IMG/VR virus record: IMGVR_UViG_3300008107_000046
Coordinates: 1-64,000 of that record
DNA from: a virus
DNA: 64,000 nucleotides
Reading direction: 5' to 3' (one strand)
Shown here: positions 1 through 64,000 of the stretch, piece after piece
Numbering within the stretch: the first letter of the stretch is position 1
How the letters are laid out: each line of letters opens with the position of its first letter
Notes under the pieces: generated by a model
Database searches by the model: none
Told to the model about the DNA's origin: nothing
What the model saw: the letters and a program-made list of their open reading frames with translations, nothing else
Position numbers and translations under genes: made by a program

Positions 1-584
1 CCTGGTACAAAGGTATAACCAGTTCCAACTTCATTGATAGTTACTGATAATATTTGAGTATTTGAAACAACTGGAGTTGCAGTTGCATTTTTTCCTGGTA
101 TTGGTTTTGGTAATACTACGTTAGTATTTGGTTCAACCAAATATTGAGGTGCATTATAGAAAGTTTCATCGACAATTAAATTTGGTTGAACAATAGTAAT
201 TCCATCAGTTGATTTGTATTCTGTGGTTTCATAATGATGAATACCATTATATAAAGTATCATATGATCCATATTTTGATAGTAAATATTTGTCTAATTCA
301 TCTTGAGTTTTTGGCCATTCATCATATACATTCATAATGTTATTTGACATTAAAACAACCCAATCTAAATTTTCATCTCCATAGATTTCATATGCAACAT
401 TATCTGGTCTTTCATTACCAACAACACTATATTGTTGGAAGTAAGAAAGGTTATTAAAAATATCTTCTCTTACTTTTGATCTCATGAATAAATTTTTAAC
501 TTCAATATAATCGTTTGCTGAACGATTATCTTTTAGTCTACTTACGTATTCTAAATTTGGAACCTTTGAGAAGTAATTTGACAT
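1..584 (-). CDS. 53: Baseplate wedge protein gp53 homologue (partial, 3' end outside window)
   Basis: The minus-strand reading frame is open from an ATG at 584 to the window edge (194 codons). The protein begins MSNYFSKVPNLEY and contains the gp53-family segment YEIYGDENLDWVVLMSNN followed by a YDEWP motif. In T4, gp53 is a wedge subunit that joins wedges around the hub during baseplate assembly. It lies 2 nt downstream of the gp48 homologue on the same strand, so the two are probably co-transcribed. T4 gp53 is about 196 aa, and this copy is longer because the frame is still open at the edge. Family assignment is from recalled motifs and context. Confidence 0.85.
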   Translation of the reverse strand, partial: MSNYFSKVPNLEYVSRLKDNRSANDYIEVKNLFMRSKVREDIFNNLSYFQQYSVVGNERPDNVAYEIYGDENLDWVVLMSNNIMNVYDEWPKTQDELDKYLLSKYGSYDTLYNGIHHYETTEYKSTDGITIVQPNLIVDETFYNAPQYLVEPNTNVVLPKPIPGKNATATPVVSNTQILSVTINEVGTGYTFVP

Positions 585-586
585 TT

Positions 587-1930
587 TTAGTAACCTATTT
601 CTTGTGTATTTGATCCATACTCATCTTCATAAACTGGTTCTAGTTCCATAAATTGCATTTGCAATCCATAAGAAACCATTGTTCCATCTTCATCAAACGC
701 CATATAAGAACCTTCTGGTGTATAGTCAACATTAAATGTTTGTAAAGCACACTTTTTAATTTTATTTAATCCTGGATGACTATCACTATCTTTAAAAATA
801 TAATTTATTTCAAAAACATGTGGTGCTTTTAAAAATAGATTTTTCTCACTCCTTTGAACTGCCATTCCCTGTTTAAAAAATCTAATAATTTTTTTTATTT
901 CATCTGCTTCAGATTTATTTCTGGCACTTAATTTAAATGCAAAATTAAAAGGTCTTAATGCTGGACCTTCAAAAAGTAATTCTAAATTTGGATTTACTAC
1001 AGCACCAAATAACCTTGATTGTATATTTGTAGCACCTGTTCCTTGCTCTGCAAAATATGATGCAATTATTGTTTTAACTGAATCGTTTACTTGTTGATTT
1101 TGTGTTACTCCTTGCGCTGCAGTAAATGCTGCAGTAAATGCCTCTTCAACACCACCTTGAATGCCAGACATCATTATACCAGTACCAACTAATTGACCAG
1201 CATTCATTACATTTTCATTCCACTTTACTGAATTACTGTCTGATATTTGTGATTGTATTGGTAATTTTACTGATCCCAAACTATTACCAAATGATCTATC
1301 TGAAAATTCTATTCCCGATTGTGCTATTCCTCTATTTCCATATTCCATTATTGTGAATTTTATCCAATCATGTTCTTCTCTACCAACATCTTTAGGATAA
1401 ATTAAATTTCCATAATCATTTCTTTTTCCAGATTTTCCAGTGACATTAAATGAATTTACTTGTTGTGTTGTTAATCCACTAAAAGGTGTAGAAGTACTAC
1501 TTCCAGTTCCATCTCCAGTATTCGTATTATTTGAATCGCCACCAGACGTTCCTGTTGGTTGTGCTGGTGCTTGATTACCAACCCAAGTAGTATAAGGTTG
1601 AAATGAATTTGAACTTACAAAAGATTGTTTTTGGTCAGTAGGTAATTTATTGAGTATTGCTGTTGTATTTTGTGTAAATACGTTTGAATTCTGATTTAAA
1701 AATGCTCCTATGGGCGTATTATCTGTACCTACAGTTGTATTTGCGTCTAACGGTGTCCAAGAATTTGTAGTAGCACTCCAGTTTGCAACAACGTTTCCGT
1801 TTTGATCTACAATATTTGGTGCCGAGTTTGGATTTTGTGGATTTATTTGTATACCAAATCTTCCCGTTGTAGTTCCAGTTTGAACTGGAAACAGTGTTGT
1901 TTGGCTTGTAGGTGTATTTTGTATGGGCAC
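587..1930 (-). CDS. 48: Baseplate tail-tube cap gp48 homologue
   Basis: A 447-aa protein. In T4, gp48 caps the baseplate hub and connects it to the tail tube. Residues 1-155 are low-complexity and rich in Thr, Gly, Pro and Gln. The conserved part begins near DWIKFTIMEYG (about residue 185), and a highly characteristic block (GPALRPFNFAFKLSARN, then IIRFFKQGMAVQRS) lies near residues 320-360. It is longer than T4 gp48 (364 aa) because of the low-complexity N terminus. It sits between the 118-aa gene and gp53 in a minus-strand operon led by the late promoter at 2797-2804. Confidence 0.87.
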   Translation of the reverse strand: MPIQNTPTSQTTLFPVQTGTTTGRFGIQINPQNPNSAPNIVDQNGNVVANWSATTNSWTPLDANTTVGTDNTPIGAFLNQNSNVFTQNTTAILNKLPTDQKQSFVSSNSFQPYTTWVGNQAPAQPTGTSGGDSNNTNTGDGTGSSTSTPFSGLTTQQVNSFNVTGKSGKRNDYGNLIYPKDVGREEHDWIKFTIMEYGNRGIAQSGIEFSDRSFGNSLGSVKLPIQSQISDSNSVKWNENVMNAGQLVGTGIMMSGIQGGVEEAFTAAFTAAQGVTQNQQVNDSVKTIIASYFAEQGTGATNIQSRLFGAVVNPNLELLFEGPALRPFNFAFKLSARNKSEADEIKKIIRFFKQGMAVQRSEKNLFLKAPHVFEINYIFKDSDSHPGLNKIKKCALQTFNVDYTPEGSYMAFDEDGTMVSYGLQMQFMELEPVYEDEYGSNTQEIGY

Positions 1931-1963
1931 TATTAATCTTCCGTTTTGAAGAAGAGCTTGTAT

Positions 1964-2320
1964 TTATTTAGTAATAAATTTGGCGTATTGGATATTTTGT
2001 AAATCGCTTAATTCATTGTTTCTAACATGATGTAATTGACCAACTACTTCTATCCAGGTGTAGTTTTTTGGTTCTCTCCAGTGATAGTTATATCCTTTAA
2101 ATCCCCATCTTTGAACTTCTAAACATGTTATTAATGGGTGTTGATCATATGTTATACCTGGAGTTTTTGGTATATAAACAAATGTATAATGTTTTCCTGG
2201 TATAGGTATTAAGTCAATATCTTTTAATGCATCCATAATAAAAATCATTAGATCTTCTGGATCTGTTACTCTTTTTATTTTTGACTGTAATAATTTAATC
2301 CTGTTTATTTCTCTTGCCAT
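1964..2320 (-). CDS. Conserved hypothetical protein in the gp4-gp48 operon
   Basis: A 118-aa protein. Its start ATG overlaps the stop codon of the upstream gp4 homologue by one base, so the two are translationally coupled. The N terminus is helical and basic. The centre holds GKHYTFVYIPKTPG, then YDQHPLITCLEVQRWGFKG and YHWREP, a pattern I associate with a small family found beside tail genes in marine myoviruses. I cannot assign a biochemical role. Its place in a late, virion-assembly operon suggests assembly or structure (inference). No catalytic motif or membrane segment is visible. Confidence 0.72.
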   Translation of the reverse strand: MAREINRIKLLQSKIKRVTDPEDLMIFIMDALKDIDLIPIPGKHYTFVYIPKTPGITYDQHPLITCLEVQRWGFKGYNYHWREPKNYTWIEVVGQLHHVRNNELSDLQNIQYAKFITK

Positions 2321-2763
2321 TATTTGATACCTAGATCGTCTTCTGTAATGATTTTAAATTCTAGCAATCTATCTTCACACCATTCTTTCGCCGCTTTCCA
2401 CTTTGCCTTATTTACTTCATAAGTCTTTGCTTCATAGATAAAATTTTTTGTTACCCTTGATTTTTTTACTGGTGGTAAAGTTTGTCTTTTTGGTTTTACT
2501 TCTATTACATAAGTTTTTATTGATCCAGATCTATCTTTCATTTTTACGATAAAATCTGGGTAATACTTATGAACTCTTTTATCAATAGGAGACACATATG
2601 GTATGAAAAATTCCTCACTTGCCCATTCAAGAATACTATCATTTAAATCACACCACCTACAGAATTTTCTTTCCCAACTACTTCTACAAATTATATTATT
2701 AGGATTACCTTTATATTTCTCTGGATTTTCTGGTTTATATTTACTTTTTATACTTTCTCCCAT
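2320..2763 (-). CDS. 4: Head completion nuclease gp4 homologue (TnsA-like)
   Basis: A 147-aa protein. The T4 gp4 (50/65) family are head-completion proteins with a TnsA-like endonuclease fold, needed before heads join tails. Visible motifs are CRSSWERKFCRWCD (residues 26-39), YYPDFIVKMKD (the D of a nuclease core) and YVIEVKPKRQ (an E-x-K active-site pair), the usual arrangement of PD-(D/E)xK enzymes. It is the first gene of the minus-strand operon, starting 34 nt downstream of a perfect T4-type late promoter. The divergent tube-initiator gene begins 43 nt away on the plus strand. Confidence 0.88.
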   Translation of the reverse strand: MGESIKSKYKPENPEKYKGNPNNIICRSSWERKFCRWCDLNDSILEWASEEFFIPYVSPIDKRVHKYYPDFIVKMKDRSGSIKTYVIEVKPKRQTLPPVKKSRVTKNFIYEAKTYEVNKAKWKAAKEWCEDRLLEFKIITEDDLGIK

Positions 2764-2796
2764 TTATCTTGACTACATATAATATAACAGTAGTTT

Positions 2797-2804
2797 TATT
2801 TATA
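2797..2804 (-). promoter_or_regulatory. T4-type late promoter box (TATAAATA, minus strand)
   Basis: The plus strand reads TATTTATA, so the minus strand carries a perfect TATAAATA late box. It lies 34 nt upstream of the gp4 start at 2763. In T4-like phages this element is read by RNA polymerase with the gp55 late sigma factor. It would drive gp4, the 118-aa gene, gp48 and gp53. Confidence 0.75.
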
Positions 2805-2805
2805 G

Positions 2806-3603
2806 ATGGCTGCTCCAAAGACGGTTGCCCAATTAAAATCTAGTATTTTAAGACCAGCATTAACATCTCACTACTCCGTATTAATTACTGGTGTGCCTTC
2901 GACTGCTCAGACTTTTATAAGTCAAAATGCTCAAATATCAAGCACACCTGTAGAATATCTTGAATTGTCTTGCTGTGAGGCATCATTACCTGGATCATCT
3001 TTAGCAACACTGGATATTATGAATGATCATACAGGTGTTAATGAAAAACATGCTTATAGAAGATTATATGATGACAGAGCAGACTTTACATTTTATGTTG
3101 ATCATGATTATGTTCCAATAAGATTTTTTGAAGCATGGATGAGATATATTACTACTGAGCAAAGATCCAAAGGAATTGCTAATAGAACATTTACTTCAAG
3201 ACCAACTTGGGTAGATAATTATGCTACCGATCAAATAACCATTGAAAAATTTGAGCGCGATTATAATTCTAGTTTAACATATAAATTTATTAAGGCATTT
3301 CCTGTAAGTATAAATTCTATTCCCGTATCTTACGAATCATCTAATTTATTAAAAGTTACTGTTTCATTTGTTTATAGTAGATATTATATTGATAACTTTA
3401 CTGGAGCACCAGCACAACCTAGCATACAGCAACCAGCACCAGTTTCTCAACAACCAATAACTACAAATACACCATTTACTACTCAAAGAATATTAAGTGA
3501 TGAATATTATAATAATTTTGGACAAAACTCTCAGAACGCCACTAACTTCTCAGATTTTACTAACGGCACTGTAGGTGGTCCATTTGGTCAAGCAGTTGCA
3601 TAA
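2806..3603 (+). CDS. 54: Tail-tube-family protein, probably baseplate tube initiator gp54
   Basis: A 265-aa protein with the T4 gp19 tail-tube fold signature. SLATLDIMNDHTGVNEKHAY and FTFYVDHDYVPIRFFEAWM (residues about 65-120) match the strand-rich core shared by gp19 and gp54. It is longer than a tube protein (163 aa in T4), with a Gln/Pro-rich tail after residue 205. Its position beside gp48, gp26 and gp51 homologues favours gp54, which starts tube polymerisation on the baseplate. An alternative is another gp19 paralogue. A TATAATATA stretch at 2778-2786, about 20 nt upstream, may act as its late box. Confidence 0.75.
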   Translation: MAAPKTVAQLKSSILRPALTSHYSVLITGVPSTAQTFISQNAQISSTPVEYLELSCCEASLPGSSLATLDIMNDHTGVNEKHAYRRLYDDRADFTFYVDHDYVPIRFFEAWMRYITTEQRSKGIANRTFTSRPTWVDNYATDQITIEKFERDYNSSLTYKFIKAFPVSINSIPVSYESSNLLKVTVSFVYSRYYIDNFTGAPAQPSIQQPAPVSQQPITTNTPFTTQRILSDEYYNNFGQNSQNATNFSDFTNGTVGGPFGQAVA

Positions 3604-3609
3604 TAAATA
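3601..3609 (+). promoter_or_regulatory. Late promoter-like box (TAATAAATA)
   Basis: An ATAAATA core lies 28 nt upstream of the gp26 start at 3638. It has the same sequence and spacing as boxes upstream of 16763, 17996, 21567, 41345 and 52122, and resembles the T4 late consensus TATAAATA. Confidence 0.5.
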
Positions 3610-3637
3610 AAACGACATCTGATTTGTATAGCAGATT

Positions 3638-4357
3638 ATGCCTTTACCAAAAATATCCACACCAACTTATGAGTTGGAACTACCATCTACTGGACAACCT
3701 ATTGAGTATAGACCATTTCTTGTTCGTGAAGAAAAACTCTTAGTAATTGCATTGGAAACTGAAGATTCAAAGCAAATAACCAATGCGATAAAAAATGTAA
3801 TTAAAAATTGTATTTTAACTAAGAATATAAAAGTAGAAACTTTACCTACCTTCGATATTGAATATTTGTTTTTAAATATTCGCGGTAAATCAGTTGGTGA
3901 GGAAGTTGATGTTAATATTATTTGTCCAGATGATGAAGAAACCACTGTACAAGTAAAGATTAATATTGATGATATTCAAGTTCAAAAAAATCCAGAGCAT
4001 AGCAAGCAAATTAAAATTGATGATAGTCTTGCAATTGAAATGAAATATCCATCATTAGATCAATTTATCAAAAGTAATTTTGATTTTACAAATGATAATA
4101 ATATGGAACAATCTTTTGATCTTGTTGCATCATGTGTTGAAAAAATTTATACAGAAGAAGAAATTTGGACTTCATCTGATGTAACTAAAAAGGAGATTGT
4201 TGATTTCCTTGAGCAAATGAATTCTGCTCAATTTAAAAAAATTGAAAAGTTTTTTGAAACAATGCCAAAACTTTCTCATGAAATTAAAGTGAAAAACCCA
4301 AATACGAAAGTTGAAAGCACTGTAGTTCTGGAGGGATTATCCAGTTTTTTCGTATAG
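3638..4357 (+). CDS. 26: Baseplate hub assembly protein gp26 homologue
   Basis: A 239-aa protein of the T4 baseplate gp26 family. In T4 it takes part in hub assembly. The N terminus has the family pattern LPKISTPTYELELPSTGQPI followed by YRPFLVREEKLL, then a central acidic strand-rich domain and a helical C terminus. T4 gp26 is 208 aa. The next gene, a gp51-type protein, begins a few bases after its stop, matching the usual hub-gene clustering. It is preceded by an ATAAATA late box. Confidence 0.85.
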   Translation: MPLPKISTPTYELELPSTGQPIEYRPFLVREEKLLVIALETEDSKQITNAIKNVIKNCILTKNIKVETLPTFDIEYLFLNIRGKSVGEEVDVNIICPDDEETTVQVKINIDDIQVQKNPEHSKQIKIDDSLAIEMKYPSLDQFIKSNFDFTNDNNMEQSFDLVASCVEKIYTEEEIWTSSDVTKKEIVDFLEQMNSAQFKKIEKFFETMPKLSHEIKVKNPNTKVESTVVLEGLSSFFV

Positions 4358-4368
4358 CATTGGTCCAC

Positions 4369-4542
4369 ATGGACCTTGAAAATTATTTTAAGTTGAACTT
4401 CGCCTTGATGCAGTATCATAAATACTCATTAACGGAGATTGAAAATATGTTGCCGTGGGAAAGAGACATTTATGTTGCTTTACTACAAGCGCATTTAGAG
4501 GAAGAAAAACTTAAACAGCAGCAACAAAATGGCATCAAATAA
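4369..4542 (+). CDS. 51: Small hub-assembly protein, gp51-like
   Basis: A 57-aa protein if started at the ATG at 4369; a TTG three codons upstream is possible but less likely. It contains KLNFALMQYHKYSLTEIENM and LPWERDIYV, a pattern seen in small tail or hub assembly chaperones coded right after gp26 in marine T4-like phages, where it is usually called gp51 (hub assembly catalyst). T4 gp51 itself is far longer (about 249 aa), so the gene symbol rests mainly on position. It overlaps the next gene by 14 nt, indicating coupled translation. Confidence 0.6.
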   Translation: MDLENYFKLNFALMQYHKYSLTEIENMLPWERDIYVALLQAHLEEEKLKQQQQNGIK

Positions 4543-6988
4543 ACCAAAGTTTATCGATAAATTTTGGCCAGTATCTACAATAGTATCAAGTAGAACTGGA
4601 CAATATAAAAGAATACTTGCTCAACGAATGGAGAGGAACAAGTATTTAATCGAGAATACTTATGGTGTAAAGGCAGATAGAGTTGTAGATACATTCATCA
4701 AAGCATATTTGGCGTCGGATAAAGATTATCCTGCGCCAATTGAAATTGTTCAAAATCCAAGGTCAGAAAAAGATTTCGATTTATATAATCAATACATTAT
4801 ATTTTTGTGGGAATATTATGTAAGAGATAAGAGTAAGAAACCAAAACCAGGTAGAGAAAAACCACCGCCAAATATACCCAATAATCAACAACCTCCAGGT
4901 GATCCTGGGTCATTGACTTTATATGAAGGGAAGAAAGAAGAAGATTTAGTTGATGAAGAAGTTGATGAAAGAATTTTAAAACTTCTTGGATTGCAAGATG
5001 TTTTTGATATTGATTATGGAACTTATCTTACTCTACTAAAAGAGAAGATGATTTCTGCAAGGATGTCATCTACAAGTATTCCTACGGAAGAAATAGAATT
5101 AATAACTAATGAATATAAAAGAGTAAAGGGTAAGGTTGGTAGATTTAAAATAAAAGGTAAGAAAATAAATGCTGATAATATAAAGGCATCTGGTCCAATA
5201 AGAATAACTAAAGATCAATTTTTTCTTGCTGGAAAGGTATCAGTTCCAAATGTTAAATCTGAAGATCAAAAACCGACAGCAGAAACATCTGATTTAAAAA
5301 AAGATATACAAGTAATTAGATCTAGTCTTGAAAATATTGCATCTTTATTAACGGGTCAGAATAAATTATTACAAAAATCATTTGAAACTCAAAGACTACA
5401 AAGAGAAAATAAAAGAAGATCTGATAAGGAAGACAAACTAGAAACTGTAAAAGGTGCATTAAAAAATGTCGCACAAAAAGTATTAGCACCATTTCAAAGT
5501 ATATTGGATAAAATTATTAACTTTATTGTTAATATGCTTCTTGGGAGATTTTTTGTTAAGTTGATGGATTGGCTTGCTAATCCAGAAAATTTTGCTAAAG
5601 TTAAAAATATTTTTAGATTTTTAAAGGATTGGTGGCCTGCTCTTCTAGGTGCATATCTACTTTTTGGTAATGGGTTGGGTAGATTTGTTGTAAAGATCAC
5701 TGCATCTTTAATAAAATATGGATTTAAATTAACTAAAAAAGTATTACCTCAATTATTAAAATTTCTTAAAAGTCCCATTGGAATGGGATTGGGGTTATTT
5801 ACTGCTGGTGCGACAGTACCAATGCTTTTCCCACAAACTGTCAATGCCCAAGAGACTGCAATATCATCTTCTCCTGGAACTAATGAGGATAAGATTGGTA
5901 AACTGAAGCAACAGAAAGAAAATTTAAATTGGTTAGATAAACTTCAGGGGAAAGGATCTGAAATTGATGAGCAAATTCATTTCTTAGAAACTGGAAAAAC
6001 CAAGGCATATACTGGCGGTGGTTTAATTACAAACTCAAAATATAATAGTGGATTATATACACAACCAATAAAAATTAGTGATATTGGATTTGATGGTGGT
6101 GGATCAATACAAAATGATACTGGTGTAAAAGTATCTGGTGCTGGAAAGGATACTCAGTTAATTGCTGCTCAACCAGGTGAAATTGTAATTAATAAACCAA
6201 CAGTAGATGCTTTAGGTAAAAACTTTTTCTTATCTTTGAATTCTAAGTTTGGTGGATCTGGTGCCAATATACCAAAAATGTATAATGATATTCAACTTGC
6301 CGCTAAGGGTGGTCTTGTTGGTGGGTATTCTGGAGATAAAAAAGATAGTCCACCATCAGATGGAAAGAGAAAACCAACTAGTAAAGTTGCTGCAAAGTTA
6401 GCACCTTTCTCTATGAAAGATACATTCATGAATTTATCTCCGTTGAATATTGATAAAAGAACTACTATTTTTAATCAAGATTATACTAAAGATAAATCAA
6501 AATCAAAACCAAAGAATAAACAATTAACACCAATGCAACAATGGGCAAAGAATTTCCCAGAACTTGCTAAAAAAGTTAAACCAGGACAATCTGGATATGA
6601 TGAAATACAAGCAGTAATTAATCCAAAAATTGATATGTCTAATGTATTTTCTACATCATTTACTCCTTTGTTTAATAACATTATTGAAAATACTTTCAAT
6701 AATACTGTTAATGGTTTAAATTTTGGTGATCATCAAAACATTAATATTGAAGGTCCCAAAAAACCTAATTTTATACCTGCTAAACAAAATGTTTATATTC
6801 CTCCATCACCATCAGTTAATAATGCTCCTAATATAATTGCACTTCCACCGATTAGAAAAAATCAAACTTCTAATACTTCTGGTTCTAATAAAAGTATGGG
6901 AAAAGATATACCACAGTTTCCAGCGTTTCAAGATACCGCTACTAGAAAAAACAACCTACAAATTTATGGAATAATAGGGGTAGGTTAG
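4529..6988 (+). CDS. Large virion protein, tape-measure-like (first of a pair)
   Basis: An 819-aa protein. Residues 1-120 are basic and helical. A Lys/Glu coiled coil runs from about 255 to 310, including the stretch ENKRRSDKEDKLE. Two hydrophobic segments follow (about 327-346 and 365-385), typical of tape-measure proteins. The C-terminal half is Gly/Asn-rich and carries the AAQPGEIVINKPTVDALG motif common in tape-measure and hub proteins. The coiled coil and first hydrophobic segment are clearly related to the next gene, so the two are diverged paralogues. In T4 the equivalent hub/tape role is played by gp29 and gp28, but I cannot assign one-to-one orthology. Confidence 0.7.
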   Translation: MASNKPKFIDKFWPVSTIVSSRTGQYKRILAQRMERNKYLIENTYGVKADRVVDTFIKAYLASDKDYPAPIEIVQNPRSEKDFDLYNQYIIFLWEYYVRDKSKKPKPGREKPPPNIPNNQQPPGDPGSLTLYEGKKEEDLVDEEVDERILKLLGLQDVFDIDYGTYLTLLKEKMISARMSSTSIPTEEIELITNEYKRVKGKVGRFKIKGKKINADNIKASGPIRITKDQFFLAGKVSVPNVKSEDQKPTAETSDLKKDIQVIRSSLENIASLLTGQNKLLQKSFETQRLQRENKRRSDKEDKLETVKGALKNVAQKVLAPFQSILDKIINFIVNMLLGRFFVKLMDWLANPENFAKVKNIFRFLKDWWPALLGAYLLFGNGLGRFVVKITASLIKYGFKLTKKVLPQLLKFLKSPIGMGLGLFTAGATVPMLFPQTVNAQETAISSSPGTNEDKIGKLKQQKENLNWLDKLQGKGSEIDEQIHFLETGKTKAYTGGGLITNSKYNSGLYTQPIKISDIGFDGGGSIQNDTGVKVSGAGKDTQLIAAQPGEIVINKPTVDALGKNFFLSLNSKFGGSGANIPKMYNDIQLAAKGGLVGGYSGDKKDSPPSDGKRKPTSKVAAKLAPFSMKDTFMNLSPLNIDKRTTIFNQDYTKDKSKSKPKNKQLTPMQQWAKNFPELAKKVKPGQSGYDEIQAVINPKIDMSNVFSTSFTPLFNNIIENTFNNTVNGLNFGDHQNINIEGPKKPNFIPAKQNVYIPPSPSVNNAPNIIALPPIRKNQTSNTSGSNKSMGKDIPQFPAFQDTATRKNNLQIYGIIGVG

Positions 6989-6989
6989 T

Positions 6990-9900
6990 ATGAACTTAGA
7001 TTCTAAAAAACTTCTTCCACCATCAAAAAAAAGTGAAAGTCAGAAGATAAATGCTGATAAATTTTTAGTACCAGTAAAAAATATACAATATAAAAATATT
7101 GTAAAATTATCTGAGACTAAAGAAGATCAACCAAAAGTTGAAAAGTTTGGTTTAAAAGATGAAATTCTTTCTATAAAAGAATCAATTCTTTCTATTGAAA
7201 AATCTATAGCAAAGTCATTAGATCTACAAAAAGAAAAAATACTAAAGGATAAATTAGATCGAGAAAATAAAAGAAGACAAGATAAAGAAGAGAAATTAGA
7301 ACAAAAAAAGGACTACGGTTTTGGTAAAATAATAAAGAATATTCCTAAACCAAAATTAAGTTTTATTGATTGGATTAAGCGATTTGTTTTAAATATGTTC
7401 CTTGGTTATTTTGCCGTTAGGGTGATTGATTATCTGCCAACTATAATATCAATAGCAAGTAAAATAACTCCAGCAATAAACTTTATTGGTTGGATGGGTA
7501 AAAATTTGTTGAAAGGGTTGATTGATTTTATTGATTGGGGTTATAAAGCATATGATGCAACTCGTGGATTTATAAAACAAGTCGCTGGTGATGGAGCACA
7601 AAAACAATTTGATAGTTTCTCTAAAAATTTAAATGATGTTTTAAATTATACAATAGTTACTGCTCTTGGTATTGCCGCTCTTGCTGATAAAGTTAGGGAT
7701 AAAAATCCAAACAATAAAACAAATAAAAAAGGTCAACCCAGAGATCCTCGTACAAATAGACCAGTACCGACAGATAAAAAGGGAAATTATTCTTTCCATA
7801 GAAGTGGTGGTGCTTATAATAGAGAAGTATTCAGAAAAACTGATTGGTCATATAAGCAATATGACGCGAATGAAAATCAAATAATGAGGAGATACGCCAG
7901 AAAATATGGGCGTGATGCTGCAGTTGATAAGTTTGGTAAGGAAAGTGTAAAGGATATTGGTGGAAAGTATGGAAGATCTAAGTTAACTAATGCTGCAAGA
8001 GCAGGTGCTGTTAAATTAGTTGGAAAGTCTGGAGCAAAGACTGTTTTAAAATTTACTAGACCTCTTCTAAAAAGACTTCCTCTTATTGGAGCACTTATTG
8101 ATTTTGGACTTTCTGTTGCTTTAGGTGAACCATTAGGTAGAGCAGCATTCTCTGCTATTGGTGCTGCTCTTTTAGGTACAATCGGTGCTGGATTTGGTGG
8201 TCCTATTGGAGCAGTTCTTGGTGGACTAGCTGGTAATTGGGCAGGTACAAAATTGTATGATATTTTATTTAATGGGAAGAAAGAACAGGGTAATAAAAAG
8301 GTTAAAGGTAAAGCATCTGGTGGACAGGTCACTTCTAGAGGTGGTACAACTGTAGGTGGATCTATTGGAAGAACACAAAAAGTAATTAGAAGAGTACCAA
8401 AACCACCTAAATTACAAGCACCAGAATCTATTCCAGGAAAAAATATTGGCGGTGAAAAGGTAATAGATAAAGTTTTTCCAAAAGAAACTTCACCAGAACA
8501 TATTAGTCCTCTTAGATCTTTAAAAACTTCTTCAAGTATATTGAAAGGATCTGGGTCTACATTATTAAGTCAAACAATGGCAGTTGGTGTTGATCTTGCT
8601 ATGGGGCAAAAACCAACAAAAGAATTTTATAGTAAATATGGAAAAGCGTTTGGGTCTTTTGTTCAGGAAATGGTTAATACTAATATGGAAATGACCACCC
8701 AAGAAACAGCAAGATCAATACTTGCTATGGCAAACGGTGGAACAGTTCCATATAATATTCCATCTAGGGGACCAAATTTTGGTGAAAAGGTTGGGGAGAT
8801 GGTGGCAACTGCATTTGCCAACACTGTTGAAAAACAATCGTCATTAATATTAAATGCATTGAAAATAGAATCGAATAAAAAATCATATACTGGTATTACT
8901 GAAAGTGATCCTACATTGGAAGGTGATGATGAAGGTGGTGAAGGTGGTATGACTAAAGGTACGTGGGGACCACTTTTAGATTTAATTGCTGGTAAAGAAT
9001 CTGGTGGAAATTATGAGGCAATGTATCCAAGCACTACTTTAAAAGGTGCCACTAAAATGACAATCGCTGAAGTTGCCAGAAGAGCAACTGGTGCTGTAGG
9101 AAAATATCAACAACTTCCACAATACCTTGTCAATCGAGCAAAGGCGGCAGGTCTTAATCCAGATAAAGATCTGTATAGTCCAGAAAATCAAGAAAAGATT
9201 ATTATTAATGTTAATATCAAAGGAAGAGGTGGTGAAAGATGGTTAAAGGGTGAAATAAGTGATGAAGAATTTATGCAAGGATTATCACAAGAATTTGCAT
9301 CTTTACCTAATGCTCAAGGTAAGTTTTATTATCCTGGGCAAAGTAGTGCAATGACCCCTGCAAAGGTAAAAGCAGCATTATCTAAAGTTAAGAAAGGTGG
9401 TTATTCTCAAGCAGAACTTGCTAAAGGTGGTAAAGATCCTTCGATTGGATTGGGTAAAGGATATGGTTCTGCTGGAGGAAAAATTGCTGGTGAATTGGGT
9501 AGGTATCTTAATAAAGCATTAGTTCCTGGAAAAGATTTCCTTAGAGTTACAGAACATCCTGAACATGGTGGAGTTAGAGGTAGACATGCAAGAAATTCTT
9601 ATCACTACGATGGTAGAGCAGTTGATATTGGTGCGTGGGATTGGGAACAACCAAAAATATTAAGAGCGATTGCAGACTTTAATAAGAAGCGTGGTGTAAA
9701 ACCAGTTGAATTATTACATGCAAAAAATGAACCTTCTGGACATAGCGACCACGTTCACGTCGCATATAAACATGGTGGATTAGTAACAAAACCAACACAT
9801 GCTTTAATTGGTGAAACTAAAAAACCAGAAATGGTATTGGATCCAGATACAACTGGGACAATGAATAAAGAATATCCTGGTATGTTGGCAAAGTTAAATG

Positions 9901-10103
9901 CTGCTAAAAATAAAAAGCAAATATCTGAAGTTTTAAATACCTATGCTTCTTATGAAAACAATAATGGTAAGTCTTCTATTATTCTGATACCGATAGAAAA
10001 AATTGTAAATAATACTATAACTAAACAAACACCAGGTCAATCAATGACTGGTGGAAGATCTTTTTCTTCTGATGGTTTAAACATCGAAACTTTACTAGCA
10101 TGA
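6990..10103 (+). CDS. Tape-measure-like hub protein with lysozyme-like and M15-like peptidase domains
   Basis: A 1037-aa protein starting 1 nt after the previous gene. The order is: coiled coil (residues 60-110); hydrophobic segment (about 130-150); a long Gly/Ala-rich hydrophobic stretch (about 363-427); a transglycosylase/lysozyme-like domain beginning LLDLIAGKESGGNYEAMYP (about 657-750, E in GKES as likely catalytic acid, then GAVGKYQ); and an M15-type metallopeptidase-like domain (about 833-926) with SYHYDGRAVDIG (H-x6-D) and DHVHV (H-x-H). The C terminus has the ALIGETKKPEMVLDP tape-measure motif. The likely role is to set tail length or form the hub and locally open peptidoglycan during injection. 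This would explain why the gp5 homologue needs no lysozyme. Confidence 0.8.
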   Translation: MNLDSKKLLPPSKKSESQKINADKFLVPVKNIQYKNIVKLSETKEDQPKVEKFGLKDEILSIKESILSIEKSIAKSLDLQKEKILKDKLDRENKRRQDKEEKLEQKKDYGFGKIIKNIPKPKLSFIDWIKRFVLNMFLGYFAVRVIDYLPTIISIASKITPAINFIGWMGKNLLKGLIDFIDWGYKAYDATRGFIKQVAGDGAQKQFDSFSKNLNDVLNYTIVTALGIAALADKVRDKNPNNKTNKKGQPRDPRTNRPVPTDKKGNYSFHRSGGAYNREVFRKTDWSYKQYDANENQIMRRYARKYGRDAAVDKFGKESVKDIGGKYGRSKLTNAARAGAVKLVGKSGAKTVLKFTRPLLKRLPLIGALIDFGLSVALGEPLGRAAFSAIGAALLGTIGAGFGGPIGAVLGGLAGNWAGTKLYDILFNGKKEQGNKKVKGKASGGQVTSRGGTTVGGSIGRTQKVIRRVPKPPKLQAPESIPGKNIGGEKVIDKVFPKETSPEHISPLRSLKTSSSILKGSGSTLLSQTMAVGVDLAMGQKPTKEFYSKYGKAFGSFVQEMVNTNMEMTTQETARSILAMANGGTVPYNIPSRGPNFGEKVGEMVATAFANTVEKQSSLILNALKIESNKKSYTGITESDPTLEGDDEGGEGGMTKGTWGPLLDLIAGKESGGNYEAMYPSTTLKGATKMTIAEVARRATGAVGKYQQLPQYLVNRAKAAGLNPDKDLYSPENQEKIIINVNIKGRGGERWLKGEISDEEFMQGLSQEFASLPNAQGKFYYPGQSSAMTPAKVKAALSKVKKGGYSQAELAKGGKDPSIGLGKGYGSAGGKIAGELGRYLNKALVPGKDFLRVTEHPEHGGVRGRHARNSYHYDGRAVDIGAWDWEQPKILRAIADFNKKRGVKPVELLHAKNEPSGHSDHVHVAYKHGGLVTKPTHALIGETKKPEMVLDPDTTGTMNKEYPGMLAKLNAAKNKKQISEVLNTYASYENNNGKSSIILIPIEKIVNNTITKQTPGQSMTGGRSFSSDGLNIETLLA

Positions 10104-11389
10104 GCACACCAAACATTGCTGCTAACCCAGCTAATATAACTCTATTTAAAATATATTCTAATGTCAATGGAAACTCTTCTGATGTTAGGGGTGGTGTTGT
10201 AAACTTATCTTATTTTGAAAGCGTATTAGAAAATACTATAAGAGTTAGTGCTACAATAATTGATACTGGATCTGAAAATGGTAATGTATTGCAGTTACTG
10301 GAGTTGTCTGGGTTTGAAAAAGTTGAATTAGAATTCAACGATAATCAAACATCTGAAAATAAACTTAGATTTACTGGAAACAACTCATTGTATATTTCAA
10401 AAATAAGAAACATATATTCACATACACAAAAGACTGCATTCACAATAGACTTAGTTTCTAAAGAATTTCTTCTCAATGAACAAGAAAGTAGTTTAGTTTA
10501 TAAAAGGTATGACGGTGAAATATCAAGTTCTGTTAAAAAAATAATGCAGGACTATCTTAAAACTAGTAAATCTATTTTTACTGATACCACTGTTAATACA
10601 TATAATTTTATTGGTGATGCTAAAAAACCAATGAGATTATGTACTGAGATGGCGAGATTTTGTATACCTGATGGTGTTCCTGGAGCAAAAGGTAAAGTTG
10701 CTGGATACTTATTTTTTGAAACGTATGATGGTTATAATTTCAAGTCTATAGATAAATTGCTAGATCCAGATAGAGGATATAATTCTTACATTTATAATAT
10801 GAATACTGGATTGCCATCTGGATATACTGGTAAAATATTGGAATATTATTCTGATAAAACTATTGATGTTCAAAAAAGATTAATGATTGGTGGATATGGT
10901 ACTAAACTTGAGGGGTTTGATCCATATACGGATAAATTTGGATATGCTTTAGTTGATTCTAAAAATCAACCTCAACTTGGAGGTAAAAAAATGCCTAAAT
11001 TGACTTCTGATTTTACTGGACCTTCTAGAAAATCAATAAGAAGACTTGATATAGGACAACTTCCAAATGGATCAACAAGTAAAGAACAATTGAAAGGTGC
11101 GTTTACTCAAAATTTAGATGCTGGTAATGTCATTGCACAATCTGCAATGAGATACAATCAGTTATTTACTTTAATAATGACTATAACTATTGCTGGAGAT
11201 ATTTCAATTAGGGCAGGTGATTTAATATATTGTGATTTTCCAGGGACAACCCCAAAAGAAAACCCAGATCCAGATAAGGAAATAAGTGGTATATATATGA
11301 TATCGGATATATGCCATTTTATAGAACCAAAAAGAACATTCACTAAAATGAATTTAGTTCGTGGTTCTTTTGGGAGAACACCAAAGTAA
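10100..11389 (+). CDS. 27: Baseplate hub subunit gp27-like
   Basis: A 429-aa protein whose ATG overlaps the preceding stop (ATGA). The N terminus (NITLFKIYSN, then a strand-rich domain ending in TAFTIDLVSKEFLLNEQES) and the C-terminal GDLIYCDFPG with SGIYMISDICHFIEP match hub gp27 and gpD-type proteins, which form the torus at the tip of the tail tube and hold the gp5 spike. T4 gp27 is 391 aa. It lies directly upstream of the gp5 homologue, as expected for a hub-spike pair. Confidence 0.8.
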   Translation: MSTPNIAANPANITLFKIYSNVNGNSSDVRGGVVNLSYFESVLENTIRVSATIIDTGSENGNVLQLLELSGFEKVELEFNDNQTSENKLRFTGNNSLYISKIRNIYSHTQKTAFTIDLVSKEFLLNEQESSLVYKRYDGEISSSVKKIMQDYLKTSKSIFTDTTVNTYNFIGDAKKPMRLCTEMARFCIPDGVPGAKGKVAGYLFFETYDGYNFKSIDKLLDPDRGYNSYIYNMNTGLPSGYTGKILEYYSDKTIDVQKRLMIGGYGTKLEGFDPYTDKFGYALVDSKNQPQLGGKKMPKLTSDFTGPSRKSIRRLDIGQLPNGSTSKEQLKGAFTQNLDAGNVIAQSAMRYNQLFTLIMTITIAGDISIRAGDLIYCDFPGTTPKENPDPDKEISGIYMISDICHFIEPKRTFTKMNLVRGSFGRTPK

Positions 11390-11401
11390 GGAGGTTAAAT
11401 T

Positions 11402-11614
11402 ATGGACAATATCAATCAACATATTGACAGAGATAGAAAAATACTTGAGGATCCAACTATTTCTTCTCAGGCAAGAAGACATACTAAAGAAGAACTAACT
11501 TCTCTTGAGAAATATAAGCAGCGTCATCCAGAAGATGATCATGATCCAACACCATTTGAATTATATTGTGATGAAAATCCAAACGCTCTTGAATGTAGGA
11601 TTTACGAAGACTGA
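11402..11614 (+). CDS. Small charged hypothetical protein between hub genes
   Basis: A 70-aa hydrophilic protein preceded by a strong ribosome-binding site (AAGGAGGT, 7 nt before the ATG), and overlapping the gp5-like gene by one base. It is rich in Asp, Glu, Arg and His, and no motif is recognised. The two cysteines, in the YCDENPNALEC segment, might form a disulphide or bind metal. Position implies a hub or tail accessory function. Confidence 0.65.
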   Translation: MDNINQHIDRDRKILEDPTISSQARRHTKEELTSLEKYKQRHPEDDHDPTPFELYCDENPNALECRIYED

Positions 11615-13980
11615 TGGAATTTACTGGATCTCTTTTTGATACAAATGCCCATGTTAACTATTGGGAAGGTATTGTTGTCGATAGGAATGAATGGCCAAGA
11701 ACGGATACACCAATAAAGGATGCTAAAGAACTTAACAACTGGGGTTATAGAGTTAAAGTAAGAATACAAGGAGTTCACCCTGCGGATAAAAATATATTAC
11801 CAGATTCTAAATTACCCTGGATAGAACTTCCAGGTAGTTTTTTTGGTAGTGGTCATCGTGGTGCTGGAATTACTCCAGGTGTAACTCAAGGGTCTATTGT
11901 TTGGGGTATATGGGCAGTACCTTCACTTAAAAAAACTCCTATTATATTAGGAGTAAAACAAAACAATGAGCAAACAAATTTAAGTAGAACTCAAGTTGGT
12001 GGTTTTGATCCATTTAGTGGGTTTAGTGATACTGATACTGTTCCAGGATATTCTGTACCTTTAACTGAAGGAAATCCATTAGAAGGTATTGCTTTTGGTA
12101 ATTTTTGGAACCAGTCTGATGCTGGTAAAATGGAAGAATATACTTTTGGTATAGATTCACCTAAACCATGTACAGCATCTCCATTATCTGAAATACAACT
12201 TACGATACAATCATTAATACAAAAAATAGAAAAAGTTCAAAGACAATTAAAAACTTGGGCAAGTGCTGCTCAGGGGTGGATTGCTGAAAAACAAGCATAT
12301 ATTAATAAGTTAATTGAAGAGGCAGCAAAAAAAGTTGCTGAAGGTATTAGATGGTTAATGGAAACCATTAGAAAATATGTAATGGAATATGTACAAGACA
12401 AAATTAAAAAATTATATTTTTTAATTAATCCTTCAGATAGAGATAAAGCAAAAACTGCTCAAGATAAAGTTGTTGAACTTATAACATGTTTGTTTAATAA
12501 AATTATCAATGGTTTATTGGGAATAGTTCTTGGTTTATTAAAAAATGCTTTAGGTAGATTTGTTAATGTGCCAAAGTGTGTTGTTGAAAATATAATGTCT
12601 TCACTACTTGGAAATCTTTTTGGGTTTATTGGTGGAGCAATAGACAATATTTTAAGTTCTATTTCATCATTAATTGGTGGAATTGCTAGTGTTGCTGATG
12701 GAATTCTTGGATTATTAAAAACTATACTAGGATTTTTCTCCTGTGATGATAATAATGATTGTCCAGAAACAACACAATGGAATATCTGGGGTGGTGGAAG
12801 ACCATCTGCTACTTTTGATTTAGAATCAATATTTAATGAAGCTAAAAACATTGCATCCACTGTTAAAAATATTGCAGATCCAGATAATTTTAATTTTGAT
12901 TTTACTGGAATGTTTTCTAATCTTGCAAGTGGTGTAACTGGTTGTTTTACTGGACCAGTTTTATGTGGACCACCAAGAGTAGAATTTTTTGGTGGTGGTG
13001 GAAGTGGTGCTAGTGCAAATGCAATTATAAGTGCTACTGGTGAAATTATGGGAGTTGATATTATTACACCTGGATCTGGATACAGTAAAGCACCGTTTGC
13101 TAATATTGTTGATGATTGTGGTAAAGGTAAAGGTGCTGTAGTAAGGGCAGTTATTGGTCCTGTCACAACTCCAACTTCTCCTACTACTGGCGGTACTACT
13201 ACAGGAACTGGTGGAGAAACTGGTGGAACAAATACTGGTACTGGTACGGGTACAGGTGGAGGTGTGGGTACGGGTGTTAATGGTAACGATGGAGGAACTG
13301 GAGCAGGTGCTGGAACAGGCACTGGATTAACAGAAACTTTGGGTGTTATTGCCGTAGTTGTTGAAGAACCAGGATTTGATTATATTCCTTCTCCAGATGG
13401 TGATTTAGGTGGTGATGGTAGGATATGGGCAACTGCTGATCAAACTATTGTCAGAAGAAGTGACGGAACGTATGATGATCCATATAATGACGATGAAGAA
13501 ATACCAAATTTAAATCCTGGTGATTTTGTAAGCACCCCTTCAGATAGAAATAGTTTAATTAACTTAGGTGGTGGAACTGGACAAGGAGTTGTTGGTGATG
13601 GATTTGTTGTTCGCAATTATCCTACTAGTGGTAGTGGTGAATATCCAGTTTTACTTTATCTTTGTGGAGTTGAAGTTGTTAGGTCTGGTATAAATTATTC
13701 TCCTACTGATAGAATTATCATAGAACCAAATATTACTGGTACTATTTTAGAACCAGTTTGGGGACCATTTGGTGTTTTAGAAAAAGTAAATATACTTTCC
13801 CCTGGAATTGGATTTACCGAAAGACCACAAATCTATGTTAAGAGTGACACAGGATATAACGCTCAACTCAATCCTGTATTTTGTGTAAATAGAGTGGGTG
13901 ATGATACTGTTGGTGAAATTCCTTCAGATATTACACCAGATAAAATCTTAAAAGTTGTAGACTGTGTTGGAATAGTTTAA
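11614..13980 (+). CDS. 5: Baseplate hub/spike protein gp5-like, without lysozyme domain
   Basis: A 788-aa protein. The N-terminal 130 residues have the gp5/VgrG OB-fold features (GYRVKVRIQGVHP, SKLPWIELPG, GVTQGSIVWGIWA). A long helical segment follows (about 193-275), then hydrophobic Gly/Ile-rich stretches, a Thr/Gly repeat linker (about 512-575), and strand-rich repeats with SPGSGYSKAP-like 'endless' turns. No lysozyme domain is visible, unlike T4 gp5. The next gene appears to encode beta-helix-like spike sequence, so gp5 functions seem split among neighbours. The family call is firm for the N terminus; the C-terminal role is uncertain. Confidence 0.75.
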   Translation: MEFTGSLFDTNAHVNYWEGIVVDRNEWPRTDTPIKDAKELNNWGYRVKVRIQGVHPADKNILPDSKLPWIELPGSFFGSGHRGAGITPGVTQGSIVWGIWAVPSLKKTPIILGVKQNNEQTNLSRTQVGGFDPFSGFSDTDTVPGYSVPLTEGNPLEGIAFGNFWNQSDAGKMEEYTFGIDSPKPCTASPLSEIQLTIQSLIQKIEKVQRQLKTWASAAQGWIAEKQAYINKLIEEAAKKVAEGIRWLMETIRKYVMEYVQDKIKKLYFLINPSDRDKAKTAQDKVVELITCLFNKIINGLLGIVLGLLKNALGRFVNVPKCVVENIMSSLLGNLFGFIGGAIDNILSSISSLIGGIASVADGILGLLKTILGFFSCDDNNDCPETTQWNIWGGGRPSATFDLESIFNEAKNIASTVKNIADPDNFNFDFTGMFSNLASGVTGCFTGPVLCGPPRVEFFGGGGSGASANAIISATGEIMGVDIITPGSGYSKAPFANIVDDCGKGKGAVVRAVIGPVTTPTSPTTGGTTTGTGGETGGTNTGTGTGTGGGVGTGVNGNDGGTGAGAGTGTGLTETLGVIAVVVEEPGFDYIPSPDGDLGGDGRIWATADQTIVRRSDGTYDDPYNDDEEIPNLNPGDFVSTPSDRNSLINLGGGTGQGVVGDGFVVRNYPTSGSGEYPVLLYLCGVEVVRSGINYSPTDRIIIEPNITGTILEPVWGPFGVLEKVNILSPGIGFTERPQIYVKSDTGYNAQLNPVFCVNRVGDDTVGEIPSDITPDKILKVVDCVGIV

Positions 13981-14558
13981 TGGCAAAACCTAAAACAGAA
14001 TCCAGAAGAATGGGAACTCATGAAGGTGAGTTAAAATTTGGTCATGTTGATATGAATGGAACAATGTCTGGTGTTCAATTGAGAAATGGTCCACCAGGAC
14101 CAGATGCTGAACATTTTATGCAATTTTGTTCCACTGGAAAGATGAAAGGTGGTACAATTAATCGATGCCCTACGGTATATCAAATTCATTGTGCGGAAAA
14201 ATCTGTTGATGGTATAGGATTTATATTAAATGTTGCTGATGGTGATATTGTTTTACGTGCTGCAAATGGAAGAATACGTTTGATTGCTGATAATATTGAT
14301 TTAAAAGCGCGAGGTAAGGACGGTAAAAATGGATTTATAAATCTTGACGCTGATGAAAAAGTTGTAATGCGAGCAAAAAATATTGAGGTAAATGGTACGT
14401 CAGTAGTTAAATTTTTCTCTTCTGGATTGTGTGAAATTGTTGGTAAAAATACTCTAAATTTTTATGGGGGTCTTGTTGATTGTGCTGATGGTGCAACTAC
14501 TGGATTAAATTCTAAACATACTTCTGGTTTAGAAATACAAGAAATGTTTACTGTATAA
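13980..14558 (+). CDS. Spike-like beta-strand repeat protein
   Basis: A 192-aa protein whose ATG overlaps the stop of the gp5-like gene by one base. The central region (about 75-165) is made of short alternating strands (DGDIVLRAANGRIRLIADN, GFINLDADEKVVMRAKNIEV) like the trimeric beta-helix needle at the C terminus of T4 gp5 and VgrG proteins. I infer that it forms or extends the membrane-piercing spike as a separate polypeptide. No enzyme motif is seen. An alternative is a baseplate or fibre tip protein. Confidence 0.6.
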   Translation: MAKPKTESRRMGTHEGELKFGHVDMNGTMSGVQLRNGPPGPDAEHFMQFCSTGKMKGGTINRCPTVYQIHCAEKSVDGIGFILNVADGDIVLRAANGRIRLIADNIDLKARGKDGKNGFINLDADEKVVMRAKNIEVNGTSVVKFFSSGLCEIVGKNTLNFYGGLVDCADGATTGLNSKHTSGLEIQEMFTV

Positions 14559-14562
14559 GAAT

Positions 14563-15246
14563 ATGAAATTACCAGACATAGAAATAGGAAAAAGATTATT
14601 TTGTGGTAAAGGAAATCCTACAAATGTTTTAGGTGTTGGTCCTACAGAAGTTCGTGGTTCTGGATATATTGAAGGTCCAACTGTAACTGGGGATCCTAGT
14701 TTGTTTAAACCAGCGCCACAAGAAATGGCAACGGTGATGTGTGGTCCAACAAAAAATCCAGATGTTGTTAAAGTTGGCACTATACCATTTCTTTCCTTGT
14801 TTGTGCAAACTTATGCAAGGATTAAAGCTTTTTTGAAAGTTGATACTTTATTGTCAGTCAGGTTAATTAAATCTGATGTGATTTATACTAATGTTTTAAT
14901 GGCGAACACTAAAAATTTCGTTATAGATCATCCATTAAAAGAGGGTAAAAAATTAGTTCATGGATGCCTTGAAGGACCAGAACATTCTGTATATGTTAGA
15001 GGAAGATTAAGAAATAATAATATAATTGAATTGCCAGACTATTGGATTAACTTAGTTGATGAAACTACAATTACAGTTTCTTTGACTGCTATTGGTGCAG
15101 AACAATCTTTATTTGTTGCAAAAATTAAAGATAATAAAATAGTTGTAGGTAACTATATGACTGAATTTGGTGAGTTACCAATAGATTGTTTTTACCATGT
15201 GTTCGCTGAAAGGAAAGATGTAAATAAATTAGAAACGGAGATTTGA
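14563..15246 (+). CDS. Virion/fibre protein sharing a C-terminal domain with the next gene
   Basis: A 227-aa protein. The N-terminal 110 residues are Gly/Pro-rich with PTEVRGSGYIEGPTVTGDP, resembling PAAR-like or fibre sequence. The C-terminal 110 residues (NFVIDHPLKEGKKLVHGCLE, then VYVRGRL, ELPDYW, and VSLTAIGAEQSLFV) form a domain repeated in the next protein and common in cyanophage and marine phage fibres. It may act as a trimerisation or attachment module, but its function is not established by the sequence. It lies in the spike/fibre segment of the virion operon. Confidence 0.65.
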   Translation: MKLPDIEIGKRLFCGKGNPTNVLGVGPTEVRGSGYIEGPTVTGDPSLFKPAPQEMATVMCGPTKNPDVVKVGTIPFLSLFVQTYARIKAFLKVDTLLSVRLIKSDVIYTNVLMANTKNFVIDHPLKEGKKLVHGCLEGPEHSVYVRGRLRNNNIIELPDYWINLVDETTITVSLTAIGAEQSLFVAKIKDNKIVVGNYMTEFGELPIDCFYHVFAERKDVNKLETEI

Positions 15247-15248
15247 TT

Positions 15249-16049
15249 ATGCCAGCATTTAATTTTAAACAATATGGTACGTTTACTGGACCAGCAAAAA
15301 ATTATGAGTTCATTGATGATGATGCAACTTGGTGGAGTGATCTTCCAATAGATAGTTCATTTAAACTTAGTGATATTGGTGTTCTATTTTTCAATAACCA
15401 GGCAGACTATGCATATTTCCATTTGTATGGAGTATCAACAAGCTTAGTTACTTTTGAAAAAAACAGCGGAGATTTACCTAACTTACTTGCCAATATTCAA
15501 AATACTATATTTAATGGAAATATAATCATTAATGGAACTACTGTAGCAAATGATAATATTGTATGTAATGCTAACGTTTCTTGTAATGGTGTATTAAATT
15601 TATCTGGAGTTGGTAATGCTGCTTCATACATGACAACTACCAGAACTATTGCTCAATCTAAAAAGTCTTTTGATATTCCTCATCCGTTAAAAGATGACCA
15701 TAGACTTAGATATGTTTGTTTAGAAGGTCCTGCAGCAGAAGTTTATATCAGAGGTAAATTAGAAAATGAAAATATTATTACGTTACCAGAATATTGGAGT
15801 AGTTTAATAGATCAAGAAACAATAGGGGTAACATTAACACCTATTGGATATCATCAAGAATTATTTGTTGAAAAAATAGAGTGGGGATCCAGAATTGTCA
15901 TTAAAAATAATTCTGGTGGAGCAGTAAATTGTTATTACACAGTTACTGCAGAGAGAAAAGATACCCCCAAAAACATTCCAGAATATAAGGGGTTGACACC
16001 AAACGACTATCCAGGAGATAATGATACTTATAATGTGAATGGACTATAG
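15249..16049 (+). CDS. Virion/fibre protein with the same C-terminal domain
   Basis: A 266-aa protein from the ATG at 15249; an in-frame TTG two codons earlier is less likely. Its C-terminal domain (SFDIPHPLKDDHRLRYVCLE, VYIRGKL, TLPEYW, VTLTPIGYHQELFV) is a paralogue of that in the preceding gene, while the N-terminal 130 residues differ. It starts only 2 nt after the previous stop. The likely role is a short tail-fibre or baseplate decoration. The shared C terminus with a variable N terminus looks like domain shuffling. Confidence 0.65.
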   Translation: MPAFNFKQYGTFTGPAKNYEFIDDDATWWSDLPIDSSFKLSDIGVLFFNNQADYAYFHLYGVSTSLVTFEKNSGDLPNLLANIQNTIFNGNIIINGTTVANDNIVCNANVSCNGVLNLSGVGNAASYMTTTRTIAQSKKSFDIPHPLKDDHRLRYVCLEGPAAEVYIRGKLENENIITLPEYWSSLIDQETIGVTLTPIGYHQELFVEKIEWGSRIVIKNNSGGAVNCYYTVTAERKDTPKNIPEYKGLTPNDYPGDNDTYNVNGL

Positions 16050-16726
16050 TGAATAAAATACATGAAATATTTCCATTGGTTGTTTATCAAGGAACAATAG
16101 ATTGTCATAATGAATTTAAAGAAAAACATGTAAATTCATTGCGGGATTATTGGTTTAATGGGTATCAAAATGAAAGTCCAGAGTATTCTGGTAGAATTTT
16201 TGTTCACCATAATAAAGAATATAAGATGTTCTTTGATGATCTTAAAAAAAATTTAGATCAATATATGGAACACTTGAATGTTGATTATAGTAAGTTAAGT
16301 TATCATATTATTAAAGCATGGGTTGGATATCATAAAGATGACGAAACACCATCTATTCAACCACATTATCATAATGAAGCAAACATTAGTTTTGTATATT
16401 ATTTAAAAACCGATGAGACTTCTGATAAACTTTGCATCCAACAGCAAACAAATAGAAATGAATTTGCTGGTGGATTATTTGAAGTTGCTCAACAAAGAAA
16501 TACTCTAATTGGATACAATAAGTATAACTGTAATTACTACACAGTGACACCAACTGAAGGTACTATTGTGATGTTTCCAAGTGATGTATATCACTTTACT
16601 CAAAAAACTACTGAAAGAAAAGGTGAAAGAATTGTTATTCCTGGTGATATTCGGATAACATTAAAGGAAGATAATCCAGACTATCATCAAGGGTCTACTC
16701 ATCCATCTCAGTGGTTAGAATTATAA
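16049..16726 (+). CDS. 2-oxoglutarate/Fe(II) oxygenase-like protein in the virion block
   Basis: A 225-aa protein beginning at a GTG that overlaps the previous TAG. The first residues (KIHEIFPLVVYQGTI) and the core (PHYHNEANISFVYYL at about 110-125, later GTIVMFPSDVYHFTQ, then an Arg in GERIVI) match the marine phage 2OG-Fe(II) oxygenase family in which two His residues and a central acidic or amide residue bind iron. It may hydroxylate a protein or small molecule; the substrate is unknown. Its place inside the tail-fibre cluster suggests virion protein modification (inference). Confidence 0.7.
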   Translation: MNKIHEIFPLVVYQGTIDCHNEFKEKHVNSLRDYWFNGYQNESPEYSGRIFVHHNKEYKMFFDDLKKNLDQYMEHLNVDYSKLSYHIIKAWVGYHKDDETPSIQPHYHNEANISFVYYLKTDETSDKLCIQQQTNRNEFAGGLFEVAQQRNTLIGYNKYNCNYYTVTPTEGTIVMFPSDVYHFTQKTTERKGERIVIPGDIRITLKEDNPDYHQGSTHPSQWLEL

Positions 16727-16734
16727 ATTAAAAA

Positions 16735-16741
16735 ATAAATA
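16735..16741 (+). promoter_or_regulatory. Late promoter-like box (ATAAATA)
   Basis: An ATAAATA core in an A-rich context lies about 22 nt upstream of the ATG at 16763 and immediately after the oxygenase gene, consistent with a T4-type late promoter for the structural gene that follows. Confidence 0.5.
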
Positions 16742-16762
16742 ACTTAACAGCATACCATAGTT

Positions 16763-17962
16763 ATGACAACATTATCAACAGTTGGACAGACAGTTGTTTC
16801 TGGTTTAACATCAGAATCTTCAAATAGAACAGAAAGTAATTCTACTTTTGCAATTCCATTAGGAATAGCTGGTACTTCTATTAGTCAGTACCAATTGCCT
16901 GCAAGAGAATTAGATCTTGAAATACTTGAAAATGTTCAACCAATATTAGATCAAATAAATGCTAAAAAATCACAAATAGTTTCTATTTGTGATCAAGTAA
17001 TGTCTTCTTATATTCCTGGAATAGCACCACCTTTATGTGCTGTTGAATCGGAACCGTCAAATTTAGATTCTCCAGTTATTTCTGATACTGATAAATATCC
17101 TGCCGTTATTGGTGGTTTTAGTGTTGCTGGAACTCCTAATCCAGGGACACCTCAAATTGCATATGGAAATGTCAGACCAGATAATATAAGAATATTGAGA
17201 TACCCTAATTTAGAGAATAGAGTTGCTCCTAATGATAATGCTTTAGAGAATTATAAGTTTCCTGTATTGACATCTCAGAATGCTGGGCAAGGAAAAATAG
17301 ATTCTTTTTTCAAAAATTCAAAATACAACGATGGTGTTCTTACTTACTATGTAACTAGTGATTCTGGCAATTGGAGTAGTGAAGCATGGAATAGTAATAG
17401 TAATGTAATTGGTCAGTATGTCAAAGTTACTGGACCAGGAATTGGTACTGTGGGAATTCCTGGAGCATATGATCATCCATCTCAAACATTTACACCAGAA
17501 CCAGAATATTCTTCAATAGTTTCTGGATTAACTGGTATTACTACTGGAACTTTTAATGGTATTAGTGTTAATTTTAATCCAACAACATTGAAAATGGAAT
17601 CAACTGGATTTTTTCCATTATTTCTTTCTACCACAGGAACACTTGTTATTGCTTCTGGACTTAATGCAACAACTATTATTAATAGTATTAGTACTTTAGA
17701 ATCTGAAATTGAAGCATTGAGGGTTGGGATTAGTACATGGTTCACTGAAGTTAATACTTTAAAAGAAAGAAGACATGGGCAACAGTTGAGAGTGTGGAGT
17801 TATAAGAGAGTTCAGCAGAGAAATAGCACTGAAAATGTTAATATTGGATTGGGAATAACTTCTGTTGAACGAGTTGATCCTAGACTACCAACTACAATTT
17901 ACAACTTCTCTAGTGAAGATAATAGATTTGATGATACCAGTATAACATTCGATGCTAACTGA
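16763..17962 (+). CDS. Putative virion structural protein
   Basis: A 399-aa protein of unknown family. The N-terminal 70 residues are Ser/Thr-rich and then helical. The middle is Pro/Asn-rich (GTPNPGTPQIAYGNVRPDN). The C-terminal 100 residues contain a helical heptad region (about 305-345) ending in RPDNIRILRYPNL-like and YNFSSEDNRFDDTSITFD segments typical of marine myovirus structural proteins. A late box at 16735-16741 and flanking fibre genes support a virion role. No enzymatic motif is seen. Confidence 0.6.
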   Translation: MTTLSTVGQTVVSGLTSESSNRTESNSTFAIPLGIAGTSISQYQLPARELDLEILENVQPILDQINAKKSQIVSICDQVMSSYIPGIAPPLCAVESEPSNLDSPVISDTDKYPAVIGGFSVAGTPNPGTPQIAYGNVRPDNIRILRYPNLENRVAPNDNALENYKFPVLTSQNAGQGKIDSFFKNSKYNDGVLTYYVTSDSGNWSSEAWNSNSNVIGQYVKVTGPGIGTVGIPGAYDHPSQTFTPEPEYSSIVSGLTGITTGTFNGISVNFNPTTLKMESTGFFPLFLSTTGTLVIASGLNATTIINSISTLESEIEALRVGISTWFTEVNTLKERRHGQQLRVWSYKRVQQRNSTENVNIGLGITSVERVDPRLPTTIYNFSSEDNRFDDTSITFDAN

Positions 17963-17964
17963 TA

Positions 17965-17971
17965 ATAAATA
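17965..17971 (+). promoter_or_regulatory. Late promoter-like box (ATAAATA)
   Basis: The ATAAATA core lies 24 nt upstream of the ATG at 17996. It begins 2 nt after the end of the previous gene and matches the other late boxes in spacing. Confidence 0.5.
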
Positions 17972-17995
17972 ATAACAAAATTATTTTATATAATA

Positions 17996-18592
17996 ATGGC
18001 AAAATCACTTATTAGTATTGGATCGACATCTAATGATGGAACTGGAGATACATTAAGAGCGGGCGCAGAAAAAATTAACGCCAATTTTGATGAAATCTAC
18101 AGCACATTTGGAAATGGAACATCTTTAAGTTCTTCAGTTTCAAATGCAACAACATCTTCTTATGCATCAGTTGCTGGTATTGCAACAATTGCACAGGGAT
18201 TAAGTGGCGCTCCTAATATTACTGCAGGAATTGTAACTACATCTGGAAATTTAAATGTAGTTGGAATTATTACTTCATCAGGCGCAACAATTTACAACAC
18301 AACTACATTAAACAATGTGGTTATTAGTGGTGTAAATACGCACAGCAATGTATCAAATTTCACTAATACTGTTAATTTTACTGGGACTAGTAATAGTATT
18401 AATCAATCTGCAGGAACCGCTGCCATTAATAGATTAGTTGTATCTGGGGTCACGACTTCTGGTGTAGGTAATACTGCAACTCTTGGTACTAATAGTACCA
18501 TGCAATTTTTCCTTCAAAATGATACAACTCTACGTGTTGCAGTTAGAGGTAGTGATGGGGTAACTAGATATGGAACAATCTCACTTGCTTAA
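17996..18592 (+). CDS. Fibre-like virion structural protein
   Basis: A 198-aa protein. The N terminus (ISIGSTSNDGTGDTLRAG, then AEKINANFDEIYSTFG) is a widespread attachment module of marine phage structural proteins. The rest is Ser/Thr/Asn-rich with repeating GIxTTSGNLNVVGI-type strands, as in beta-structured fibres. It probably makes part of a tail fibre or baseplate appendage. It is the last gene before the early-type island, and the promoter at 18597 begins 5 nt after its stop. Confidence 0.65.
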   Translation: MAKSLISIGSTSNDGTGDTLRAGAEKINANFDEIYSTFGNGTSLSSSVSNATTSSYASVAGIATIAQGLSGAPNITAGIVTTSGNLNVVGIITSSGATIYNTTTLNNVVISGVNTHSNVSNFTNTVNFTGTSNSINQSAGTAAINRLVVSGVTTSGVGNTATLGTNSTMQFFLQNDTTLRVAVRGSDGVTRYGTISLA

Positions 18593-18596
18593 GGGC

Positions 18597-18625
18597 TTGA
18601 CATACTGGTTTTGACCTTGTATAAT
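18597..18625 (+). promoter_or_regulatory. Sigma70-type (early) promoter
   Basis: A perfect TTGACA (18597-18602) and a perfect TATAAT (18620-18625) are separated by exactly 17 bp. This is a consensus vegetative promoter that host RNA polymerase could read without phage factors. Predicted transcription starts near 18632, upstream of the 67-aa gene, the tRNA-Gly and the CpeT region, so this island is probably expressed early. Confidence 0.85.
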
Positions 18626-18649
18626 GATGAGGTAAACAAAGGTGATGCC

Positions 18650-18853
18650 ATGATTGTTGATGATGGAGATGAGTATCTGACACGTTGCGTCGTGGATCCC
18701 AGCACTCGTACTTTTTTAATTTATTCAAACATGGGTAATGAAAAAGTAATTGATTGTGCTAATAGTGATGAATTCCTGAATGTTCTCAGTTTTGTTCGGA
18801 GCGTCCTTGGATCTGATACTTTAGTTTACGCTGATCCCCTTGTGAAAGGGTGA
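18650..18853 (+). CDS. Small hypothetical protein at the head of the early island
   Basis: A 67-aa protein. I chose the ATG at 18650 because an in-frame TTG at 18611 lies inside the promoter, upstream of the predicted transcript start, and because AAAGGTG precedes this ATG. The protein is acidic at its N terminus (MIVDDGDEYLTRCVVDP) with a hydrophobic C-terminal half. No family is recognised. It is followed after 5 nt by the tRNA-Gly gene. Confidence 0.6.
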   Translation: MIVDDGDEYLTRCVVDPSTRTFLIYSNMGNEKVIDCANSDEFLNVLSFVRSVLGSDTLVYADPLVKG

Positions 18854-18858
18854 TCCCT

Positions 18859-18929
18859 GCGGGTGTGGTGTAGAGGTAACATCTGAGCCTTCCAAGCTCC
18901 AGTCACGGGTTCGATCCCCGTCACCCGCT
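18859..18929 (+). tRNA. tRNA-Gly (anticodon TCC)
   Basis: A 71-nt cloverleaf. The acceptor stem GCGGGTG pairs with CACCCGC. The D arm contains GTGTAGAGGTAAC, the anticodon loop CTTCCAA gives anticodon TCC, and the T arm has GGTTCGATCCC. The discriminator is T and CCA is not encoded. It reads GGA, a glycine codon frequent in the AT-rich structural genes here, so it may help late translation (inference). Confidence 0.92.
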
Positions 18930-18930
18930 T

Positions 18931-18961
18931 ACCAAAATTGGACTTTAATTCCATTTTTGGT
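18931..18961 (+). other. Imperfect hairpin after tRNA-Gly
   Basis: The arms ACCAAAATTGGA (18931-18942) and TCCATTTTTGGT (18950-18961) form a 12-bp stem with one mismatch and a 7-nt loop. No T tract follows, so it may be a tRNA 3'-processing signal or mRNA stabiliser rather than a terminator. Confidence 0.45.
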
Positions 18962-19002
18962 CGAAAAAATTTCCCGCCAAAAATTTGTTAAAAAACCTTT
19001 TT

Positions 19003-19212
19003 ATGAATCCTTATAAAATTTCATATAAAAAATTGCAGGAAGAAGTAGTTAAAACAACTCCTGAAAATGTTAAAGAAGCAAATGAGGGTTTATTTCATGC
19101 CAAAATGACTTTGCCAGCAGCAGCAAAACATTGTGGAATGACACAAAAAGAAATGAAATTGACTTTTTTTGAATATCTTAAATATAATAAACCTACTTAT
19201 CAGGGGGAATAA
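19003..19212 (+). CDS. Small conserved hypothetical protein
   Basis: A 69-aa protein started at the ATG at 19003; an upstream in-frame TTG would add six residues. It is mostly helical (SYKKLQEEVVKTTPENVKEA) with a segment PAAAKHCGMTQKEMKLTFFEY that resembles a helix-turn-helix (AAKHCGMTQKEMKLTFFEYL) of the kind used to bind DNA. That reading is tentative. Proteins like this are common in T4-like cyanophages. A DNA-binding early regulator is possible but unproven. Confidence 0.6.
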   Translation: MNPYKISYKKLQEEVVKTTPENVKEANEGLFHAKMTLPAAAKHCGMTQKEMKLTFFEYLKYNKPTYQGE

Positions 19213-19263
19213 CTAAAGGGATTGAGTATAACTCTCCGCCCCCATAAAATAAGGGAGGTAACA

Positions 19264-19539
19264 ATGGCGTATAAAATCAATACTACATATTGTTGGTATG
19301 AATTGGACAATGAATATGTCATTGTTAAAATGTATTTTATTAATCATTGTCCATTTACCTTTGATGAGTTATCATCTATTGTTAGGCAAGACCCTGAAAT
19401 AATCTCAATAGCAGATAAAAATGTAAAATTTTGCCCAGAAGATTTGTACAAGTCTTCTTTTTATTTGATAGATGAACAAGTACATCCATGTTTATTTACA
19501 CTAGATTTAGAAAATCCAGAAGAGTTGCCAAATGATTGA
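19264..19539 (+). CDS. Hypothetical protein
   Basis: A 91-aa protein. The ATG at 19264 is preceded by GGGAGGT, a good ribosome-binding site, so the longer TTG-initiated frame from 19222 is rejected. The sequence is strand-rich with aromatic residues (YCWYELDNEYVIVKMYF) and an acidic C terminus. It overlaps the CpeT homologue by 8 nt, implying coupled translation. No known family is recognised. Confidence 0.6.
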   Translation: MAYKINTTYCWYELDNEYVIVKMYFINHCPFTFDELSSIVRQDPEIISIADKNVKFCPEDLYKSSFYLIDEQVHPCLFTLDLENPEELPND

Positions 19540-20017
19540 AAAATTTTGTAAATATTTTGAAGGGTATTTTAACAATCAAAAACAAGCATTTTCTAATCCA
19601 AGTTCATTTGCTTTGATTGAACTTGAACATTTTCAATTGTCAAGTAATAAATTTAGAATTATCCAAAAGTATAATATTGATCCTACTCCATATAGAAAAA
19701 ATATTATCGAAATTTTTGAAGAAAATGATCACTTGTTAATTAAAAATTATAAAGATAATGAAGAATTGACTTATCTTTCTGGGTGTGATATTATTATGGA
19801 ATATAAAGATAATAAATTTTTTGGTAAAAATACTTGTAAAGACTGTATTGTTAACTGGCAAGAAAAGTCTACATATTTAATTACTGAAAGTATTCTTACT
19901 GAAAATCTTTATGAAGTAGTTGATCGTGGATTTGATACTACGACTGATGAACAAATTTGGGGTTCTTTTTTTGGATCTTTTCAGTTTAATAAAATTAAAT
20001 CTTTAATTGAGGAGTAA
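19532..20017 (+). CDS. cpeT: CpeT/CpcT-like phycobiliprotein lyase homologue
   Basis: A 161-aa protein. The family folds as a beta barrel and, in cyanobacteria, attaches or handles bilin chromophores of phycobiliproteins. Diagnostic features are the N-terminal FCKYFEGYFNNQKQAF, the central GKNTCKDC, and the C-terminal VVDRGFDTTTDEQIWGSFFG, all in their usual order and spacing. CpeT is an established auxiliary metabolic gene of cyanomyoviruses, thought to modify host light harvesting during infection. It lies between two tRNA genes in the early island. Confidence 0.9.
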   Translation: MIEKFCKYFEGYFNNQKQAFSNPSSFALIELEHFQLSSNKFRIIQKYNIDPTPYRKNIIEIFEENDHLLIKNYKDNEELTYLSGCDIIMEYKDNKFFGKNTCKDCIVNWQEKSTYLITESILTENLYEVVDRGFDTTTDEQIWGSFFGSFQFNKIKSLIEE

Positions 20018-20028
20018 TCCTCTATTTT

Positions 20029-20102
20029 GCCTCTGTAGCTCAGTTGGATAGAGCAGGGCTTTTGTAAAGCTCAGGTCGCAAGTTCAAGTCTTGTCGGGGG
20101 CT
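20029..20102 (+). tRNA. tRNA-Thr (anticodon TGT)
   Basis: A 74-nt cloverleaf. The acceptor GCCTCTG pairs with CGGGGGC, allowing G-T pairs. The D arm contains GCTCAGTTGGATAGAGC. The anticodon stem GGGCT/AGCTC closes the loop TTTGTAA (anticodon TGT), and the T arm contains GTTCAAGTC. CCA is not encoded. It reads ACA, a threonine codon favoured in AT-rich genes. Confidence 0.88.
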
Positions 20103-20121
20103 TTGAGTTAATAACTCTAAT

Positions 20122-21258
20122 ATGAAAAACGAAGTAAATTTTAAATATATTGATGTCTTTGATAACAAAGATGTAACTTATGATTTGGAAAAATATCCAA
20201 TGAATAAGATTATTCTTAGGGAAGTACAAAAATATTATCCAAGTGTCCAAGATCTAAGTCTTCTTCATGAACATATTGAAGGTGGAAAAGTATCTGATTT
20301 AATGTCTAAGGTAAGTAAAGACTTAACAAAGACTGAATTTTACGAGTACTTTGATGATATTGTTAAACAATATGTTGTATCCCAAATTGATCGTGATGTT
20401 TTAATCCAAAAATTTGGAAATGTTAGGGCAGTTATTCCAAATCAAGACAAAATTGGCGCTCTTCTTCATTTTCATCAAGGAAGATGGGTTGGTAACGGTC
20501 TTGGATTAAGAACTGTTTGGATGGCATTTACTGATTGTTATGAAAGTAATAGTTTACAAATTCTTCCTTTAGAGGAAAGTAGAAAAATTACGATTGACGC
20601 AGTTAAAGAAAATTGGACATATGAAAAACTCCAAGAAGAATGTACAAAATATGCATTCCCTGTAACTATTAAACCTGGACAGTTTCATTTGTTTACTCAG
20701 GAACATATTCATGGCAATTTTCCAAATCTCACTAATAAAACGAGAATTAGTATTGATGTAAGAATTCTATTGAAAGATGGTCAACCACACCGTAAATGGC
20801 CTGGTGCTTACTTTAGGAAATTGGGAGATCTTGATATTAATTCTACACCAGTAGAAATTAAATCAGGTGAATCTACAGCAACATATGCTGAGTATGAAGG
20901 ATTTAAAACAAAAGGAATTGATCTTCATTTTCAAACTCTTACCGTAAGAAATTATTGTTCCAGAATGGGATATGTTTTCCCATATCAACATGCGGATAAT
21001 GAAGGTACTCACCATGCACATTTAGAACATTTAATTGAGCATGGAAATATTGATCATTTGTTCCTGTTTAGTATTTTTTCACTACCAGATGATCCAGATA
21101 GAAGACAATATTTAATGAATTTAGCTTTAAAGAGTAATTGTAAACTGCACTTTGCAAATGAAGAATTTGTACTTGACAATGAGAAAATGTTGAGTAAAAT
21201 AGAGTACTTACGATCGTTTACGAATGATTGGACAAATCCTGTTGATCAAGTTCTATGA
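20122..21258 (+). CDS. Two-domain protein: 2OG-Fe(II) oxygenase fused to a sporadic carbohydrate-cluster domain
   Basis: A 378-aa protein. Residues 1-225 look like a PhyH-type 2-oxoglutarate oxygenase (LLHFHQGRWVGNG, then SLQILPL, then KPGQFHLFTQEHIHGN and TRISIDVRIL, giving distal His and Arg). Residues 245-378 match the 'sporadic carbohydrate cluster' small-protein family (LTVRNYCSRMGYVFPYQHAD, LEHLIEHGNIDHLFLFSIFS, LPDDPDRRQYL, LHFANEEF). In bacteria, separate genes for an oxygenase and this domain sit together in surface-carbohydrate loci, and here they are fused. It probably hydroxylates a sugar or lipid-linked precursor. Substrate and iron ligands are inferred. Confidence 0.7.
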   Translation: MKNEVNFKYIDVFDNKDVTYDLEKYPMNKIILREVQKYYPSVQDLSLLHEHIEGGKVSDLMSKVSKDLTKTEFYEYFDDIVKQYVVSQIDRDVLIQKFGNVRAVIPNQDKIGALLHFHQGRWVGNGLGLRTVWMAFTDCYESNSLQILPLEESRKITIDAVKENWTYEKLQEECTKYAFPVTIKPGQFHLFTQEHIHGNFPNLTNKTRISIDVRILLKDGQPHRKWPGAYFRKLGDLDINSTPVEIKSGESTATYAEYEGFKTKGIDLHFQTLTVRNYCSRMGYVFPYQHADNEGTHHAHLEHLIEHGNIDHLFLFSIFSLPDDPDRRQYLMNLALKSNCKLHFANEEFVLDNEKMLSKIEYLRSFTNDWTNPVDQVL

Positions 21259-21437
21259 AAATTAATCTTTGGTATTGTAATGATATGAAACAATGGCGTT
21301 GGACCTTATGTGATGATTCGAGACCTATATTAAAGCAAGAATCTGGTCAACAACCAAATCTTAGAGATGCAATGAATGATGTGGCAAATACTGTTGAATA
21401 TATACTTGACAAACAAGAAAATGGTGCTATAATTTAA
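21255..21437 (+). CDS. Small conserved cyanophage protein
   Basis: A 60-aa protein whose ATG overlaps the previous TGA. It begins MKINLWYCNDMKQWRWTLCD and has the helix-forming NLRDAMNDVANTVEYIL. I recognise the pattern as recurrent in T4-like cyanophages, without a known function. Its last codons overlap the -10 box of the promoter at 21406-21433. Confidence 0.65.
   Translation: MKINLWYCNDMKQWRWTLCDDSRPILKQESGQQPNLRDAMNDVANTVEYILDKQENGAII
21406..21433 (+). promoter_or_regulatory. Sigma70-type promoter
   Basis: TTGACA (21406-21411) and TATAAT (21428-21433) are separated by 16 bp. It lies at the 3' end of the 60-aa gene. The only element downstream before a terminator is about 65 nt of non-coding sequence, so it may serve a small RNA. 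Confidence 0.7.
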
Positions 21438-21439
21438 TT

Positions 21440-21506
21440 GCGATACTAATTCGCAGTGACCCAAAAAGTGTGACTTCAGAACCCTCTTTTAGAGGGTTTT
21501 GTTGTA
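21440..21506 (+). ncRNA. Candidate small RNA between a sigma70-type promoter and a terminator
   Basis: Predicted transcription would start about 21440 and end at the terminator (21481-21506), giving a transcript of about 65 nt. It contains a short 5' hairpin (GCGA at 21441-21444 with TCGC at 21451-21454), an unpaired middle, and the terminator stem. No ORF fits. This is an inference from the signals only; the promoter could instead read through into the fibre gene. Confidence 0.4.
21481..21506 (+). terminator. Rho-independent terminator
   Basis: The perfect stem ACCCTCT (21481-21487) / AGAGGGT (21491-21497) with a TTT loop is followed by TTTGTTGTAT. It separates the early island from the late fibre gene, whose own late box follows at 21531. 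Confidence 0.85.
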
Positions 21507-21530
21507 TTAAAATCACTATTTTTTATGTGA

Positions 21531-21537
21531 ATAAATA
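21531..21537 (+). promoter_or_regulatory. Late promoter-like box (ATAAATA)
   Basis: ATAAATA lies 29 nt upstream of the ATG at 21567 and just after the terminator at 21481-21506, so the giant fibre gene has its own late start. Confidence 0.6.
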
Positions 21538-21566
21538 AAACATAGTAGAAACCTAAGAGTAATAAA

Positions 21567-24500
21567 ATGGGTCTTAGTCGCTTAGATAATTTCTTAAAAA
21601 ATAGCAGAGGAAATACTCTGTATGTCGATCCATCGAGTATTGACGCTACAGACAGTATTGAAAATCAAGGTAATTCTCTTGCTCGCCCGTTTAAAACAAT
21701 TCAGAGAGCACTGATAGAAGCAGCAAGATTTTCATATCAGCGAGGATTTGATAATGATAGGTTTGGTAGAACCACTATCATAGTTTATCCTGGTGATCAT
21801 ATTATTGATAATAGACCTGGATGGATACCTATTCATGAAGCACCTGTAAGTGGTAGTAACTGGAGACAAAGAAGTGGTGCATTATCAAATGATTTTACTG
21901 CGTTTAATTTAGATTCTAATTTTGATGTATTTGATGATAATAATGATCTGTATAAATTTAATAGTGTTTATGGTGGAGTAATAATACCTCGTGGTACATC
22001 TTTAGTAGGACTTGATTTAAGAAAGACTAAAATCAGACCAAGATTTGTACCTGATCCTACAAATGATAATATTCAAACAACTGCTATTTTCAGAGTAACT
22101 GGTTCTTGCTATTTTTATCAGTTTACTCTTTTTGATGCCGATCCAGCAGGAACTGTTTATAATTCTTATAATAATACAAAATTTGTACCTAATTTTTCAC
22201 ATCATAAAGTAACTGCGTTTGAATATGCGGATGGAGCAAATCCAGTAAGTATTAATGATACATTTTTAAACTATTATACTGATAGAACTGATTTAGACTT
22301 ATATTATCAAAAAATTGGACTTGCTTATGGTCCTTCAAGTGGAAGAGAAATTGCTAATGATTATCCTAGCACCGCTATAGATGTTCAAGCAAAAGTAGAT
22401 GAATTTAGAATTGTTGGATCAAAAGGACAAGATGTTGGTATTACTAGCATAAGATCTGGTGATGGTGTAACTGCTAGTACCACAATTACTGTTGATTTAG
22501 AAGAAATTATTCCAGGTTTGGATGTAGATACTCCAATCAGAATTGAAGGAGTTCCAGTATCTGGATATAATGGTCAATATGTAATTTCTACAGTAGAAAC
22601 TCCAACTAGGATTACCTATAAAACTTCAGTCGCTCCTGTTAATCCTTTACCACTAATAGTAAGTGGTTCTCCTACATTAAACGTTGTAGTTGACACTGTA
22701 ACATCATCTTCTCCATACATATTCAACTGTTCTTTAAGATCAGTTTTTGGTATGTGTGGTCTTCATGCTGATGGAAGTAAATCAGATGGATTTAAATCAA
22801 TGGTTGTTGCCCAATTCACAGGAATTGGACTTCAAAAAGATGATAATGCTTTTGTAAGATATAATAATTCTACAGGTGTATATGAGGATAATACTGCAGT
22901 AACGAATATTCACACAAATTCTTCTGCATTATATAAACCAACTTATGAAAGTTTCCATATTAAAGCATCTAATGATGCATTCCTACAATTAGTATCTATT
23001 TTTGCTATTGGTTATGCAAATCACTTCTTAGTGGAAAGTGGTGGTGATCACTCTATTACTAACTCAAACTCCAACTTTGGTGCAAAGGCATTAGTTGCAA
23101 GAGGATTTAAGCGTGACGCTTTCCCAAGAGATGATACTGGATTTATAACTCACATTATACCACCAAAAGAAATTGAAACCTCAGATGTTACGATTGAATT
23201 TGATGCTATTGATGTTAATGCAACTGTTGGTGTTGGATCAACAACTAGACTGTACTTATATAACAGAACCAACCCTAATGACCCACCAAATCACATTGTA
23301 GAAGGATACAGAATTGGTGCTAAAGTAGACGATAGTTTGCATGTGTTGTTGAATGATGGTAGTGGTACTACAAGATCACTATCTGCTAGAATTATTATGC
23401 CTAATACCCAAAATACGGGTGTTTACGAATCAACTTCTAGAAAAATAGTTCATGTTGGTAGAACGACTGCAGGAATTAATAGTATTGCTGCGGATACATT
23501 AACATTTACTACTCCACATAAATTTATTAATGGTGAAACTATTAGAATTACCAGTAGCACTGGTGAATTACCTGATGGATTAAGACATAATCAGGTTTAC
23601 TATGCAATAACAAATGGTGTAAACTCTGACCAAATTCAAATTGCACAGACATTTAATGATACTGTTACTGCAGATGCAATTTCAATTAATAATAAAGGTG
23701 GTATATTAGTCGTAGAAAGTAGAGTATCTGATAAAGTTTCTGGTGATATTGGACATCCTATTCAGTTTGATAGTAATATAGGGCAATGGTATTTAACTGT
23801 AAGTGGAATTTCTACATTTAATAATCTTACTTCTGCTATTGTTGGTCTAGGGACAAATGGATTAGGTAGTGCGACTTCCAGATCATTTATAAAAAGAACC
23901 CCAGATACTAGATCTTTATCCGATAAAATTTACAAAGCAAGATATATTATTCCAAGAGATTCTGTTGTTGTTGCTAGACCACCTCAGGAAGGATTTGTAA
24001 TTCAAGAATCTAATGATAATATTGGACCAAATGCTGCCGAAATTATAAAGTACAATAGTGTAGATTCTGTAAACTTATCTAATAGTTCTGAATTAAGAAA
24101 CTATAGATTAATATCTGATGCTATTTGGGATAATTTAGTTGGTATTGCAACTTTTACTACAGAAGTTGCACATGAACTTTCTGCAGGTTCTTTAATTGAG
24201 ATTAAAAATATTAAGACAACTACCAATGTAAATGGTATTGGAAACAGTGGATTTAATGGATACCATGTAGTTTCATCAAAACCAACCAGAAGAACATTTA
24301 CAGTTGGATTGACTACAAATCCTGGTACTTTTATAAACAATACTTCTGTTAGAGATGAAAATCTACCTTATTATAGTAGAGCAAAATTCAATAATACATT
24401 CGTAGTATATAAGTCTGATGAAATTCAAGAGTATGTTCCAAATGATAAAGATGGAATTTATCATTTAACCCTGCTAAGTGTTTCGAATTCACCAAATGTA

Positions 24501-27452
24501 GTACCATTTGATGGACTAAGATTTTCTCAACCAATTAAAAATCTTTATCCTCAGTTAGATCGTGATAATTCAAATTCCGATCCACAAAAGGCAACATCGT
24601 TTGCACTACCAAATCCAATTGGTTTAGTTGAAGTTGATAACCCAGAACATAGTATTACTAGAGAAACTTTAGTTAATAAATTACATGATTTTGCAGTTGG
24701 TTTTGGACTAACTGACATTCAATCATCATCTGGTGTTGCTCATACCTTATATACAAAATTAGATCATGGTCTTAATAGAATTACTAGAGTTGGTATTGTA
24801 AGTACTGGACGAAATTATGGAAATGGTTCAGGAACAGATCAAACTTTATACAATGCAAAGTTAGTTGGATTTGCTGGATCTACTACTGGTAAGTATGCAA
24901 CTGCTAATATAAAAATTAATGCATCTGGTTCTATTACTGCTGTTAATATTGTTGATGGTGGTAGTGCATATGGCATTGGTAATACTTTAGCAATCGTTGG
25001 TGTTGCAACAACTTCCGCTCATATTGTTGGTGTTGTAAGTGTAACTCAAATTTATAATAATATCGGTGATACCATTGCAGTAGAAGGTGTTCAGGGAGAT
25101 ACTTTTAAAACATATAATAACTTATACAGAATTACAAGTATAAATGTGGGGCAAGAGAAACAAATTCAAGTTTCTTCTGCATCAACAATTACTGCAGATT
25201 ATGAATTTATTGGATCATTACCAATAATTGGTGTTAATACTAATGGATTGGTCAAAGTTAATACTGATGCTTTATTGTATACTGCAGCATATGTAACTGG
25301 AAAAACCATAGGAATTTCATCAATATCCTATCAAAAAACAACTGGTATTGCTAGTGTTACATTTTCACAACCTCATGGATATTATGTTGATAATAAAGTA
25401 AGAATTAGTGGATTTAATGAGAATTTCTTTAATGGGGATTTTATTGTTAAGAAAATTAATAGTGTAAATTCTTTTGATATTAATGTTGGTGTAAATACTA
25501 TTTCCTTAGGAACTACTACAAATACTGGTGCATATGCATTTAAACCTGGATTTGGTGCTCAAGGTGGATTTTTAAATGTTAATAATGAAAGAAGTTCTGG
25601 TAGAATTACCCCATATTATGCTGGAATTACAACTACGTTATCTATTGCATTAACAAACCCAAATACAAATACACTTACTGTTGCTGATGCTCTAAGACTT
25701 AATCTGCAGGTTGGTGATTATCTTATTGTAGATAGTGAGATAATGAGAGTTTCTTCTACAGTAACATCTTCAACACAAATTAATGTTTTCCGTGGTTTAT
25801 TTGGTAGTTCTAAAGAAAGTCATCCACTTAATTCTGTTGTAAGAAGAGTTAAATTTATCCCAATTGAATTTAGAAGGAACTCAATTCTTCGTGCTTCTGG
25901 TCATACATTTGAGTATCTTGGATTTGGTCCTGGTAACTATTCTACTGCTCTTCCAGAAAGACAGGATAGAAAGTTTACTGATACTGAAAGAGTACTGTCA
26001 CAATCAGTAAGTGATGATGGTGGTGCTCCAATTTACACTGGTATGGATGACAGAGGTAATAATTATACTGTTAATGCTGTTACTAATTCATCTACTGGTC
26101 AAGAACTTCTTGTAAATACTCCAATACCTTCTGTTAGAGGTGAAGATTTAACATCAGACACAACTTCTGTTGGATTTGATGTACAATCAACATCAGAGTT
26201 AACAATTCAAAGATCATTAAAAGTTGAAGGTGGAAATGCTGGAACTATAATTTCGGAATTTAATGGTCCTGTTATATTCAACAATAAGTTATCATCTAAT
26301 TCTGATGAAGGTATTGAAGCAAATTCCCTATATTTACAGGGTGATGCTACTATCTCTAGAAAGTACACTGTTGGTGTATCGCAACCATCTTTAGCAGGTA
26401 ACCCAGGAGATATTGTATTTTATTCTGATCCTCATCCAGGTGGAACGATTGGATGGGTTTATACAGTAGAAAATAATTGGAAAGAATTTGCACCAATTAA
26501 GAATGAAAATGGGCACTTTGTTGGTATCTTCAGTGGTTCATTTATTGGTGATGGATCTGCTCTTAGTAGTGTATCTGATATTTGGGTTTTTGATGGTGTT
26601 GGTATTTCAACGACTGCTAATGTTGGTATCGAAACAACTTCAGCAAAACCAGGATATTCGCTTTATGCTTCTGGACCAGTATTATTTGAAAATAACGTAG
26701 AATTTAGATCTCAGTCTCTACTTTGGAATATTACTAATGGTTTCTTAGTTAATACTGGTATTACTACATTTAATCAACAATTGAATGCTAATACATTTAG
26801 AACTGTTGGTGTTGCTACGTTCCAAAATGATATTATTGTAACTACTAATCCAGCAACAACTGGAGATACTGCTGGTAATTATTTAAAATTTGTTCAAACT
26901 GATACTGCTATCAACTCTTCGTATTTCTATGGTGGAATTCTTTGGGATGGTAATGATACTGGTAATAATGGAACTAGAGGATATATTAGAGGAGAATCTG
27001 AAGGAACTTCTGGTCAATTTGCTATAACTTTTGGTACTCAATCAACTGGTGCAAGTAATCCACAGGAAAGATTGAGACTTGATAGTGTTGGTGATGTTAA
27101 TGTCACTAACAATTTAAATGTTGGTATTAATATTGTTGCTTCTGGTGAAATAACTGCCAATTCTGATGAAAGAATTAAAACTAATATTAAGACTATTGAT
27201 AATGCACTTGATAAAGTTCTTCAACTTCGTGGAGTTGAGTATGATCGTACAGATATTGAAAAGCATCAAATTGGTGTTATTGCTCAAGAGGTTGAGAAAG
27301 TCTTACCAGACTTAGTTTTAGATGGTGAGAAAAAGTCTGTTGCGTATGGTAACATGGTAGCAGTTCTTATCGAAGCGATCAAAGAGCAACAAAAACAAAT
27401 TGATGCTCAAGGTAAGCAAATCGAGGAACTTTTAAAGAGACTTGACGGATAA
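21567..27452 (+). CDS. Giant tail-fibre/virion protein with C-terminal S74 chaperone domain
   Basis: A 1961-aa protein, the largest gene of the window. The N terminus (GLSRLDNFLKNSRGNTLYVDPS, then RPFKTIQRALIEAARFSYQ) is typical of cyanophage structural proteins and pectate-lyase-like beta-helix starts. The middle is a very long series of strand-rich Thr/Ser/Asn repeats. The last 110 residues contain SDERIKTNIKTIDNALDKVL and IGVIAQEVEKVLPDLV, the S74 intramolecular chaperone that trimerises and then self-cleaves, followed by a coiled coil. It probably binds the host surface. It is translated from a late promoter and ended by the terminator at 27476. Confidence 0.85.
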   Translation: MGLSRLDNFLKNSRGNTLYVDPSSIDATDSIENQGNSLARPFKTIQRALIEAARFSYQRGFDNDRFGRTTIIVYPGDHIIDNRPGWIPIHEAPVSGSNWRQRSGALSNDFTAFNLDSNFDVFDDNNDLYKFNSVYGGVIIPRGTSLVGLDLRKTKIRPRFVPDPTNDNIQTTAIFRVTGSCYFYQFTLFDADPAGTVYNSYNNTKFVPNFSHHKVTAFEYADGANPVSINDTFLNYYTDRTDLDLYYQKIGLAYGPSSGREIANDYPSTAIDVQAKVDEFRIVGSKGQDVGITSIRSGDGVTASTTITVDLEEIIPGLDVDTPIRIEGVPVSGYNGQYVISTVETPTRITYKTSVAPVNPLPLIVSGSPTLNVVVDTVTSSSPYIFNCSLRSVFGMCGLHADGSKSDGFKSMVVAQFTGIGLQKDDNAFVRYNNSTGVYEDNTAVTNIHTNSSALYKPTYESFHIKASNDAFLQLVSIFAIGYANHFLVESGGDHSITNSNSNFGAKALVARGFKRDAFPRDDTGFITHIIPPKEIETSDVTIEFDAIDVNATVGVGSTTRLYLYNRTNPNDPPNHIVEGYRIGAKVDDSLHVLLNDGSGTTRSLSARIIMPNTQNTGVYESTSRKIVHVGRTTAGINSIAADTLTFTTPHKFINGETIRITSSTGELPDGLRHNQVYYAITNGVNSDQIQIAQTFNDTVTADAISINNKGGILVVESRVSDKVSGDIGHPIQFDSNIGQWYLTVSGISTFNNLTSAIVGLGTNGLGSATSRSFIKRTPDTRSLSDKIYKARYIIPRDSVVVARPPQEGFVIQESNDNIGPNAAEIIKYNSVDSVNLSNSSELRNYRLISDAIWDNLVGIATFTTEVAHELSAGSLIEIKNIKTTTNVNGIGNSGFNGYHVVSSKPTRRTFTVGLTTNPGTFINNTSVRDENLPYYSRAKFNNTFVVYKSDEIQEYVPNDKDGIYHLTLLSVSNSPNVVPFDGLRFSQPIKNLYPQLDRDNSNSDPQKATSFALPNPIGLVEVDNPEHSITRETLVNKLHDFAVGFGLTDIQSSSGVAHTLYTKLDHGLNRITRVGIVSTGRNYGNGSGTDQTLYNAKLVGFAGSTTGKYATANIKINASGSITAVNIVDGGSAYGIGNTLAIVGVATTSAHIVGVVSVTQIYNNIGDTIAVEGVQGDTFKTYNNLYRITSINVGQEKQIQVSSASTITADYEFIGSLPIIGVNTNGLVKVNTDALLYTAAYVTGKTIGISSISYQKTTGIASVTFSQPHGYYVDNKVRISGFNENFFNGDFIVKKINSVNSFDINVGVNTISLGTTTNTGAYAFKPGFGAQGGFLNVNNERSSGRITPYYAGITTTLSIALTNPNTNTLTVADALRLNLQVGDYLIVDSEIMRVSSTVTSSTQINVFRGLFGSSKESHPLNSVVRRVKFIPIEFRRNSILRASGHTFEYLGFGPGNYSTALPERQDRKFTDTERVLSQSVSDDGGAPIYTGMDDRGNNYTVNAVTNSSTGQELLVNTPIPSVRGEDLTSDTTSVGFDVQSTSELTIQRSLKVEGGNAGTIISEFNGPVIFNNKLSSNSDEGIEANSLYLQGDATISRKYTVGVSQPSLAGNPGDIVFYSDPHPGGTIGWVYTVENNWKEFAPIKNENGHFVGIFSGSFIGDGSALSSVSDIWVFDGVGISTTANVGIETTSAKPGYSLYASGPVLFENNVEFRSQSLLWNITNGFLVNTGITTFNQQLNANTFRTVGVATFQNDIIVTTNPATTGDTAGNYLKFVQTDTAINSSYFYGGILWDGNDTGNNGTRGYIRGESEGTSGQFAITFGTQSTGASNPQERLRLDSVGDVNVTNNLNVGINIVASGEITANSDERIKTNIKTIDNALDKVLQLRGVEYDRTDIEKHQIGVIAQEVEKVLPDLVLDGEKKSVAYGNMVAVLIEAIKEQQKQIDAQGKQIEELLKRLDG

Positions 27453-27475
27453 TTGACCAATTGATAAACTGTCAC

Positions 27476-27504
27476 AAGGGGTCCCCCAGGACCCCTTTGT
27501 TTTG
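27476..27504 (+). terminator. Rho-independent terminator after the fibre gene
   Basis: A 9-bp perfect stem AAGGGGTCC (27476-27484) / GGACCCCTT (27489-27497) with a CCCA loop is followed by TGTTTTG. It ends the virion operon. A TATAAT at 27508-27513 follows at once and may be the -10 of the helicase promoter, but no convincing -35 is seen. Confidence 0.85.
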
Positions 27505-27526
27505 CTGTATAATAATTACATCATCA

Positions 27527-28768
27527 ATGAGTTCCATGTTCCAACTTCGCCCCCATCAGAAATCTGCTCTTGAGGCGATGCTGCTCCATGCAAAAGGTAT
27601 TGTCGTTGCTCCTACAGGCGCAGGTAAGAGCATCATCGCTATCTATGATACTATTCGCCATTTCGCTTTGGGAAACCAAACTGTGGTTGTGGTTGCTCCT
27701 AGACTGCTTCTTGCTCAGCAGTTGTGTTCTGAGTTCATGGAGCACATCACTGATGCTTCTGTAATGCATGTTCACTCTGCTAAAGACTGCAATTACTTTG
27801 CTACAACTAAACCTGATGAGATTGGCGATTGGTGTGAAAATACTCAAGGTAACAAACTGATTTTTACAACTTATAATTCTCTTCAGCGCATCGTTGACGC
27901 AGGTATTCATGTCAATGCTATCTATTTTGACGAAGCACACAATTCTGTTAAAAAATCATTTTTTGATGGCACACGCATTCTATCTAAGTATGCTAACCAT
28001 TGCTATTTCTTTACTGCAACTCCGAAATATTCTTCTACTCCGAAAAAACCAGGAATGAATGATCATGAAGTTTATGGTAAGATCATCTTTAATGTTCCTG
28101 CTCCTGAACTAATTGCCAATGGTTCCATTCTTCCTCCTAAAATCAATGCTATGAATATTGGTTCTGCTCGTGATAAGGATCAGAATGCTGCTGAGAGGGA
28201 TTGTATGACCCTCCTGGATACTATTCTGAATGAAGATCATATGGACAAAGTTCTTGTTGCTGCTCCTAACACCAAGGTTTTAATTCGTATGATTGCTGAG
28301 ACTGATTTCATGACAGAAGTTCAGTCTTATGGTTATGATGTTCTTTGGATCACTGCTAAGTATGGTGCATTTATCAACAACACAAAAATCAGTCGTGAAG
28401 AGTTCTTTAACAAGATCTCTGACTTTGGTAAAGATCCTAACAAAAAGTTCATTGTCCTTCATTACTCCATCCTTAGTGAAGGTATTTCTGTGCCTGGTCT
28501 TACTTCTCTTGTTATGATGCGTCAGATGAATGTGATTGAGATGTGTCAGTCTATCGGTCGCGTTATCCGTCTTCATCTTGATGACATCAAAGCAATTCAG
28601 AACGGTCAAATCAAGGCGGGTGACTTGAATTCATATACTAAATCTTTTGGTCTAATCCATGTTCCTGTTTACAGCAACACTGGTATTTCCACAGTGCGTC
28701 GTCTTCAATCTGTTGTCGATACTGTGTTTGTTGAGGGTCAACCTGCTATTTCAGTAATTAAAAAATGA
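27527..28768 (+). CDS. uvsW: DEAD/DEAH-box helicase, UvsW-like
   Basis: A 413-aa superfamily 2 helicase. Motif Q-like LRPHQKSALEAM, Walker A APTGAGKS (about residues 28-35), DEAH box (about 135-138), FTATPKY (motif III) and SIGRVIRL (motif VI) are all present in order. T4 UvsW (503 aa) unwinds branched DNA in recombination and origin switching; this shorter protein is the usual cyanophage counterpart. The ATG at 27527 was chosen because the longer TTG frame from 27461 runs through the terminator. Codon use is slightly less AT-rich than in the neighbours. Confidence 0.82.
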   Translation: MSSMFQLRPHQKSALEAMLLHAKGIVVAPTGAGKSIIAIYDTIRHFALGNQTVVVVAPRLLLAQQLCSEFMEHITDASVMHVHSAKDCNYFATTKPDEIGDWCENTQGNKLIFTTYNSLQRIVDAGIHVNAIYFDEAHNSVKKSFFDGTRILSKYANHCYFFTATPKYSSTPKKPGMNDHEVYGKIIFNVPAPELIANGSILPPKINAMNIGSARDKDQNAAERDCMTLLDTILNEDHMDKVLVAAPNTKVLIRMIAETDFMTEVQSYGYDVLWITAKYGAFINNTKISREEFFNKISDFGKDPNKKFIVLHYSILSEGISVPGLTSLVMMRQMNVIEMCQSIGRVIRLHLDDIKAIQNGQIKAGDLNSYTKSFGLIHVPVYSNTGISTVRRLQSVVDTVFVEGQPAISVIKK

Positions 28769-29202
28769 AATACGAAGTTATACGAGATCAATTTTATGAG
28801 TGTTTGGATCTGACCTGGGATGTTATCAACACTCAAGTTGAAAAAGAAATTCAAAATAATACATGTAGAATTATAGGTAACGATGAAGAAAAGACTATTC
28901 TTCTTTTAGATAATGAGAATTTTCATCCAATCATATCTAAAATGTATGCTATAATGAGATATAAGTATCGTCTTACGACTTTACATATATACACTTCACA
29001 AAATAATGCACAGACATTTGGAAGGCATTGTGATCAGTCAGACGTTTTAATTGTTCAATCAATAGGTAAAATGTCTTATAAATTTGATGATGGTGAATTA
29101 ATCGTATTAAAACCTGGAGATGGGGTTTACATCCCAAAAGGAATGTATCATGATCCTATTCCTATCGAACCTAGAGTGTCATTAAGTTTTTCTTGGAATT
29201 AA
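28765..29202 (+). CDS. Cupin/JmjC-like metal-binding protein
   Basis: A 145-aa protein whose ATG overlaps the helicase stop (ATGA). The C-terminal half is a double-stranded beta helix: HCDQSDVLIVQSIGKMSYKF (H-x-D), then LKPGDGVYIPKGMYHDPIP (distal His) and RVSLSFSW. This is the metal-binding layout of cupin-4/JmjC-type oxygenases. The length is short for an active JmjC enzyme. It opens the oxygenase-rich accessory island. The substrate is unknown. Confidence 0.65.
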   Translation: MKYEVIRDQFYECLDLTWDVINTQVEKEIQNNTCRIIGNDEEKTILLLDNENFHPIISKMYAIMRYKYRLTTLHIYTSQNNAQTFGRHCDQSDVLIVQSIGKMSYKFDDGELIVLKPGDGVYIPKGMYHDPIPIEPRVSLSFSWN

Positions 29203-29204
29203 TT

Positions 29205-29378
29205 ATGTTAGAAGGATTTGTAACAAAAGATGGGTATGCAGCAGTACCTTTTGGAAAACAACTTATGGTTATTTACGATGGACAGCAGTTGAAAGTATGC
29301 AGAACAGAAAGTTCTGCTAGGAATTTTATTAAAAAACACTCTTCTCAACCAAAACCTGGAACTATTTTTGTACAATGA
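29205..29378 (+). CDS. Small hypothetical protein
   Basis: A 57-aa protein from the ATG at 29205; an in-frame TTG at 29193 lies inside the previous gene. The sequence MLEGFVTKDGYAAVPFGKQL and a basic C terminus suggest a compact alpha/beta fold. No family is recognised. It overlaps the next start by 4 nt, so it belongs to the same transcript as its neighbours. Confidence 0.55.
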   Translation: MLEGFVTKDGYAAVPFGKQLMVIYDGQQLKVCRTESSARNFIKKHSSQPKPGTIFVQ

Positions 29379-29584
29379 TGATGAAAAAGGAAAAAACTAA
29401 ATTTGTTTGTGTTTCCCCTCTTTCAAACAAAGCACGATATCACTTTCATTTGCATATGGATAATCTCCATTCGTGCCGAGTAAAAGATGAAAAGGATGGT
29501 AAAATCTATCTTGAGTCTTTAAATAAACAGCATTATTTTTGGATCGATAAAAACTCTGATAAAAATTGGAAAATTGAAAAATGA
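29375..29584 (+). CDS. Small basic hypothetical protein
   Basis: A 69-aa Lys/His-rich protein (MMMKKEKTKFVCVSPLSNKA) with ATGA overlaps at both ends. It could bind nucleic acid, given its charge, but no motif supports that. No family is recognised. Confidence 0.5.
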   Translation: MMMKKEKTKFVCVSPLSNKARYHFHLHMDNLHSCRVKDEKDGKIYLESLNKQHYFWIDKNSDKNWKIEK

Positions 29585-29787
29585 AAGTTCAAACAGAAAC
29601 AGATGCTCTGGTAACTATTACTGTTGACAGAGAAGGTTTAGAAACAATGATTAATGCAGCTTCTGCTGCTATTACTTATCTGAATGAATGGAATATGGGT
29701 GATGAATATGATACTGACATCACCCCTTATCATGAAATTTTATACACTCTTAAACAAAAATACGAAAGTGTCTATGGAAAATTTTAG
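29581..29787 (+). CDS. Small conserved hypothetical protein
   Basis: A 68-aa acidic protein (VQTETDALVTITVDREGLET, then INAASAAITYLNEWNMGDEY). Similar proteins are common in T4-like cyanophages. Function is unknown. Its start overlaps the previous stop, and its 3' end overlaps the next gene by 14 nt. Confidence 0.55.
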   Translation: MKVQTETDALVTITVDREGLETMINAASAAITYLNEWNMGDEYDTDITPYHEILYTLKQKYESVYGKF

Positions 29788-29977
29788 TATTGCTCGTTCT
29801 GAATTGATGCATTATAGACTGCAGGCATTCCTAAGGGAATTTAACTGCTCAGACATTGAATATATTGGGTTGCGTAATTCTGAACATTGGTATAAAATTG
29901 ATGGGCATGAGGTAAATGTAAAGGATATTGAGGAATTTGATCAAATTGATGATGATGAACAAACAGTTACTTATTAA
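29774..29977 (+). CDS. Small hypothetical protein
   Basis: A 67-aa protein from the internal ATG at 29774, chosen over an in-frame start at 29684 because that would overlap the preceding gene by over 100 nt. It is mixed alpha/beta with an acidic C terminus (EEFDQIDDDEQTVTY). No family is recognised. Confidence 0.5.
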   Translation: MENFSIARSELMHYRLQAFLREFNCSDIEYIGLRNSEHWYKIDGHEVNVKDIEEFDQIDDDEQTVTY

Positions 29978-30440
29978 TGATAAAAATCTAATAAATTATT
30001 TTTTAAATTTATTAGATTTTATCCAAAATTATCCTCAAGTTTATAGGGATGTGACAAACCATTGCTTGTCTCCAAACTGTTTTGCATCAAATAATCTTTT
30101 AAATCTAATAACCGATAATCAATTTGTAAATAAAATCAACTTTATTCTGGGAGAATGTGAGAAACATATTCCAGATAAGGTTGATTATTTTTATATTCAT
30201 ATGGTTGACTATAAAAATGGTGGGGATATGTTAATACATAAACATGATCACAATGAAGATTATTCGTTTATTTTATATTTGAATGACTGTGATGATGGGT
30301 ATACAACTTTATATACTGATAGACCTATCAGAGTAAAACCAGAAACTGGTAAAATTCTTATATTTTCTTCTGATGTTTATCATTCAGCAACTTCTTCAAA
30401 TAGTAAAAAAGTATTAGTCGGAGGATTAAAAATAAAATGA
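29949..30440 (+). CDS. 2-oxoglutarate/Fe(II) oxygenase-like protein
   Basis: About 163 aa. Three consecutive ATG codons (29949, 29952, 29955) are possible starts. The double-stranded beta-helix core is clear: MLIHKHDHNEDYSFILYLND carries H-x-D, and GKILIFSSDVYHSATS carries the distal His. The C-terminal KKVLVGGLKIK is the final strand, with Lys in place of the usual Arg that binds 2-oxoglutarate. It is probably a small hydroxylase acting on a peptide or small molecule. Confidence 0.7.
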   Translation: MMMNKQLLINDKNLINYFLNLLDFIQNYPQVYRDVTNHCLSPNCFASNNLLNLITDNQFVNKINFILGECEKHIPDKVDYFYIHMVDYKNGGDMLIHKHDHNEDYSFILYLNDCDDGYTTLYTDRPIRVKPETGKILIFSSDVYHSATSSNSKKVLVGGLKIK

Positions 30441-31060
30441 AGAGAAAATATCCACCAGATACTAGAGAATTTACCACAATGAATTATTTTGGTAATACTT
30501 TGTATCATGCATATAATATTTTGTCGGAAGAAGATAGACTTGGACTTTTGGAAGAAATTGAAGATGAAATAAAAACCAATTCTTCTGGTGGATATAATAT
30601 TGTTGAAGCAACTAGTACTTTACCGACACGAAAAATAAAAAATAAAAAGTGTTGGTATAATTTCTTTAAAGTTGTTAAAAAGCATCTTTATGAATATGCA
30701 AAAATAACTAATAATCCTAAAATAAAAACATTAAAAGTTGCTGAATATTGGGCAAAAAGAATGGGACCTGACATTAGTGACGAGGATTACCATAATGAGA
30801 TGTACATATATTATGGTAATAGTCATTCTCATAATAATCTTGACTTGGGTATCATATATTATTTGCAAAATCCATCTAGAATTTATGGAACTATTATGGA
30901 ACAAGATGGTGTAGAATTTATTGTTCCAGGAGATCAAAATTCTTTAATTATTCATCACCCAGATATTAATCATGAAGCAGTTCTTCCCCATCCATCATTT
31001 TTAGATGGAACTTGTAGATGTGTCCTGATAGTTGACTTTAAATACTCTAAATATACTTAA
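30437..31060 (+). CDS. Oxygenase-like protein, paralogue A of a tandem family
   Basis: A 207-aa protein whose ATG overlaps the previous TGA. The conserved half holds YGNSHSHNNLDLGIIYYLQ, NPSRIYGT, VEFIVPGDQNSLIIHH and DINHEAVLPHP, suggesting a jelly-roll metal site with His residues at HSHNNLD and NHEAV. It is closely related along its whole length to the gene at 32861-33493 (shared PPDTR-FTTMNYFG start, KIKNKKCWYNFFK core). The family looks like a distinct 2OG-oxygenase branch. Function is unknown. Confidence 0.65.
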   Translation: MKRKYPPDTREFTTMNYFGNTLYHAYNILSEEDRLGLLEEIEDEIKTNSSGGYNIVEATSTLPTRKIKNKKCWYNFFKVVKKHLYEYAKITNNPKIKTLKVAEYWAKRMGPDISDEDYHNEMYIYYGNSHSHNNLDLGIIYYLQNPSRIYGTIMEQDGVEFIVPGDQNSLIIHHPDINHEAVLPHPSFLDGTCRCVLIVDFKYSKYT

Positions 31061-31076
31061 CTACGACAATTATCTT

Positions 31077-31238
31077 ATGGATAATGATAAATGGAATAGA
31101 GGATTGGATCTATTCATTGAAAGTGTTCATAAACCAGATCCTGAATTGAGGCAATGTGCCCACAATCAAAAGTGCTATAATGAATTAATGTCAGTTCGTG
31201 AACATGTTCTTGAATATTTAAAAACAATAAGAAAGTGA
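31077..31238 (+). CDS. Small hypothetical protein
   Basis: A 53-aa helical protein from the ATG at 31077; an in-frame TTG at 31032 lies inside the previous gene. It has a C-x5-C pair (QCAHNQKC). A CTAAATA late-type box lies at 31047-31053, 23 nt upstream. No family is recognised. Confidence 0.5.
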   Translation: MDNDKWNRGLDLFIESVHKPDPELRQCAHNQKCYNELMSVREHVLEYLKTIRK

Positions 31239-31239
31239 T

Positions 31240-31776
31240 ATGAAGAATTATTTTGAAGCATTTACAATACCATATTGGCAAACTAAAGTAATAGATTGGG
31301 AATACAAGAAAAAATCTTTGCTATCATTACACTATAATAATAAACATAATATGTGTGGTGGTGATGAACAATATACTGATTATAATAGTAAGAACTCTTA
31401 TCATTCTCAAGTACAATCTATTTTATTAGATGATCTTTATTCTGCTCGTAAAGCTTTAAACTTAGAACACCATACGCTCAGAGTGACCACTGCATGGTTT
31501 CAAATGTATGAGCAATATCACCATCATCCAATTCATAATCATGGTATAAATGGATTTAGTTCTGTTTGTTATATTGAATATGACCATAATGAACATGAAC
31601 CTACAAGATTTGTATGTCCATTTAATAGTTATATTAATAATGATATGATAGAATTTATACCGAATGATATTGAAGAAGGTTCTATAGTATTCTTTCCTAG
31701 TAATGTACCTCACTATGTCGCACCAAATAAATCAACAAAACCTAGATTAATATTATCCTTTAATATAACTTACTAA
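31240..31776 (+). CDS. 2-oxoglutarate/Fe(II) oxygenase-like protein
   Basis: A 178-aa protein. It begins with FEAFTIPYWQTKVIDW, then has the core HHHPIHNHGINGFSSVCYIEY (metal-binding His residues), IEEGSIVFFPSNVPHYVAPN (distal His) and KPRLILSFNI (likely 2-oxoglutarate Arg). This is the standard layout of the marine-phage 2OG-Fe(II) oxygenase family. It belongs to a packed operon with the membrane protein and radical SAM gene that follow, overlapping the next gene by one base. Confidence 0.75.
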   Translation: MKNYFEAFTIPYWQTKVIDWEYKKKSLLSLHYNNKHNMCGGDEQYTDYNSKNSYHSQVQSILLDDLYSARKALNLEHHTLRVTTAWFQMYEQYHHHPIHNHGINGFSSVCYIEYDHNEHEPTRFVCPFNSYINNDMIEFIPNDIEEGSIVFFPSNVPHYVAPNKSTKPRLILSFNITY

Positions 31777-32030
31777 TGATATATACCCAACAATATATTT
31801 TTTACTTATTAGTATTTTCTTTCATCGCTTATTTTGTAGTGACAGATGAGAGTATTGCTGCATTAGTTATTTTAAGTATAAAAATTTTAAGAAATAATAT
31901 AGAAAGATTAATTTGGATGATTAGATTTCATCCTTTAGTAACTACAAACAAAATTATGCAGTGGTATATGATGCGTAAATATATGAAGGAGGCAGAAAAA
32001 TTGCAAAAAGAACTATTTAAAGATGATTAG
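31776..32030 (+). CDS. Small membrane protein
   Basis: An 84-aa protein. Residues 5-25 form a hydrophobic helix (YIFYLLVFSFIAYFVV), followed by a second weaker one and a basic C-terminal helix ending LQKELFKDD. It is similar in layout to small proteins commonly present in T4-like cyanophages. It overlaps the radical SAM gene by 8 nt. Function is unknown. Confidence 0.6.
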   Translation: MIYTQQYIFYLLVFSFIAYFVVTDESIAALVILSIKILRNNIERLIWMIRFHPLVTTNKIMQWYMMRKYMKEAEKLQKELFKDD

Positions 32031-32841
32031 AATACCTCACGAAGTTCAGTTACACATAACACATTCATGCAATTTGACATGTGAAGGATGTACTCACTAT
32101 AGTAATCATGGACATTCTGGAATGTTATCTTTGGAAGAAGGATCAGAATGGATGGATAGGTGGAATAAAAGAATAATTCCAGAAAGATTTACTATTCTTG
32201 GTGGAGAACCAGCATTGAATAAAGATCTTACTAAATTCATTTATCTTGCAAAAGAAAAATGGCCTAATTCATATTTGGAATTAATTTCCAATGGATTTCA
32301 TTTACACAAACACCCAGATCTACCAAAGGCTTTGATTGATACCCAAACTGTTATTGGTATTTCTGTTCATTCTAGAGAACATCCAGATTACATTGAGAAA
32401 TTTAAACCAGTTTATAAATTGGCAAAAAAATGGTTATTGATGGGTGTAAAGGTCGAAATGAGACATTCATCTCTTGATTGGTTAAGGCAATATCAAGGGT
32501 ATGGGGATAATATGCTCCCCTATGAAGACAATAATCCAGAATCAAGTTGGAAAAACTGTGTTTCTAGAATGTGTATACAACTACATGAAGGTAAAATCTG
32601 GAAATGTCCAGGTTTAGCGTATTTACCTATGCAAGCAGAAAAATATAATCTTTCTGAAAAATGGGATAAATATCTGAAATATGAACCATTGCATCATGAT
32701 TGTTCTGATGAAGAACTTGTTGAATTTTTTAATAGGAAATGGGAAACGTACTGTGATATGTGTCCAGCAAATAAAGAACATTTCAAACCATCTGCAGATC
32801 CATTATTACCAGTTAGTTATTGGAAAAAACTCAACAAATAA
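32023..32841 (+). CDS. Radical SAM enzyme (copy 1 of a phage pair)
   Basis: A 272-aa protein. The [4Fe-4S]-binding CxxxCxxC is C16, C20 and C23 in THSCNLTCEGC. The SAM-binding LGGEPALN follows at about residue 60. Further C-terminal cysteines (NCVSRMCIQ, WKCPG, HDCSDEE, YCDMCP) could hold an auxiliary cluster, as in SPASM/twitch enzymes. It is a full-length paralogue of the minus-strand gene at 37683-38522. It probably activates C-H bonds in a peptide or carbohydrate precursor, beside oxygenases in the same operon. Confidence 0.82.
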   Translation: MIRIPHEVQLHITHSCNLTCEGCTHYSNHGHSGMLSLEEGSEWMDRWNKRIIPERFTILGGEPALNKDLTKFIYLAKEKWPNSYLELISNGFHLHKHPDLPKALIDTQTVIGISVHSREHPDYIEKFKPVYKLAKKWLLMGVKVEMRHSSLDWLRQYQGYGDNMLPYEDNNPESSWKNCVSRMCIQLHEGKIWKCPGLAYLPMQAEKYNLSEKWDKYLKYEPLHHDCSDEELVEFFNRKWETYCDMCPANKEHFKPSADPLLPVSYWKKLNK

Positions 32842-32860
32842 TTTCACATATTAATTTAAA

Positions 32861-33493
32861 ATGACAAAGCGTAAGAGAATATATCCACCAGATACAAGAA
32901 CATTTACCACAATGAATTATTTTGGTAAGACTTTATATCATGCATATAATGTCTTATCTGAAGAAGATATTGTAGGATTGATAGCAGAAATAGATGATGA
33001 GTTAAAAAATACTTCGGATAATAGAGATGGGTACGTTGAAGCAACTAATTGTTTATCTGCAAGAAAAATAAAAAATAAAAAATGTTGGTATAATTTTTTT
33101 AAAATGGTGAAAACTCACCTTTATAATTATTCTGAGATAGTAAACCAACCATCAATTAAATCTTTGAAGGTTGCTTCATATTGGGCAAAAAGAATGTATA
33201 AAGGGATTACAGACGAACAATATGAAGAACAGATGTACATTAATTATGGAAATGTTCACTCACACAATGATCTTGATTTGGGGATTATATATTACTTACA
33301 AAATCCATCTAGAATATATGGAACATTAATAGAACATCAAGGTAGAGAGTTTATAGTTCCTGGAGATGAAAATTCTATGATTATCCATCATTCTGACATG
33401 AACCATGCCGCAGTTTTACCACCTCCAATACTAACAAAAGATGACCCAAGATGCACTATTGTAGTAGATTTTAAATATGGACACAAATTCTGA
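32861..33493 (+). CDS. Oxygenase-like protein, paralogue B
   Basis: A 210-aa protein, a paralogue of 30437-31060. It shares IYPPDTRTFTTMNYFGKT, KIKNKKCWYNFFKMVK, and the jelly-roll segment VHSHNDLDLGIIYYLQNPSR with HSDMNHAAVLPPP. The metal-site His and Asp positions are conserved between both copies, which supports a catalytic role. It overlaps the start of the next gene by 17 nt. Confidence 0.65.
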   Translation: MTKRKRIYPPDTRTFTTMNYFGKTLYHAYNVLSEEDIVGLIAEIDDELKNTSDNRDGYVEATNCLSARKIKNKKCWYNFFKMVKTHLYNYSEIVNQPSIKSLKVASYWAKRMYKGITDEQYEEQMYINYGNVHSHNDLDLGIIYYLQNPSRIYGTLIEHQGREFIVPGDENSMIIHHSDMNHAAVLPPPILTKDDPRCTIVVDFKYGHKF

Positions 33494-33941
33494 AAAAGAA
33501 AAAAGATTATCAGTAGTTAAAAAACAACTAGAACATCTTATTACCAAAATTAATAATAGATGTAACCCAGAAAATTATAACTCATTTTCTGAATTGTATG
33601 AATATGTTAAAACAACATCTACTACAGGTGTTCCATCTTTTCTTAGTCCAGCGGAAGTTAGATTTATTCAATCAAATCCGCAGATTGAAAACAATATTTT
33701 AGATTTGTGTATTAAACAAAGAGAAAATGATAAAAAAAATAATTATTTCACAATAGGTAATATTTTAGATATTCTTTTGTTTACTAATAATTCTAATGAT
33801 CTTTATAATTCAAAAATGACTGGTTTTAATAATCCTGACTTAGGTACTAGATTTTTGAAAGATCCTTCTTCACAACCAATACATGGGACTATAGAAGAAG
33901 TATTGGTCATGTTAGATTTGAGTATTGTTCCTTATAGATGA
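33477..33941 (+). CDS. Helical hypothetical protein
   Basis: A 154-aa protein, highly helical and charged at the N terminus, with SFLSPAEVRFIQSNPQI and NNPDLGTRFLKDPSSQPIHG. No family is recognised. Its start lies inside the preceding gene and its stop lies at the base of a perfect 10-bp hairpin. Confidence 0.55.
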   Translation: MDTNSEKEKRLSVVKKQLEHLITKINNRCNPENYNSFSELYEYVKTTSTTGVPSFLSPAEVRFIQSNPQIENNILDLCIKQRENDKKNNYFTIGNILDILLFTNNSNDLYNSKMTGFNNPDLGTRFLKDPSSQPIHGTIEEVLVMLDLSIVPYR

Positions 33942-33964
33942 TAGACACTTTCGCAAGTGTCTAT
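33941..33964 (+). other. Perfect inverted repeat (hairpin) before the RNA ligase gene
   Basis: The arms ATAGACACTT and AAGTGTCTAT form a perfect 10-bp stem around the loop TCGC. No T tract follows, so it is a weak terminator at best. It might act as an operator or mRNA-stability element ahead of the promoter at 33990. Confidence 0.55.
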
Positions 33965-33989
33965 GGATATGGTTTCAAAGTCTATTATG

Positions 33990-33998
33990 TGCTATACT
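33990..33998 (+). promoter_or_regulatory. Extended -10 promoter
   Basis: TGCTATACT (extended -10) follows the hairpin; transcription would begin about 34005. No clear -35 is needed for this promoter class. It implies the RNA-repair operon is read by host sigma70-type polymerase, and that the RNA ligase starts at the ATG at 34020. Confidence 0.5.
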
Positions 33999-34019
33999 AT
34001 GATTAATTACAGAATTGAA

Positions 34020-35189
34020 ATGTTGAACTATCAATTTCCACAAATCAATAATATTTCCGATATTATTTGTCATATTGATGGTAGGGATGAATATAAAGTA
34101 AGTGTGAAAGACTGGTATACTGTTGTTAATTATGCAGTTGCTTTTGAGGATACATTTAAATGGGATGATGCTGATCAAATTGGATCTAAAATTCGTAGAG
34201 AATGTCGTGGTCTGATCTTTGATACTGAAACTGGGAAAATCATTTCTCGTCCGTATCATAAGTTCTTCAACGTTGGTGAGCGAGAAGAAACTGCTATCAA
34301 CAAAGTTAATCTGTATGAACCTCATGTAGTTCTGGAGAAACTGGATGGTTCTATGATCCGTCCGATTCCTACTAAAGAAGGTTTTCGTCTTGGGACTAAA
34401 GCAGGCATTACTGATGTAGCAATGAACGCAGAAGTGTTTATCGCAGATAAACCAGAGTATCGTGAGTTCATTCTTGCTATGCTTGATGGTGGAATGACAC
34501 CCATTTTTGAATGGTGTTCGCGTAAAAATCGTATTGTTGTAGATTATCCTGATGATCAACTGATTCTCACTGGGGTTCGTAATACATTTAAGGGAACTTA
34601 TCTTCTTCACTGGAACTTGGAAGAGTTTGGTGAACACTATGGTATTCCTGTTGTAAAAGCAGTGGATGGTCTTGCTGTTCAAGATATTAACCTGTTTGTC
34701 AAGCAGGTTCGGGAATGGGATGATGGTGAGGGTATTGTGCTACGATTTGACGATGGGCACATGGTTAAAGTGAAAGCGGATGAATATGTGCTCCGTCACA
34801 AATCGAAAGAACAAATTAGTCAAGAAAAAAATGTTCTTCAAATTATCATCAATGATTCTGTTGATGATATTGTCCCCTTATTGACACAAAATGATGCAAC
34901 TCGTCTTAAAGAGTTTCAGACTGCTTTTTGGGCATCTGTAGATGATTTGGCATATGAGATGGCACAGATCTATTTGGGTGGCAATACAGTGTATCCTGAT
35001 AAGAAAGATTTTGCTGTTGAGTTTGTTCAGAAGAAGATTTTACCAATTCATGCTCCGATCATGTATGCTATGAAAGGTGGCAAGGGTTCCCGTGCTACCA
35101 TTGTTGACATGATTAGTAAATCCTTGACTACTCAAACTAAAATTGATCAAAATCGTTGGTTATGGGGAGGTCTTGAATGGAATTCTTAA
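34020..35189 (+). CDS. rnlA: RNA ligase (T4 Rnl1-type)
   Basis: A 389-aa protein from the ATG at 34020. An upstream GTG frame starts in a hairpin arm and a longer ATG frame overlaps the promoter. The nucleotidyl-transferase motifs are ordered as expected: CRGLIFDTE (before motif I), EKLDGSMIR with nucleophile Lys at about 107, IFEWCSRKNRIVVDY, DDGEGIVLRF (motif IV), and MVKVKADEYV (motif V). In T4 this enzyme seals tRNA broken by a host anticodon nuclease. It heads a set with separate kinase and phosphatase genes. Confidence 0.88.
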   Translation: MLNYQFPQINNISDIICHIDGRDEYKVSVKDWYTVVNYAVAFEDTFKWDDADQIGSKIRRECRGLIFDTETGKIISRPYHKFFNVGEREETAINKVNLYEPHVVLEKLDGSMIRPIPTKEGFRLGTKAGITDVAMNAEVFIADKPEYREFILAMLDGGMTPIFEWCSRKNRIVVDYPDDQLILTGVRNTFKGTYLLHWNLEEFGEHYGIPVVKAVDGLAVQDINLFVKQVREWDDGEGIVLRFDDGHMVKVKADEYVLRHKSKEQISQEKNVLQIIINDSVDDIVPLLTQNDATRLKEFQTAFWASVDDLAYEMAQIYLGGNTVYPDKKDFAVEFVQKKILPIHAPIMYAMKGGKGSRATIVDMISKSLTTQTKIDQNRWLWGGLEWNS

Positions 35190-35217
35190 TAGATAGAATG
35201 TAGAGTAAATTAATTCA

Positions 35218-35694
35218 ATGGATCATCTAAAAATTGAATCCTACAAAACAATTTTAGTTCTTAATTCTAGTTATGAACCAATAAATTTTACTAATTGGAA
35301 GAGAGCGGTTGTATTGTTATTAAAAGAGAAAGCGCAAATATTATCATCTAGAGTAATACGTTTATTGAATTATGTAAAGTTACCATTAAAAAAAATTATG
35401 GACGAAAAACCTTCACGAGCAATGATTTACAAAAGGGATAACCATACCTGTCAATATTGTGGATCGAAAAAATCACTTACTATTGATCATGTTATTCCTA
35501 AATCTAAAGGTGGACAAGATACATGGGAAAATATGGTAGTTGCTTGTGCGCCATGTAATACTAAAAAAGGGCATACTTTACTTGAGCAAACTGGAATGAA
35601 ATTGGTTAGGAAACCAAAAGCACCTCCAAATAAGATGATTTTAGATATTGATAAATCTAATGTTCCAGAATGGAAAGAATATAACTATGTCTGA
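35218..35694 (+). CDS. HNH endonuclease
   Basis: A 158-aa protein. The ββα-metal HNH core is clear: TCQYCGSKKSLTIDHVIPKS, followed by WENMVVACAPCNTKKG, giving two CxxC zinc pairs and the catalytic His in DHVIP. The McrA-like family is common in cyanophages and cyanobacteria. It may be a solitary mobile or genome-guarding nuclease, or may supply cuts repaired by the surrounding ligase and kinase. The last is only an idea. Confidence 0.88.
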   Translation: MDHLKIESYKTILVLNSSYEPINFTNWKRAVVLLLKEKAQILSSRVIRLLNYVKLPLKKIMDEKPSRAMIYKRDNHTCQYCGSKKSLTIDHVIPKSKGGQDTWENMVVACAPCNTKKGHTLLEQTGMKLVRKPKAPPNKMILDIDKSNVPEWKEYNYV

Positions 35695-36163
35695 ACTTAT
35701 TATGCTATGTGGAATTCCTACTTCTGGAAAATCCACATATGTTGAAAAACTGAAGAAACTGGACTACTGGAAAGATGCAGTAGTTCTTTCTACTGACAAT
35801 TACATTGAGAAACAAGCACAACGTCTTGGACTGACTTATAATCAGGTCTTTGATGATGTAATCAAAGATGCTACACGGGAACTTGAAATGGAGTTCAACT
35901 GGTCAAAATCTAAGGGTAGGAACATCATCTGGGATCAGACAAACTTATCGGTCAAGACCCGAAAGAAAAAACTTTCTAAACTTCCTTCCATCTATAAGAG
36001 AGGTGTGGTATACTTTACTGTATCACTTGAGGACGCACTGGAACGAAACAACCACCGTGAGGGAAAGTTTATTCCTGAAAGCATCTTAAAAAGGATGTAC
36101 GAACAGTTTGCAATTCCAACTATTGAAGAGGGTTTTGATTATGTTGAAAAAGTTGAAAGTTAA
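35687..36163 (+). CDS. Polynucleotide 5'-kinase (kinase half of Pnkp)
   Basis: A 158-aa P-loop kinase started at the ATG at 35687, overlapping the HNH gene by 8 nt. The P-loop is GIPTSGKST (residues 9-17), the acceptor-activating Asp sits in LSTDN (D37), and IWDQTNLSVKTRKKKL is the conserved middle motif of the T4 Pnk kinase/AAA_33 family. T4 PseT joins a kinase and a phosphatase; here only the kinase half is present, and the phosphatase half is two genes downstream. Confidence 0.85.
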   Translation: MSELIMLCGIPTSGKSTYVEKLKKLDYWKDAVVLSTDNYIEKQAQRLGLTYNQVFDDVIKDATRELEMEFNWSKSKGRNIIWDQTNLSVKTRKKKLSKLPSIYKRGVVYFTVSLEDALERNNHREGKFIPESILKRMYEQFAIPTIEEGFDYVEKVES

Positions 36164-36368
36164 AGAACCTTACAATCATCACTTTGAGTATCAGAGCGAC
36201 ATTGATCGCATCGTAAAAATCTTTGCCGATCGTGGTTATGAGATTTCACATTCTGATGCTGTTCGTGCGTGGGAACAATTCTCTGATGGTATGGCAGCAG
36301 GTTGGATGAGTTTAGGTTCTGATGCTGAGGTTTTTGATGATGCTTTTTATTATTTTGAGGAAGTATAA
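36141..36368 (+). CDS. Small conserved protein between the two Pnkp halves
   Basis: A 75-aa protein from the ATG at 36141; an in-frame start at 36108 lies within the kinase gene. Contains YQSDIDRIVKIFADRGYEIS and AVRAWEQFSDGMAAGWMSL, a helical pattern seen in cyanophage hypothetical proteins. It overlaps both neighbours, so it is part of the RNA-repair transcript. It could be a scaffold for the two enzymes (inference). Confidence 0.55.
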   Translation: MLKKLKVKEPYNHHFEYQSDIDRIVKIFADRGYEISHSDAVRAWEQFSDGMAAGWMSLGSDAEVFDDAFYYFEEV

Positions 36369-36811
36369 TGAAACCGAGTTGTTATGTTTTTGATCTTGAT
36401 GGTACTATTTGTAACGTCAAGCATCGCCGTCAGTATGTTGCCACTAAACCTCGCAACTGGGATGCCTGGAACGCTGGACTTGTGAATGATAAACCAAATG
36501 AAGCGGTTCTTGGAATTATTCATTCTCTCACATATTATTATCCGATTTTTATTGTTAGTGGAAGGTCTGATGATTACAGAGTTCAAACCGAAGAATGGTT
36601 AGAAAAGCATGGTATTTCTTATAATGCTTTGTATATGAGAAAATATAAGGATCATCGTGATGATGCTGTAGTTAAGGCAGAAATTGCAGATGAAATTGAT
36701 AAAACTCATCATATTATTGGTGTTTTTGATGATCGAAAGAGAGTTGTTGATATGTGGATTAATAGAGGTATATGGGTTTTTGATGTTGGACAGGGCAAAG
36801 GTGAGTTTTAG
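36368..36811 (+). CDS. Polynucleotide 3'-phosphatase (HAD half of Pnkp)
   Basis: A 147-aa HAD phosphatase. The motifs are VFDLDGTICN (D9 nucleophile, D11 acid-base), VSGRSD (motif II Ser), and FDDRKRVVDMWINRGI (the characteristic T4 Pnkp motif, with VFDVGQGKGEF matching its C-terminal VASGDF-type end). In T4 this domain is fused behind the kinase to remove 3' and 2',3'-cyclic phosphates before ligation. Here it is an independent gene. Confidence 0.85.
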   Translation: MKPSCYVFDLDGTICNVKHRRQYVATKPRNWDAWNAGLVNDKPNEAVLGIIHSLTYYYPIFIVSGRSDDYRVQTEEWLEKHGISYNALYMRKYKDHRDDAVVKAEIADEIDKTHHIIGVFDDRKRVVDMWINRGIWVFDVGQGKGEF

Positions 36812-36813
36812 TT

Positions 36814-37362
36814 ATGTCTTATATTAAGTTAAAAGATAAATTTTTTGTAGGTAAATATGATATAATTTCTAGAAAATATCAGTATGGATTAAATACACCT
36901 AATGGATTTTATGGAATAAAATATTCATATATTGATCTTTCAAATTCCAATGAACTTCTTCAAGTAATACCCGAACACCATAGAGACAAATGTACATTGT
37001 CTGTGATGGATTTAAATCATAGAATTCCACCACACACTGACAGTGGCATTGAAGCAATTATTAATTTTTACATAAAAACTGATAATTGTAAAACTCAATT
37101 TTATAAGTTTAAAACTTCAGATCCTAAAGAATTTAAATTACCAACACAAAGAGATGGATCTATTTTTGATGAAAATGATCTGGATGAAACAGAAAGTTTT
37201 ATTTCTCAAGTTGGCGATGCGTATCTTTTAGACGTATCGCAACCTCATGCTGTTATTCCACTGCATGATGGACCTGTTGATAGGAAAGCAATTTGTCTTC
37301 AGTTGCTTTACACTACTTTTTCTGAAGCAAAACAACTCTTAAAACAAACTAATCAAATTTGA
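36814..37362 (+). CDS. 2OG-Fe(II) oxygenase / aspartyl hydroxylase-like protein
   Basis: A 182-aa protein. HRIPPHTDSGIEAIINFYI carries the H-x-D ligands, GDAYLLDVSQPHAVIPL the distal His, and DRKAICLQLLY the likely 2-oxoglutarate Arg. This layout resembles aspartyl/asparaginyl beta-hydroxylase-type proteins. It follows the RNA-repair genes by 2 nt but belongs functionally to the oxygenase set. Confidence 0.68.
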   Translation: MSYIKLKDKFFVGKYDIISRKYQYGLNTPNGFYGIKYSYIDLSNSNELLQVIPEHHRDKCTLSVMDLNHRIPPHTDSGIEAIINFYIKTDNCKTQFYKFKTSDPKEFKLPTQRDGSIFDENDLDETESFISQVGDAYLLDVSQPHAVIPLHDGPVDRKAICLQLLYTTFSEAKQLLKQTNQI

Positions 37363-37366
37363 AACT

Positions 37367-37681
37367 ATGGTTGGAACTTTGATTGCTGGACTGACTTGTG
37401 GGATTGCAACATTTTACGGAATTGGAGATGGATTTCATGGACAAAAAACCGCTAGCGGTGAACGGTTTAATGCTTATCGTTGGACTGCAGCTCATCCTTA
37501 TCTTCCTATGGGTACAAAGATTAGGGTAACAAATCAAAATAATATGAAACAAGTTATTGTCCGTATTAATGATCGTGGTCCTTATTCTCATGCTGACTTA
37601 GATCTTAGTTACTCCGCATTTTCCCATATCGAATCTGCAAGAAGAGGTAATGCTACTGTTTGTTGGCGAGTAGTTGGATAA
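37367..37681 (+). CDS. RlpA-like double-psi beta-barrel protein
   Basis: A 104-aa protein with the RlpA/expansin-like core: GIATFYG, SGERFNAYRWTAAHPYLPMG, TKIRVTN, VIVRINDRGPY and LDLSYSAF. The catalytic-type Asp (NDRGP) and His (AAHPYLP) are present. RlpA enzymes cut glycan strands in septal peptidoglycan. The N-terminal 15 residues are hydrophobic and may be a signal or anchor. It may help lysis or entry, and ends with the terminator at 37700. Confidence 0.75.
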   Translation: MVGTLIAGLTCGIATFYGIGDGFHGQKTASGERFNAYRWTAAHPYLPMGTKIRVTNQNNMKQVIVRINDRGPYSHADLDLSYSAFSHIESARRGNATVCWRVVG

Positions 37682-37682
37682 G

Positions 37683-38522
37683 TTACGATTTAAAGAATTC
37701 CTCTGATTCTTTTACAGACATCAGAGGATTTTTTGTAGATTTTACATAGTTTTTATACGCTGGACACATTCCACAAACAGGTTCTGATTTTCTATTAAAA
37801 AACTCTATTAATTCTTCATGACTACAATTTGGTTCTAGTGGGACATAGTTTAAATAAGGATCCCATTTTTCCGATATATTATATTTTTCTGCCATTAGAG
37901 GTAAGTATGCCAAAGGAGGACATTTCCATATTTTACCTTCATGTAATTGGAAACAGGTTCCTTCCATGAAACAGTTATTCCAACTACTTTCTGGATTATT
38001 ATCTTCAAATGGCATTATATTTTCACCATAACCATTATAGATTTTTGTCCAGTATTCATGGGTGGTATTTATAGATACATTAATACCAAGTTCACGTTTC
38101 CATTTTAAACATAAATTTAAATTATCTTTTATTTTGCTGAGATAATCTTTTGATTTACTATGAATTGATATTGATAGATTGATATTATTTTCTTTTATAG
38201 CATTTCCTAAATCTTTGTGTTTGTCCAGGAAAAATCCGTTAGTCGTAAGTTTTATGTAAGTGCTTCCCCATAGTTCTCTAGACAGATATAAGAAATCTAT
38301 CAAATCTTTATGTAAAGTTGGTTCTCCTCCAAGTATTATAAATTGTTTTGGTTGAACTCTATCTTTCCAATAAGATATCCATTGTCTTCCTTCAGTTAAC
38401 GATATCATTCTAGAATGTCCATGATTTGTGAAATCAGAACAACTTTCGCAAGTTAGATTGCAATTATGTGTTATGTGAAAATCTAGAATTGGTATTTTTA
38501 CTTTTGGATGCATTATTATCAT
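37683..38522 (-). CDS. Radical SAM enzyme (copy 2, minus strand)
   Basis: A 279-aa protein, paralogous to 32023-32841 throughout. C21, C25 and C28 in HNCNLTCESC bind the cluster, followed by ILGGEPTLHKDL and the same C-terminal cysteine pattern (NCFMEGTCFQLHEGKIWKCPPL, written with a gap in my comparison at the glycines; VCGMCPAY). It is one of only two minus-strand genes in this half and faces the RlpA gene. Start alternatives are 38522 and 38513. Duplication followed by inversion is a simple explanation. Confidence 0.82.
   Translation of the reverse strand: MIIMHPKVKIPILDFHITHNCNLTCESCSDFTNHGHSRMISLTEGRQWISYWKDRVQPKQFIILGGEPTLHKDLIDFLYLSRELWGSTYIKLTTNGFFLDKHKDLGNAIKENNINLSISIHSKSKDYLSKIKDNLNLCLKWKRELGINVSINTTHEYWTKIYNGYGENIMPFEDNNPESSWNNCFMEGTCFQLHEGKIWKCPPLAYLPLMAEKYNISEKWDPYLNYVPLEPNCSHEELIEFFNRKSEPVCGMCPAYKNYVKSTKNPLMSVKESEEFFKS
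37700..37735 (+). terminator. Rho-independent-like terminator inside the 3' end of the minus-strand radical SAM gene
   Basis: The stem CCTCTGAT (37700-37707) / ATCAGAGG (37720-37727) has a 12-nt loop and is followed by ATTTTTTG. It would stop the plus-strand RlpA transcript within the convergent gene's coding end. Confidence 0.65.
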
Positions 38523-38530
38523 GCTATAAT
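38522..38530 (+). promoter_or_regulatory. Extended -10 promoter
   Basis: TGCTATAAT, a consensus extended -10, lies 22 nt upstream of the radical SAM ATG at 38553. It overlaps the start codon of the divergent radical SAM gene, so the two may interfere. Confidence 0.55.
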
Positions 38531-38552
38531 CAGTATATAGTTAAAATGTGTT

Positions 38553-39752
38553 ATGAATAAACCTCATTGTATAGTTCCTTGGATATATTTTTTTGCGGAG
38601 GCAAATGGTGATGTAATGCCATGTTGTGTTAATAATACTTTTCTTGGAAACATACAAGTTAATGATTACAAAAAGGTGTGGAATTCGCATCAAATGAAAA
38701 AATTTAGACGTAAAATGTTAGACGGTGAGTTGCCAAAAACATGTGAAATATGCATAGAAAATAAGACTTTAACAGATGATGTTAATAACACATATAATCT
38801 TAAAGATTATTATAATAATTTTTTTAAATCTTCATTTGATGAAATTGAAAAAATTACTAATGAGGATGGATCTATTAAAGAAGATGAAATAAAATTTAAA
38901 GCGTTTTCATTCAAAGTTAGTAATAAATGTAATTTTAAATGTAGAATGTGTAATGCATACAATAGTTCTTTGATAGCAGGTGGTGTAATTGAAAATGGTG
39001 AGTTCTATAAATCTTTTGTTAAAGAAAACATTAATGATTTAGAATTAATAGAATTTATAGGTGGTGAATCATTTTTAATGGAAGAAACTTATGATATTTT
39101 ACAGTATTTAATTGATAGAAACAAACCACATCCACATCTACATTTTAATACTAACATGTCGGTATTGAGTTTGGGTGATAGAAACATTTTTGATTATTTG
39201 GAAAAATTAGATATCTCTAAAGTAGAAATAGTTGCTAGTGTTGATGAACTTGATGAGAGAGCAGAATATATTAGAAAAGGATGTAACTGGAAATCTATAG
39301 AAAAAAATCTAAAAAAACTTTCAAAAAAAGACTTTAAAACTAACACTAATATTGTAGCAAGTTGTTATAATGTTTTTAGATTACCTGAAATTATTACTCG
39401 TTTAGTTGATATTGGTCATATAAATGAAAAGCATAACTATGAAAATTTTATGTTCAATCCAGTAATTGGAGATTGTGATATAATTTTACTAAGCGATGAA
39501 TTTAAAAATAAAATAATGGATAAATTGTATAATTTTATTGCTGAATATAATAAGACCTATAATGTTGATATTTCTTATAAGTTTAAGATTATCATAGGTA
39601 AATTAAAACAAGAATTGCCAGATAATATTAATGAATTAAGAGTTCAATTCTTATATGAAAATCACAAAAAAGATAAAAAACGTGGTGAAAAGTTACTAAA
39701 AACTATACCAGAAATGAAAGATGTAGTTTATTTGTTGAAAAATGGAAACTGA
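38553..39752 (+). CDS. Radical SAM protein with N-terminal SPASM/twitch-like segment (copy 1)
   Basis: A 399-aa protein. An N-terminal cysteine-bearing segment (CIVPWIYFFAEANGDVMPCC, then GNIQ and LPKTCEIC) precedes the radical SAM CxxxCxxC (C126, C130, C133 in NKCNFKCRMC) and LIEFIGGESFLME. It is a paralogue of 56468-57754. The arrangement with a twitch-like segment before the core recurs in marine phages. Its substrate is unknown; peptide or nucleotide modification are both possible. It is followed with 11-nt overlap by a helical protein. Confidence 0.78.
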   Translation: MNKPHCIVPWIYFFAEANGDVMPCCVNNTFLGNIQVNDYKKVWNSHQMKKFRRKMLDGELPKTCEICIENKTLTDDVNNTYNLKDYYNNFFKSSFDEIEKITNEDGSIKEDEIKFKAFSFKVSNKCNFKCRMCNAYNSSLIAGGVIENGEFYKSFVKENINDLELIEFIGGESFLMEETYDILQYLIDRNKPHPHLHFNTNMSVLSLGDRNIFDYLEKLDISKVEIVASVDELDERAEYIRKGCNWKSIEKNLKKLSKKDFKTNTNIVASCYNVFRLPEIITRLVDIGHINEKHNYENFMFNPVIGDCDIILLSDEFKNKIMDKLYNFIAEYNKTYNVDISYKFKIIIGKLKQELPDNINELRVQFLYENHKKDKKRGEKLLKTIPEMKDVVYLLKNGN

Positions 39753-40239
39753 AATTTTATTAGAATTATCTGCAAAATATGCTAGGTATAATTTTCATAG
39801 AGAAGAAGAACCTGTTTATAAAGAGTTTTCAGAATTATCTACATTAATGACTTTTGAGGAATATAAAAAATGGGTAAAAAGTAGGTTTGAAAATTATTAC
39901 ACTATTATTTGTTTGATGTGGAAAGGTGATGAGAAGAGAATTGAGATGCAACTTTTAGATGATTACACTAATTTGGTTGACATTTATAGAGAAAAAAATG
40001 ATAACGTAAAACCGATTATAAATGAGACCACAAAAAATTTAAAAGATTTGTTATCATTTGCGATATATTTTTGTGAGTATAGGATTCAGCACATAACATT
40101 TGATAAATTTTCTGAAGGAAAAGAATACCAAGAAATATGTTTTGATACTCAATATTTTAGAGAAAAAAAGGAAATGTGGTTAAAACAATATGATAAATTA
40201 ATGAAAATGATTTATGAAGATCTAACCCATTCTGCATAA
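39742..40239 (+). CDS. Helical hypothetical protein
   Basis: A 165-aa protein, mostly helical (LMTFEEYKKWVKSRFENYY) and charged. It overlaps the radical SAM gene by 11 nt and converges with the methyltransferase, overlapping it by 28 nt. No family is recognised. It might be a partner of the radical SAM enzyme. Confidence 0.6.
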   Translation: METEILLELSAKYARYNFHREEEPVYKEFSELSTLMTFEEYKKWVKSRFENYYTIICLMWKGDEKRIEMQLLDDYTNLVDIYREKNDNVKPIINETTKNLKDLLSFAIYFCEYRIQHITFDKFSEGKEYQEICFDTQYFREKKEMWLKQYDKLMKMIYEDLTHSA

Positions 40240-40733
40240 ATTCTATTGTTGTTATCATACTTTAGATCTGTACATGTGAATTTAAAAACATTTGCAAATT
40301 TCATATGTAAATCATAAGACCATGGAAAGAAATCAATATTTTCGCATTCTTCATTTCCATGATCTTTTCTTCCTGGATTGCATCTCCAATAAATTCTTGC
40401 AGATGGTTTAAGTAACTTTACTACTGAATTAATTTCTGATATGATTTTATCTCCTGGTCCAAAGTTGATACTACCCAAACAAAAAGCAACATCAAATCTT
40501 ATGTCTGTTTTGAATTTGTCTATAGTTACTTTGTAATCCGCTTCATCAAATGCTGGGTCTATCCCAATTAAGTTTTTAATCTTACCTTTAAATGGGTTTG
40601 GTCCACATCCAACATCTAATACACACTCATCGTCGGATACTTTATTAATTAAATCCCAACCAGAGTATTTGTATTGGTCTAAATTACTAGACCATTTAGT
40701 TGCAAAATAATTATTCAATTCTTCTTGTTTCAT
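40212..40733 (-). CDS. Class I SAM-dependent methyltransferase
   Basis: A 173-aa Rossmann-type methyltransferase. Motif I is VLDVGCGPNPFKG (about 38-50), the acidic strand-2 end is GIDPAFDEA, and VAFCLGSINFG and LLKPSARIYWRCNP are later core strands. This is slightly short for a free-standing small-molecule methyltransferase. It runs opposite to its neighbours, and its start codon shares bases with the plus-strand start at 40732 (CATG). Confidence 0.8.
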   Translation of the reverse strand: MKQEELNNYFATKWSSNLDQYKYSGWDLINKVSDDECVLDVGCGPNPFKGKIKNLIGIDPAFDEADYKVTIDKFKTDIRFDVAFCLGSINFGPGDKIISEINSVVKLLKPSARIYWRCNPGRKDHGNEECENIDFFPWSYDLHMKFANVFKFTCTDLKYDNNNRIYAEWVRSS

Positions 40734-41310
40734 GAAATTACCTAAGAGAATATTTTTTACTGGAGTTCCTGGATCCCGTTGGAGTGGTATCGCTCAGACA
40801 TTAGAAACGATGTCTGGTATGAATACCTCTGATCGTACTCCTGAGCGTGAATACGTTCATCATAGTTATACTGGACATAAAGGAGCATATTTTGGACCTG
40901 GAATGGAATTTGAACCAATTCTTGATCCTGATTATATTGATCAGGCATGGGTTAAACCTCAAGGTTGTAAACTTGTTAAAAGTCATGAATGGTCTTATTA
41001 TCTAGGTCAAATAAAAAATAAGTTTCCTGATGATTGGATTGTTATGGTTTATAGACCTGACATGAATAGTTATGCCTGGTGGCATGAAGCAGGTGGGTTT
41101 CAAATTAAATATCCAAACTATACATCTTATAAAAACAGTGCTATAATGATGTCTGAGATTATGAAACAAAATTCTGAAATATTGAATTTTGGTATGATAA
41201 ATAAGTGCAAGTGGGAGTATTTTACTCCAACTTGGATAAATCAAAACTTTGGTCAGAACATTGAAGTGAAAACCGTATTTAATGATATTTTGATTACATT
41301 AATTAAATAA
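40732..41310 (+). CDS. P-loop, sulfotransferase-like protein
   Basis: A 192-aa protein with an N-terminal phosphate-binding loop FFTGVPGSRWSGIAQTL (residues 8-24) like the 5'-phosphosulfate-binding loop of sulfotransferases. Later DDWIVMVYRPDMNSYAWW resembles the R-x-P-x-x-x-S/Y region. The type is recurrent in cyanophages. It may transfer sulfate or serve a kinase-like role; I cannot separate the two from sequence. Confidence 0.62.
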   Translation: MKLPKRIFFTGVPGSRWSGIAQTLETMSGMNTSDRTPEREYVHHSYTGHKGAYFGPGMEFEPILDPDYIDQAWVKPQGCKLVKSHEWSYYLGQIKNKFPDDWIVMVYRPDMNSYAWWHEAGGFQIKYPNYTSYKNSAIMMSEIMKQNSEILNFGMINKCKWEYFTPTWINQNFGQNIEVKTVFNDILITLIK

Positions 41311-41316
41311 TAAATA
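41310..41316 (+). promoter_or_regulatory. Late promoter-like box (ATAAATA)
   Basis: ATAAATA lies 28 nt upstream of the ferritin-like gene's ATG at 41345, with the same spacing as the virion-gene boxes. This suggests late expression of a gene that lies among accessory enzymes. Confidence 0.55.
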
Positions 41317-41344
41317 ATAGTACAATTTAAAGGAGTCTTTAAAA

Positions 41345-42019
41345 ATGCTTTCTGGAAAAGAATTTGTTAAAAAAATTAAGGAAGAGAATGCTGAACTTTT
41401 TGAGCAGTCACGCTTGAATGTTCGTCGTTTCTTTGCTTCAAATCCAAGCAAAGAGCATATGGTTGAGCACTTCCGTGGTCGCATGGTAAACGAAGCAATG
41501 AACATGAAGGCAATTGCTGCTGAAGTTGCTGCTGCTCCTGCATCCATGGACGTTACCGAACTTGAGTTGCTGACCAAGCAAGCACAAGATGAGGCAAAGC
41601 ACTTCCGTATGGTTAAGGAAGTTATTGAGCACATCTCAGGCGAAACCGTAGATGTTGATGCTGCATTTGCTGCAGAAGCATCAGCACCACAAGCAAAAGG
41701 TGCTACCCTTTTGGATAAGTACGGTGCATCTGAAGATCCTGCTGCTCTTGCTGCATACCAACTCGTTGCTGAAGGTCGTGCAGAAGCAGTTTGGAATGAA
41801 ATGGCAGAATGTGTAGAAGATGAGTTTATCTCTTCACGTTATGCTGCTATTGCTAAGGACGAAGGTTTCCATGCTAACATCGGTGGTTGGAAACTTGAGA
41901 AACTCGTAGAGGGTGCTTCTGACCTTCAAGAGCGTATCCTTGCAATGGTTGCTCAAATGCGTTCTGATCTCCTTGAGATCAGCAACAAGAACACCGCTGT
42001 TCCTTTTGCTGCCGTCTGA
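41345..42019 (+). CDS. Ferritin-like di-iron protein
   Basis: A 224-aa helical protein with a complete di-iron ligand set spaced as in ferritin-like four-helix bundles: E50, then E83-x2-H86 (DEAKH), E143, and E173-x2-H176 (DEGFH). It could be an oxidase, oxygenase or iron/oxidative-stress protein. It is not PTOX: the expected LET and NERMHL motifs are absent. It has a strong RBS (AAAGGAG), a late box, and noticeably richer GC and C-ending codons than its neighbours, hinting at recent host origin or selection for high expression. Confidence 0.75.
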   Translation: MLSGKEFVKKIKEENAELFEQSRLNVRRFFASNPSKEHMVEHFRGRMVNEAMNMKAIAAEVAAAPASMDVTELELLTKQAQDEAKHFRMVKEVIEHISGETVDVDAAFAAEASAPQAKGATLLDKYGASEDPAALAAYQLVAEGRAEAVWNEMAECVEDEFISSRYAAIAKDEGFHANIGGWKLEKLVEGASDLQERILAMVAQMRSDLLEISNKNTAVPFAAV

Positions 42020-42036
42020 TAGATAATTAAAATATT

Positions 42037-42291
42037 ATGAGTACAGTGGAATTGAGAAGACGTAAAGATAAAACTCGCATAATTAAGTGGGTTAGCGCCA
42101 GCACAATACTCATCGCAATGGTGTTTCATGTGCTGGGGCTAACCCCTTGGAATAGCATCCTACAACTAATTGGTGCTTCAGGGTGGACGTATGTTGGATT
42201 TAAATGGAAAGAACGTTCAATTATAATGAACTTTCTTCCACAATTTTTTATTATTATACCTGGATTGTTTTACTTATTTTTTATAAAATGA
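42037..42291 (+). CDS. Small membrane protein
   Basis: An 84-aa protein with a basic N terminus (MSTVELRRRKDKTRII), a hydrophobic helix at about 18-37, and a second at about 62-83. The WNSILQLIGASGWTYVGFKW middle is typical of a small family shared by cyanophages and cyanobacteria. It overlaps the next gene by 4 nt. Function is unknown. Confidence 0.65.
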   Translation: MSTVELRRRKDKTRIIKWVSASTILIAMVFHVLGLTPWNSILQLIGASGWTYVGFKWKERSIIMNFLPQFFIIIPGLFYLFFIK

Positions 42292-43244
42292 CTGAAGAAA
42301 TTGATGAGTTAAAAAATTCTTTAGATTTTAGTAAAATAAGAATAGGATCACATAGATGGAGTGTTGAATCTAATAGAGAATTAGAATATATTGAGTGGGA
42401 TAGTTTACCTGATGATGTTGATGAACAACGAGATAACTTAAAAAGGTTTTTTTATGATCGTGATTATGAAAATATTTTATTGATTTTTTTTAAAAGTGGT
42501 GCTGGTGGGTTATTCTTATCAAATTGTCTTGCATTAAGTGATAGTGTTGGTAGTATTTTCATTGATATTGAAGAGAAAATAAGATTTTTTAATAAGTATC
42601 TTGAATCTCAAAAAGTTTTTTGGAATGATTGTTATATAAACAATACTTCACCAGAAGTCCATCAAAATAATAAAGAATACTTTAGAAAAAGATATCATTT
42701 TGTTTATGAACATAATCCAAAATATATAAAGCATCATTTAAAATTTTGGAGTAATTGTAATGTAATATACTTTACAAATCCAGATTTATTTTGTAAAATA
42801 CGTCAGTTATTGAAAAATATAGATGGGAATTTGGGATACATTAGTTATGAAAAAGTCAAAGAAGACTTAGATGATTATCCAATACCAAAAAGTTTTAAGG
42901 ATTTTTTTAATCTCCCTAAAAAAACTCAAGAAAGTTTAAAAAATGCTTATAAGAGTGATGAAAATTTAAGCACATTTTGCTTTCTTAAAAACAAAAAGTT
43001 ATTTTATGTTTGGGATACGAATTGGTATTTTTCTGAAGAAGATACTGTAACTCATATTAGAGAACTTTATGATTTATTTGGATTTAAAGATTTTAATGAT
43101 GAAGTGATACGCGAATTTTATAGAAAATGGATTTCAAAATTGGATTATTTTGCAGAGAGAGAAATTCCAGATAATATACAAGAATTACTTAAAGATAAAA
43201 AAAATTTTGATAAAGACATAACTTCTTTTTGGGATTTATACTGA
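42288..43244 (+). CDS. Sulfotransferase-like family protein, copy 1
   Basis: A 318-aa protein from the ATG at 42288; the longer frame from 42204 lies in the membrane-protein gene. It shares with copies 2-5 a glycine loop FFKSGAGGLFLSNCLALSD (about residues 67-85), YFTNPDLFCKIRQLLKN, and YVWDTNWYFSEEDTV followed by a C-terminal helix pair (LYDLFGF, YRKWI). Loop and layout recall the 5'-phosphosulfate loop (KSGTTW), 3'-phosphate segment and C-terminal half of sulfotransferases, but the usual Thr is Gly. The fold and substrate are inferred. Confidence 0.6.
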   Translation: MTEEIDELKNSLDFSKIRIGSHRWSVESNRELEYIEWDSLPDDVDEQRDNLKRFFYDRDYENILLIFFKSGAGGLFLSNCLALSDSVGSIFIDIEEKIRFFNKYLESQKVFWNDCYINNTSPEVHQNNKEYFRKRYHFVYEHNPKYIKHHLKFWSNCNVIYFTNPDLFCKIRQLLKNIDGNLGYISYEKVKEDLDDYPIPKSFKDFFNLPKKTQESLKNAYKSDENLSTFCFLKNKKLFYVWDTNWYFSEEDTVTHIRELYDLFGFKDFNDEVIREFYRKWISKLDYFAEREIPDNIQELLKDKKNFDKDITSFWDLY

Positions 43245-44185
43245 TGACTAAAGAAATTAAAATTGGATCTCATAGATGGAACTCTAATTCTGGTAGACAA
43301 CTTGAATATATCAAGTGGCATGGTGTTCCAGATAACATAGAATATCAAAGAAAAAAATTAAAAAGATCTTTTTATGATCGTGATTACGATAAAGTTATAA
43401 TTTTGTTTTTCCAAAGTGGTGCTGGTGGACTGTTTTTAGCAAATTGTTTGTCTTTAAGTATTTCTGTTTGTAGTTCATTTGTTCATTTAAATGAGAAAAT
43501 AGAATTATTAAATAAGTATTTAAATTCTCAAGGGACTTTTTGGAATGATCTTTATCTGAATAATTATTATCCAGAATTGTTTTTAGAACAACCAGAAGAA
43601 GGTGTTTGGCACACTACAGACGGGTATTTTTTTGTTCATGAACATGAAGGTAAAAATATACCTTTACATTTAGATTTTTGGAATAATGCAAGTATGATTT
43701 ATTTCAAAAATACAGATCTTTTTTGTAAAATTAGAAAATTACTTAAAAATATTGATGGTAAAGCAGGTTATATAAGTTATGAACCACTGCTACCTAATAA
43801 AGAAGAATATCCTATCCCTCATAGTTTTTCTGAATTTTTTAATTTATCTACTAAAGAGCAAGATGATTTAAAAAATGCTTATAGAAGTGCAGATTTATAT
43901 TCATCATCATTTTTAAAAAATAAAAAACCTTTATATGTTTGGGATACGAATTGGTATTTTTCTGAAGAAGATACTGTAACTCATATTAAAGAACTTTATG
44001 ATTTATTTGGATTTAAAGATTTTAATGAAAAAATTATAACTTCGTATTATAGAAAGTGGATATCAACTTTAGATGAATTAAGCAAAACTGCGATACCTAA
44101 AATGCTTAATATTGATGAATTATTAAAAGATAGGCAAAATTATGATGTTGCAATATCTAACTTTAAAGATATTACAAAAAAATAA
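43244..44185 (+). CDS. Sulfotransferase-like family protein, copy 2
   Basis: A 313-aa protein starting at an ATG that overlaps the previous stop (TGATG). It holds KIGSHRWNSNSGRQLEYI, FFQSGAGGLFLANCLSLS, YFKNTDLFCKIRKLLKN and YVWDTNWYFSEEDTV. Gln replaces the Lys of copy 1 in the loop. Its 3' part (43934-44028) is 95 nt with one base different from copy 1 (43005-43099), evidence of recent duplication or gene conversion. Confidence 0.6.
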   Translation: MTKEIKIGSHRWNSNSGRQLEYIKWHGVPDNIEYQRKKLKRSFYDRDYDKVIILFFQSGAGGLFLANCLSLSISVCSSFVHLNEKIELLNKYLNSQGTFWNDLYLNNYYPELFLEQPEEGVWHTTDGYFFVHEHEGKNIPLHLDFWNNASMIYFKNTDLFCKIRKLLKNIDGKAGYISYEPLLPNKEEYPIPHSFSEFFNLSTKEQDDLKNAYRSADLYSSSFLKNKKPLYVWDTNWYFSEEDTVTHIKELYDLFGFKDFNEKIITSYYRKWISTLDELSKTAIPKMLNIDELLKDRQNYDVAISNFKDITKK

Positions 44186-45078
44186 TGAAAAAAATATTTT
44201 CTTATCTTTGGAGTTCTCATGGTGTAGAATATAAGTTAATTGATGAACATGAAATAAAAAATGACAAGGAAAGAATATATTCTTATATAAATCCAGATTA
44301 TAAAAATGTACTATTCATTTACTACAAAAGTGGTGCTGGAGGACTATTTTTGGCAAATTGTTTGGCACTAAGTGAACAGGTATATACTTTACATTCTACT
44401 TTAGATAGTAAAATTGAGTATTTAAATAATTCTTTAGAAAAACAAGAATTATTTTGGAATGATGTATATTTAATACCACCTATAATTGAATATGATACTC
44501 CAGAACATGTTCATAAAAACAGATACACAATAATATTTGATCATGATCCAAAAAATATAAAACTTCATTTGAAACATTGGAATAATCTGGATGTAATATA
44601 TTTTACAAATCCAGATTTATTCTGTAAAGTTAGAAGATTGTTAAAAAATTATGATGGTGTATTTGTTAAAGATAGTGTAGAATACATAAAAGATTGTGAT
44701 GAAAAAATGATTCCATCATCTATAAATGGATTTAGTTCTCTTGAAAAAGAAAAGCAGATAAAATTAAAAAATATTTTTAAAAGTGGCGAAAACCTAAACA
44801 ATTTTTGCTTTCTCAAAAACAAAAAATTATTTTATGTTTGGGATACAAACTGGTATTTTTCTGAAGATTGTACTATAATGCAAATAAAGGAACTTTATGA
44901 ACATTTAAATTTTCCAGATTTTCATGAAGATGTAGTACGCTCTTATTATAAAAAATGGATTTTAAAACTAGATGATTTGAGGTCTAAAGAAATACCTACT
45001 GATTTTACTAGTATTATTAATGATGAGAAGTACTACGATAAATCCATAGCAATACACGAAGAAAAAACCCCCATCTAA
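44185..45078 (+). CDS. Sulfotransferase-like family protein, copy 3
   Basis: A 297-aa protein with the same signature segments (YYKSGAGGLFLANCLALS, YFTNPDLFCKVRRLLKN, YVWDTNWYFSEDCTI, YYKKWI), but a distinct N terminus. The ATG overlaps the previous TAA. It retains Lys in the loop. Presumably it makes a related product or acts on a different acceptor. Confidence 0.58.
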   Translation: MKKIFSYLWSSHGVEYKLIDEHEIKNDKERIYSYINPDYKNVLFIYYKSGAGGLFLANCLALSEQVYTLHSTLDSKIEYLNNSLEKQELFWNDVYLIPPIIEYDTPEHVHKNRYTIIFDHDPKNIKLHLKHWNNLDVIYFTNPDLFCKVRRLLKNYDGVFVKDSVEYIKDCDEKMIPSSINGFSSLEKEKQIKLKNIFKSGENLNNFCFLKNKKLFYVWDTNWYFSEDCTIMQIKELYEHLNFPDFHEDVVRSYYKKWILKLDDLRSKEIPTDFTSIINDEKYYDKSIAIHEEKTPI

Positions 45079-45083
45079 AGATT

Positions 45084-45707
45084 ATGAAAAAAATGGTAAT
45101 TCTTACTGGACCACAAGGGTCTGGTAATCATCTTTGGTCTAAGATATTCTCACTGCACCCAGAAGTATTTGGGTGGAAGACACTTCTTGATAACTATTGG
45201 GAAGCACATAGATTTGCAGAACCATTCTGTGAACATTGGAAAGACCCATCAAAACTTAAGGACTTTGATTGGTCTACTCATGACTATTTCTTTACAAGTA
45301 TTAGTGTTCCTCTTGGTATTCAAGAAACTAAGTGGGAACCAAACATCATGAAGTTTGCAAATGAAGTTGAGAAACTTGGTATTGAAACTCAGATTGTTGT
45401 AATCGGTAGAGATCAAAATATTCTCAGACATCAACAGAATAGATTGAGAAAAGAAAGTACTCTTCATCATTTCATGAAACAACTTCCAGAGTTTCGTAAT
45501 CCAATCTTTTTGAGTTATGAACTTCTTTATCTCTACAAACAAGATTATTTGAAGTCTCTGAATGTTGGTATTCCAATTGCTTGGGATGATGATAGAGTAG
45601 ATGAAATACTATCTAATGATTCTAATGATAAGTATATTCAACATGTGCAGGAATATTTTCTAGATAATTGTAATAAAACTGGTATTCCATTAAAAACTCC
45701 AAAATAG
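45084..45707 (+). CDS. P-loop sulfotransferase-like protein
   Basis: A 207-aa protein. It begins with VILTGPQGSGNHLWSKIFS and continues LHPEVFGWKTLLDNYW, a pattern of P-loop sulfotransferases and related nucleotide-binding proteins in marine phages. QIVVIGRDQNILRHQQNRLRK resembles the R-x-P region. It is a paralogue of 46788-47438 and sits among the SGAGG family genes, suggesting a joint pathway. Confidence 0.68.
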   Translation: MKKMVILTGPQGSGNHLWSKIFSLHPEVFGWKTLLDNYWEAHRFAEPFCEHWKDPSKLKDFDWSTHDYFFTSISVPLGIQETKWEPNIMKFANEVEKLGIETQIVVIGRDQNILRHQQNRLRKESTLHHFMKQLPEFRNPIFLSYELLYLYKQDYLKSLNVGIPIAWDDDRVDEILSNDSNDKYIQHVQEYFLDNCNKTGIPLKTPK

Positions 45708-45708
45708 A

Positions 45709-46437
45709 ATGGAATGGCAACCATTTTTTCCAGCGCGTTATAATTTTAATTTTGAAACACATGATGAAAGAATAATTGATTTTTATTCTAAATTTAAAAA
45801 TAATAATAAAAACTCAAATTCCATTTTAATTATTTTTGAAGGAGGTTCTGGTGGAGGATTTCTTGCAAATTGCTTATCATTTAGCAGTAAAATTTCTTCC
45901 AAAATTAATAATAAATTAGAATACTTATTGGAAAAATTAAATATAATGGATGTTGTTTGGGATGATTTTCACTTAAACAATGTGATAGATGAAAACAATT
46001 ATTTCTTTATATTAGATCATCCACTTACAACAAATGTTTTAAAATATCATCTAAATTATTGGAAAAGTCCTACAGTCATTTTGTTTAAAAATCCCACATT
46101 ATTTTGTAAATTGAGGAGATGTGTTTGGGACGTTTCTGGGGAGATATGTTATGACCCAAATTATTTGGATGGTCAATTAAAAGATTATAATAAGTTTGGG
46201 GAATATAATGATAAAAATCAATTATATTCCTTTTGTGATATAAAAACAAAAACTAATTTTTACATTTGGGATACTAATTGGTATTTTTCATCAAAAGATA
46301 CTATTGAAAATTTGAAGATAATTTATCATTCTTTAGATCTTGGAGAATTTGACGAAAAATCTATATTGAAGTATTATAAATCATGGATTAATAAGATAAA
46401 TTATTTAAAGACTTTACCTGTTGTAGATAATGAATGA
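45709..46437 (+). CDS. Sulfotransferase-like family protein, copy 4 (short)
   Basis: A 242-aa member starting 1 nt after the previous stop. The loop is FEGGSGGGFLANCLSFSSKI (Lys and Ser changed), followed by LFKNPTLFCKLRRCVWD, YIWDTNWYFSSKDTI and YYKSWI. It lacks about 60 residues in the middle relative to copies 1-3, and the altered loop may mean altered or lost donor binding. Confidence 0.58.
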   Translation: MEWQPFFPARYNFNFETHDERIIDFYSKFKNNNKNSNSILIIFEGGSGGGFLANCLSFSSKISSKINNKLEYLLEKLNIMDVVWDDFHLNNVIDENNYFFILDHPLTTNVLKYHLNYWKSPTVILFKNPTLFCKLRRCVWDVSGEICYDPNYLDGQLKDYNKFGEYNDKNQLYSFCDIKTKTNFYIWDTNWYFSSKDTIENLKIIYHSLDLGEFDEKSILKYYKSWINKINYLKTLPVVDNE

Positions 46438-46786
46438 ATATTCAAAGTTAATAAAACTTGCAGAAAGTAATAGCACTACTCAGGATAAACTTGAAGAGTT
46501 ATCTAAACATGAGCACTATGGTATAAGATATCGAGTAGCAAAAAATTCTAATACATCATCTAAAATATTGTCTTCATTTATTTGTGATGAAAGTATATCA
46601 GTAAGATATGAAACTGCAAAAAATAAAAATGCTGATGTAAAAGATTTAGTTTCTTTACTTAAAGATAAGAGTTCAATAGTTGTCGATGCTGCTAAAAAAA
46701 CATTAGAATTAAAGACTGGTAAAGAAATTTCAACAACAACTACTACTGGGATAAGAAAAGTTAAACTCATTACTGATTATTTTTAA
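46430..46786 (+). CDS. HEAT/LRV-like repeat protein
   Basis: A 118-aa protein overlapping copy 4 by 8 nt. Two to three helical repeats read LIKLAESNSTTQDKLEELSK, then HEHYGIRYRVAKNSNTS, then CDESISVRYETAKNKNAD, the pattern of variant leucine-rich (LRV) or HEAT repeats that bind proteins. It may dock partner enzymes in the cluster. No catalytic site is seen. Confidence 0.65.
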   Translation: MNEYSKLIKLAESNSTTQDKLEELSKHEHYGIRYRVAKNSNTSSKILSSFICDESISVRYETAKNKNADVKDLVSLLKDKSSIVVDAAKKTLELKTGKEISTTTTTGIRKVKLITDYF

Positions 46787-46787
46787 T

Positions 46788-47438
46788 ATGAAAAAACTCT
46801 TAATTATCACTGGACCACAAGGATCTGGTAACCATTTCTTCAGCAGGGTATTCAGTACTCACCCTAAAGTTGGTGGATGGAAAAGTCTCCTTGATAAGTA
46901 TTGGGTTCCAAGTGATGAAGAATACTTCGCTAAGTATTGGGTTCACCCAGAAGAACTCACCGAAAAGGATTTTGATGGATTTGATTATTGGTTGGCGAAT
47001 GTAAGTTGTCCATTCTTCTATGATGGTGTTAGGTATATTCCTAAGATCAAAGAGTTTGCAGAACGAGCACAATCTTTTGGGATTGATGTTCAGATTGCAA
47101 TTATTGTGAGAGAACCAAACATTAATGCTCAGCAGCAACTCCGTGTAAGAAAAGAGATTACAACTCCTATTGCTCAGGATTACTATTATAATACTCTTAT
47201 TCCTTCTGGATTTAAAATACACTTCTTAGATAATGAAGCATTCTTTTTGCATCGCCAACATTATCTAAAGTGGGTGAGCGAACTTTTAGACTTCCCAGTT
47301 GATTATGATAATCCTGATATCTTTAAGTTTATTGTGGATGATCCAAATAAAAAATATGTTAAGTATATTGATGAATATTGGTTGGACAAAGAGGTGTTGG
47401 ATGGTGTAAGATCGAAGAAAGAGAGAGGAGTTTCCTAA
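46788..47438 (+). CDS. P-loop sulfotransferase-like protein, second copy
   Basis: A 216-aa paralogue of 45084-45707. It starts IITGPQGSGNHFFSRVFS, then HPKVGGWKSLLDKYW; QIAIIVREPNINAQQQ holds the Arg-x-Pro region. The two P-loop copies alternate with the SGAGG family genes. A strong RBS for the next gene (GAGAGAGGAG) lies inside its 3' end. Confidence 0.66.
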   Translation: MKKLLIITGPQGSGNHFFSRVFSTHPKVGGWKSLLDKYWVPSDEEYFAKYWVHPEELTEKDFDGFDYWLANVSCPFFYDGVRYIPKIKEFAERAQSFGIDVQIAIIVREPNINAQQQLRVRKEITTPIAQDYYYNTLIPSGFKIHFLDNEAFFLHRQHYLKWVSELLDFPVDYDNPDIFKFIVDDPNKKYVKYIDEYWLDKEVLDGVRSKKERGVS

Positions 47439-47617
47439 TGAACACTAGTCCACAATTTCCTTATCCTGGATTTCCTTATAAATTACAACATTTGGATAAA
47501 AAAGATAAGAAAGTTTGTTACTTTGAATGCAAAGAACACCTGGATAAATATCTACTGAGAAATAATCTGAAGAAAAAGGACGTTAACATTGAAATTAATA
47601 AAAAAACTAATAAGTGA
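47438..47617 (+). CDS. Small hypothetical protein
   Basis: A 59-aa Lys-rich protein from the ATG at 47438 behind GAGAGAGGAG; the longer in-frame TTG at 47378 lies within the previous gene. It begins MNTSPQFPYPGFPYKLQHL, and no family is recognised. It may be an accessory of the surrounding enzymes. Confidence 0.55.
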   Translation: MNTSPQFPYPGFPYKLQHLDKKDKKVCYFECKEHLDKYLLRNNLKKKDVNIEINKKTNK

Positions 47618-47693
47618 TATTAAAGATTATTATTACTTGATTAGATTGAAAAAAAGATTAAAAGGAAAAAAAGATCCGTTTATTTACAAATGA
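47589..47693 (+). CDS. Tiny basic protein with a TTG start
   Basis: A 34-aa protein not preceded by an ATG: TTG at 47589, ending KKRLKGKKDPFIYK. The DPFIYK end is frequent in tiny cyanophage proteins. Its stop overlaps the carbamoyltransferase ATG (ATGA), the junction expected of a real coupled gene. Function is unknown. Confidence 0.5.
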   Translation: MKLIKKLISDIKDYYYLIRLKKRLKGKKDPFIYK

Positions 47694-49114
47694 TTACTTG
47701 GGGAATTTCATCCGAAAGTCATAATGCTGCACTTTCTGTTTTTATGAATGATACTCTCATTTTTGCGAGTGAAAGTGAGAGATTTAGTGGTATCAAGAAT
47801 GATCCTCAATTGAATGATGGCATAATTAACTATGCATTATCATTTGGAAAACCAGAATTGGTCTGTTGGTATGAAAACCCATATAAAAAAACACTTAGAC
47901 AACTTCTTGCTGGTCAAGGATGGATCCAAAACGTCAAGAAGTATGTTGATGCTCCGATCAAGTATTATGATCACCATTATACTCATGCTTGTGCTGGTTA
48001 TTTCACCAGCAAGTTTGACGAGTGTTGCGTGGTGGTTATTGATGCTATAGGAGAATTTCAAACACTTACAATTTGGGAAGCAAAGGGTAATAAACTAAAA
48101 CTTAAATTTCAACGTAGATATCCACACAGCGTCGGACTTTGGTACTCTGCAATGACCCAAAGGTGTGGATTGAAACCAAATGAAGAAGAATATATCCTCA
48201 TGGGCATGTCTGCTTATGGGGATAAACTGCGTTATGAAAATGATATTTACCGAGATTTTATAGGATTTAGAACTGCGGCATTTAAAAAAAACTTACATAA
48301 AGGATGTAAGGATTGGAGACCAGATATTAATAATACTTTTGATATTGCTGCTGCAACTCAAGACATTTATGAAACAATATTTAGAGATATACTGCAGAAG
48401 GCATCTAATATTGTTAAAAGTAATAATTTAGTTTTGATGGGTGGGTGTGCGTTGAATTGTGTTGCAAATCCAATTGCGTATTATTATTATGATAATGTGT
48501 GGATTATGCCTGCACCTGGAGATAATGGATCTGCAATTGGTGCTGTGCTTGCACACAAAAAGAAACATATTGATTGGCATGGACCTTATCTTGGATATCA
48601 TATTAAATCAGTTGCATCAAACGAAGAAATTGTTAATCACTTGATGGATCATGGTCTTTGTGGAGTTGCAAGGGGTCGTGCAGAGTTTGGTCCCAGGGCA
48701 TTAGGTAATCGTAGTTTGCTTGCTGATCCTAGAGATCCTCAGATTAAGTCAATGGTTAATAATATCAAACAAAGACAACAGTTCAGACCATTTGCTCCTG
48801 TGATTATGGAGGAATATGTACATGATTATTTTAGGATGCCTACGAATTCTTCACCATATATGCAGTATGCAGTAAAATGTAGATATTCTAAAAAGTTTCC
48901 TGCGATTGTTCATGTAGATAAGACAAGTAGAGTTCAAACTGTAAATAGACAGCAGAATGCAGAACTTTATGATCTTTTGAAATTGTGGTATGAAAAAACT
49001 GGTTGTCCTATGTTACTGAATACCAGTTTAAATATTAAAGGAAAACCAATGGTGAATGACGAAAAAGATTGTAAAGAGTGGGAAGATATGTATAAGGTTA
49101 AAGTTTTTATATGA
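47690..49114 (+). CDS. Carbamoyltransferase (NodU/CmcH family)
   Basis: A 474-aa protein. The N terminus (WGISSESHNAALSVFMND, SESERFSGIK) and HHYTHACAGYFTS, with the His residues of the YrdC/Kae1-like carbamoyl-adenylate centre, are followed by VVIDAIGEFQT, LMGGCALNCVANP, PGDNGSAIGA, RAEFGPRALGNRSLLADPR and MLLNTSLNIKG. All are signature blocks of nodulation-type carbamoyltransferases, which place carbamoyl groups on sugar hydroxyls. It lies in the sulfotransferase-like cluster, suggesting decorated glycans or a metabolite. Length is near normal (about 550 aa) but the C-terminal end is short. Confidence 0.87.
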   Translation: MITWGISSESHNAALSVFMNDTLIFASESERFSGIKNDPQLNDGIINYALSFGKPELVCWYENPYKKTLRQLLAGQGWIQNVKKYVDAPIKYYDHHYTHACAGYFTSKFDECCVVVIDAIGEFQTLTIWEAKGNKLKLKFQRRYPHSVGLWYSAMTQRCGLKPNEEEYILMGMSAYGDKLRYENDIYRDFIGFRTAAFKKNLHKGCKDWRPDINNTFDIAAATQDIYETIFRDILQKASNIVKSNNLVLMGGCALNCVANPIAYYYYDNVWIMPAPGDNGSAIGAVLAHKKKHIDWHGPYLGYHIKSVASNEEIVNHLMDHGLCGVARGRAEFGPRALGNRSLLADPRDPQIKSMVNNIKQRQQFRPFAPVIMEEYVHDYFRMPTNSSPYMQYAVKCRYSKKFPAIVHVDKTSRVQTVNRQQNAELYDLLKLWYEKTGCPMLLNTSLNIKGKPMVNDEKDCKEWEDMYKVKVFI

Positions 49115-50478
49115 ATTATACTACAAATTTAGATGAATATTATGAAATAAAAACTAGTTTTGATGGAGTAACTTATCATAAAGTTAATGAGAAAAATAAT
49201 ATAGATGATGGAATTTATATTAATAAAAACTATGATAAAGTTGTTTTAGTTGCCTATGAATATAGTTCTGGGGGAAATTTTTTAATAAATTCTTTATCTC
49301 TTAGTGATGATGTTTGTTCTTCTTTTAATTCTATTAAAGAAAAGGAGGAATATTTTAATAAAAGTTTAAATGATATAAATTTGTATTGGTCAGACTTTAC
49401 TATTTGTGATAAATTTTTTACTTATGAAGATATTAAAAATAATAATAAAGAAAAGTATTTTTTCATATTTACACATATTGTTGATAAAGAAGAAACTAAG
49501 TCTCAAATAAATTATCATTTAAAACGTTTAAAAAATTGTAAAGTAATATATTTCGTAAACTCACATCTTTTTGTTAAATTAAGAAGGTGTGTTCATAATT
49601 ATAAAGGATCATATAATTTTTCTAAATTTAAATCTTTGGATAATATTAAATTTTCTGATTATTTTACATTATCAGAAAAAGATAAAACAGCACTGAAAAA
49701 TAAGTATACTGATGTAAAAAAATATTCTTATTGTGATCTAAGCACAAAACAAGAAATTTATATATGGGATGTAAATTCATTTTTATCTGAAGAAGATTAT
49801 TTAAATGATATAAAACAATTTTATATTGGTTTTAATTTATCCAAATTTGATGAAAAGTCTTTGAGAAAAATTTATAGATCATGGATTAAAAAACTATCTG
49901 ATTTATCAGAAATTCCTATACCAAAAAAATATAAACCATGGACAGCACTTATATCAAAGTTGTATAATGATGATATGGATTTTCTTGATGTTAGAACTAG
50001 TACATTATACCAAAATTTTGATTTCGACCTTGATAACGAAAAAGCAATATTATTTTTGACGGAATCAAAATATGATTTTAATCTTGTTGTTAATTGTCTA
50101 TCTTTTAGTAAATATGTTTCATGTTCAAAAACATTAAGATATGATTTTCTAATTGAAAACATAAATGATAGATATTTCTTTTTAAATGATTGTACCGCTG
50201 AAGGTAAATACTTTTTTATTGTTGATCATTTGTGGACTAAAAGAACATTAAGTTTTCATAAATCACATTGGAAAAATTCAACTGTTATAGTTTGTAGTGA
50301 AAATGAATATTATAATGATTTGGCATATAAATGGGACCCTAATTTCTATCTAAAATTGAAAGACTTTTTAATTAATATTAAAAAATTATATAATTTTCTT
50401 GGTTTTGATGATTATGATGAGGATTTAATAAAAAAATACTATATTGCATGGATGAGTAATAAAAAAATTGACAATTAA
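49111..50478 (+). CDS. Sulfotransferase-like family protein, copies 5 and 6 fused
   Basis: A 455-aa protein with two copies of the family domain. Residues 1-290 have YEYSSGGNFLINSLSLSDDV, YFVNSHLFVKLRRCVHN, YIWDVNSFLSEEDY and YRSWI. Residues 300-455 are a shrunken copy with FLTESKYDFNLVVNCLSFSK and KWDPNFYLKLKDF, ending in YYIAWM. The second copy has lost the glycine loop and is probably structural or regulatory. The fusion begins inside the carbamoyltransferase stop (ATGA overlap). Confidence 0.58.
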   Translation: MNYTTNLDEYYEIKTSFDGVTYHKVNEKNNIDDGIYINKNYDKVVLVAYEYSSGGNFLINSLSLSDDVCSSFNSIKEKEEYFNKSLNDINLYWSDFTICDKFFTYEDIKNNNKEKYFFIFTHIVDKEETKSQINYHLKRLKNCKVIYFVNSHLFVKLRRCVHNYKGSYNFSKFKSLDNIKFSDYFTLSEKDKTALKNKYTDVKKYSYCDLSTKQEIYIWDVNSFLSEEDYLNDIKQFYIGFNLSKFDEKSLRKIYRSWIKKLSDLSEIPIPKKYKPWTALISKLYNDDMDFLDVRTSTLYQNFDFDLDNEKAILFLTESKYDFNLVVNCLSFSKYVSCSKTLRYDFLIENINDRYFFLNDCTAEGKYFFIVDHLWTKRTLSFHKSHWKNSTVIVCSENEYYNDLAYKWDPNFYLKLKDFLINIKKLYNFLGFDDYDEDLIKKYYIAWMSNKKIDN

Positions 50479-50501
50479 AAATACTTCTGATAAATTGGAT
50501 A

Positions 50502-50663
50502 ATGTCTTTTCTAAAAACTATGACCACTAAAACGCACGTACAAAAAGATGGAACTATTTGGGAATGGATTGAAACCCCAGAACTCAAAGAATGGATTTCT
50601 GTACAAGTAGCAAAAAAGACGCTTCTTCAACTTGACGATCCTAAAGTAAAAAATAATAACTGA
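50502..50663 (+). CDS. Small hypothetical protein
   Basis: A 53-aa protein (ATG at 50502, or 50520). It begins MSFLKTMTTKTHVQKDGTIW and continues with EWIETPELKEWIS. No family is recognised. It follows the fused gene by 23 nt and precedes the next small gene by 2 nt. Confidence 0.5.
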   Translation: MSFLKTMTTKTHVQKDGTIWEWIETPELKEWISVQVAKKTLLQLDDPKVKNNN

Positions 50664-50665
50664 AT

Positions 50666-50872
50666 ATGGAAAAAACATTTATTGATGATGCTTTTTATGT
50701 TGAACAAAAAAGATGGGGAACATGGCAATCATATGATAAAGAAGGTAACGGGTTATTAACATCATTAACTGAAACACAATGTATTTCTGCTACTAGATGG
50801 TATCTGAAGAAAAAACAAGAAGGATTTGATGATGTGCAGGTTTATGAAGGTGTTGTAGGTGGAAAACTCTAA
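50666..50872 (+). CDS. Small conserved protein
   Basis: A 68-aa protein with FYVEQKRWGTWQSYDKEG and CISATRWYLKKKQEGF, a pattern repeated in T4-like cyanophages. Function is unknown. The next small gene starts inside its 3' end in another frame. Confidence 0.55.
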   Translation: MEKTFIDDAFYVEQKRWGTWQSYDKEGNGLLTSLTETQCISATRWYLKKKQEGFDDVQVYEGVVGGKL

Positions 50873-51020
50873 TAATTATCCATATCATGTTTTAGATCCT
50901 ACGACACCATGGTTTGAGTGGTTATCATACTGTGAATGTTGTCTTAGTTTAGGTGTTGAACCACGACTTGGTAGGTTTATGCGTTATAGAGAATATCTTA
51001 AAGAAGTTGGACTTTTATGA
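50859..51020 (+). CDS. Small protein with a GTG start
   Basis: A 53-aa protein begun by GTG at 50859. The sequence holds the DPTTPWFEWLSYCECCLSLG segment with three cysteines in close order (possible metal site). Its TGA overlaps the next ATG (ATGA), supporting coding. It is not preceded by an in-frame ATG. Confidence 0.55.
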   Translation: MENSNNYPYHVLDPTTPWFEWLSYCECCLSLGVEPRLGRFMRYREYLKEVGLL

Positions 51021-51235
51021 AAGTAAGAACCAAAAAAATTATCTTTTTTTGTATTATTGCATGGGCATTTTTTACAACAATAATTAGTCTCAATTTAATG
51101 AATAGAATTACTAAATTGGAAATTAATCAAGCGTTTAATGATGAAAATGTTAAATCTTCAATTCAAAGATTATCATATGACATACATCAACTTCGGATAA
51201 ATACCACACAGTATGATGGTGAAAATTTTGAATGA
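51017..51235 (+). CDS. Small single-pass membrane protein
   Basis: A 72-aa protein with a basic N terminus (MKVRTKK) and a hydrophobic helix at about residues 7-26 (IIFFCIIAWAFFTTIISLNL), then a helical, hydrophilic part. It overlaps the next gene start (ATGA) and probably works with the coiled-coil protein that follows. Confidence 0.6.
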   Translation: MKVRTKKIIFFCIIAWAFFTTIISLNLMNRITKLEINQAFNDENVKSSIQRLSYDIHQLRINTTQYDGENFE

Positions 51236-51492
51236 ATAATATCATTTCTTGGATTTTTGGACCAAAAAAAGAACAAAAATACGTGATCAATTGTATTGAT
51301 CATAATGAAGGTAAAAAAACTTCTTTGATGGAATTGATTTCTAATTTGGAAGAGAGAATTGAAAAATTAGAAAAAGAGAACATTGAACTTACTAATTCAT
51401 TATATGAGGTTGAAAATACTTTACAATCTCAAATTGATGAGATAAAATTGCCTATATATAACTTACAAATGTATACCTTAGGAGAAAAATAA
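51232..51492 (+). CDS. Coiled-coil protein upstream of ferredoxin
   Basis: An 86-aa protein. Residues 30-75 form a heptad-rich helix (LISNLEERIEKLEKENIEL, NSLYEVENTLQSQIDEI). It starts in the previous stop (ATGA) and ends directly at the ferredoxin start. No enzyme motif is seen. Confidence 0.55.
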   Translation: MNNIISWIFGPKKEQKYVINCIDHNEGKKTSLMELISNLEERIEKLEKENIELTNSLYEVENTLQSQIDEIKLPIYNLQMYTLGEK

Positions 51493-51783
51493 ATGTCTTT
51501 TGATATTACGTTCGTAAATGCTGATGGGGTAGAAACTGTAGTACCTTGTGAAGCAGATCAATATATTCTTGAAGCAGCAGATGAAGCAGGTGTAGATCTT
51601 CCTTATTCTTGTCGTGCTGGTGCATGTTCTTCTTGTGCTGGTAAAGTCATTGAAGGTGAAGTTGACAATTCTGAACAAACTTTTCTTGATGACGATCAGA
51701 TGAATGAAGGATTTACTCTTTTGTGTGTTGCATATCCACTTTCTGATTGTAAAATTCTTACTGAACAAGAGGAAAATCTATAA
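51493..51783 (+). CDS. petF: Plant-type [2Fe-2S] ferredoxin
   Basis: A 96-aa protein. The cluster ligands are C40, C45, C48 ([15 protein letters not shown]) and C78 (LLCVAYP), with the family spacing C-x4-C-x2-C-x29-C. In cyanobacteria this ferredoxin carries electrons from photosystem I to many reductases. Phage copies may feed bilin reductases or nucleotide reduction during infection. The gene is a known cyanophage auxiliary gene; here it could also power the radical SAM and oxygenase enzymes (inference). Confidence 0.92.
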
Positions 51784-51965
51784 TGTATGAAGAGTTAAAC
51801 ACATTTGAAACTGCTCTTTCTCATTTTGGGACTAGAGTTGATATTATATGTGCTTTAGAAATGGGAGGAAAAATTGATGCTGAAACTGCTTACAAAAATA
51901 TTAAATTTGAACTTAAAGAACTCAAAAAAATTAGAAAACGTTCAAAAAAAGACCAGGATATGTGA
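51783..51965 (+). CDS. Small conserved protein downstream of ferredoxin
   Basis: A 60-aa helical protein (EELNTFETALSHFGTRVDII) with a basic C terminus. It starts within the ferredoxin stop codon. It recurs in cyanophages, function unknown. It overlaps the zinc-finger frame that follows. Confidence 0.6.
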   Translation: MYEELNTFETALSHFGTRVDIICALEMGGKIDAETAYKNIKFELKELKKIRKRSKKDQDM

Positions 51966-52083
51966 CAAATGTGGAGTTGAAAAACCCCTAACTATTGAAA
52001 ATTTTCAAACTGTGAAATATTTCAGAGATGGGTTTTCTTATTACTGTAATGAGTGTTCTACCGTAAATGGTAAGTCTAAATAA
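51877..52083 (+). CDS. Small zinc-ribbon protein
   Basis: A 68-aa protein with the zinc motif CDKCGVEKPL and YYCNECSTVN (two CxxC pairs) and a Lys-rich N terminus that overlaps the preceding gene. The true start is uncertain because most upstream sequence is shared with another frame; the zinc-bearing half is the supported part. It may bind nucleic acid or protein. Confidence 0.55.
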   Translation: MLKLLTKILNLNLKNSKKLENVQKKTRICDKCGVEKPLTIENFQTVKYFRDGFSYYCNECSTVNGKSK

Positions 52084-52085
52084 CA

Positions 52086-52092
52086 ATAAATA
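52086..52092 (+). promoter_or_regulatory. Late promoter-like box (ATAAATA)
   Basis: ATAAATA (with a second TAAATA nearby) lies 29 nt upstream of the ATG at 52122, the same spacing as the virion boxes, consistent with late expression of the collar fibre genes. Confidence 0.6.
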
Positions 52093-52121
52093 AGTAAATA
52101 ACAAAGAAATCTTGAGATACG

Positions 52122-52682
52122 ATGGCAGTATTAACCGCAACTGGTGTCACTTTTAGTGATGCTACATCATTAACATCTAAGTATGGAGTGTTACCGCAAT
52201 CCACAGTATCTGTATTTTTTCAAGCAGCAGCACCTACTGGTTGGACAAAAAGTACAACCCACGATGATAAAGCATTGAGAGTTGTAAGTGGAACTGGTGG
52301 TGGATTTGGATCTGGTGGTACTGCAGGTGCTGGAGGTATTTCATTTACTTCTGCTTTTCCCGCTACAGCAAAACCGATTGCAGTTCCTATTTCAGTAACT
52401 GCGCCTGTGACTGCTACTGTTGGCAATACAACTCTTACTACAGCACAAATACCTCAGCATACTCATAATAGTTTAACTGGATCTGATGCTGCTGCAGCAT
52501 CAGGATCTTCACAATTTAGAACTCCTGGAAATACTGCTACTGGTGGTGTAGATAGTCCTTTGGGTACTGGAGGAGCACACACTCACCCATGGACAGGAAA
52601 CGTGGCACTATCTACGACAGGTAATACTACAATGGACTTGAGAGTTCAATATGTAGACGTAATTCTTTGCTCATTTAACTAA
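52122..52682 (+). CDS. Tail-collar (short fibre tip) protein, copy 1
   Basis: A 186-aa protein. FFQAAAPTGWTKSTTHDDKAL, split across a turn, with LRVVSGTGGG, then QIPQHTHNS, GGAHTHPW, and DLRVQYVDVILC are the conserved parts of the phage tail-collar family used at fibre tips. The HTH/HTHPW residues may bind metal, as in collar fibres. It is a near paralogue of the next gene. It has a late box upstream and probably forms part of the receptor-binding apparatus. Confidence 0.72.
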   Translation: MAVLTATGVTFSDATSLTSKYGVLPQSTVSVFFQAAAPTGWTKSTTHDDKALRVVSGTGGGFGSGGTAGAGGISFTSAFPATAKPIAVPISVTAPVTATVGNTTLTTAQIPQHTHNSLTGSDAAAASGSSQFRTPGNTATGGVDSPLGTGGAHTHPWTGNVALSTTGNTTMDLRVQYVDVILCSFN

Positions 52683-52683
52683 G

Positions 52684-53253
52684 ATGGCGGTTTTAACAAA
52701 TACTGGAATACAATTTGCTGTTGGTAATGAAATAAATTCAAAGTATTGGATGTATCCTGTTGGAACAAAAAAATTGTTTGTCCAATCTGCTGCTCCAACT
52801 GGATGGACTAAAGATACTACCCATGATAATAAAGCACTGAGAGTTGTATCTGGAAATGGTGGTGGAAGTGGTGGTACAAATAGTTTTACTACAACTTTTC
52901 CAGCATCTACTATACCAATTTCAGTACCATTTAGTTCAACACCTCAAGTAACTTCTCCAACTGGGCAAACAACATATACAGTTGGACAAACAACACTTTC
53001 AATTACACAAATTCCACAACATACTCACAGTAGTCTTCAAGGAGTATCTGGTGGATCTGGTGCAAACCCATTCAGTAATGCTGGAACATTTAGGGTTGCT
53101 GGAAGCACTTCAACTCCAGGAATGGTAGAATCGACTGGTGGTGGTGCTCACGATCATAGTTTTAGTGGAACTGCATCAGTAACAACTACTGGAAACACTG
53201 CAATGGACTTGAGAGTTCAATATGTTGATGCTATAATTTGCACATTAAACTAA
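52684..53253 (+). CDS. Tail-collar (short fibre tip) protein, copy 2
   Basis: A 189-aa protein beginning 1 nt after copy 1's stop. It shares APTGWTKDTTHDNKALRVVS, QIPQHTHSS, GGGAHDHSF and DLRVQYVDAIICTLN; the HTH pattern is retained but HTHPW is replaced by HDHSF. The two copies probably form variable or mixed fibre tips. Confidence 0.72.
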   Translation: MAVLTNTGIQFAVGNEINSKYWMYPVGTKKLFVQSAAPTGWTKDTTHDNKALRVVSGNGGGSGGTNSFTTTFPASTIPISVPFSSTPQVTSPTGQTTYTVGQTTLSITQIPQHTHSSLQGVSGGSGANPFSNAGTFRVAGSTSTPGMVESTGGGAHDHSFSGTASVTTTGNTAMDLRVQYVDAIICTLN

Positions 53254-53289
53254 ATATGTTATAATTTTTATTAATAGGTTGAAATTATT

Positions 53290-53628
53290 ATGCAAGTAAA
53301 ACCAGGTAATTATTGTCCACTAATTAAAAAAGATTGTATTGGTCTCAAATGTGCTTGGTACACGCACGTTAGAGGTATGAACCCAAATACTGGGCAAGAA
53401 GTTGATGAATGGTCTTGTGCTATTAATTGGTTGCCAATGATGCTTATTGAAAATTCTCAACAACAAAGATCTACTGGCGCTGCTGTAGAATCTTTCAGAA
53501 ATGAGATGGTCAAAGCAAATGAAACTAATATTAATGTTTTATCTGCAGCAGCACAAATGTTGCAGGCATCCAGAGATGAGCGTGAAACAAAAATTCTTCC
53601 AACTGAAGTAAGAGAGGTAAACGAATGA
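53290..53628 (+). CDS. Conserved hypothetical cyanophage protein
   Basis: A 112-aa protein. The N-terminal half is cysteine-bearing (YCPLIKKDCIGLKCAWYTH, then EWSCAINW), a possible zinc or disulphide site; the C-terminal half is helical. The family recurs next to fibre genes in T4-like cyanophages. A TTATAAT lies at about 53261-53267, but no -35 is clear. Confidence 0.65.
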   Translation: MQVKPGNYCPLIKKDCIGLKCAWYTHVRGMNPNTGQEVDEWSCAINWLPMMLIENSQQQRSTGAAVESFRNEMVKANETNINVLSAAAQMLQASRDERETKILPTEVREVNE

Positions 53629-54410
53629 GAGTAACTGTTATTTACGATGATCATTATATTTCTGTAGATGGTCAAGGAATTCATTTTGTTGATAATTGGC
53701 CATTTGATGAAGAAAATATTCATGCTATTCAATGGTATGCTGATCATGGTGAATTGGAGTACAAAGACACTTCTCCAAATTTAGAATTTACCGATTATCC
53801 AATTATTGCAAAATACATAAGTCACTTTACTAAAGAAAAAGAACGTATTGAAGAAGAAAGAAGAAGAATTGAGGAAGAAGAGCGTAAAAGGCATGAAATG
53901 TGGCAGTTAGCAATGCAAGAACTGCAAAAAGAATTGAATGAAACCAAAATGAATTATGAAAATACTATCCGAAATTTTGAGGAAGTCAAAACTAATTTGG
54001 ATATTATGAGTAAGAGTTACATGGAAACTCAAGAGCAGTTGTCAATTGCAAATCAAGTTAATTATGAAATTCAAAAGATTAATGAACAAATAAGTTATGT
54101 TAATCCAGACACTGAAATTATGAATATAATTCAACCAAATGTTATTGATAATATTGCTGAGTTCAGTGATGGTGTTGATATGTCCTTATTTGAAGATGAT
54201 GAATCTATTATACAACAATTGGAAGAACTTCAATCTTTAGAAACTGAAAGAACTGAATTTGATGTAAAAGCATTTGAAGAGAATTTTGATATTGATCTAT
54301 TGGATGAAGTTAATCTTGCCAATCCTCAAGAAAACGATGGTGAGGAGGATTATATTCTTTCTATCGAATCTTTATTAGATGAACTTGATTTAGAAGAAGA
54401 AACCAATTAA
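53625..54410 (+). CDS. Acidic coiled-coil protein near tail-fibre genes
   Basis: A 261-aa protein whose ATG overlaps the previous TGA. The N terminus (MRVTVIYDDHYISVDGQGIH, then WPFDEENIHAIQWYADHGEL) resembles tail-fibre chaperone N termini. Residues 70-165 form a long charged coiled coil (EEERRRIEEEERKRHEMW), then an acidic C terminus. I infer a fibre-assembly helper. No enzymatic motif is seen. Confidence 0.62.
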   Translation: MRVTVIYDDHYISVDGQGIHFVDNWPFDEENIHAIQWYADHGELEYKDTSPNLEFTDYPIIAKYISHFTKEKERIEEERRRIEEEERKRHEMWQLAMQELQKELNETKMNYENTIRNFEEVKTNLDIMSKSYMETQEQLSIANQVNYEIQKINEQISYVNPDTEIMNIIQPNVIDNIAEFSDGVDMSLFEDDESIIQQLEELQSLETERTEFDVKAFEENFDIDLLDEVNLANPQENDGEEDYILSIESLLDELDLEEETN

Positions 54411-54430
54411 AGTAAAAAATATATGTTGTT

Positions 54431-55636
54431 ATGATTAAAGAATTAACTGAAAATAACTACTTAGTAGTTCCTAGTTTCGTAATTAAAGAAAAAGCAAATC
54501 AATTAGCAAACGATTTTAAAAACTATTCCGAAAAAAATAATCTTTTAGGTGATAGTCAAGTACAAAATTCATACTCAAAATATGATTATATTTCATTCCT
54601 AGAACTTTTGTGTGAAAAAACACCAGAAGTTTCTAGGATTATTGGTGAAACGGTTCTTCCGACATATTCTTATGTACGAATTTATAAGAATGGAAATACC
54701 TTACCACATCATGTAGATAGAAAGGCATGTGAAATTTCTATTACTGTTAATTTAGATTGTGACATTCCTTGGGATATTTGGATCGTCACTCCATCAGGAG
54801 AAAAAAGGTCTGTAACTCTTCTTCCTGGTGATGCTATGATTTATTTGGGGTGTGCTGCAACTCATTGGAGGGAAGAATACTCTGGTAATTATTGCTCACA
54901 AGTATTTTTACACTATGTAAGAAGTCGTGGTCCTTACTCAAATGTGTATTTTGATAAGAAGGAATATAAAGAAAATAACGACATCTTGGAAGAAACCATT
55001 GAAGAAAAAGTTTCTTCTCCTACATTGATTGTAAAAGAACCACAAAAAGATGAAGCGGTTATTATTCATAACAGTAAAACACCATTAGATGAATACATTA
55101 AGATTTTTTATAATGTAATTCCTAATGATACTTGCGATCTAATTCTTAATGAATATGTTTCATCTAATGACTGGACTGAAAGTAGAACTGGTGATGGGAA
55201 TGTTAACAAGCACATTAGAAATTGTGATATTATAAGTATTTCTCAAGCAAATGTTATTAATAAAAATCCAGAAACAAGACAAAAAATAGATCATTTACTT
55301 TTTAGTGCATCTGGTGAAGCACTAAAAAGATACATTGAATTAATTCCAATGTGTGAAGTTAATACTGATAGTGGGTATGATCTATTAAGATATAATGAAG
55401 GTGGATATTATTCACTACATACAGATTCTTTCAAAGATATTCCTCGTTCTGTGTCATGTTCATTTAATTTAAATGATGACTATGAAGGTGGAGAATTTGC
55501 TTTCTTCAATAAAGAATATGTCATCCGAGCACCTAAAGGTTCTGCAATAGTATTTCCATCGAATTTTATGTATCCTCATGAAATTATGGAAGTTAAAAAA
55601 GGATCTAGATATTCTATAGTTACTTGGTTTATTTGA
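54431..55636 (+). CDS. Tandem double 2OG-Fe(II) oxygenase
   Basis: A 401-aa protein with two oxygenase domains. Domain 1 (1-195) has LPHHVDRKACEISITVNL (HVD) and GDAMIYLGCAATHWREEY (distal His). Domain 2 (215-401) is prolyl-hydroxylase-like: YYSLHTDSFKDIPRSVSCSF (HTD), GSAIVFPSNFMYPHEIMEV and KKGSRYSIVTWF (Arg for 2-oxoglutarate). Both seem complete, which is unusual in one phage polypeptide. The substrates are unknown; a collagen-like or other Pro-rich target is possible. Confidence 0.75.
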   Translation: MIKELTENNYLVVPSFVIKEKANQLANDFKNYSEKNNLLGDSQVQNSYSKYDYISFLELLCEKTPEVSRIIGETVLPTYSYVRIYKNGNTLPHHVDRKACEISITVNLDCDIPWDIWIVTPSGEKRSVTLLPGDAMIYLGCAATHWREEYSGNYCSQVFLHYVRSRGPYSNVYFDKKEYKENNDILEETIEEKVSSPTLIVKEPQKDEAVIIHNSKTPLDEYIKIFYNVIPNDTCDLILNEYVSSNDWTESRTGDGNVNKHIRNCDIISISQANVINKNPETRQKIDHLLFSASGEALKRYIELIPMCEVNTDSGYDLLRYNEGGYYSLHTDSFKDIPRSVSCSFNLNDDYEGGEFAFFNKEYVIRAPKGSAIVFPSNFMYPHEIMEVKKGSRYSIVTWFI

Positions 55637-56214
55637 TGCAGGAAGAATATCAAGATTTTATTGGGATATACCGTAATGTAATTCCTAAGGAAGAATGTGT
55701 AGAGTTTGTATCAACTATAGAAAATTATTTTCAGAATGCAGATCAAACTACTATTCTTCCTGGTGTAACTCAATTTCAAAATACTGAATTGGGTAGAAAT
55801 GATTACTCTACCAATGGATTTGTAAATCTTCCTTACGAATCGATGGCAATTCAAAATAAATTGAATGAATGTATGTTTAAATACGCTCACAAGTATTTTA
55901 TTGTTAAACAGTTGACTGCTTCTTCAAAAGAGGTTAAAATACAAAAAACACCCCCTAGAGGTGGTTACCATCAATGGCATTGTGAGCAATGTAATATTGA
56001 AACTTCAACTAGAGTTTTAGGATGGATGGTTTATCTTAATGATATTCCAGATGGAGAGGGTGAAACTGAATTCATATGGCAAAAATTAAGAGTAAAACCA
56101 GAAGCAGGTAAGTTTTTAATTTGGCCTGCTTCCTTTACTCACACCCATAGGGGAAATCCTGTTTATTCTTGTAGTAAATATATTGCTACAGGTTGGTATA
56201 CATTGGATACTTAA
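55636..56214 (+). CDS. 2OG-Fe(II) oxygenase-like protein
   Basis: A 192-aa protein from the ATG at 55636, overlapping the previous TGA. YHQWHCEQCNIETSTRVLG and GWMVYLNDIPDGEGETEF give a His and an acidic residue; KFLIWPASFTHTHRGNPV gives the distal His; YIATGWYTL is the last strand. The H-x-E variant of the H-x-D motif is the oddity. It follows the double oxygenase and probably shares its pathway. Confidence 0.68.
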   Translation: MQEEYQDFIGIYRNVIPKEECVEFVSTIENYFQNADQTTILPGVTQFQNTELGRNDYSTNGFVNLPYESMAIQNKLNECMFKYAHKYFIVKQLTASSKEVKIQKTPPRGGYHQWHCEQCNIETSTRVLGWMVYLNDIPDGEGETEFIWQKLRVKPEAGKFLIWPASFTHTHRGNPVYSCSKYIATGWYTLDT

Positions 56215-56243
56215 TTATATTCTAACATTGGATTGAAAATTAA

Positions 56244-56465
56244 ATGGCACTATCTAAATCGGTTGAAGAATCTTTAAAAGAAGCAGAAGCATCTCTTCGT
56301 AATGCTCTTTCTTATGCTGCTCGTCAAGAAAAACCATTCATTGGTAAACATATTGCAGATATGATTTTAGAAATTGATAATCTCATTAAAACTGATGAAC
56401 TTATTGATAAACTTGAAAATCGTATGAACGGTGATAGTGGTAAATGGGGACCTTTTGGTGAGTAA
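56244..56465 (+). CDS. Small conserved helical protein
   Basis: A 73-aa helical protein (SVEESLKEAEASLRNALSY, IADMILEIDNLIKTDELID). It is common in T4-like cyanophages; function unknown. It precedes the fourth radical SAM gene by 2 nt. Confidence 0.6.
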   Translation: MALSKSVEESLKEAEASLRNALSYAARQEKPFIGKHIADMILEIDNLIKTDELIDKLENRMNGDSGKWGPFGE

Positions 56466-56467
56466 AT

Positions 56468-57754
56468 ATGAATAAAAAACCTTTATGCATAATGCCATGG
56501 ACATATCTAGAAATATTAACTACTGGTGATGTTACGCCATGCTGTGCTAGTTATTATTTGTATGGAAATGTAAAGGAAAAAAGTATAGAGGAAATATGGA
56601 ATGATGATCCAATAAAAAAACTTCGTCTTGACATGTTCAGTGATAAACTTCCTGAAGCATGTCATACTTGTAGAGAAATAGAAGAAACTGGTAGTGAATG
56701 TAGTTTAAGGATTATTAACAATGATAAGTTTAAATCTACTTTCGATGACATAGAACAAATTACAAATCCTGATGGTTCTATTTCTCAACTTAAATTTAGG
56801 GGTTGGGACTTTAAATTAAAAAATAAATGCAACTTTAAGTGTAGAACATGCACTCCTTGGGAGAGTGAATTAATTGCAAAAGAAAATAAAGAAATTGTAG
56901 ATCATAAGAGTAATTTAAGTTCGGTTAAAGGATCTTTTGATACTGATGATGTTCCAACATTAGAAAATACTTGCCAATCAGTAACTGATGATTTTGATTT
57001 TCGTCAATTTGCATTAGATCAAATTGATAATTTAGAAATGATTGAATTTGCTGGTGGTGAAACATTAATCATGGATGAACATTATGAATTGTTAGACATA
57101 TTATTGAAAAATAATAAGACTGATATACATCTCTCTTATAACACTAATATGTCTATCATGAAGTATAAGTCTTATCATATACTAGACTATTGGCGTAAAT
57201 GGAACCCAGATAAATTAACTGTTATTGCTAGTATTGATGAAATCGGTGAACGTGCTGAACACATTAGAAAAGGGACTGTTTGGAAAGTAGTAGAAAAAAA
57301 TTTAAAGACAATAGTTTCTGAAGGTTTCAACAGAAGAACAAATGATGTTATAGGATGTCATAATGTCTTTAGATTACCTGAAATAATAACTTATTTGACA
57401 GAAATTGATTACATTTCACCAAAATTTGATTGTTTAAATTTTGATTTGTCAGTTGAAATTTCTAACTATGATTTAAGAGCATTGTCTGATGAGTTTAAAA
57501 GTGATATAATTATTAAGTTAAACAATTTTATAGAAATTTATAACAAAAAATATAATACGGACATTTCTGCTAAATTTATCCATGTGATTGAAACTTTAAA
57601 AGAACCCCATCATATCAAATATGCAATGAGATATTTTAAAGAAACTATCAAAAGAGATAAATTTAGAAATGAAAACACTTTTGAAGTAATTCCAGAAATG
57701 AAAGATATTAAAAAAAGTATTAAAAAGTATCTGAAAGAAAATTCTGTAAAGTAA
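56468..57754 (+). CDS. Radical SAM protein with N-terminal twitch-like segment (copy 2)
   Basis: A 428-aa paralogue of 38553-39752. The N-terminal segment CIMPWTYLEILTTGDVTPCC precedes C121, C125 and C128 in NKCNFKCRTC. LEMIEFAGGETLIMDEHYEL and the AEHIRKGTVWK region complete the pattern. An extra insertion of about 40 residues lies between cluster and GGE motif. Having four radical SAM enzymes in 25 kb is notable for a phage. Substrate unknown. Confidence 0.78.
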   Translation: MNKKPLCIMPWTYLEILTTGDVTPCCASYYLYGNVKEKSIEEIWNDDPIKKLRLDMFSDKLPEACHTCREIEETGSECSLRIINNDKFKSTFDDIEQITNPDGSISQLKFRGWDFKLKNKCNFKCRTCTPWESELIAKENKEIVDHKSNLSSVKGSFDTDDVPTLENTCQSVTDDFDFRQFALDQIDNLEMIEFAGGETLIMDEHYELLDILLKNNKTDIHLSYNTNMSIMKYKSYHILDYWRKWNPDKLTVIASIDEIGERAEHIRKGTVWKVVEKNLKTIVSEGFNRRTNDVIGCHNVFRLPEIITYLTEIDYISPKFDCLNFDLSVEISNYDLRALSDEFKSDIIIKLNNFIEIYNKKYNTDISAKFIHVIETLKEPHHIKYAMRYFKETIKRDKFRNENTFEVIPEMKDIKKSIKKYLKENSVK

Positions 57755-57807
57755 TATTGCAGAAATCCGAATAAAACATTAAGAATTTAATAATTAAATT
57801 GATATCC

Positions 57808-57816
57808 TGTTAGAAT
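57808..57816 (+). promoter_or_regulatory. Extended -10 promoter
   Basis: TGTTAGAAT, an extended -10, lies 25 nt upstream of the ATG at 57842, with RBS GAGG after it. This suggests that the small-gene cassette 57842-62634 has host-type promoters of its own. Confidence 0.45.
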
Positions 57817-57841
57817 ATCCTCACAAATTCACGAGGCGCTT

Positions 57842-58048
57842 ATGTCCCTTCCTTCCAATCGAACAAAAGAACTCACCAATGATGAGTGGAATGAATTAGT
57901 TGCACTGAAGGATGCAATTAATAGTAATCCAGCATCAGTTCATCCTGAAAAGATGGAGTTGTTTACTGAATTACTTGTTCGGTCACTTGATGGGAAGTGT
58001 GATCCTCCGACGCCAAAAAATTGGAGAGGTGGATCTTTATCTGAATAA
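57842..58048 (+). CDS. Small conserved protein
   Basis: A 68-aa protein (RTKELTNDEWNELVALKDAI, DGKCDPPTPKNWRGGSLSE at the end). It is hydrophilic, common in cyanophages, and preceded by an extended -10. No function is known. Confidence 0.6.
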   Translation: MSLPSNRTKELTNDEWNELVALKDAINSNPASVHPEKMELFTELLVRSLDGKCDPPTPKNWRGGSLSE

Positions 58049-58082
58049 TTTAATACATAATAGTATTAGCACCTTAAGATAA

Positions 58083-58505
58083 ATGGACGAAAATTATTAT
58101 TCACTGTTTCCAGAAAAAAGAGTTTTAGAATTACAAAGAATTCAAAATATCATTGATAATACTCAGAAATTATGTGATCATTTGAATAAGGATTATTGTA
58201 ATGAAACTCTAAGAATAAGTTCAAGATTAATTAGTTCTGGTGTTGATATTGAAAAAAATGAAACAATTATTGAAAATATAAATTCTGGAAACTTTCCAAA
58301 GTTCAGATATGAGGAAGGAAAAAAATATTATAAAGTAATACAAGATATTTCCACTGATAAAACACAGACCTATTGTTTTATTGATATGGAAACTGGAGAA
58401 CTTTATAAACCAGCAACTTCATCCTCCCCTTATAAAAATAAAGTTTATGATTTAGAAGAAACTATTTCACTTGCAGATTGGAGAGGGAATTATTTTAAAT
58501 CATAA
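58083..58505 (+). CDS. Phage protein, paralogue of 61790-62227
   Basis: A 140-aa protein. The N-terminal half is helical. The C-terminal half has YEEGKKYYKVIQDISTDKTQ, CFIDMETGELYKPA and DWRGNYFKS, aligned with GRKYHKVI, HCFIDKKTGEVYKSA and DWAGGYLYK of the downstream copy. This strand-rich domain is frequent in marine phages; its function is unknown. The paralogue pair brackets the small membrane-protein cassette. Confidence 0.62.
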   Translation: MDENYYSLFPEKRVLELQRIQNIIDNTQKLCDHLNKDYCNETLRISSRLISSGVDIEKNETIIENINSGNFPKFRYEEGKKYYKVIQDISTDKTQTYCFIDMETGELYKPATSSSPYKNKVYDLEETISLADWRGNYFKS

Positions 58506-58537
58506 CGTGTACCAGTTGCTTAACTGTCCACTGCCTC

Positions 58538-58566
58538 TTGACGGGGCATTTTTTATGCGTTATATT
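58538..58566 (+). promoter_or_regulatory. Sigma70-type promoter
   Basis: TTGACG (58538-58543) and TATATT (58561-58566) are separated by exactly 17 bp, just before the RBS GGAGGTAA of the gene at 58590. It opens the small membrane-protein operon. Confidence 0.75.
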
Positions 58567-58589
58567 ATGGAGGTAAATCAAACACAGAC

Positions 58590-58889
58590 ATGATTTCCCT
58601 TCCAAACTTCTCTGAGTATGCTGAAAGCGTTAATTCTGATGAAGAATTAAACGAGACTAACTACTGCGATCAGAAAGCAGTTACAATGGAATTTACTTTT
58701 GAAGAGCATGATCTTTTGAATGATATTTTAAATCATTCTCTTGAAACAATTGATTTTGCTATTGGGTCTACTTTGATTTTTGATGCTTATGAACTTGATA
58801 AAGCGTCAGAAATTCGTAAGCGTTATGAAATGCTTGAGGGAATGAAAAAACGCTCATATGAACTTTGGTCAAAACGATTTGGTAACTGA
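58590..58889 (+). CDS. Small hypothetical protein
   Basis: A 99-aa helical protein with EFTFEEHDLLNDILNHSLET and RYEMLEGMKKRSYELWSKRF. It follows the sigma70-type promoter. It is hydrophilic apart from a short IGSTLIFDA stretch. No family is recognised. Confidence 0.6.
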   Translation: MISLPNFSEYAESVNSDEELNETNYCDQKAVTMEFTFEEHDLLNDILNHSLETIDFAIGSTLIFDAYELDKASEIRKRYEMLEGMKKRSYELWSKRFGN

Positions 58890-58891
58890 TT

Positions 58892-59017
58892 ATGATTACA
58901 ACTATTATGGCAGCGTTTGCCTTTGGTTATTGTGTTGCTGATATTGTTATCTGCATCAATAACAAAAAACGCGACAAAGAACTTTTGGAACAAATTCTTG
59001 GAGAATCTAAACGATGA
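58892..59017 (+). CDS. Tiny membrane protein
   Basis: A 41-aa protein: N-terminal helix MITTIMAAFAFGYCVADIVI then a basic tail. It is 2 nt after the previous gene and its stop overlaps the next ATG (ATGA). It is probably a single-pass peptide. Confidence 0.6.
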   Translation: MITTIMAAFAFGYCVADIVICINNKKRDKELLEQILGESKR

Positions 59018-59202
59018 AAACTTCTACTGCTCTTGGTGCTGCCTTTTTTCTAATTGTTCTTGCAACTGCTGGTCTCTTCTTTGAAGCATGGTTGCTTGGT
59101 CTCATTCTGTCTTGGTTTGGTGTATCCCTTTCCTTCTGGCAGAACTTTGCTATCATCTTCCTTGCTAACGCTATCTTTAAAACTAACGTATCTTCTAAAT
59201 GA
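59014..59202 (+). CDS. Small membrane protein
   Basis: A 62-aa hydrophobic protein with two helices, at about residues 8-30 and 35-55, joined by WFGVSLSFWQN. ATGA overlaps flank it on both sides. Function is unknown. Confidence 0.6.
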   Translation: MKTSTALGAAFFLIVLATAGLFFEAWLLGLILSWFGVSLSFWQNFAIIFLANAIFKTNVSSK

Positions 59203-59390
59203 AAAACGGATACACTCTCGTTGAACTGATGATTGTTGTTGCTATTGCTGGTATTGGATGTGCTATTTTGTTTGGCATTGCTACTGGCAATTCTGTAGTC
59301 CCAGGAAAACAAGCGTGTTTGAATGCTGGTGGAAAATGGTCTGAAGGTATTCAATACGGTCGTATTACTCAACTTTGTACTTATAATTGA
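59199..59390 (+). CDS. Prepilin-like small protein
   Basis: A 63-aa protein. The N terminus has the type IV prepilin pattern: a short leader MKNG, then YTLVELMIVVAIAGIGCAI with Glu at +5 after the processing site and a hydrophobic helix. After that a short segment with two Cys (QACLNAGG and TQLCTYN) could form a disulphide, as in pseudopilins. It is far shorter than a pilin (about 150 aa). It might interact with the host prepilin peptidase or pili. Confidence 0.7.
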   Translation: MKNGYTLVELMIVVAIAGIGCAILFGIATGNSVVPGKQACLNAGGKWSEGIQYGRITQLCTYN

Positions 59391-59391
59391 T

Positions 59392-59709
59392 ATGAAACCT
59401 ATTCTTGCTATTGTCGGCGGTGTCGTTGGTGTTGGTGCCCTTGCCTGGGGCCTTACCTATCACGAACTGATTTTTACGTCATTCTTTGCTCCTAAGTTTG
59501 AGAATGTTCGTAGGAACACTTTTGAACAGTCAAAGTCCTTCCGAACTGGTGCTGTTCAAGAACTGCAAAATATGCAGTTTGAATACATCAAAGCATCACC
59601 TGAACATAAGAAAGCACTTGCAGATATTATTCGGCATCGTGCTGTAGAAGTTCCTGCCGATGCTATGCCTTCTGACCTCCAATCCTTTATCTCTAATCTT
59701 CCTCAATGA
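59392..59709 (+). CDS. Membrane-anchored hypothetical protein
   Basis: A 105-aa protein from the ATG at 59392; the longer TTG frame would overlap the previous gene. An N-terminal helix (ILAIVGGVVGVGALAWGL) is followed by an outside-facing helical domain (NMQFEYIKASPEHKKALADI, then IRHRAVEVPADAMPSDL). It overlaps the lipoprotein gene. Family unknown; it recurs in cyanophages. Confidence 0.6.
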   Translation: MKPILAIVGGVVGVGALAWGLTYHELIFTSFFAPKFENVRRNTFEQSKSFRTGAVQELQNMQFEYIKASPEHKKALADIIRHRAVEVPADAMPSDLQSFISNLPQ

Positions 59710-60191
59710 AAACCATCGTTTCTGTTGCTGCACTTGCTGTTCTTGGTCTTACTCTGACTGGTTGTGAAATTGAACAAAATTCTGATGATACTCAGCGTTC
59801 CCAACAAGAGCGAATTCTGAAGGAAGGTACTGCTCAAAGTGGTATGCCTGCCATCAAGAACTTCCGTGAACGTAAGTTGCTGAAGCAGATTATTGAAATG
59901 CGTGACCAAGATGGTCTGGTGACTTATACTTATACTGTTCCTGAAACTACTGGTCGTCCTGTGTTTCTGTGTAATTCTATTGGGTATGGTCTTCCTGCTG
60001 CCACTCAATACACTAATCCAGAGAAGTATGAATACACTGGCACAACTCTTCCACAGGCAGATCCTAATGGTCTCTTCTCTCCTGACAGTGCCGAAGGTAC
60101 TTGGGTGATGTGTTCTGATCCTGATGGTAGTGGCAAAACCCGTCCTGTTTATGTTGAACCTCGCATTATTGTTTCACCTTTCAAACTTTGA
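59706..60191 (+). CDS. Putative lipoprotein
   Basis: A 161-aa protein with a signal peptide and a lipobox LTGC (C20). It would be exported and lipid-anchored. The mature part is hydrophilic with YTYTVPETTGRPVFLCNSIG and VEPRIIVSPFKL. Phage lipoproteins can block superinfection or act at the membrane, but nothing here shows which. It belongs to the small membrane-protein operon. Confidence 0.65.
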   Translation: MKTIVSVAALAVLGLTLTGCEIEQNSDDTQRSQQERILKEGTAQSGMPAIKNFRERKLLKQIIEMRDQDGLVTYTYTVPETTGRPVFLCNSIGYGLPAATQYTNPEKYEYTGTTLPQADPNGLFSPDSAEGTWVMCSDPDGSGKTRPVYVEPRIIVSPFKL

Positions 60192-60193
60192 TT

Positions 60194-60616
60194 ATGACTA
60201 AAGTAGTATATAACGCCAAATACGGTGGGTTCAGTCTGTCCCGTGAGGCGTGTCAACGTTACTGGGAACTTAAAGGTCAACAAGTTTGGATTGAAGATGG
60301 TGACTTCCTGGATATGTTCACTGTTTGGTTGGTTCCGCCTGAAGAACGAGTAGTCAAATCAGAAAACTGGTATGATATTCCTACAGATGAACGTATTGCT
60401 TACAACCGAAAGTATAACGAACAAACTTGGTATGACCGTAATGTTTCCCGTCACGACCCTATTCTTGTTCAAGTTGTAGAAGAACTGGGTGAGAAAGCAG
60501 ACGGAATGTGTGCTAAACTTGCTATTGCTGAGGTCTCTGGTCCTTATCGTATTGATGAATATGATGGATATGAGACTGTCAAACAACCTGATGGTTACGA
60601 TTGGATTACTCCCTGA
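60194..60616 (+). CDS. Conserved hypothetical phage protein
   Basis: A 140-aa protein from the ATG at 60194; a TTG two codons earlier is less likely. It starts VVYNAKYGGFSLSREACQRY, with DGMCAKLAIAEVSGPYRID, IDEYDGYETVKQP and DWITP at the end. The pattern recurs in many large phages and in some plasmids. Function is unknown; the fold looks mixed alpha/beta. Confidence 0.65.
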   Translation: MTKVVYNAKYGGFSLSREACQRYWELKGQQVWIEDGDFLDMFTVWLVPPEERVVKSENWYDIPTDERIAYNRKYNEQTWYDRNVSRHDPILVQVVEELGEKADGMCAKLAIAEVSGPYRIDEYDGYETVKQPDGYDWITP

Positions 60617-60635
60617 ACTTTATTTGAGGTAAATT

Positions 60636-61043
60636 ATGACTCGTTACAATGACCCCAACACCCCTGTTGCTATCGTATTTGGTGCTGGATTTGTAGTTGT
60701 TGTTGCTCTACTATTCTTTGGTGGGCCACTCTACAATGTTTGGCAACAATCTCTTGCTGGTAAAGCAGAACTACAGAAGGCAGAGTATACTCGTCAGGTG
60801 GCAGTTCTTGAAGCACAAGCAAAGAAAGATAGTGCTCAACAACTTGCTGATGCTGAAATCATTCGTGCTACTGGTGTTGCTAAAGCAAACCAAATCATCG
60901 GTGATAGTCTGAAAGACAATCGTGAGTACCTCCAGTATCTGTATATCACTGGTCTTGAAGATGGTAGCAAGAATGGTAACGTGACCATCTATGTTCCTAC
61001 TGAAGGTGGTATGCCCGTTCCTACTCTTCAAATGAACAAATGA
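60636..61043 (+). CDS. SPFH/prohibitin-like membrane protein
   Basis: A 135-aa protein: hydrophobic helix at about 11-32 (IVFGAGFVVVVALLFF), then a coiled coil with AEYTRQVAVLEAQAKKDSAQ and ADAEIIRATGVAKANQI, the pattern of the tail of SPFH proteins, and an end of PTEGGMPVP. It may scaffold membrane complexes. It has an RBS (GAGG). It is short compared with prohibitins (about 280 aa). Confidence 0.65.
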   Translation: MTRYNDPNTPVAIVFGAGFVVVVALLFFGGPLYNVWQQSLAGKAELQKAEYTRQVAVLEAQAKKDSAQQLADAEIIRATGVAKANQIIGDSLKDNREYLQYLYITGLEDGSKNGNVTIYVPTEGGMPVPTLQMNK

Positions 61044-61204
61044 TTGAATTTCTAATTGCAGCAGCGGTGTCTACTGCTCCCATGGACCGTTCGGAACAGA
61101 TTAATCGGTTCTGTGCTTATGTAGTGGGTATTCCATATGCTAGTGATAACTTCACAGACGAGGAATGGGAACGGTTCAAATATTGTAGAGAAAATCTTCA
61201 GTAA
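61040..61204 (+). CDS. Small hypothetical protein
   Basis: A 54-aa protein overlapping the previous stop. It begins MIEFLIAAAVSTAPMDRSEQ and continues with YCRENLQ at its end. A short N-terminal hydrophobic segment may be a signal. No family is recognised. Confidence 0.5.
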   Translation: MIEFLIAAAVSTAPMDRSEQINRFCAYVVGIPYASDNFTDEEWERFKYCRENLQ

Positions 61205-61230
61205 TTCATTATCTTAATTTAAATCTAATT

Positions 61231-61710
61231 ATGGCAACCTGGAAAGCAGACGTATTTGTTAATTCTCAAGTTGGTAGGATTACTACAGAAGTTGAAGCAT
61301 CAACTTTTCAAGGAGCACAGCAACAAATCTATGCTAAACATGGTGATGTCCAACAAATCACAAATCTTCGTCAAGTAAGAAATTCAAATTCATCTAGTTC
61401 ATCTTCTAGTTCTGATGTTGGAGGAACTGTTGCTCTTGTTGGATTAATTGCTGTTGGATGGGCATTTGTTTCTTTTACTCCATGGATTTTAATGGGAGTT
61501 GGTGGAGCATTTGGTACTTGGATTGGTCAACTTGCAACTGGTCAAACAGTAGAAGAATATGCGGAAAGTAATTCTGATACTGGGCATACTAAAGCAGCAA
61601 TTACTTTGGCACTAGCACTTCTTCTTGGTGGAATTGGGTTTGTTCAGGGAAATGAAATCAAAAAAGGATTTGATGTTCCTGATGCTCCTCAAACTCAACA
61701 GGTGAAGTGA
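61231..61710 (+). CDS. Multi-pass membrane protein with a serine linker
   Basis: A 159-aa protein. Residues 1-50 are an extended strand-rich segment. A run of nine serines and one asparagine (about 51-61) links it to hydrophobic helices at about 64-82, 84-105 and 120-138. The AYAK-type ends and PDAPQTQQVK tail are hydrophilic. It ends the operon, followed by the terminator at 61734. Function unknown. Confidence 0.6.
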   Translation: MATWKADVFVNSQVGRITTEVEASTFQGAQQQIYAKHGDVQQITNLRQVRNSNSSSSSSSSDVGGTVALVGLIAVGWAFVSFTPWILMGVGGAFGTWIGQLATGQTVEEYAESNSDTGHTKAAITLALALLLGGIGFVQGNEIKKGFDVPDAPQTQQVK

Positions 61711-61733
61711 CAGTTTAGATAGTGGCACACTTT

Positions 61734-61765
61734 GGGTTCTCAGTGCCCTGAGAACCCTTTATAAT
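61734..61765 (+). terminator. Terminator overlapping a sigma70-type promoter
   Basis: The perfect stem GGGTTCTCA (61734-61742) / TGAGAACCC (61749-61757) with a 6-nt loop is followed by TTTATAAT. The TATAAT (61760-61765) is a -10, with a -35-like TTCTCA (61737-61742) 17 bp upstream inside the stem. One element thus ends one operon and starts the next, driving 61790-62227. Confidence 0.75.
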
Positions 61766-61789
61766 ATCAAAGTAATCAACGGATCACTC

Positions 61790-62227
61790 ATGACCACCAC
61801 CTTCGCTGAATACGCCGCTGCTGCTGAGGCACAGAAGAACATTGCAGAAGCAGTTCTAGGGCATACCTATGCTCTTTGTGAGGCACTGAGGCAGAATTAC
61901 ATTGATTATTCTATTCGCAGTCATCAAAAGTTCATTGCTGATGCTGATACTCACAACTATCACAAAGAACAGATTGCTAAACTGAAGCAAGGTATTAGTG
62001 ATTATGAGTTCTATCCTGAGACTGGTAGAAAGTATCACAAAGTTATTATGAGCGCAAATGGTTCGCGCAGTGTGCATTGCTTCATCGACAAGAAGACTGG
62101 TGAAGTTTACAAGTCTGCATCTTGGAAAGCACCTGCTAAAGGTGTTCGCTTTGACCTTCGCATCATCAATCAACGTGAATGGTTGCTTCAACACGCCGAT
62201 TGGGCAGGTGGTTATCTTTATAAGTGA
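61790..62227 (+). CDS. Phage protein, paralogue of 58083-58505
   Basis: A 145-aa protein. The helical N-terminal half (EAVLGHTYALCEALRQNYID) is followed by the strand-rich half TGRKYHKVIMSANGSRSVHC, FIDKKTGEVYKSA, and DWAGGYLYK at the end. It is better conserved with phages elsewhere than its partner. Role unknown. Promoter at 61737-61765. Confidence 0.62.
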   Translation: MTTTFAEYAAAAEAQKNIAEAVLGHTYALCEALRQNYIDYSIRSHQKFIADADTHNYHKEQIAKLKQGISDYEFYPETGRKYHKVIMSANGSRSVHCFIDKKTGEVYKSASWKAPAKGVRFDLRIINQREWLLQHADWAGGYLYK

Positions 62228-62388
62228 TGAATGAATTTACTTTTCGCCAAATCATGTTTCTTTTACATAAAGATTCTTCAGATCAAGCATATGATGCAAT
62301 GGAATATTTTTTCTATGAGTATCTTCCAGATGATGTAGATCCTGATGTTACACTAATTGATTATCTTGATTCTATGATGTATGTATGA
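62227..62388 (+). CDS. Small acidic protein
   Basis: A 53-aa acidic protein (MNEFTFRQIMFLLHKDSSDQ, then EYLPDDVDPDVTLIDYLD). Its ATG shares a base with the previous stop and its stop overlaps the next ATG, supporting coding. No family is recognised. Confidence 0.55.
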   Translation: MNEFTFRQIMFLLHKDSSDQAYDAMEYFFYEYLPDDVDPDVTLIDYLDSMMYV

Positions 62389-62558
62389 CTAATCAACAAC
62401 TAAGAAGTGAGCTTGATTTTATTCTGTATGCATTGGGCGAAACTCTTTGCTATGCTGAAGCAGATCCAGATTGTGATGTGGATGAAATTCCAGAACTTGT
62501 GTTTGATGCACAAAAAAGACTTTTGAATCTTCGTTCTTTTTTCAATGACAAAGACTGA
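62385..62558 (+). CDS. Small acidic protein
   Basis: A 57-aa protein (MTNQQLRSELDFILYALGET, with DVDEIPELVFDAQKRLLNL). ATGA overlap with the previous gene and a 14-nt overlap with the next. Function unknown. Confidence 0.5.
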   Translation: MTNQQLRSELDFILYALGETLCYAEADPDCDVDEIPELVFDAQKRLLNLRSFFNDKD

Positions 62559-62634
62559 CAAACTGATCTTTATGGGATCATTCATTTGGTTAATGCATTG
62601 GGGTGTACGGGTTGTTGAAGAGTTGTTAAAATAA
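62545..62634 (+). CDS. Tiny membrane peptide
   Basis: A 29-aa peptide with a hydrophobic core (LIFMGSFIWLMHWGV), started at the ATG at 62545 in a different frame from its neighbour. Short length makes it uncertain. Confidence 0.35.
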   Translation: MTKTDKLIFMGSFIWLMHWGVRVVEELLK

Positions 62635-62637
62635 ATA
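62631..62637 (+). promoter_or_regulatory. Late promoter-like box (ATAAATA), short spacing
   Basis: ATAAATA occurs only 12 nt upstream of the ATG at 62650, much nearer than the other boxes (22-30 nt), so it is a weak candidate. Confidence 0.3.
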
Positions 62638-62649
62638 AAAGTAAAAAAT

Positions 62650-63696
62650 ATGAACACCCTAAGAGTAAAAGTTCCGAGGAGTGATAAAAATTATGGAATA
62701 TCTTTAGGTGATTCATTACAAAGATGGTATCAGGCATATTATTTGGTACAAAAATCTGGTTTAAATTGCAAGATAATTCTTCAAGAACAAGATTGGCCAG
62801 AATTAAATTTTATATCTTTACCGATTACTGAAACAAGAAAAACCGATATTACTAAAAATGCACAAAAGATTGATCTTGACTGTGTAATAAAATTATTAGT
62901 AGATAATGATTATAGTGTATTAAAAGATTATGATAATTGGTATATTGAAGATTGGTTTTTCTTTAATAATATATTTGAATATTATATTGATGATAATTTA
63001 ATTAACGAAAAACTTTATTTTTACAAAGATATTCAAAAAGATTATTTAAATTTAGTTAGATTTAACGATAATGAAATCAATGACTTTTTTGATGAACAAT
63101 TTAGTGATATTATTTCACTTCATTTTGAAAGAGATTTTGATATTAGGATAACACAATATGATGTAATGTCATTTCCTGATGATGTTAGAATGAAATTTTA
63201 TAAAGATTATCTTACTAAAAGAGTGCAGTATAGAGGGGTTAAAGAGAACATATACTATCCAAATTTTATATCTGATATAGAATATTATGGTATAATAGAA
63301 GAATGTTTAGAATATGAAATTAATCAAAATTTTTATATAAGCACATCTTCACAAATAGAATTTTTTCAAAATTATAAAGAAAGATACAGAAACATAAAAA
63401 ATAAATTTGATTATATTGACATATTTTTAAAACTATTGGTTGAAAAATATGGGAAAAATTCTATAAAGGATTTAACTGTAATTTATAGGTTATTTGATCT
63501 GTTTGTCTTATTGAAAAGTAAACTTGTAGTACAACCTCATTCATCACCATTTGCTAAATTTTCTACACAAAATGAGAATGCGAGAGAATTAATTTTACCA
63601 GTTAAATACGGTAAATATAAGTCTAAGTCTATAAGAAAAGTTTATAATGGGAAATTTAAGTATGCTGAATTAAATATATTAGAAAATTTCACTTAA
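62650..63696 (+). CDS. Putative glycan-related protein, first of a tandem family
   Basis: A 348-aa protein. The N terminus (ISLGDSLQRWYQAYYLVQKS, then CKIILQEQDWPEL) matches the next gene's start (GSIGNSIFMWAQAYYL with KIILDYSTWSEL). The GDS/GNS plus aromatic pattern and the C-terminal LVVQPHSSPFAKFS resemble O-fucosyltransferase/NodZ-type glycosyltransferases, but the alignment is by eye and the usual H-x-R-x-x-D motif is not clear. It may act in surface glycan chemistry. Confidence 0.5.
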   Translation: MNTLRVKVPRSDKNYGISLGDSLQRWYQAYYLVQKSGLNCKIILQEQDWPELNFISLPITETRKTDITKNAQKIDLDCVIKLLVDNDYSVLKDYDNWYIEDWFFFNNIFEYYIDDNLINEKLYFYKDIQKDYLNLVRFNDNEINDFFDEQFSDIISLHFERDFDIRITQYDVMSFPDDVRMKFYKDYLTKRVQYRGVKENIYYPNFISDIEYYGIIEECLEYEINQNFYISTSSQIEFFQNYKERYRNIKNKFDYIDIFLKLLVEKYGKNSIKDLTVIYRLFDLFVLLKSKLVVQPHSSPFAKFSTQNENARELILPVKYGKYKSKSIRKVYNGKFKYAELNILENFT

Positions 63697-64000
63697 ATGA
63701 AAACTATTACAGTCATTACACCAAAATCAAATAATCTGGATGGATCTATAGGTAATAGTATATTCATGTGGGCGCAAGCATATTACTTAAATTATAAATG
63801 CAATTTTGAATACAAAATAATATTAGATTATTCTACATGGTCTGAATTGAATTTGGTTGAATTTCCATATACAGAACTAGGAAACATTGAAATTTCGGCA
63901 AATTATCATATAATTGATTGTAATTTGATAAAAGAAGTTTTATTGAATAATAATATAAAAAATTTCATAAAACATGATCATTTAGTTATCGATAAATGGT
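63697..64000 (+). CDS. Partial paralogue of the preceding gene (3' end outside window)
   Basis: The frame is open from the ATG at 63697 to the window edge (101 codons). It starts immediately after the previous stop. It shares the opening GNSIFMWAQAYYLNYKCNFE with a following KIILDYSTWSELNLVEFP, the counterpart of the preceding protein. This indicates a tandem gene family that continues beyond the window. Confidence 0.6.
   Translation, partial: MKTITVITPKSNNLDGSIGNSIFMWAQAYYLNYKCNFEYKIILDYSTWSELNLVEFPYTELGNIEISANYHIIDCNLIKEVLLNNNIKNFIKHDHLVIDKW

Follow-up and report, generated by a model that had tools for sequence, protein, structure and literature searches.

Prepilin-like gene and its product

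Why a virus should encode a protein built like a type IV pilin subunit is the question raised by a small gene at positions 59199-59390 (+) of the DNA analysed here, the window, which comprises bases 1-64000 of a virus record of 74.7 kb. The open reading frame of 63 amino acids, read from the window sequence as MKNG|YTLVELMIVVAIAGIGCAILFGIATGNSVVPGKQACLNAGGKWSEGIQYGRITQLCTYN and hereafter called the mini-prepilin, lies within a same-strand run of small genes, and its ATG overlaps the stop of the preceding gene (ATGA). The leader MKNG (59199..59210, +), with a predicted prepilin peptidase cut after Gly4, is followed by a hydrophobic prepilin helix from mature Tyr1 to about residue 25 (59211..59285, +), within which the codon of Glu+5 occupies 59223-59225 (+). 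Residues 2-25 match the Pfam N_methyl family (PF07963) with 30.5 bits and E=2.4e-7; since this score exceeds the curated cut-off of 21.2 bits, a chance origin of the reading frame was dismissed. The N_methyl match also lies above the cut-off in 16/16 related records checked, and the gene is present as one copy per virus record.

The 63-aa product is a type IV prepilin-like protein, having a Gly/aromatic cleavage site, Glu+5, a hydrophobic helix and a short leader. The preliminary description of this DNA, which had claimed a prepilin-like frame with the leader MKNG and Glu+5 coded by a phage, is borne out on both counts, as the frame is part of a virus record whose DNA matches among isolates are cyanophages. 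The reservation expressed there, that the protein has only 63 residues, is no objection, because the mature PilA of Geobacter measures 61 aa in the PDB (2m7g).

Conservation and selection in the family

The search for homologues proposed in the preliminary description was carried out by scanning IMG/VR with the whole protein and with the C-terminal alignment, and revealed relatives in 42 other viral contigs, that is, 43 contigs with the window; a third scan of IMG/VR added no further relatives. The idea had been held open to rejection if the motif were not conserved in related phages, and the motif survives in 38/43 contigs (window included). Among the 38 motif-bearing contigs, which yield 27 distinct mature sequences, Glu+5 is present in 38/38 and Gly-1 in 37/38, the exception being L019 with Ser. 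The mature length is 59 aa in most of them and the leader length is variable.

The five remaining contigs differ in the way the motif is missing. In L033 the gene is cut by the contig end, and in L030 and L032 the front of the gene is deleted or recombined. L029 has its front replaced and the helix lost, with the C-terminal part kept in frame, and L027 encodes a non-prepilin membrane helix with Lys in place of Glu+5, again with the C-terminal part in frame. At L029:494-637 and near position 6001 of L032 the prepilin part seems to have been lost, and the C-terminal part is fused to, or lies behind, the phrog_4743-like gene upstream; these two copies are possibly decay intermediates or recombination products. 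A separate variation is seen at L064:5860-6087, where an 11-residue tandem duplication in the helix (ELLICCAIGGI x2) gives a mature form of 70 aa.

The invariant residues are encoded by many synonymous codons in the family alignment, and the pN/pS of the whole protein is 0.46. When calculated by segment, pN/pS is 0.33 for the prepilin core, 0.93 for the helix interior, 0.42 for the linker and 0.25 for residues 39-63, which is the pattern of a prepilin that is processed and bears a functional head. The core is under purifying selection, the helix is relaxed, and the C-terminus is the most strongly selected segment. The family is genuine: its proteins are constrained at both ends, and their helix for little beyond hydrophobicity.

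C-terminal knob and predicted structure

The C-terminal 25 residues, overlooked in the preliminary description, vary less than the prepilin helix. They belong to a segment, the knob (PGKQACLNAGGKWSEGIQYGRITQLCTYN, 59301..59387, +), whose consensus over the last 29 residues, PxKQxCxxxGGKWsEGiqyGRxTQLCTYN, is the best-conserved stretch of the family; its core can be written as C-x3-GGKWsEGiqyGRxTQLCTYN. The two Cys are invariant in the alignment (codons at 59316-59318 and 59376-59378, +), and a disulfide between them probably closes the knob. Being the most constrained part of the protein, the knob is expected to carry a specific function.

The AlphaFold model of the mini-prepilin is of modest confidence (mean pLDDT 73.5, pTM 0.37), and displays a helix at residues 7-28, for which pLDDT reaches 88 in the block 11-20, a short helix at 37-42 and a beta-hairpin formed by 46-52 and 55-61. 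The four-stranded sheet that makes up the head of classical type IVa pilins is absent from this model, and a two-stranded hairpin alone is predicted (pTM 0.37). Foldseek against PDB and BFVD returned no match at E<=0.001.

Searches for the knob outside the family were equally empty. Nothing significant was obtained when the whole protein, the knob and its consensus were compared by tblastn with isolated phages, and a match in Sf-FS3 lay on the antisense strand. No relative was confirmed for the knob pattern in GTDB genomes, and none was present in 151 Cyanobiaceae genomes, where every full-profile match was to the prepilin part. A DUF333-like identity of the knob was dropped because the Pfam search with the knob by itself gave no match. 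Within the same viruses there is no second copy of the knob, except for one weak partial match in G001. Across the isolated phages, the GTDB scan and the 151 Cyanobiaceae genomes searched, the knob thus appears to be confined to viruses of this kind. A near-invariant and phage-specific knob presumably binds one fixed partner.

As a minor observation, the gp8 baseplate protein of Acinetobacter T4-like phages (L073:601-663) contains KDECLKLGGKWTSG, which is like the start of the knob; such gp8 matches recur, but score no better than chance (E 0.85-6), and were rejected as homologues.

Gene neighbourhood and expression signals

Ahead of the gene run, a terminator-like hairpin overlaps a sigma70-like promoter (TTGACG-17-TATATT, a consensus match only) at 58532..58566 (+). 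It is followed by a gene for a 99-aa protein of a family common to 12 loci (58590..58889, +), a gene for a 41-aa small membrane protein (58892..59017, +), whose homologue occupies the place of the mini-prepilin in S-SRM01, and a gene for a 62-aa membrane protein (phrog_4743; 59014..59202, +), which is the most frequent upstream neighbour. Downstream lie genes for a 105-aa membrane protein, syntenic in S-SRM01 (59392..59709, +), a 161-aa putative lipoprotein (LTGC; phrog_24725; 59706..60191, +) and a 135-aa membrane protein like the C-terminal part of SPFH/band-7 proteins (phrog_11227, phrog_200; 60636..61043, +). The neighbours are small membrane proteins, with no pilus genes among them.

Across the family the neighbourhood is mosaic: the upstream partners vary by locus (phrog_4743-like membrane protein, lipoprotein, other membrane proteins), and a full SPFH/band-7 protein or the short C-terminal-like form is found downstream at most loci, usually within 1.5 kb and at some loci beginning 8 bp past the mini-prepilin stop. 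The cyanophage SPFH/band-7-like gene itself occurs as full 270-aa and short 135-aa forms in the same genomic neighbourhood. S-SRM01 has the same gene run without the mini-prepilin, and S-CREM1 and B23 possess the SPFH gene without it; no N_methyl protein was found in these three carriers of SPFH or SPFH-like genes. Since most SPFH loci have no mini-prepilin, the idea that the two genes are strictly coupled was abandoned. The knob is present in 9/80 and 16/60 related SPFH-type loci, which marks the mini-prepilin as an accessory cassette, and alternative prepilins were not detected at the other SPFH loci (five opposite-strand regex matches were discarded).

The late-type motif TATAAATA (the T4-type late promoter core) is absent near the mini-prepilin. 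Over the window (1-64000) it has 2 occurrences where 12.9 are expected; both (2797, 38066) are on the minus strand, as if the motif were avoided elsewhere. The sigma70-like promoter, together with the rarity of TATAAATA and its absence nearby, makes early expression plausible; the mini-prepilin is probably an early gene, and the signals would fit a role in host takeover.

Candidate host and its pilus machinery

At the DNA level, the isolates that match the last 24 kb of the window are cyanophages only, namely S-SRM01 (Serangoon Reservoir), S-PM2 and DSL-LC02 (Dishui Lake). psbA is present in related virus records of 225-258 kb, in one case together with a second Photo_RC gene, and the psbA protein of one relative is 94% identical to that of a lake Cyanobium MAG and of Synechococcus sp. 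1G10. The nearest phages and psbA suggest freshwater Synechococcus/Cyanobium as the host group.

In each of three candidate host genomes picked through the psbA match there are 3-5 prepilin-motif proteins, a prepilin peptidase domain and three strong matches to PilB/PilT-type ATPases, so that the machinery needed would be available in plausible hosts. This indirectly supports the host type IV pilus system as the partner of the mini-prepilin.

Proposed function and alternative explanations

The reading we favour, at a probability of about 0.5, is that this accessory gene encodes a PilD-processed mimic of a minor pilin, which joins the type IV pilus or pseudopilus machinery of the host and most likely acts there as a dominant-negative cap or adaptor. 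The mini-prepilin would enter the host membrane during infection, and the host PilD would remove its leader. At the assembly platform, Glu+5 would let the helix dock with pilins or pseudopilins of the host, and the knob, probably disulfide-closed, would be displayed on the periplasmic or outer side. As a cap or adaptor the protein would then halt or alter the type IV pilus, or the competence pseudopilus, of the host during phage multiplication; a possible gain is that fewer competing pilus-dependent phages, or less DNA, would be taken up. The virus would in this way probably insert a small component of its making into the host pilus machinery. Pilus blocking and superinfection exclusion are possible outcomes.

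Type IV pilins require Glu+5, buried in a membrane helix, to assemble and to be methylated, but not to be cleaved. In this family the residue is constant although the helix behind it changes freely, and the simplest account is a PilD cut followed by docking with host pilins or pseudopilins. The N_methyl match above the cut-off, the motif retained in 38/43 contigs, the constant distance from cleavage site to C-terminus despite variable leaders, the pN/pS pattern, the single copy per virus record, the pilus genes of the candidate hosts, the promoter signals, the precedent of phage proteins that disable pili, and the predicted fold of a helix plus a beta-hairpin also argue for the minor-pilin mimic. 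Against it, the knob appears to resemble no pilin head, since the profile matches in Cyanobiaceae span positions 2-43 only and Foldseek gave no match; moreover, L027 and L029 have the knob without the motif, which indicates either that the pilin part is dispensable or that decay has begun in these two copies. The gene is also accessory, and its neighbours are not pilus genes. It is a more speculative step, and on balance a doubtful one, to regard the knob as the docking or capping head of a superinfection-exclusion or host-control system, by which cyanophages, using a host-processed prepilin stub, would poison or retarget the pilus from within the filament and not by motor binding.

The main rival is a knob anchored in the membrane and acting without pili, an explanation that is possible, though clearly less probable than the mimic. 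Here the chief role of the prepilin-like segment would be to anchor the protein in the membrane, with the knob acting in the periplasm independently of pili, in a module with the neighbouring membrane proteins, the lipoprotein and the SPFH-like protein, for superinfection exclusion at the membrane or control of envelope stress. The knob being the most conserved part, the genes around it, which encode tiny membrane proteins, a lipoprotein and an SPFH-like protein, and the combination of membrane helix and knob without the motif in L027 all fit such an anchor. However, a plain anchor leaves the 38/38 conservation of Glu+5 within the variable helix unexplained, and the proposed module is at odds with the scarcity of the mini-prepilin at SPFH loci and with S-CREM1, B23 and S-SRM01, whose SPFH or SPFH-like genes are unaccompanied by an N_methyl protein.

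Three further explanations are much less probable. In Synechocystis, accumulation of unprocessed prepilin leads to loss of SecY and YidC and halts photosystem II synthesis (PMC8546353), and the mini-prepilin, as excess prepilin, might likewise load PilD or the SecY/YidC translocon and shift membrane-protein synthesis of the host in infection. This is unlikely: the Synechocystis effect requires the absence of PilD, a later paper attributes it to non-glycosylated PilA1 and doubts direct jamming, a conserved knob would be unneeded, and harm to photosystem synthesis seems unhelpful to viruses whose relatives carry psbA themselves. A virion or lysis component merely resembling a prepilin, to which the short knob matches in gp8 of some T4-like phages would point, is slightly less probable still, as those matches do not exceed chance and the accessory gene lies outside the structural genes with no late-type promoter motif nearby. 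Least credible of all is a passenger captured from a host pilin and now functionless; the mosaic, accessory distribution and some deleted remnants agree with it, but purifying selection over 27 distinct mature sequences, as seen in the pN/pS values, disfavours it, and no host pilin with the knob was found in the GTDB scan or the 151 Cyanobiaceae genomes.

Relation to known pilins and phage proteins

Geobacter PilA (geopilin domain 1) is the best PDB profile match of the mini-prepilin (9egp, E 6e-7; 7tgg; 2m7g), and shares the N-terminal motif and nearly the mature length (61 vs 59 aa). However, the match spans profile positions 2-26 only, so the relation to the Geobacter-type short pilin ends with the N-terminal helix; PilA has no cysteine knob, and its pilus operon setting is absent for the phage protein. 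Prepilins and minor pilins of Cyanobiaceae also share the N-terminal GFTLxE motif, with profile matches in 88/151 genomes, but their frames are larger, mostly 120-500 aa, and none has the knob.

Host pili affect motility and DNA uptake. Cyanobacterial pili further affect floating and grazing, as reported for marine strains (PMC7994388). Type IV pili are a known target of phages, which disable them by binding a motor or platform protein; examples are Tip (D3112), Aqs1 (DMS3) and PfsE (Pf4), which act at PilB or PilC (PMC8764522). These are small phage proteins like the mini-prepilin, and the effect proposed on the pilus machine is alike; the likeness is one of described effect. They are known from Pseudomonas phages, bind PilB/PilC and are not described there as prepilin mimics (PMC8764522). 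A pilin subunit made by the phage, if true, would be another route, and would tie cyanophage infection to host pili.

Small prepilin-like phage genes are already known; what is new is a family with a phage-only knob. In the literature searched, subscription papers being outside its scope, no functional study of a phage-encoded pilin or prepilin-like protein was found. Prepilin-like proteins of isolated phages include those of PAK_P3 (59 aa), Delftia phage PhiW-14 (44 aa), Acinetobacter phage Acibel004 ('PilE-like', 107 aa) and BUCT-ZZ01 (UTS52068.1, 83 aa), and the PHROG families of this type are 3433 (named 'pilin'), 10597, 11263, 13280 and 11596. The isolate proteins share with the mini-prepilin a small size, an N_methyl leader with a helix, and occurrence in large phages, but are mostly annotated as hypothetical and have C-termini unrelated to the knob. 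The window protein matches the prepilin-like PHROGs with E 1.5e-4 to 0.008, mainly over the prepilin segment, and its relative L062 matches phrog_13280 over positions 2-47 of 67 (5e-8).

The unrelated phages PAK_P3, PhiW-14 and Acibel004 bear their prepilin-like proteins at L193:901-1080, L194:901-1035 and L195:898-1221, respectively, and the distribution suggests repeated capture or invention of phage mini-prepilins. The 83-aa hypothetical protein UTS52068.1 of BUCT-ZZ01 (L192:1286-1537, corresponding to 84785-85036, minus strand) has a different two-cysteine C-terminus. Since BUCT-ZZ01 was isolated on Synechococcus elongatus PCC 7942 and has a prepilin-like gene of its own, the idea is testable in a genetic model.
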